Below the pieces are notes generated by a model. The model saw nothing but the letters and a program-made list of their open reading frames with translations, searched no databases and was not told the origin of the DNA. From NCBI GenBank assembly GCA_003222555.1, contig QHWL01000096.1:1-10089 (forward strand): DNA of 10,089 nucleotides, written 5' to 3'. Of the stretch, positions 1 to 10,089 are shown in pieces. This DNA is from Acidobacteriota bacterium (GTDB taxonomy: Bacteria > Acidobacteriota > Vicinamibacteria > Vicinamibacterales > CAVVIG01). Position 1 is the first letter of the stretch. Every line of letters begins with the position of its first letter. Made by a program: the position numbers and the translations under genes.

Positions 1-164
1 GGCCCCGGCGGGAGGCGGGACAACGGCGGGCGGCGCCCCACCGCGGTAGTAACTGCCACGACCGCCAGCGACCTGCCGCATGACGCCCACTCGAGTGGCG
101 GCAGCGAAGGGGCGTGCCACCCCACGGCTGGCGGCGCGTGAGAGGAGAACGCAATAGCGTTCCT
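1..164. other. No recognisable gene at left window edge
   Basis: I read all frames of this edge segment and recognise nothing. On the minus strand the two frames continuing from the transporter remnant stay open to the window edge, but their translations are rich in Ala, Gly, Pro and Arg with no family resemblance. It is very GC-rich and probably decayed or non-coding sequence. Confidence 0.4.
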
Positions 165-447
165 GTCCAAGCACACGCCAAAGACTCCGGATTGCTGAAA
201 GGTGATCGCGCCATAGACGAGGGCCAGTAGGACGATCTCCCAATACGCCCGTGGGAATTTCAAAAAGGCAGTACGCGAGGGTAAATACTCCCGTCACCCA
301 ACCCCAACCGATAGGGTCGATGTGCAGGTCTTCCTGCATTCGCGGTCCTGCCACGGAAATGCAGACGCGGTCGAGGTAAGTGATCGTAAAAAGAAAGACC
401 AGCAGGCCCAGAACCTGATAGCGGTGTTTCGTAGGCGAGCCCTGCAT
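165..447 (-). pseudogene. MFS transporter remnant (internal deletion plus frameshift)
   Basis: From the ATG at 447 the minus strand encodes a typical MFS N-terminus. A basic start is followed by a first helix ending in TYLDRVCISVAGP, an amphipathic QEDLHI segment, then GWGWVTGVFTLAYCLFEIP and the loop motif GVLGDR, ending near 232. This pattern is characteristic of anion:cation symporters of the phthalate/hexuronate type. Directly at the GDR motif the similarity jumps frame: 239-165 reads EIVLLALVYGAITFQQSGV and continues to a CLD, which resembles the tenth-helix region near the C-terminus of the same family. Roughly 280 central residues are therefore missing, and nothing after CLD is recognisable. 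A single sequencing error could explain a frameshift but not the missing middle. No transport function is expected. The family assignment is from recall of motifs, without an alignment. Confidence 0.72.
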
Positions 448-516
448 GGCGCACTATTCTCTCAATTCCGACCGTCTGGCGCGATTCACGCACGAAGCCC
501 AGACGCCCGATTCGCC

Positions 517-588
517 TCACGCGGCGGCGAAGGCGTCGAGGAGCCGCGCGACGTGCTTCGCGTGCTTCACGTAGTCGTCGACGCGCAG
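517..588 (-). pseudogene. C-terminal tail of an unidentified gene
   Basis: The minus strand here reads LRVDDYVKHAKHVARLLDAF followed by AAA and a TGA stop at 519-517. Nearly every codon ends in G or C, as in the intact genes nearby, and the charged/hydrophobic alternation suggests a C-terminal amphipathic helix. Upstream the frame stays open but loses codon bias before it meets the NHL gene, so no start codon can be assigned. I cannot name the family. It looks like the stump of a gene truncated when the NHL gene came to lie beside it, although a chance open frame is possible. Confidence 0.35.
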
Positions 589-637
589 TGTTGTTGGGTG
601 TCCGCCCCCTCGCTCCCCCGAGATCGAGTGTAGGTGC

Positions 638-650
638 GCGGCTCCGCCGC
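638..650. terminator. Small GC hairpin at the end of the NHL gene
   Basis: The sequence GCGGC-TCC-GCCGC forms a perfect five-pair stem with a three-base loop, overlapping the TAG stop of the NHL gene at 652-650. There is no T-run after it in either direction, so it could help termination but is not a convincing intrinsic terminator. Confidence 0.25.
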
Positions 651-1762
651 TATCTGACCTTGACGTATTTGCGCAAATTGTGGGCGGCAACGTCCGCCGA
701 GTAAATCGAGCCTTCGTCATCCGCCGCGATGCCGGACGAAGTTGTCCCGCGGGTCAAGCTGTCCGGGTCCGCCGGATCGGGAATGAACGCCTTCAGCGAT
801 CCGTCCAAGGCGTTGCCGGCCACGATGCCCCTGATCTCGCCTCGCTTGGCTGCCGGATCGGGGAATCCAGAGCCCACATAGATCGTGTCGTCCTTGCCCA
901 CGAACACGGAGCTCGGCTGGCCGAATTGCTTCCACGCGGCGATGAAGTTGCCGTCCTGATCGAAGACTTGGATGCGCTGGTTCTGGCGATCGGCGACATA
1001 GATGCGGTTCTGCGAGCCGCCGAGGAAGATGTCGTGCGGTTCGTCGAAATCGCCGGGCGCGGAGCCTCTTTTTCCCCAGCTCTTGATGAATTTTCCATCC
1101 TTCGAAAATTTCAGCACGCGGCCATTGTTGTGCGCATTGGGCAGGTGGCCGTCGGTCACGAAGATATCGCCGTTTGGTGCAATAGCGACGCCGGTCGGCC
1201 GATCGAACGCATCCGGACCGTTTCCGGACACGCCCTCTCGGCCGAGCGTCATCAGCACTTGGCCGTTGGGGGAGAGCTTCAGCACCTCCTGACCCATCAC
1301 CACGCCTGTTGCGTTCCTGGCCGACATGCCAAGCACCACCTCAGCGTCATTGACGTCGGTTGCCCATAAGTTCCCCTCCTGATCGACGGTGAATCCGTGT
1401 GGATAGGCGAAAAGCCCGGCGCCGAAGCTTTTCAGCAGGCGGCCTGTGGGATCGAACTCCAAAATCGGCGGGTTGGCTGGCCCACGATCGATGCAGACCG
1501 CGCTGCCGGGCGGCACGGTGTTGAAACAGCGATGGAAGACCCAGATGTTGCCATCACGGGCGACATGCACTCGAATGACCTCTCCCCAGCGGCCACCGTT
1601 CATGTTTTGCGGGATGCTCGGCCACCCTTCCACCAGCCGATAGGGATTGGGAAGGTCGGTCGGTTTGGGGTATTGGGTTTGGGCGTTCGGCGTGCGCCCA
1701 AACGCGACGATGACAGCAGCACCGGTGAGAAGCGGGAGTACCGCTCGGCGTACACGCAACAT
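650..1762 (-). CDS. Secreted NHL-repeat beta-propeller, amidating-lyase-like
   Basis: This encodes a 370-residue exported six-bladed beta-propeller. Residues 1-28 look like a Sec signal peptide: basic MLRVRRAV, a hydrophobic stretch, and a probable cleavage near PNAQ. The rest contains repeated NHL blades with the pattern of a hydrophobic strand, a GxI(W/Y)V(A/T)D turn and a polar loop; clear examples lie near 68-76, 118-137, 186-204, 239-259 and 342-358. The PHGFTVD and EPHDIF motifs (His122, His243) match the positions of conserved histidines in the peptidylglycine alpha-hydroxyglycine amidating lyase-like propellers, but the expected third histidine position reads SSGIAAD. It may be a catalytically altered or purely binding propeller. 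I chose the ATG at 1762 because GGGAGG precedes it by several bases and it gives a proper signal peptide; the frame extends 33 codons further upstream. Substrate unknown. Confidence 0.85.
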   Translation of the reverse strand: MLRVRRAVLPLLTGAAVIVAFGRTPNAQTQYPKPTDLPNPYRLVEGWPSIPQNMNGGRWGEVIRVHVARDGNIWVFHRCFNTVPPGSAVCIDRGPANPPILEFDPTGRLLKSFGAGLFAYPHGFTVDQEGNLWATDVNDAEVVLGMSARNATGVVMGQEVLKLSPNGQVLMTLGREGVSGNGPDAFDRPTGVAIAPNGDIFVTDGHLPNAHNNGRVLKFSKDGKFIKSWGKRGSAPGDFDEPHDIFLGGSQNRIYVADRQNQRIQVFDQDGNFIAAWKQFGQPSSVFVGKDDTIYVGSGFPDPAAKRGEIRGIVAGNALDGSLKAFIPDPADPDSLTRGTTSSGIAADDEGSIYSADVAAHNLRKYVKVR

Positions 1763-2156
1763 CCTGGCCCTCCCATAGAAAATTTCCGCTTTCAACCCTA
1801 AGATAGAGTGTCCGTATTGCCGTCGATGCCACGGTTGCCGAAGCGCCTTGCACGGCCACACCTTCCCGACGCGAATTCTCGTGACGACGATGGCATCGCC
1901 GTCGAATCGTTGTCAAGGCCGGGGAATCTCTCGCCAATTCGCGGCGTGCGAACTGACGTCATATGGGTTCTGTAGCGGAGAGGGTGGGACTGGTTCCCGT
2001 GGTTCCCGCGCCTGTCAACAACTTAGGCCGTTTTCAATCGCTCAAATCGCTAGAAACGCTCAAAAGCTGAGTATCGGGTACAAAACAGGTACAGCGCGTC
2101 GGATCAAGCGTCAGGATGATGTACTATCCGCCAAGCCCAAACTCGGGAGGAGCTCC
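1763..2156. other. Divergent intergenic region with att-like sequence
   Basis: This 394-base gap separates the divergent NHL and cupin genes. It is noticeably less GC-rich than its surroundings between about 2030 and 2095. It holds a 15-base match to the 3' end of tRNA-Ser genes (1975-1989) and several short direct repeats (2039-2092). An open frame crosses it in phase with the cupin gene from an ATG at 1848, but its translation has no protein-like character. I found no convincing -35/-10 pair for either gene. Confidence 0.5.
1975..2092. repeat. Possible integration-site remnant (tRNA-Ser 3' end plus repeats)
   Basis: GCGGAGAGGGTGGGA at 1975-1989 equals the complement of the usual tRNA-Ser 3' end (T-arm and acceptor stem), after which the similarity stops abruptly. 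Within 100 bases come the direct repeats CGCTCAAA at 2039-2046 and 2057-2064 (18-base period) and GGTAC at 2077-2081 and 2088-2092 (11-base period). This layout resembles an att core with nearby recombinase arm sites. No integrase gene or complete tRNA is in the window, so this is only suggestive. Confidence 0.3.
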
Positions 2157-2873
2157 ATGAGGCATGTCGTTTCAGCATCGTTGTTCGTGCTCGCCTGCGC
2201 GCTCGCGCAGCCGGCGGCCGCTCAGGTCGAGGACAAGCCGGTGCCCATGGACAAGGCGCCGTTCCACATCCCGGTCTTCTCCAACGACTACCTCATTCTC
2301 TTGAACGTCAACATTCCGCCCGGGCGCAACACCGGCTACCATATCCACTATGCCGACTCCGTGTCCGTGAACCTGACTCCGGCCTCGCAGACCAATCAGA
2401 ATTACGGCTCGTCGGAAGTGAGCGCGCCGGGTACGGGCGGGGACGGCGAACCCGGCCGTGCGACGTTTACGGATGTGACCAAGAATGGCCCGCGCACGCA
2501 CAAGGCGACCAATGTCGGGCCGACGCCGTTCCACAACATCTCCTTCATCCTGAAGAATCGCGCACCGGCCGGAACCACGGTGTCGGACCGTTCGGGTGTC
2601 AAGGGCTACACCCAGATCATGGACAACGCGCGGCTGAGAGCCTGGCGTGTCGCTCTGAAACCCGGAGAGGCGACGGGACAGATCACGCAAACAGCCCCGG
2701 GTCTCAGAGTCTACGTCCACGGCGGCGTACTGGCCGAGATGGTGCCTGGATCGGCCGACCGCGGCATGGCTCCATACGAAGGCGATTTCATCTGGCAGGA
2801 TGCAGGGCGGACGAGGGCCGTGAAGAACACCGGTACGACCCTCATCGAATTCGTCGAATTCGAGCTGAAATAA
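2157..2873 (+). CDS. Secreted cupin-like protein with two tandem domains
   Basis: The product has 238 residues. Residues 1-23 are a Sec signal peptide ending AQPAAAQ. Two cupin-like beta-barrel halves follow. The first (about 33-135) has GYHIHYADSVSV, where His62 and His64 match the HxH of cupin motif 1 but the usual Glu is replaced, and HKATNVGPTPFHNISF, which matches motif 2 (His115, His126). The second half (about 148-238) shows the strand pattern ending in DAGRTRAVKNTGTTLIEFVE, but its motif-1 position reads GQITQT without histidines, so it probably binds no metal. Substrate is unknown; small acids or sugars are typical of the superfamily. The start at 2157 is supported by GGGAGGAG just upstream and by the signal peptide, against a much longer open frame. 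It is the only plus-strand gene here and converges with the lyase-like gene. Confidence 0.82.
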   Translation: MRHVVSASLFVLACALAQPAAAQVEDKPVPMDKAPFHIPVFSNDYLILLNVNIPPGRNTGYHIHYADSVSVNLTPASQTNQNYGSSEVSAPGTGGDGEPGRATFTDVTKNGPRTHKATNVGPTPFHNISFILKNRAPAGTTVSDRSGVKGYTQIMDNARLRAWRVALKPGEATGQITQTAPGLRVYVHGGVLAEMVPGSADRGMAPYEGDFIWQDAGRTRAVKNTGTTLIEFVEFELK

Positions 2874-2902
2874 GGCCGGTGAGTTCCTGGGGCTCGGCGG
2901 TT

Positions 2903-2917
2903 TGAGGCGGAGCCTCA
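2903..2917. terminator. Hairpin between convergent genes
   Basis: TGAGGC-GGA-GCCTCA forms a six-pair stem with a three-base loop. It lies in the 41-base gap between the stops of the cupin gene and the lyase-like gene and includes the latter's stop codon. Its place suggests a bidirectional terminator, but it has no T-run and the stem is short. Confidence 0.3.
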
Positions 2918-3913
2918 CTGCCGTTCCGGAGCGGAGGCCCTGGGAAGGTTGTACTTCCGTGAGCGCGTGTTGAGCTCTTCGACTTGCTCGACTTCGTCCG
3001 AGATCTCCTTACTGAGAGCGCCCTTTTGCGCTTCTGTCATCCGTCCTGTGGTTTTCAATTCAGTCAAGGCTTTGTCGACAGCGCCCAACGCGATGTTCAC
3101 CATGCTCGCGGACTGTCCCACGGTGATTCGGGCTGCCTTCATGGCGGCCGCAGTTGCCGGCAAGTTCGCGTTGCCGATCACCGCCATGAGCGGTTTTTTG
3201 ATCATGTCGGCCGCCTTGATGTAGTCCTGCGCGGTCCGCAATCCGATCCACACGGCGTCGGCACCGGCTTCGGCGTAAGCGGTCGCCCGATCCAGCATCT
3301 CTGTATACGAACCGTTCGGAGTCGGAGCAAGGCAGCGCGCGATAAAAACCATGTCCGTACGCGCGTCGGCTGCGGCGTGGATATTGTCGATCATCCGGGC
3401 CTTGGAAACGACGCCCGGAACGGAATAGGCAGTGGCGCGGTTGAGCGGCATCCGGTCATCGAAGGCCGCGCAGCCGATGCCGGCTCTCTCAGCCTGTTTC
3501 GCGAAGCGGTAGACGTTCAGGGGCGTGGCGCCAAAATCGTCCACATCCGCGAGGATTGGAATATCCACGTTCGCGGCGATGACACTGTTGTACTCGATGA
3601 TCTCGGACACGGTGACGACCGCTTGGTCTGGCAGCGCGACCAATTCCTGATTGGGGGCGCTGCTGCCAACAAACGCGGCTGTGAACCCGTGAACTTGGAT
3701 CAGACGAGCGGTGAGCACATCGTAAGCGCCGGGGCATATCAGCGGGTCCGGCGCATTCATCAATGCGCGAAAGCGTGCACCCATGGTCCTCGGTGCCGGG
3801 CGCGTCTGCGACGCAGGTGCAGCCACGGCCAGCGGCTGGGCAGCCGCCATCAATCCGGACGCTGCCAGTCCAGCGACTTGGACAAACTCGCGTCTATTCG
3901 TTTTTCTAGCCAT
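2915..3913 (-). CDS. Tat-exported isocitrate lyase/PEP mutase-like protein
   Basis: The product has 332 residues. It begins with a twin-arginine signal (NRREFVQVAGLAASG, residues 6-20, then a weakly hydrophobic stretch to about 32), so it is likely exported folded, whereas this superfamily normally works in the cytosol. Residues 46-290 follow the ICL/PEP mutase barrel: PLICPGAYDVLTARL (57-71), a variant of the metal-binding loop (ADVDDFGA, 122-129, against the usual ADADTGYG), FDDR (151-154, against LEDQ) and IARCLA (191-196, against IARTDA). The isocitrate lyase KKCGH signature is absent. Asp123, Asp125 and Arg193 remain, so a carbon-carbon or carbon-phosphorus lyase with unusual substrate, or an inactive relative, are both possible. 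The start at 3913 has GAGGAG a few bases upstream and a sigma-70-like promoter about 75 bases further back. Confidence 0.82.
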   Translation of the reverse strand: MARKTNRREFVQVAGLAASGLMAAAQPLAVAAPASQTRPAPRTMGARFRALMNAPDPLICPGAYDVLTARLIQVHGFTAAFVGSSAPNQELVALPDQAVVTVSEIIEYNSVIAANVDIPILADVDDFGATPLNVYRFAKQAERAGIGCAAFDDRMPLNRATAYSVPGVVSKARMIDNIHAAADARTDMVFIARCLAPTPNGSYTEMLDRATAYAEAGADAVWIGLRTAQDYIKAADMIKKPLMAVIGNANLPATAAAMKAARITVGQSASMVNIALGAVDKALTELKTTGRMTEAQKGALSKEISDEVEQVEELNTRSRKYNLPRASAPERQ

Positions 3914-4168
3914 GGTCGCTCCTCGAGATTTGCGGTGATCCCGTCATACCGGCATTTTCCAGATGACGCCTGGTTCGAACGGAATATAGCGATTTTCCGA
4001 GGCTCGCTCAAGCTCACGCTCACTCGGGTGGCTCCCCCGCCAGATACGCTGCGTGATCGAACCACAACCCACGTGGCTCAAACAGGCCAGTCCTTCAGTG
4101 GTGATCAGACGAACATCGAGGCCAAATGGGTAGTGTTGCACGCGGAGAACCCACGTGACCAACTACAC
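3914..4168. other. Intergenic region between exosortase operon and lyase-like gene
   Basis: No gene is visible in these 255 bases. It contains the probable promoter of the lyase-like gene (3983-4011) and a 10-base direct repeat AACCCACGTG at 4066-4075 and 4148-4157. No clear intrinsic terminator follows the 87-residue membrane protein gene. Confidence 0.45.
3983..4011 (-). promoter_or_regulatory. Sigma-70-type promoter of the lyase-like gene
   Basis: On the minus strand TTGAGC (4011-4006) and TATATT (3988-3983) are separated by exactly 17 bases. They match the TTGACA and TATAAT consensus at 4/6 and 5/6 positions. Transcription would start near 3976, giving a leader of about 60 bases before the ATG at 3913. 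This suggests the lyase-like gene is transcribed independently of the exosortase operon upstream. Confidence 0.5.
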
Positions 4169-4432
4169 CTACGGCAGCCTGCAGCACCGTCGCGACGCTC
4201 CGGCCGCACGGCAGGCACTGGCGAGTGCGTGCGCAATGGTGTGGACCGTGCACGCGAGAATGATTGCGACCGGAGGGACGACCAGCACGGCCAGCGCGTG
4301 CTCCACGAACGCGCCGGACTGCGCCGCGCCGTTTGCGAGCGGAACGGCGAGCGTGACGGCGTAGTATGAAGCAAGCGGCAGAGCCGTGCGACGGAACGCG
4401 TGAGCAACCCTCGTCCGTGGCACACGGTTCAT
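4169..4432 (-). CDS. Small two-helix membrane protein coupled to exosortase K
   Basis: The 87-residue product has a basic N-terminus (MNRVPRTRVAHAFRR), a first transmembrane segment at about 16-36 (LPLASYYAVTLAVPLANG), a second at about 44-68 (VEHALAVLVVPPVAIILACT) and a short tail with four cysteines overall (61, 74, 83, 84). Its ATG (4432-4430) overlaps the TGA of the exosortase (4431-4429) as ATGA, so translation is very probably coupled. Most codons end in G or C as in the neighbouring genes, which argues for a real gene. I do not recognise a family. Position and topology suggest a membrane partner of the exosortase, for example an accessory subunit, or a very small sorting substrate, although it has no PEP-like motif followed by a helix and basic end. 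Confidence 0.68.
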   Translation of the reverse strand: MNRVPRTRVAHAFRRTALPLASYYAVTLAVPLANGAAQSGAFVEHALAVLVVPPVAIILACTVHTIAHALASACRAAGASRRCCRLP

Positions 4433-4956
4433 GGTGTTTGCCCAACCGGCGCCACCCTCCGGTTGAGTCGTTGCGCCAGCTCGTAGAGCAGCACCAGGCC
4501 CCCGAAATACACCGCGATCCCTTCGAAGCGATGGACATCAGCCGCACTGAATGCTGACAGCGCGACCGGATGGGCGGCGAGCCACATCGCGATCGCAATC
4601 CGTACGGCGTTGACCGGCACAGCCGCCGAATAGCTCGCCAGCAGGCTCACACCCAGAACGCGCGCCGCCGATAGTCCGGATCCGACACGATGAAGGAGGG
4701 CGAGCATCAGCATGCCGAACGCGGCGACCATGAAGTTGATCCCCGCGCATGATTTCTCGATCAGGAACAGGCGATCGCGCGAGAAATATCCTTCTTGCGG
4801 CTGCAACGTGAAGGTTGTGTGGGTCATGGCGCCAGCCAACTGCGCCGTCGGACTCAATATCCACTCCAGATCGTCCGCGCGCGCGTCGGCGTAATGTCGC
4901 TTTATCGCGAAGGCGATGAGCACCGCCGCGGCCAATACCCACAGTTTCATCTTCAT
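4429..4956 (-). CDS. xrtK: Exosortase K (membrane transpeptidase/protease)
   Basis: This encodes a 175-residue polytopic membrane protein of the exosortase/archaeosortase family. Such enzymes recognise a C-terminal sorting signal on exported proteins, cut it, and probably transfer the protein to a cell-surface anchor. The catalytic triad is visible: Cys70 in EKSCAGINFMV, Arg119 in PVNAVRIAIAMWL and His142 in DVHRFEGIAVYFGG. Hydrophobic segments lie at about 4-18, 70-88, 97-128 and 145-162. The compact core, without the extra N-terminal helices of XrtA, fits the short exosortase K class; the exact subclass is from memory. The ATG at 4956 overlaps the TGA of the VIT/VWA gene as ATGA (a second ATG lies two codons later), and GGGGG lies some 8-12 bases upstream. 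The adjacent VIT/VWA protein, with a PEP-type tail, is the obvious substrate. Confidence 0.85.
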   Translation of the reverse strand: MKMKLWVLAAAVLIAFAIKRHYADARADDLEWILSPTAQLAGAMTHTTFTLQPQEGYFSRDRLFLIEKSCAGINFMVAAFGMLMLALLHRVGSGLSAARVLGVSLLASYSAAVPVNAVRIAIAMWLAAHPVALSAFSAADVHRFEGIAVYFGGLVLLYELAQRLNRRVAPVGQTP

Positions 4957-6968
4957 GCGACGACCCCCGATCGCCGGCGCCGCGCGCGCAGCAGGCTCAC
5001 ACCACCGAACCATGCCACAGCGATTGCGCACACCCACACAATGTCTGGTTCGGGACCGTTGGTGACGCCGACCGCGAGATCGGACACCCCCGCTGGCAAA
5101 GGCAGCGGCTGGTCGACGTCCTCGGCATCCTCTGCTGTGCGCCGCACGATCTCCTGCACCGCAACGAACGACGTGTACCGCGTGAGCAAGCGATAGGTCA
5201 GCCCCAGCGAGGTGATCTCGGCGATGCGTTCCTCGCTTGGAGCCCTGGGCCCGAAATCTGACAGGTCTGCGATGCGGGTTCGTGCCCAGAGCTGCCGAAG
5301 CGCACCGTGACGTGCGTCGGCGCTCGCAGGCGAGACCGCAATCGATGTCCGGTACACTCCGCGACCGCTCTTGCCCGAGATTTCGATCGATCCAGCTGCG
5401 CTGCCTCGCCACTTCCCGAAGACGACAATCGGGCGGCGGGCGAACAGGTCCGGGACGTTCTTCGGCTCGACATCGTAGGTGTCCAGTCCGCTGAACGTCA
5501 CGTCGATGCCGGTGAGCACGGGCGTGTCGATGTACCGCCGGAACCGCTTTGCCGCCTCCGCCGCGCTGGAGGGTTCTGTGACGATGAACGGCTCCCCGAG
5601 CCCCGCCCGAGCAATGCCCTCGATGAGGAACCGGTTGACGCTGGTGCCAATACCAAAGGCGAAGAAATTGACACCATCCAGTTGCGCGCGGACGTAGTCG
5701 AACACGTCCGATTCCGCCTCGATATACCCGTCGGTCACCAGGACAATGCTGCGCGACGCCTCGCCTTGACGCGGGACGGCGACCGCCCGTTCGAGCGCCG
5801 CCCGCAGCCGCGTCCCACCCCCGCCCTGCTTCCGCCCGATGAACTGGAGCGCCCGTATGAGATTGGGACGCGTCGCCGGAACAGAGACTCGCGAGAACGT
5901 GTCGGAGCCGTCGGCAAACACGACGATGTTGAACGTGTCGGCGGGTCGAAGGACGTTCGCGAGGTCGGCCATCAACTTCTTCGCCGTGTCCAGCGGAAAG
6001 CCGTTCATCGATCCCGATACGTCGAGCACGAAGATGTACTCGCGCGGCGGCACCTCGTCGGGCCGAACCACCTGCGGCGGTTGCGCCATGAGCAGGAAGA
6101 AGTTTTCGCTCCGGCCCTGGTACAGCAGCACTCCGGAGGCAATCTCCTGGCCAGCCAATCGGTAGCGAAGGATGAAGTCGCGATTGCCCGAGAATCGATC
6201 GGACTCGGCAAGTGTCACGTCAGATCGCCCCGGGCCGGTCGAGCGGACAACCAGCTGATGGGAGGGTGAGGCGAGCTCCTGCAGCGGCACGCCGGTCGAC
6301 ACCACGCCCGAAAGGTGGAACTCGCTGCGCGGCGCCTCGCCCTGGCGAGTGTACGGAGCCGCGACGAACTCGTCGCCCGGCGACGCCTGACTTTCGCGCT
6401 GCTCGGAGTAGCGCGGTCCGACAACGGTCGGGTACACGAACTCGTACACACCGTCGGTCGGCACGAGCAACTCCGTATATTTGAGCTCCACCGAGATCGT
6501 GTCGCCTGGAAGCACGTTGGCGACCTTCATCGAGAACACGTTGGGGCGGCTCTGTTCCAACAGCGATGCGCTCTTCCCGTCGCGCTTGGCGGCTTCAAAT
6601 TCACGTGCGGCCTGCTTGCGCTCCCTGATTCTGGCCACGGTGCGCACATCGCCGACGGTCATCGTCATCCCGTACACAGCCGCCCGCGTGGACGCAGGAA
6701 AGATGTAGCGGGCATGAATGGGCCGCGTTCCACCGTTCTCGTACACCTGCCGGACGGTCACGTCCGCAATCACGCCGGCGATGGCGACGTCAACTCGCGT
6801 GTCCTTCAACGGCAGACGATCGATGGAGGGATCGCTGCCTTCGACGAAGAAGTATGGCGAGAGCGTCTTGTCAACGGGCACTCGATCGGCCTGCGCCGCG
6901 GCCTCGAGCGGCGCGAGCAAGGCACAGACGGCAAGAACGAAAACGGTCCCGCGAGTTGAGAGTTTCAT
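4953..6968 (-). CDS. VIT/VWA surface protein with PEP-CTERM-like sorting tail
   Basis: The product has 671 residues. Residues 1-27 are a Sec signal peptide (AAAQA cleavage region). A VIT domain covers about 48-185, with TVRQVYENGG and the RERKQAAREFEAAKRDGK helix characteristic of inter-alpha-trypsin/vault proteins, followed by NVFSMKVANVLPGD. A von Willebrand A domain covers about 308-480 and keeps the full MIDAS metal site: Asp316-x-Ser-x-Ser320, Thr386 in GGGGTRLR, and Asp413 in LVTDG. The region ending LTRYTSFVAVQE (about 595-606) is the usual VIT-VWA C-terminal motif. The end is a tripartite sorting signal: GPEP (638-641), a helix at about 643-660 and RARRRR (661-666). The protein is therefore predicted to be exported and processed by the exosortase encoded next. 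VIT/VWA proteins usually mediate adhesion or protein binding. The start at 6968 gives the signal peptide; no Shine-Dalgarno sequence precedes it. Confidence 0.88.
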   Translation of the reverse strand: MKLSTRGTVFVLAVCALLAPLEAAAQADRVPVDKTLSPYFFVEGSDPSIDRLPLKDTRVDVAIAGVIADVTVRQVYENGGTRPIHARYIFPASTRAAVYGMTMTVGDVRTVARIRERKQAAREFEAAKRDGKSASLLEQSRPNVFSMKVANVLPGDTISVELKYTELLVPTDGVYEFVYPTVVGPRYSEQRESQASPGDEFVAAPYTRQGEAPRSEFHLSGVVSTGVPLQELASPSHQLVVRSTGPGRSDVTLAESDRFSGNRDFILRYRLAGQEIASGVLLYQGRSENFFLLMAQPPQVVRPDEVPPREYIFVLDVSGSMNGFPLDTAKKLMADLANVLRPADTFNIVVFADGSDTFSRVSVPATRPNLIRALQFIGRKQGGGGTRLRAALERAVAVPRQGEASRSIVLVTDGYIEAESDVFDYVRAQLDGVNFFAFGIGTSVNRFLIEGIARAGLGEPFIVTEPSSAAEAAKRFRRYIDTPVLTGIDVTFSGLDTYDVEPKNVPDLFARRPIVVFGKWRGSAAGSIEISGKSGRGVYRTSIAVSPASADARHGALRQLWARTRIADLSDFGPRAPSEERIAEITSLGLTYRLLTRYTSFVAVQEIVRRTAEDAEDVDQPLPLPAGVSDLAVGVTNGPEPDIVWVCAIAVAWFGGVSLLRARRRRSGVVA

Positions 6969-6982
6969 GCGGATCACGGAGA

Positions 6983-6997
6983 GCAACGCCGCTGCCG
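6983..6997 (-). promoter_or_regulatory. Candidate sigma-54 promoter of the VIT-exosortase operon
   Basis: The minus strand reads CGGCAG-CGGCG-TTGC followed by T. Compared with the sigma-54 consensus TGGCAC-N5-TTGC(A/T), it matches GGCA and all of TTGC, with the required GG-N10-GC spacing. Transcription would begin near 6971, only about three bases before the ATG at 6968, giving an almost leaderless mRNA; this would fit the lack of a Shine-Dalgarno sequence. The palindrome at 7117-7132 lies about 150 bases upstream, a usual distance for an activator site. The short leader is unusual and lowers confidence. Confidence 0.45.
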
Positions 6998-7096
6998 TCC
7001 GCCGCCCCCCAACGCGATCGGACCGCAACGTATTGCGCGTGCAAGTGATGCACGGATTTGAGGATCCTGTGGCTGCGAATGGATCGGGAAGCATGC

Positions 7097-7112
7097 GTGT
7101 TCGTGCGACCAC
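7097..7112. promoter_or_regulatory. Degenerate second activator site before the VIT gene
   Basis: GTGTTCGTGCGACCAC matches the palindrome consensus GTGTCC-N4-GGACAC at 9 of 12 defined positions. It begins 20 bases (about two helical turns) from the perfect copy at 7117, which would place a second dimer on the same DNA face. It may be a weak site or chance. Confidence 0.25.
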
Positions 7113-7116
7113 GGCC

Positions 7117-7132
7117 GTGTCCAGCCGGACAC
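7117..7132. promoter_or_regulatory. Palindromic activator site before the VIT gene
   Basis: GTGTCCAGCCGGACAC is a perfect inverted repeat (six-base arms, four-base spacer). It shares the form GTGTC(C/T)-N4-GGACAC with the two sites upstream of the TPR gene and occurs only in intergenic DNA here. Its centre lies about 150 bases upstream of the expected transcription start of the VIT-exosortase operon. It is probably an upstream activating sequence for the neighbouring NtrC-type regulator. Confidence 0.65.
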
Positions 7133-7311
7133 GCCTCCCTGGATACCTTCAGGCGCGCCTCGAGCATCAGGCGAGAGGCGATGAGTGGTGAGTTCGGGAG
7201 GTGGGATGCGAACCAGTGTGCAGGCGTGGCGAGCCGCCGCGATCTCGAGCCCTGGCGCGGTCGGGAGCCGCTCACGTGCCGACACAATCCAGGACCCGAG
7301 ACCGAGACTGC

Positions 7312-8268
7312 CTAATTGTTCGGCGTCTTCCCAGCACCGCCCTTCGCTGTTTTCTCGACGACGCCGTTCGCGGGCGAGCCGACGTCTAACGGTTCTTCGG
7401 CATTCCCCTGGACAGATTCGACACGCGCCAAGTTCCGCTTCGCCTTGTCGTAACCGGGGTCGGCGGTCAGTGCGGCCTTGTACGTCGCGGCCGCCGCCTT
7501 GAAGCGCCCGGTGTGCTCCAGCGCCATGCCCAGGTTGTTGTGAAATGCCGGCACGTCCTGCCGCAACTCCACGGCCTTGGCGAGCAGCGGCAGCGCCTCG
7601 TCGGCGCGCTTCGTCTCGAGGAGCAGGAATCCGAGGTTGTTCATCGACCATGCGTCGAGCTCGTTCAGCTCGATCGCGCGACGATACGCATCCATGGCCT
7701 CGCCGGTCTTTCCCTGCGCGACGTAGGTACGGCCAATCAGCCGATACACCTCGGTGGATTCGGGATCGATCTCGGCCGCACGCGTGAGCCCGCCGAGCGC
7801 ATCGTCATATCGCTTCTGATCGATGAAGACGCGGCTCAGGTTCACGAGGCTCTTGACGTGATGCGGGTCGATGCTCAACGCCTTCTCGAAAGCGTGCTCG
7901 GACCTCGCGAGATCGCCGCTCTTCCACGCTGACAGGCCGAGCATGTAGTGTCCCCACGGGTTGGCGGGGCGCTGCCCGGTGTAGTGCTCGAACATCACTG
8001 TCGCGTCGCTGTACTTCCTGGCCTGGTATGCCGCCTGGCCATCGGCGAATGACACCGGGCCGGTAATCGTGGGCGTCGCGCCTGACACGGATCCTTCGTC
8101 GCCGGCCCGCTTCAACGGCAATGATTCGCCTCGTGTCGCGACCGGTTTCAGTTGCTCGGCGTTTAGCGACTCCACCTTTGCCTGTGAAGTTTCGCCGCGG
8201 TAGGAACAGCCGACGGCCGCGAATGCCGCCAGGAGCAGCACCGCCGTGACGTGTCGTGTGGGTTTCAT
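7312..8268 (-). CDS. TPR-repeat lipoprotein
   Basis: The 318-residue product starts with a lipoprotein signal: MKPTRHV, a hydrophobic stretch and AVGC, with the lipidated residue probably Cys21. A low-complexity linker (about 22-68) leads to six consecutive tetratricopeptide repeats at about 70-273, recognisable by the alternating pattern such as AFEKALSIDPHH, AAEIDPESTEVYRLIGRTY and AIELNELDAWSMNNLGFLL, with a partial seventh repeat after 274. The last 30 residues are polar and probably disordered. TPR lipoproteins act as scaffolds at the membrane; in this setting it may help assemble or present sorted proteins, which is inference. The ATG at 8268 follows GGAGGGAG by a few bases and gives the signal peptide, so I prefer it to the ATG 11 codons upstream. 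A sigma-54-type promoter and two activator palindromes lie upstream. Confidence 0.85.
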   Translation of the reverse strand: MKPTRHVTAVLLLAAFAAVGCSYRGETSQAKVESLNAEQLKPVATRGESLPLKRAGDEGSVSGATPTITGPVSFADGQAAYQARKYSDATVMFEHYTGQRPANPWGHYMLGLSAWKSGDLARSEHAFEKALSIDPHHVKSLVNLSRVFIDQKRYDDALGGLTRAAEIDPESTEVYRLIGRTYVAQGKTGEAMDAYRRAIELNELDAWSMNNLGFLLLETKRADEALPLLAKAVELRQDVPAFHNNLGMALEHTGRFKAAAATYKAALTADPGYDKAKRNLARVESVQGNAEEPLDVGSPANGVVEKTAKGGAGKTPNN

Positions 8269-8330
8269 CTGTCTCCCTCCTTGGTTCGCCGACCGCTTCA
8301 CATGCGGCCGAGCGTTCGTTGGCGTTCAGG

Positions 8331-8345
8331 GCAAGCCTGACGCCA
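8331..8345 (-). promoter_or_regulatory. Sigma-54-type promoter of the TPR lipoprotein gene
   Basis: The minus strand reads TGGCGT-CAGGC-TTGC. It has the invariant GG and GC ten bases apart, TGGC of the -24 box and the full TTGC of the -12 box; only the last two bases of the -24 box (GT for AC) differ from the consensus. The expected start near 8319 gives a leader of about 50 bases with a strong ribosome-binding site. The two palindromes lie about 130 and 160 bases upstream, where bacterial enhancer-binding proteins usually act. Confidence 0.62.
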
Positions 8346-8440
8346 CGGTGAGCGGCAGATGACAGGTGCGTCTAACTGACCGAAGCAGAGCGAGTTGGCG
8401 AATCGTGAGAACGGGCCCGGGGGAGTCGTTCGCGGCGGTC

Positions 8441-8456
8441 GTGTCTCCGTGGACAC
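8441..8456. promoter_or_regulatory. Palindromic activator site 1 before the TPR gene
   Basis: GTGTCTCCGTGGACAC is an inverted repeat with five perfect base pairs and one mismatch in the sixth. It shares the consensus of the sites at 8474-8489 and 7117-7132. It begins 33 bases, about three helical turns, from the next copy, so two bound dimers would sit on the same side of the DNA. Confidence 0.62.
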
Positions 8457-8473
8457 CGGCTGCGGAGCTGCAG

Positions 8474-8489
8474 GTGTCCCGGGGGACAC
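8474..8489. promoter_or_regulatory. Palindromic activator site 2 before the TPR gene
   Basis: GTGTCCCGGGGGACAC is a near-complete palindrome (seven-base arms, two-base centre) of the same class. It lies just beyond the stop codon of the activator gene, at 8515. Paired sites of this kind are typical for cooperative binding of NtrC-family activators. Confidence 0.65.
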
Positions 8490-8514
8490 GGGGAGCTCCT
8501 CCGCCCCGTGCGGG

Positions 8515-9900
8515 TTACGCGTCCCGGTGCATACCCTTGTTCAATCCGTGTCGACGCATGATTTTCAACAGGCTGGAGTGGTCCGCAAGGCCGAGCGCCT
8601 CGGCGGTCCGAGTGACGTGCCAATCGTGTTTGTCGAGCGCGCCAAGCACGATGTGCCGTTCGGCCTGCGCCTTCAGCGCCTTGAGTGTTCCCGGAGGGGC
8701 GGTCGCGTCAGCGGCCTCGTCCCTTTCGTCGCCACCCCGAATCTCCGGTGGAACATCAGCCGCGCCGATGATGGCGGCATCTGTCGCCATCATCATGCGC
8801 TCCAGACAGTTTCGCAGCTCGCGAACGTTGTTCCTCCGCCACTCGTAGGCGGCGAGCAGCGCGACCGCGTCCGGCGTGATCGTCTTCGACCGCATGCCAA
8901 GATGCGAAGCGATCGACCGAAGCGAATGATCGACAAGCGCTGGAACGTCGGACAACCGCTCGCGCAACGGCGGGACCCGCAGCATGTGGACGTTGAGGCG
9001 ATAGTAGAGATCCTGTCGAAAGCGGCCGGCCTCGACCTCGCGCTCAAGATCCCGGTTCGTGGCCGCGACGACGCGCGCGGTGACCTGGATGGCCCGGTCA
9101 CCGCCGACTCGCACCACCTTCCGTTCTTCGAGCACGCGAAGCAGCTTGGCCTGTGCCGGCAGCGGCAACTCTCCGACCTCGTCGAGGAACAGCGTTCCTG
9201 CGCCTGCGTTCTCGAACGCGCCCCGGCGCAGGCGATCCGCACCCGTGAACGCGCCGCGCTCGTGGCCGAACAGCTCGCTCTCGACGAGCTGCTCGGGCAG
9301 CGCCGCGCTGTTCACGGCGACCAGCGGGGTTTTTGCGCCGGGTCCTCGTCGATGCAGCTCGCGCGCAACCAGTTCCTTGCCCGTCCCGCTCTCGCCCACG
9401 ATCAGGACACCGCTCGGAATCGGCGCGACGCGCGCGATCGCATCACGCAGCGACCGCATCGGGGCGCTGTCGCCGATGAGCGGCGTCTCACCGTCGAACC
9501 GGGACCGCAGCGTTCGAAGCTCGGTCACCAGCCGCCCGCGTGAGACCGCGTTCTGGATCTCCTGAACGACGCGCTCAATCGGCTCCGCCTTGTCGACGAA
9601 CCCGTACGCGCCGAGCCGCACGGCCTGGATGCAGCGGTCGTAACTGCCAGTGCCGGTGTAGACGATGACCGGTGTGTCGATGCCGCGCTGCTGTAGCCGC
9701 CGCAGGACCTCGAAGCCATCGGTCCCTGGCATCTCGAGATCGAGGACGACGCAATCGATCGGCTCCCGGGCCAGGATGTCGAGCGCCTCGTTACCGCCAG
9801 CGGCGACGATCGTGTGGTAGCTGCCGACCCGTTTCAGGTCGTAGGCGTATTGCTCGGCCATCGCCGGCACGTCATCGACCACGAGCACCTGCGTCGTCAT
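8515..9900 (-). CDS. NtrC-family sigma-54 response regulator
   Basis: The 461-residue product has three domains. The receiver (about 3-120) keeps all key residues: Asp9/Asp10, phosphoacceptor Asp54 in VVLDLEMPG, Thr82 and Lys104. The AAA+ sigma-54 activation domain (about 139-370) has Walker A GESGTGKE (169-176), the sigma-54-contacting GAFTGA loop (216-221), Walker B TLFLDE (236-241) and the arginine-finger region DLYYRLNV. The usual WPGNVREL motif is WRRNNVREL (354-362), one residue longer. A C-terminal Fis-type helix-turn-helix (about 412-455, [20 protein letters not shown]) binds DNA. It should activate sigma-54 promoters when phosphorylated. Its ATG overlaps the TGA of the histidine kinase as ATGA. 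The palindromes beside its stop codon and upstream of the VIT gene are its likely targets. The receiver does not look like the PrsR regulator known from XrtA systems. Confidence 0.93.
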
Positions 9901-10089
9901 GTGCGCTTCGGACCTCGCCTGAGCGACGCCGAAGGCCCGTCGGCTGGAATGCCGATGATGATGCGCGTTCCGCAGCCAGGCGCACTGTCGACGCCGAGCG
10001 TGCCGTGAAGGTCCATCACCAGTCGTCGAACGATGGAGAGCCCCAGACCCGCGCCGCCCTCCTTCGTCGTGTAGAAGTCGTCGAAGATC
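9897..10089 (-). CDS. Sensor histidine kinase, C-terminal fragment
   Basis: Only the last 63 residues are in the window. They contain the end of the HATPase_c ATP-binding domain: the F-box-like IFDDFYTTKEGG and the G2 box GAGLGLSIVRRL, then DLHGTLGVDSAPGCGTRIIIGIP, followed by a short basic tail. The sequence is typical of NtrB-type kinases. The TGA stop (9899-9897) overlaps the ATG of the response regulator, so the two are translated together and form a cognate pair. The signal sensed cannot be told because the N-terminal part lies beyond the window edge. Confidence 0.92.
   Translation of the reverse strand, partial: IFDDFYTTKEGGAGLGLSIVRRLVMDLHGTLGVDSAPGCGTRIIIGIPADGPSASLRRGPKRT

Follow-up and report, generated by a model that had tools for sequence, protein, structure and literature searches.

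The XrtA/PEP-CTERM (EpsH) system, in the outline given by PMC1569441, comes with the proteins PrsK, PrsR and PrsT. We analysed a stretch of DNA of 10,089 nucleotides (the window), which is the entire contig G000:C345 of a draft genome, G000, of 784 contigs (82% complete, 4.79 Mb), and compared its genes with this and other known systems. The likeness to XrtA/PEP-CTERM as outlined there lies in an exosortase, an E-P type tail, a histidine kinase, a sigma-54 response regulator and a TPR protein, whereas the window unit has one substrate rather than the many of that outline (PMC1569441). It also differs in that its regulator and TPR protein fall under the cut-offs of the PrsR and PrsT models, and in that its own genome contains a single exosortase-family match at E <= 0.1, which is the window's xrtK. 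The arrangement is of the same kind as in XrtA/PEP-CTERM, reached here with another regulator, another TPR protein and a single substrate.

The enzyme resembles the exosortase K family (TIGR04287) in its score, in its Cys, Arg and His motifs and in having the same VIT/VWA neighbour. It differs from that family in being encoded as two chains instead of one, and in belonging to an operon of sigma-54 type with its own kinase, regulator and TPR lipoprotein, by which it is predicted to be controlled. A search of the open-licence PMC literature, with subscription papers outside its scope, found no paper on exosortase K. Class GN ('proteobacterial dedicated') sortases (TIGR03784, TIGR03785, TIGR03787 and TIGR03788) are similar in having one VIT/VWA target beside the sorting enzyme and, at two loci (L116 and L117), a two-component system nearby. 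However, the sortase is unrelated to exosortases, the tail is of the LPQGAT/LPQGGT type and the regulator is of the OmpR type. XrtN, an exosortase of Bacteroidota, pairs with a VIT-domain target and is alike in this pairing. No XrtN-type model was found among the matches of the window VWA protein or XrtK at E <= 0.1.

Gene layout and the kinase-regulator-TPR block

The named genes are all located on the minus strand and run from position 10089 to position 4169. An earlier note on this sequence had listed six co-directional genes, for a kinase, an activator, a TPR protein, a VIT/VWA protein, an exosortase and a tiny membrane protein, and all six were found in the order that it gave. The region 3900-4460 contains no intrinsic terminator that we could find, and rpoN is present in both genomes searched, the window's own among them.

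We compared the neighbourhoods of 25 genomes with a TIGR04287 match above the cut-off, where locus L002 stands for genome G492 (L047 is the same contig and was counted once). Exosortase K is patchy in its distribution. Matches above the cut-off occur in 10 of 396 genomes sampled across the phylum, 2 of 193 from the class and 1 of 27 from the family, with the window's own genome included in each of these three samples, and in 18 of 119 genomes of another, richer family. Five matches below the cut-off (L027-L031, in G130, G161, G145, G309 and G118) were not counted as xrtK loci, and tblastn with the VWA protein or XrtK gave no match at these places at E <= 1e-3.

The histidine kinase enters the window at 9897..10089 with its C-terminal end, identified by a HATPase_c domain match and cut by the end of the contig. 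These 63 last residues score 26 bits against the PrsK model TIGR02916 (cut-off 300). Contig G000:C82 of the same genome ends inside a kinase gene matching residues 1-450 of the L002 orthologue, and the window kinase seems to continue there. A gene for an SBP_bac_5-like lipoprotein precedes the kinase on G000:C82, and an SBP-like lipoprotein match is found beside the kinase in seven of seven loci (L124, L002, L093, L094, L095, L097 and L098), some of which are contig fragments. The NtrC-type response regulator (8515..9900) consists of a REC domain and a sigma-54 AAA+ domain, both above their cut-offs (PF00072, 82.6 bits; PF00158, 221.2 bits), carries GAFTGA at residue 216 and has a weak match to a Fis-type HTH (HTH_8, 18.3 bits; cut-off 22). 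The claim that this activator is different from PrsR agrees with its score of 341.4 bits against the curated model TIGR02915, which has a cut-off of 502.6. The TPR lipoprotein (7312..8268), with the lipobox AAVGC recognised by eye, scores 90.5 bits against the PrsT model TIGR02917 (cut-off 312.2).

The earlier note had taken all six genes for an exosortase K unit, a view that the comparison of neighbourhoods does not bear out. The six genes occur together in the window and L002 only, and the kinase-regulator-TPR block is absent from all 16 other xrtK loci in which 4 kb or more of sequence precede the VWA gene, while in seven further loci the upstream sequence is too short to judge. In these 23 loci the best match to the kinase, regulator or TPR protein has an E-value of 4.6e-15 and 26% identity, and is located 9 kb away, in L023. 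As judged from gene content, the block is a lineage addition. L060 also has a TPR-containing ORF (E 0.002), two genes upstream of its VWA gene.

Besides the window's own genome, six of the 193 class genomes have an orthologue of the regulator (71-85% identity, E <= 1e-100), and the next match listed after these has 46% identity. The order regulator-TPR is kept in four genomes, those of the window, L002, L093 and L096. The contigs of two of these end early, L096 (G004) after regulator-TPR-VWA and L093 (G490) after regulator-TPR, and the rest of the operon is predicted beyond the contig ends. Three genomes of one other family (G103, G533 and G535) have the kinase-regulator pair with no TIGR04287 match and no VWA match at E <= 1e-60; the region behind the regulator is readable only in G103 (L095), the contigs of G533 and G535 ending there. 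Since these three genomes have the pair but no xrtK match, the link of the sensor pair to xrtK may have arisen later than the pair itself.

Three palindromes of the form GTGTCC-N4-GGACAC accompany these genes. The first, at 8474..8489, is exact and is a probable activator site by prediction. The second, at 8441..8456, has one mismatch and is 33 bp from the first. The third, at 7117..7132 between the TPR and VWA genes, is exact, and L002 lacks a counterpart even when one mismatch is allowed. The exact pattern occurs only twice in the 4.79-Mb genome, in both cases within the xrtK operon; with one mismatch allowed there are nine sites, three of them in the operon, compared with two for a reversed control pattern. 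G492 has two exact sites, one of which lies between the regulator and TPR genes, and 18 sites with up to one mismatch versus 10 for the control pattern. The other exact site (C18:6740) was set aside as probably due to chance, being inside an ORF. The regulator-TPR gaps of the window, L002, L093 and L096 contain one or two palindromes each (zero to two mismatches), and where paired these are 33-35 bp apart. In L095, a one-mismatch palindrome is found 157 bp before a run of OmpA, SBP, kinase and regulator genes.

The gap between regulator and TPR genes also contains a -24/-12-like (sigma-54) element, TGGCGTCAGGCTTGC, at 8331..8345 on the minus strand; the TPR start codon follows 62 nt further on. 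Judged by the consensus only, elements of this kind are no more frequent than chance would give (6 with up to two mismatches, where 10.5 are expected). Support for this one comes from its conserved position, TGGC-N6-CTTGC being present 57-62 nt before the TPR start codon in four of four genomes. A second candidate before the VIT/VWA gene (6997-6983) was not counted because it would place the transcript start about 3 nt upstream of the start codon and because L002 has no counterpart that we could see by eye. Of the connection drawn earlier between palindromes, -24/-12 elements and these genes, the part before the TPR gene is thus retained and the element before the VWA gene is not. Going by this conserved position, the sigma-54 link to the TPR-VWA-xrtK operon is conserved.

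It might be argued that the genes for kinase, regulator and TPR protein have no connection with their xrtK neighbour and that the palindromes have some other role. The block is missing from the 16 other loci that can be judged, the kinase-regulator pair is found apart from xrtK in another family, and one xrtK locus (L026) instead adjoins CreB- and CreC-type genes that score above their cut-offs. However, the regulator-TPR order is common to four genomes, palindromes and the -24/-12 element are present in all four of the corresponding gaps, and both exact palindromes of the window's genome fall in the xrtK operon, so that we regard the neighbours as unlikely to be unrelated.

The VIT/VWA gene and xrtK

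The VIT/VWA protein (4953..6968) has a signal-like N-terminus, judged by eye, and a MIDAS-like DVSGS at residue 316. Its sequence relatives in the PDB include PARP4 and inter-alpha-trypsin inhibitor heavy chains. The PEP-type tail that had been claimed for it is present, encoded at 4956..5057 on the minus strand, and consists of G-P-E-P-D-I, followed by a hydrophobic segment and then RARRRR. The stop codon of the gene shares an ATGA overlap (4953..4956, minus strand) with the start codon of xrtK. In all 25 loci xrtK immediately follows the VIT/VWA gene and shares its orientation, the spacing being -17 to +237 nt (a 4-nt overlap in 12 of the 25), and in all 25 the VWA protein ends with E-P-[ED] followed by a hydrophobic segment and then basic residues. 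Among the best 120 of 8000 database VWA proteins scored, the window's own included, G-x-E-P is present in 120 and E-P-[ED] in 104. The names of some close relatives of the VWA protein and of XrtK include Vicinamibacterales, so that this group of Acidobacteriota is the probable source of the window.

A 35-residue tail profile was searched against 20 of the 25 xrtK genomes. Each of the 20 contains one match at E <= 3.3e-8, which is the VWA neighbour. The profile was built from VWA tails, and finding these tails is no test; the absence of other strong matches is. The next-best match over the 20 genomes (E = 0.004) covers profile positions 10-30, the hydrophobic part, and three weak matches (E 0.17-0.53) span the E-P positions. 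No second convincing match was found in any of the 20, all others having E >= 0.004. The single dedicated VIT/VWA substrate that had been proposed is in keeping with one tail match per genome in 20 of 20, the assignment being made by adjacency and tail. From these neighbourhoods, the constant unit is the VIT/VWA gene with xrtK.

Processing of this protein by exosortase K is a prediction, and the tail would anchor a protein by itself. The VIT/VWA protein could then simply stay in the inner membrane while exosortase K acts on something else, perhaps one of the proteins with weak tail matches, three of which span the E-P positions. We consider this improbable, since no second convincing tail appeared in 20 genomes, the two genes are adjacent at every one of the 25 loci, and the relatives without xrtK whose C-termini were read (L113, L114 and those with LPxTG-like tails) end differently.

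Exosortase K in two pieces

The N-terminal (catalytic) piece of exosortase K, of 175 aa (4429..4956), has the conserved residues Cys70, Arg119 and His142 and scores 108.8 bits against TIGR04287 (cut-off 55), a model of 163 positions that covers only the N-terminal part of the protein. The Cys motif is present in 25 of 25 loci and the Arg and His motifs in 24, L061 being cut at 85 aa. A second ATGA overlap (4429..4432, minus strand) splits xrtK, and is followed by a gene for a protein of 87 aa with two hydrophobic segments (4169..4432). What had been described as a separate tiny membrane protein is, by homology, the C-terminal part of exosortase K, as tblastn (E <= 0.05) aligns it with the C-terminal region of one-ORF XrtK proteins in 19 of the 23 other loci. 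Of the four loci without such a match, two (L048 and L061) run off their contigs, one (L025) has part of its C-terminal segment masked, and one (L026) visibly aligns.

A short xrtK (175 aa) followed by a small gene (87 or 76 aa) is found in the window and L002, the two genomes in which a second piece was read. Elsewhere xrtK is a single ORF of 228-365 aa in all 21 loci that are uncut by a contig end, where the upper values include uncertain starts, L048 and L061 are left out, and L025 is counted by ORF length only. In a search with the XrtK family, the best 120 of 2929 matches are 234-318 aa long, and 110 of these 120 have a [YW][YW]...P segment like that of the small protein. Among the best 120 of 1329 relatives of the window's 175-aa piece, 116 are short (169-210 aa), classed as split from their length, and four are fused. 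The fused close relatives P0292, P0298, P0318 and P0329 carry the small segment in one chain, as seen by eye.

In a tree of the catalytic part, built from 24 of the 25 loci (L061 was left out) and 59 of 240 XrtK proteins, the split rows cluster, requiring four changes, with none of 500 label shuffles as low, and fused rows are nested among them. One split followed by about three returns to the fused form would be the simple reading of this tree, which is a partial sample with no inferred root, many weakly supported forks and long branches for L025 and L026. Comparison of the window with L002 gives a dN/dS of about 0.35 for the catalytic piece and about 0.48 for the small piece (dN 0.41, dS 0.84), which is the fastest-evolving of the five genes compared. 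These ratios indicate that both pieces are constrained, the small piece less so. For one fused relative, AlphaFold gives a model of moderate confidence (mean pLDDT 72.4, pTM 0.54), for which no fold match of weight was found.

In both the window and L002 the small protein is encoded by a separate ORF with a start codon of its own, and TIGR04287 covers only the N-terminal part of XrtK, features that would also fit an independent accessory factor with a chance likeness to the C-termini of longer XrtK proteins. We consider this very improbable. The same segment is found within single-ORF XrtK in 19 of 23 other loci and aligns in L026 too, and the close relatives P0292, P0298, P0318 and P0329 have it in one chain. 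Breakage of one gene by an error of sequencing or assembly is hardly credible as the cause of the split, even though both full examples are drafts (L002 from a MAG, and G000 with its many contigs), as the same split with its ATGA overlap occurs in two genomes at 58% protein identity and 116 of the best 120 relatives are short.

A sortase counterpart and the proposed sorting unit

Relatives of the VWA protein at E <= 1e-60 are found in 11 of 193 genomes of the class. Two of these have xrtK and one (G004) is cut inside the VWA gene. Three lack xrtK and have a VWA protein of 49-53% identity; the two of them that were read to their ends (L113 and L114) have a different C-terminal region. The remaining five (29-37% identity) are in genomes with a class GN sortase on the same contig. 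L116 and L117 combine a VIT/VWA protein, a class GN sortase (222 and 206 bits against TIGR03784, cut-off 158.25) and an OmpR-type two-component system, whose regulators and kinases are below the TIGR03787 and TIGR03785 cut-offs. The L116 target scores 788 bits against TIGR03788, above the cut-off of 551.65. The window VIT/VWA protein scores 392.4 bits, under this cut-off, in a match that ends at position 594 of 629 and leaves its tail outside.

Class GN sortases above the cut-off occur in six of the 193 class genomes, neither xrtK genome among them, numbers (six and two) that are small and from which we claim no exclusion. TIGR03784 has no match in G000 (82% complete) at E <= 1e-10, and its match in G492 is below the cut-off (81.8 bits versus 158.25).

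We propose that these genes probably form a dedicated sorting unit, in which exosortase K, here in two chains, would process the adjoining VIT/VWA protein under control of the kinase, the regulator and sigma-54. The VIT/VWA protein would be exported and held in the inner membrane by its G-P-E-P-D-hydrophobic-Arg tail, which exosortase K, its private enzyme, would then process, presumably by cleavage and with the product located at the surface. The 175-aa catalytic piece and the 87-aa two-helix piece would be translated in tandem through the ATGA stop/start overlap, and are expected to reassemble in the membrane. The membrane kinase, its signal probably supplied by the neighbouring SBP-like lipoprotein, would phosphorylate the NtrC-type regulator, which may bind the GTGTCC-N4-GGACAC palindromes, located upstream of the sigma-54 promoter at about 105-150 bp from its -12 element. 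Acting at this promoter, it would turn on TPR-VWA-xrtK(N)-xrtK(C), and the TPR protein may itself have a part in the unit.

A broader proposal, whose chances we judge to be evenly balanced, is that the VIT/VWA family of surface proteins has moved between two unrelated families of transpeptidases, class GN sortases and exosortase K, through a swap of its C-terminal tail. In the same proposal, the exosortase of one lineage has split into two membrane chains that are translated separately and reassemble into a single active enzyme, with some reversions to the fused state, and the unit has come under sigma-54 and a three-part sensor.

In many exosortase systems the enzyme has numerous substrates, and this makes it hard to study. 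A pair of one enzyme and one substrate, in which the enzyme is naturally split, is a small, testable system. It could show which piece binds the tail, what role the C-terminal helices have, and what the substrate joins. If the broader proposal is true, sortase and exosortase have been exchanged on one protein family, and the constant part would be the substrate, not the enzyme.

Remaining window genes and further palindromes

No link to the operon was seen for four genes of the window, which encode the start of an MFS transporter (1–447, minus strand), an NHL-repeat protein (650–1762, minus strand), a protein without a family match (2157–2873, plus strand) and a PEP-mutase/methylisocitrate-lyase-like protein (2915–3913, minus strand). 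Elsewhere in this genome, two GTGTCC-N4-GGACAC palindromes with one mismatch each lie 269 bp apart on contig G000:C153 (positions 3004 and 3273), with no clear target gene.

At locus L095, a palindrome with one mismatch (16058–16073) is possibly an autoregulatory site, located 157 bp ahead of an OmpA-SBP-kinase-regulator run; this run is without xrtK. At locus L097 (genome G004) the kinase match is discontinuous, its segments being set apart by a gap or a shift of reading frame.

VIT/VWA relatives with other C-termini

The VIT/VWA relatives at L113 (1510–3843, minus strand) and L114 (5703–7958, plus strand), with a common range of 49–53% identity, carry a different end region in place of the E-P sorting tail, and the genomes of both loci have no match to the exosortase K model TIGR04287. 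At L116 (G442) and L117 (G439), a class GN sortase occurs together with an OmpR-type two-component system and a VIT/VWA target whose tail is of the LPQG type; these sortase-system families carry a Proteobacteria-based name, yet are present in this Acidobacteriota class.

Other regulators beside the core pair

At L026 (G117), a BtsR/LytR-like regulator, scoring below the BtsR/LytR cut-offs, precedes the VWA-xrtK pair, while the CreB- and CreC-type genes lie behind the pair and share its strand. Here a different regulator set adjoins the same VWA-xrtK core.
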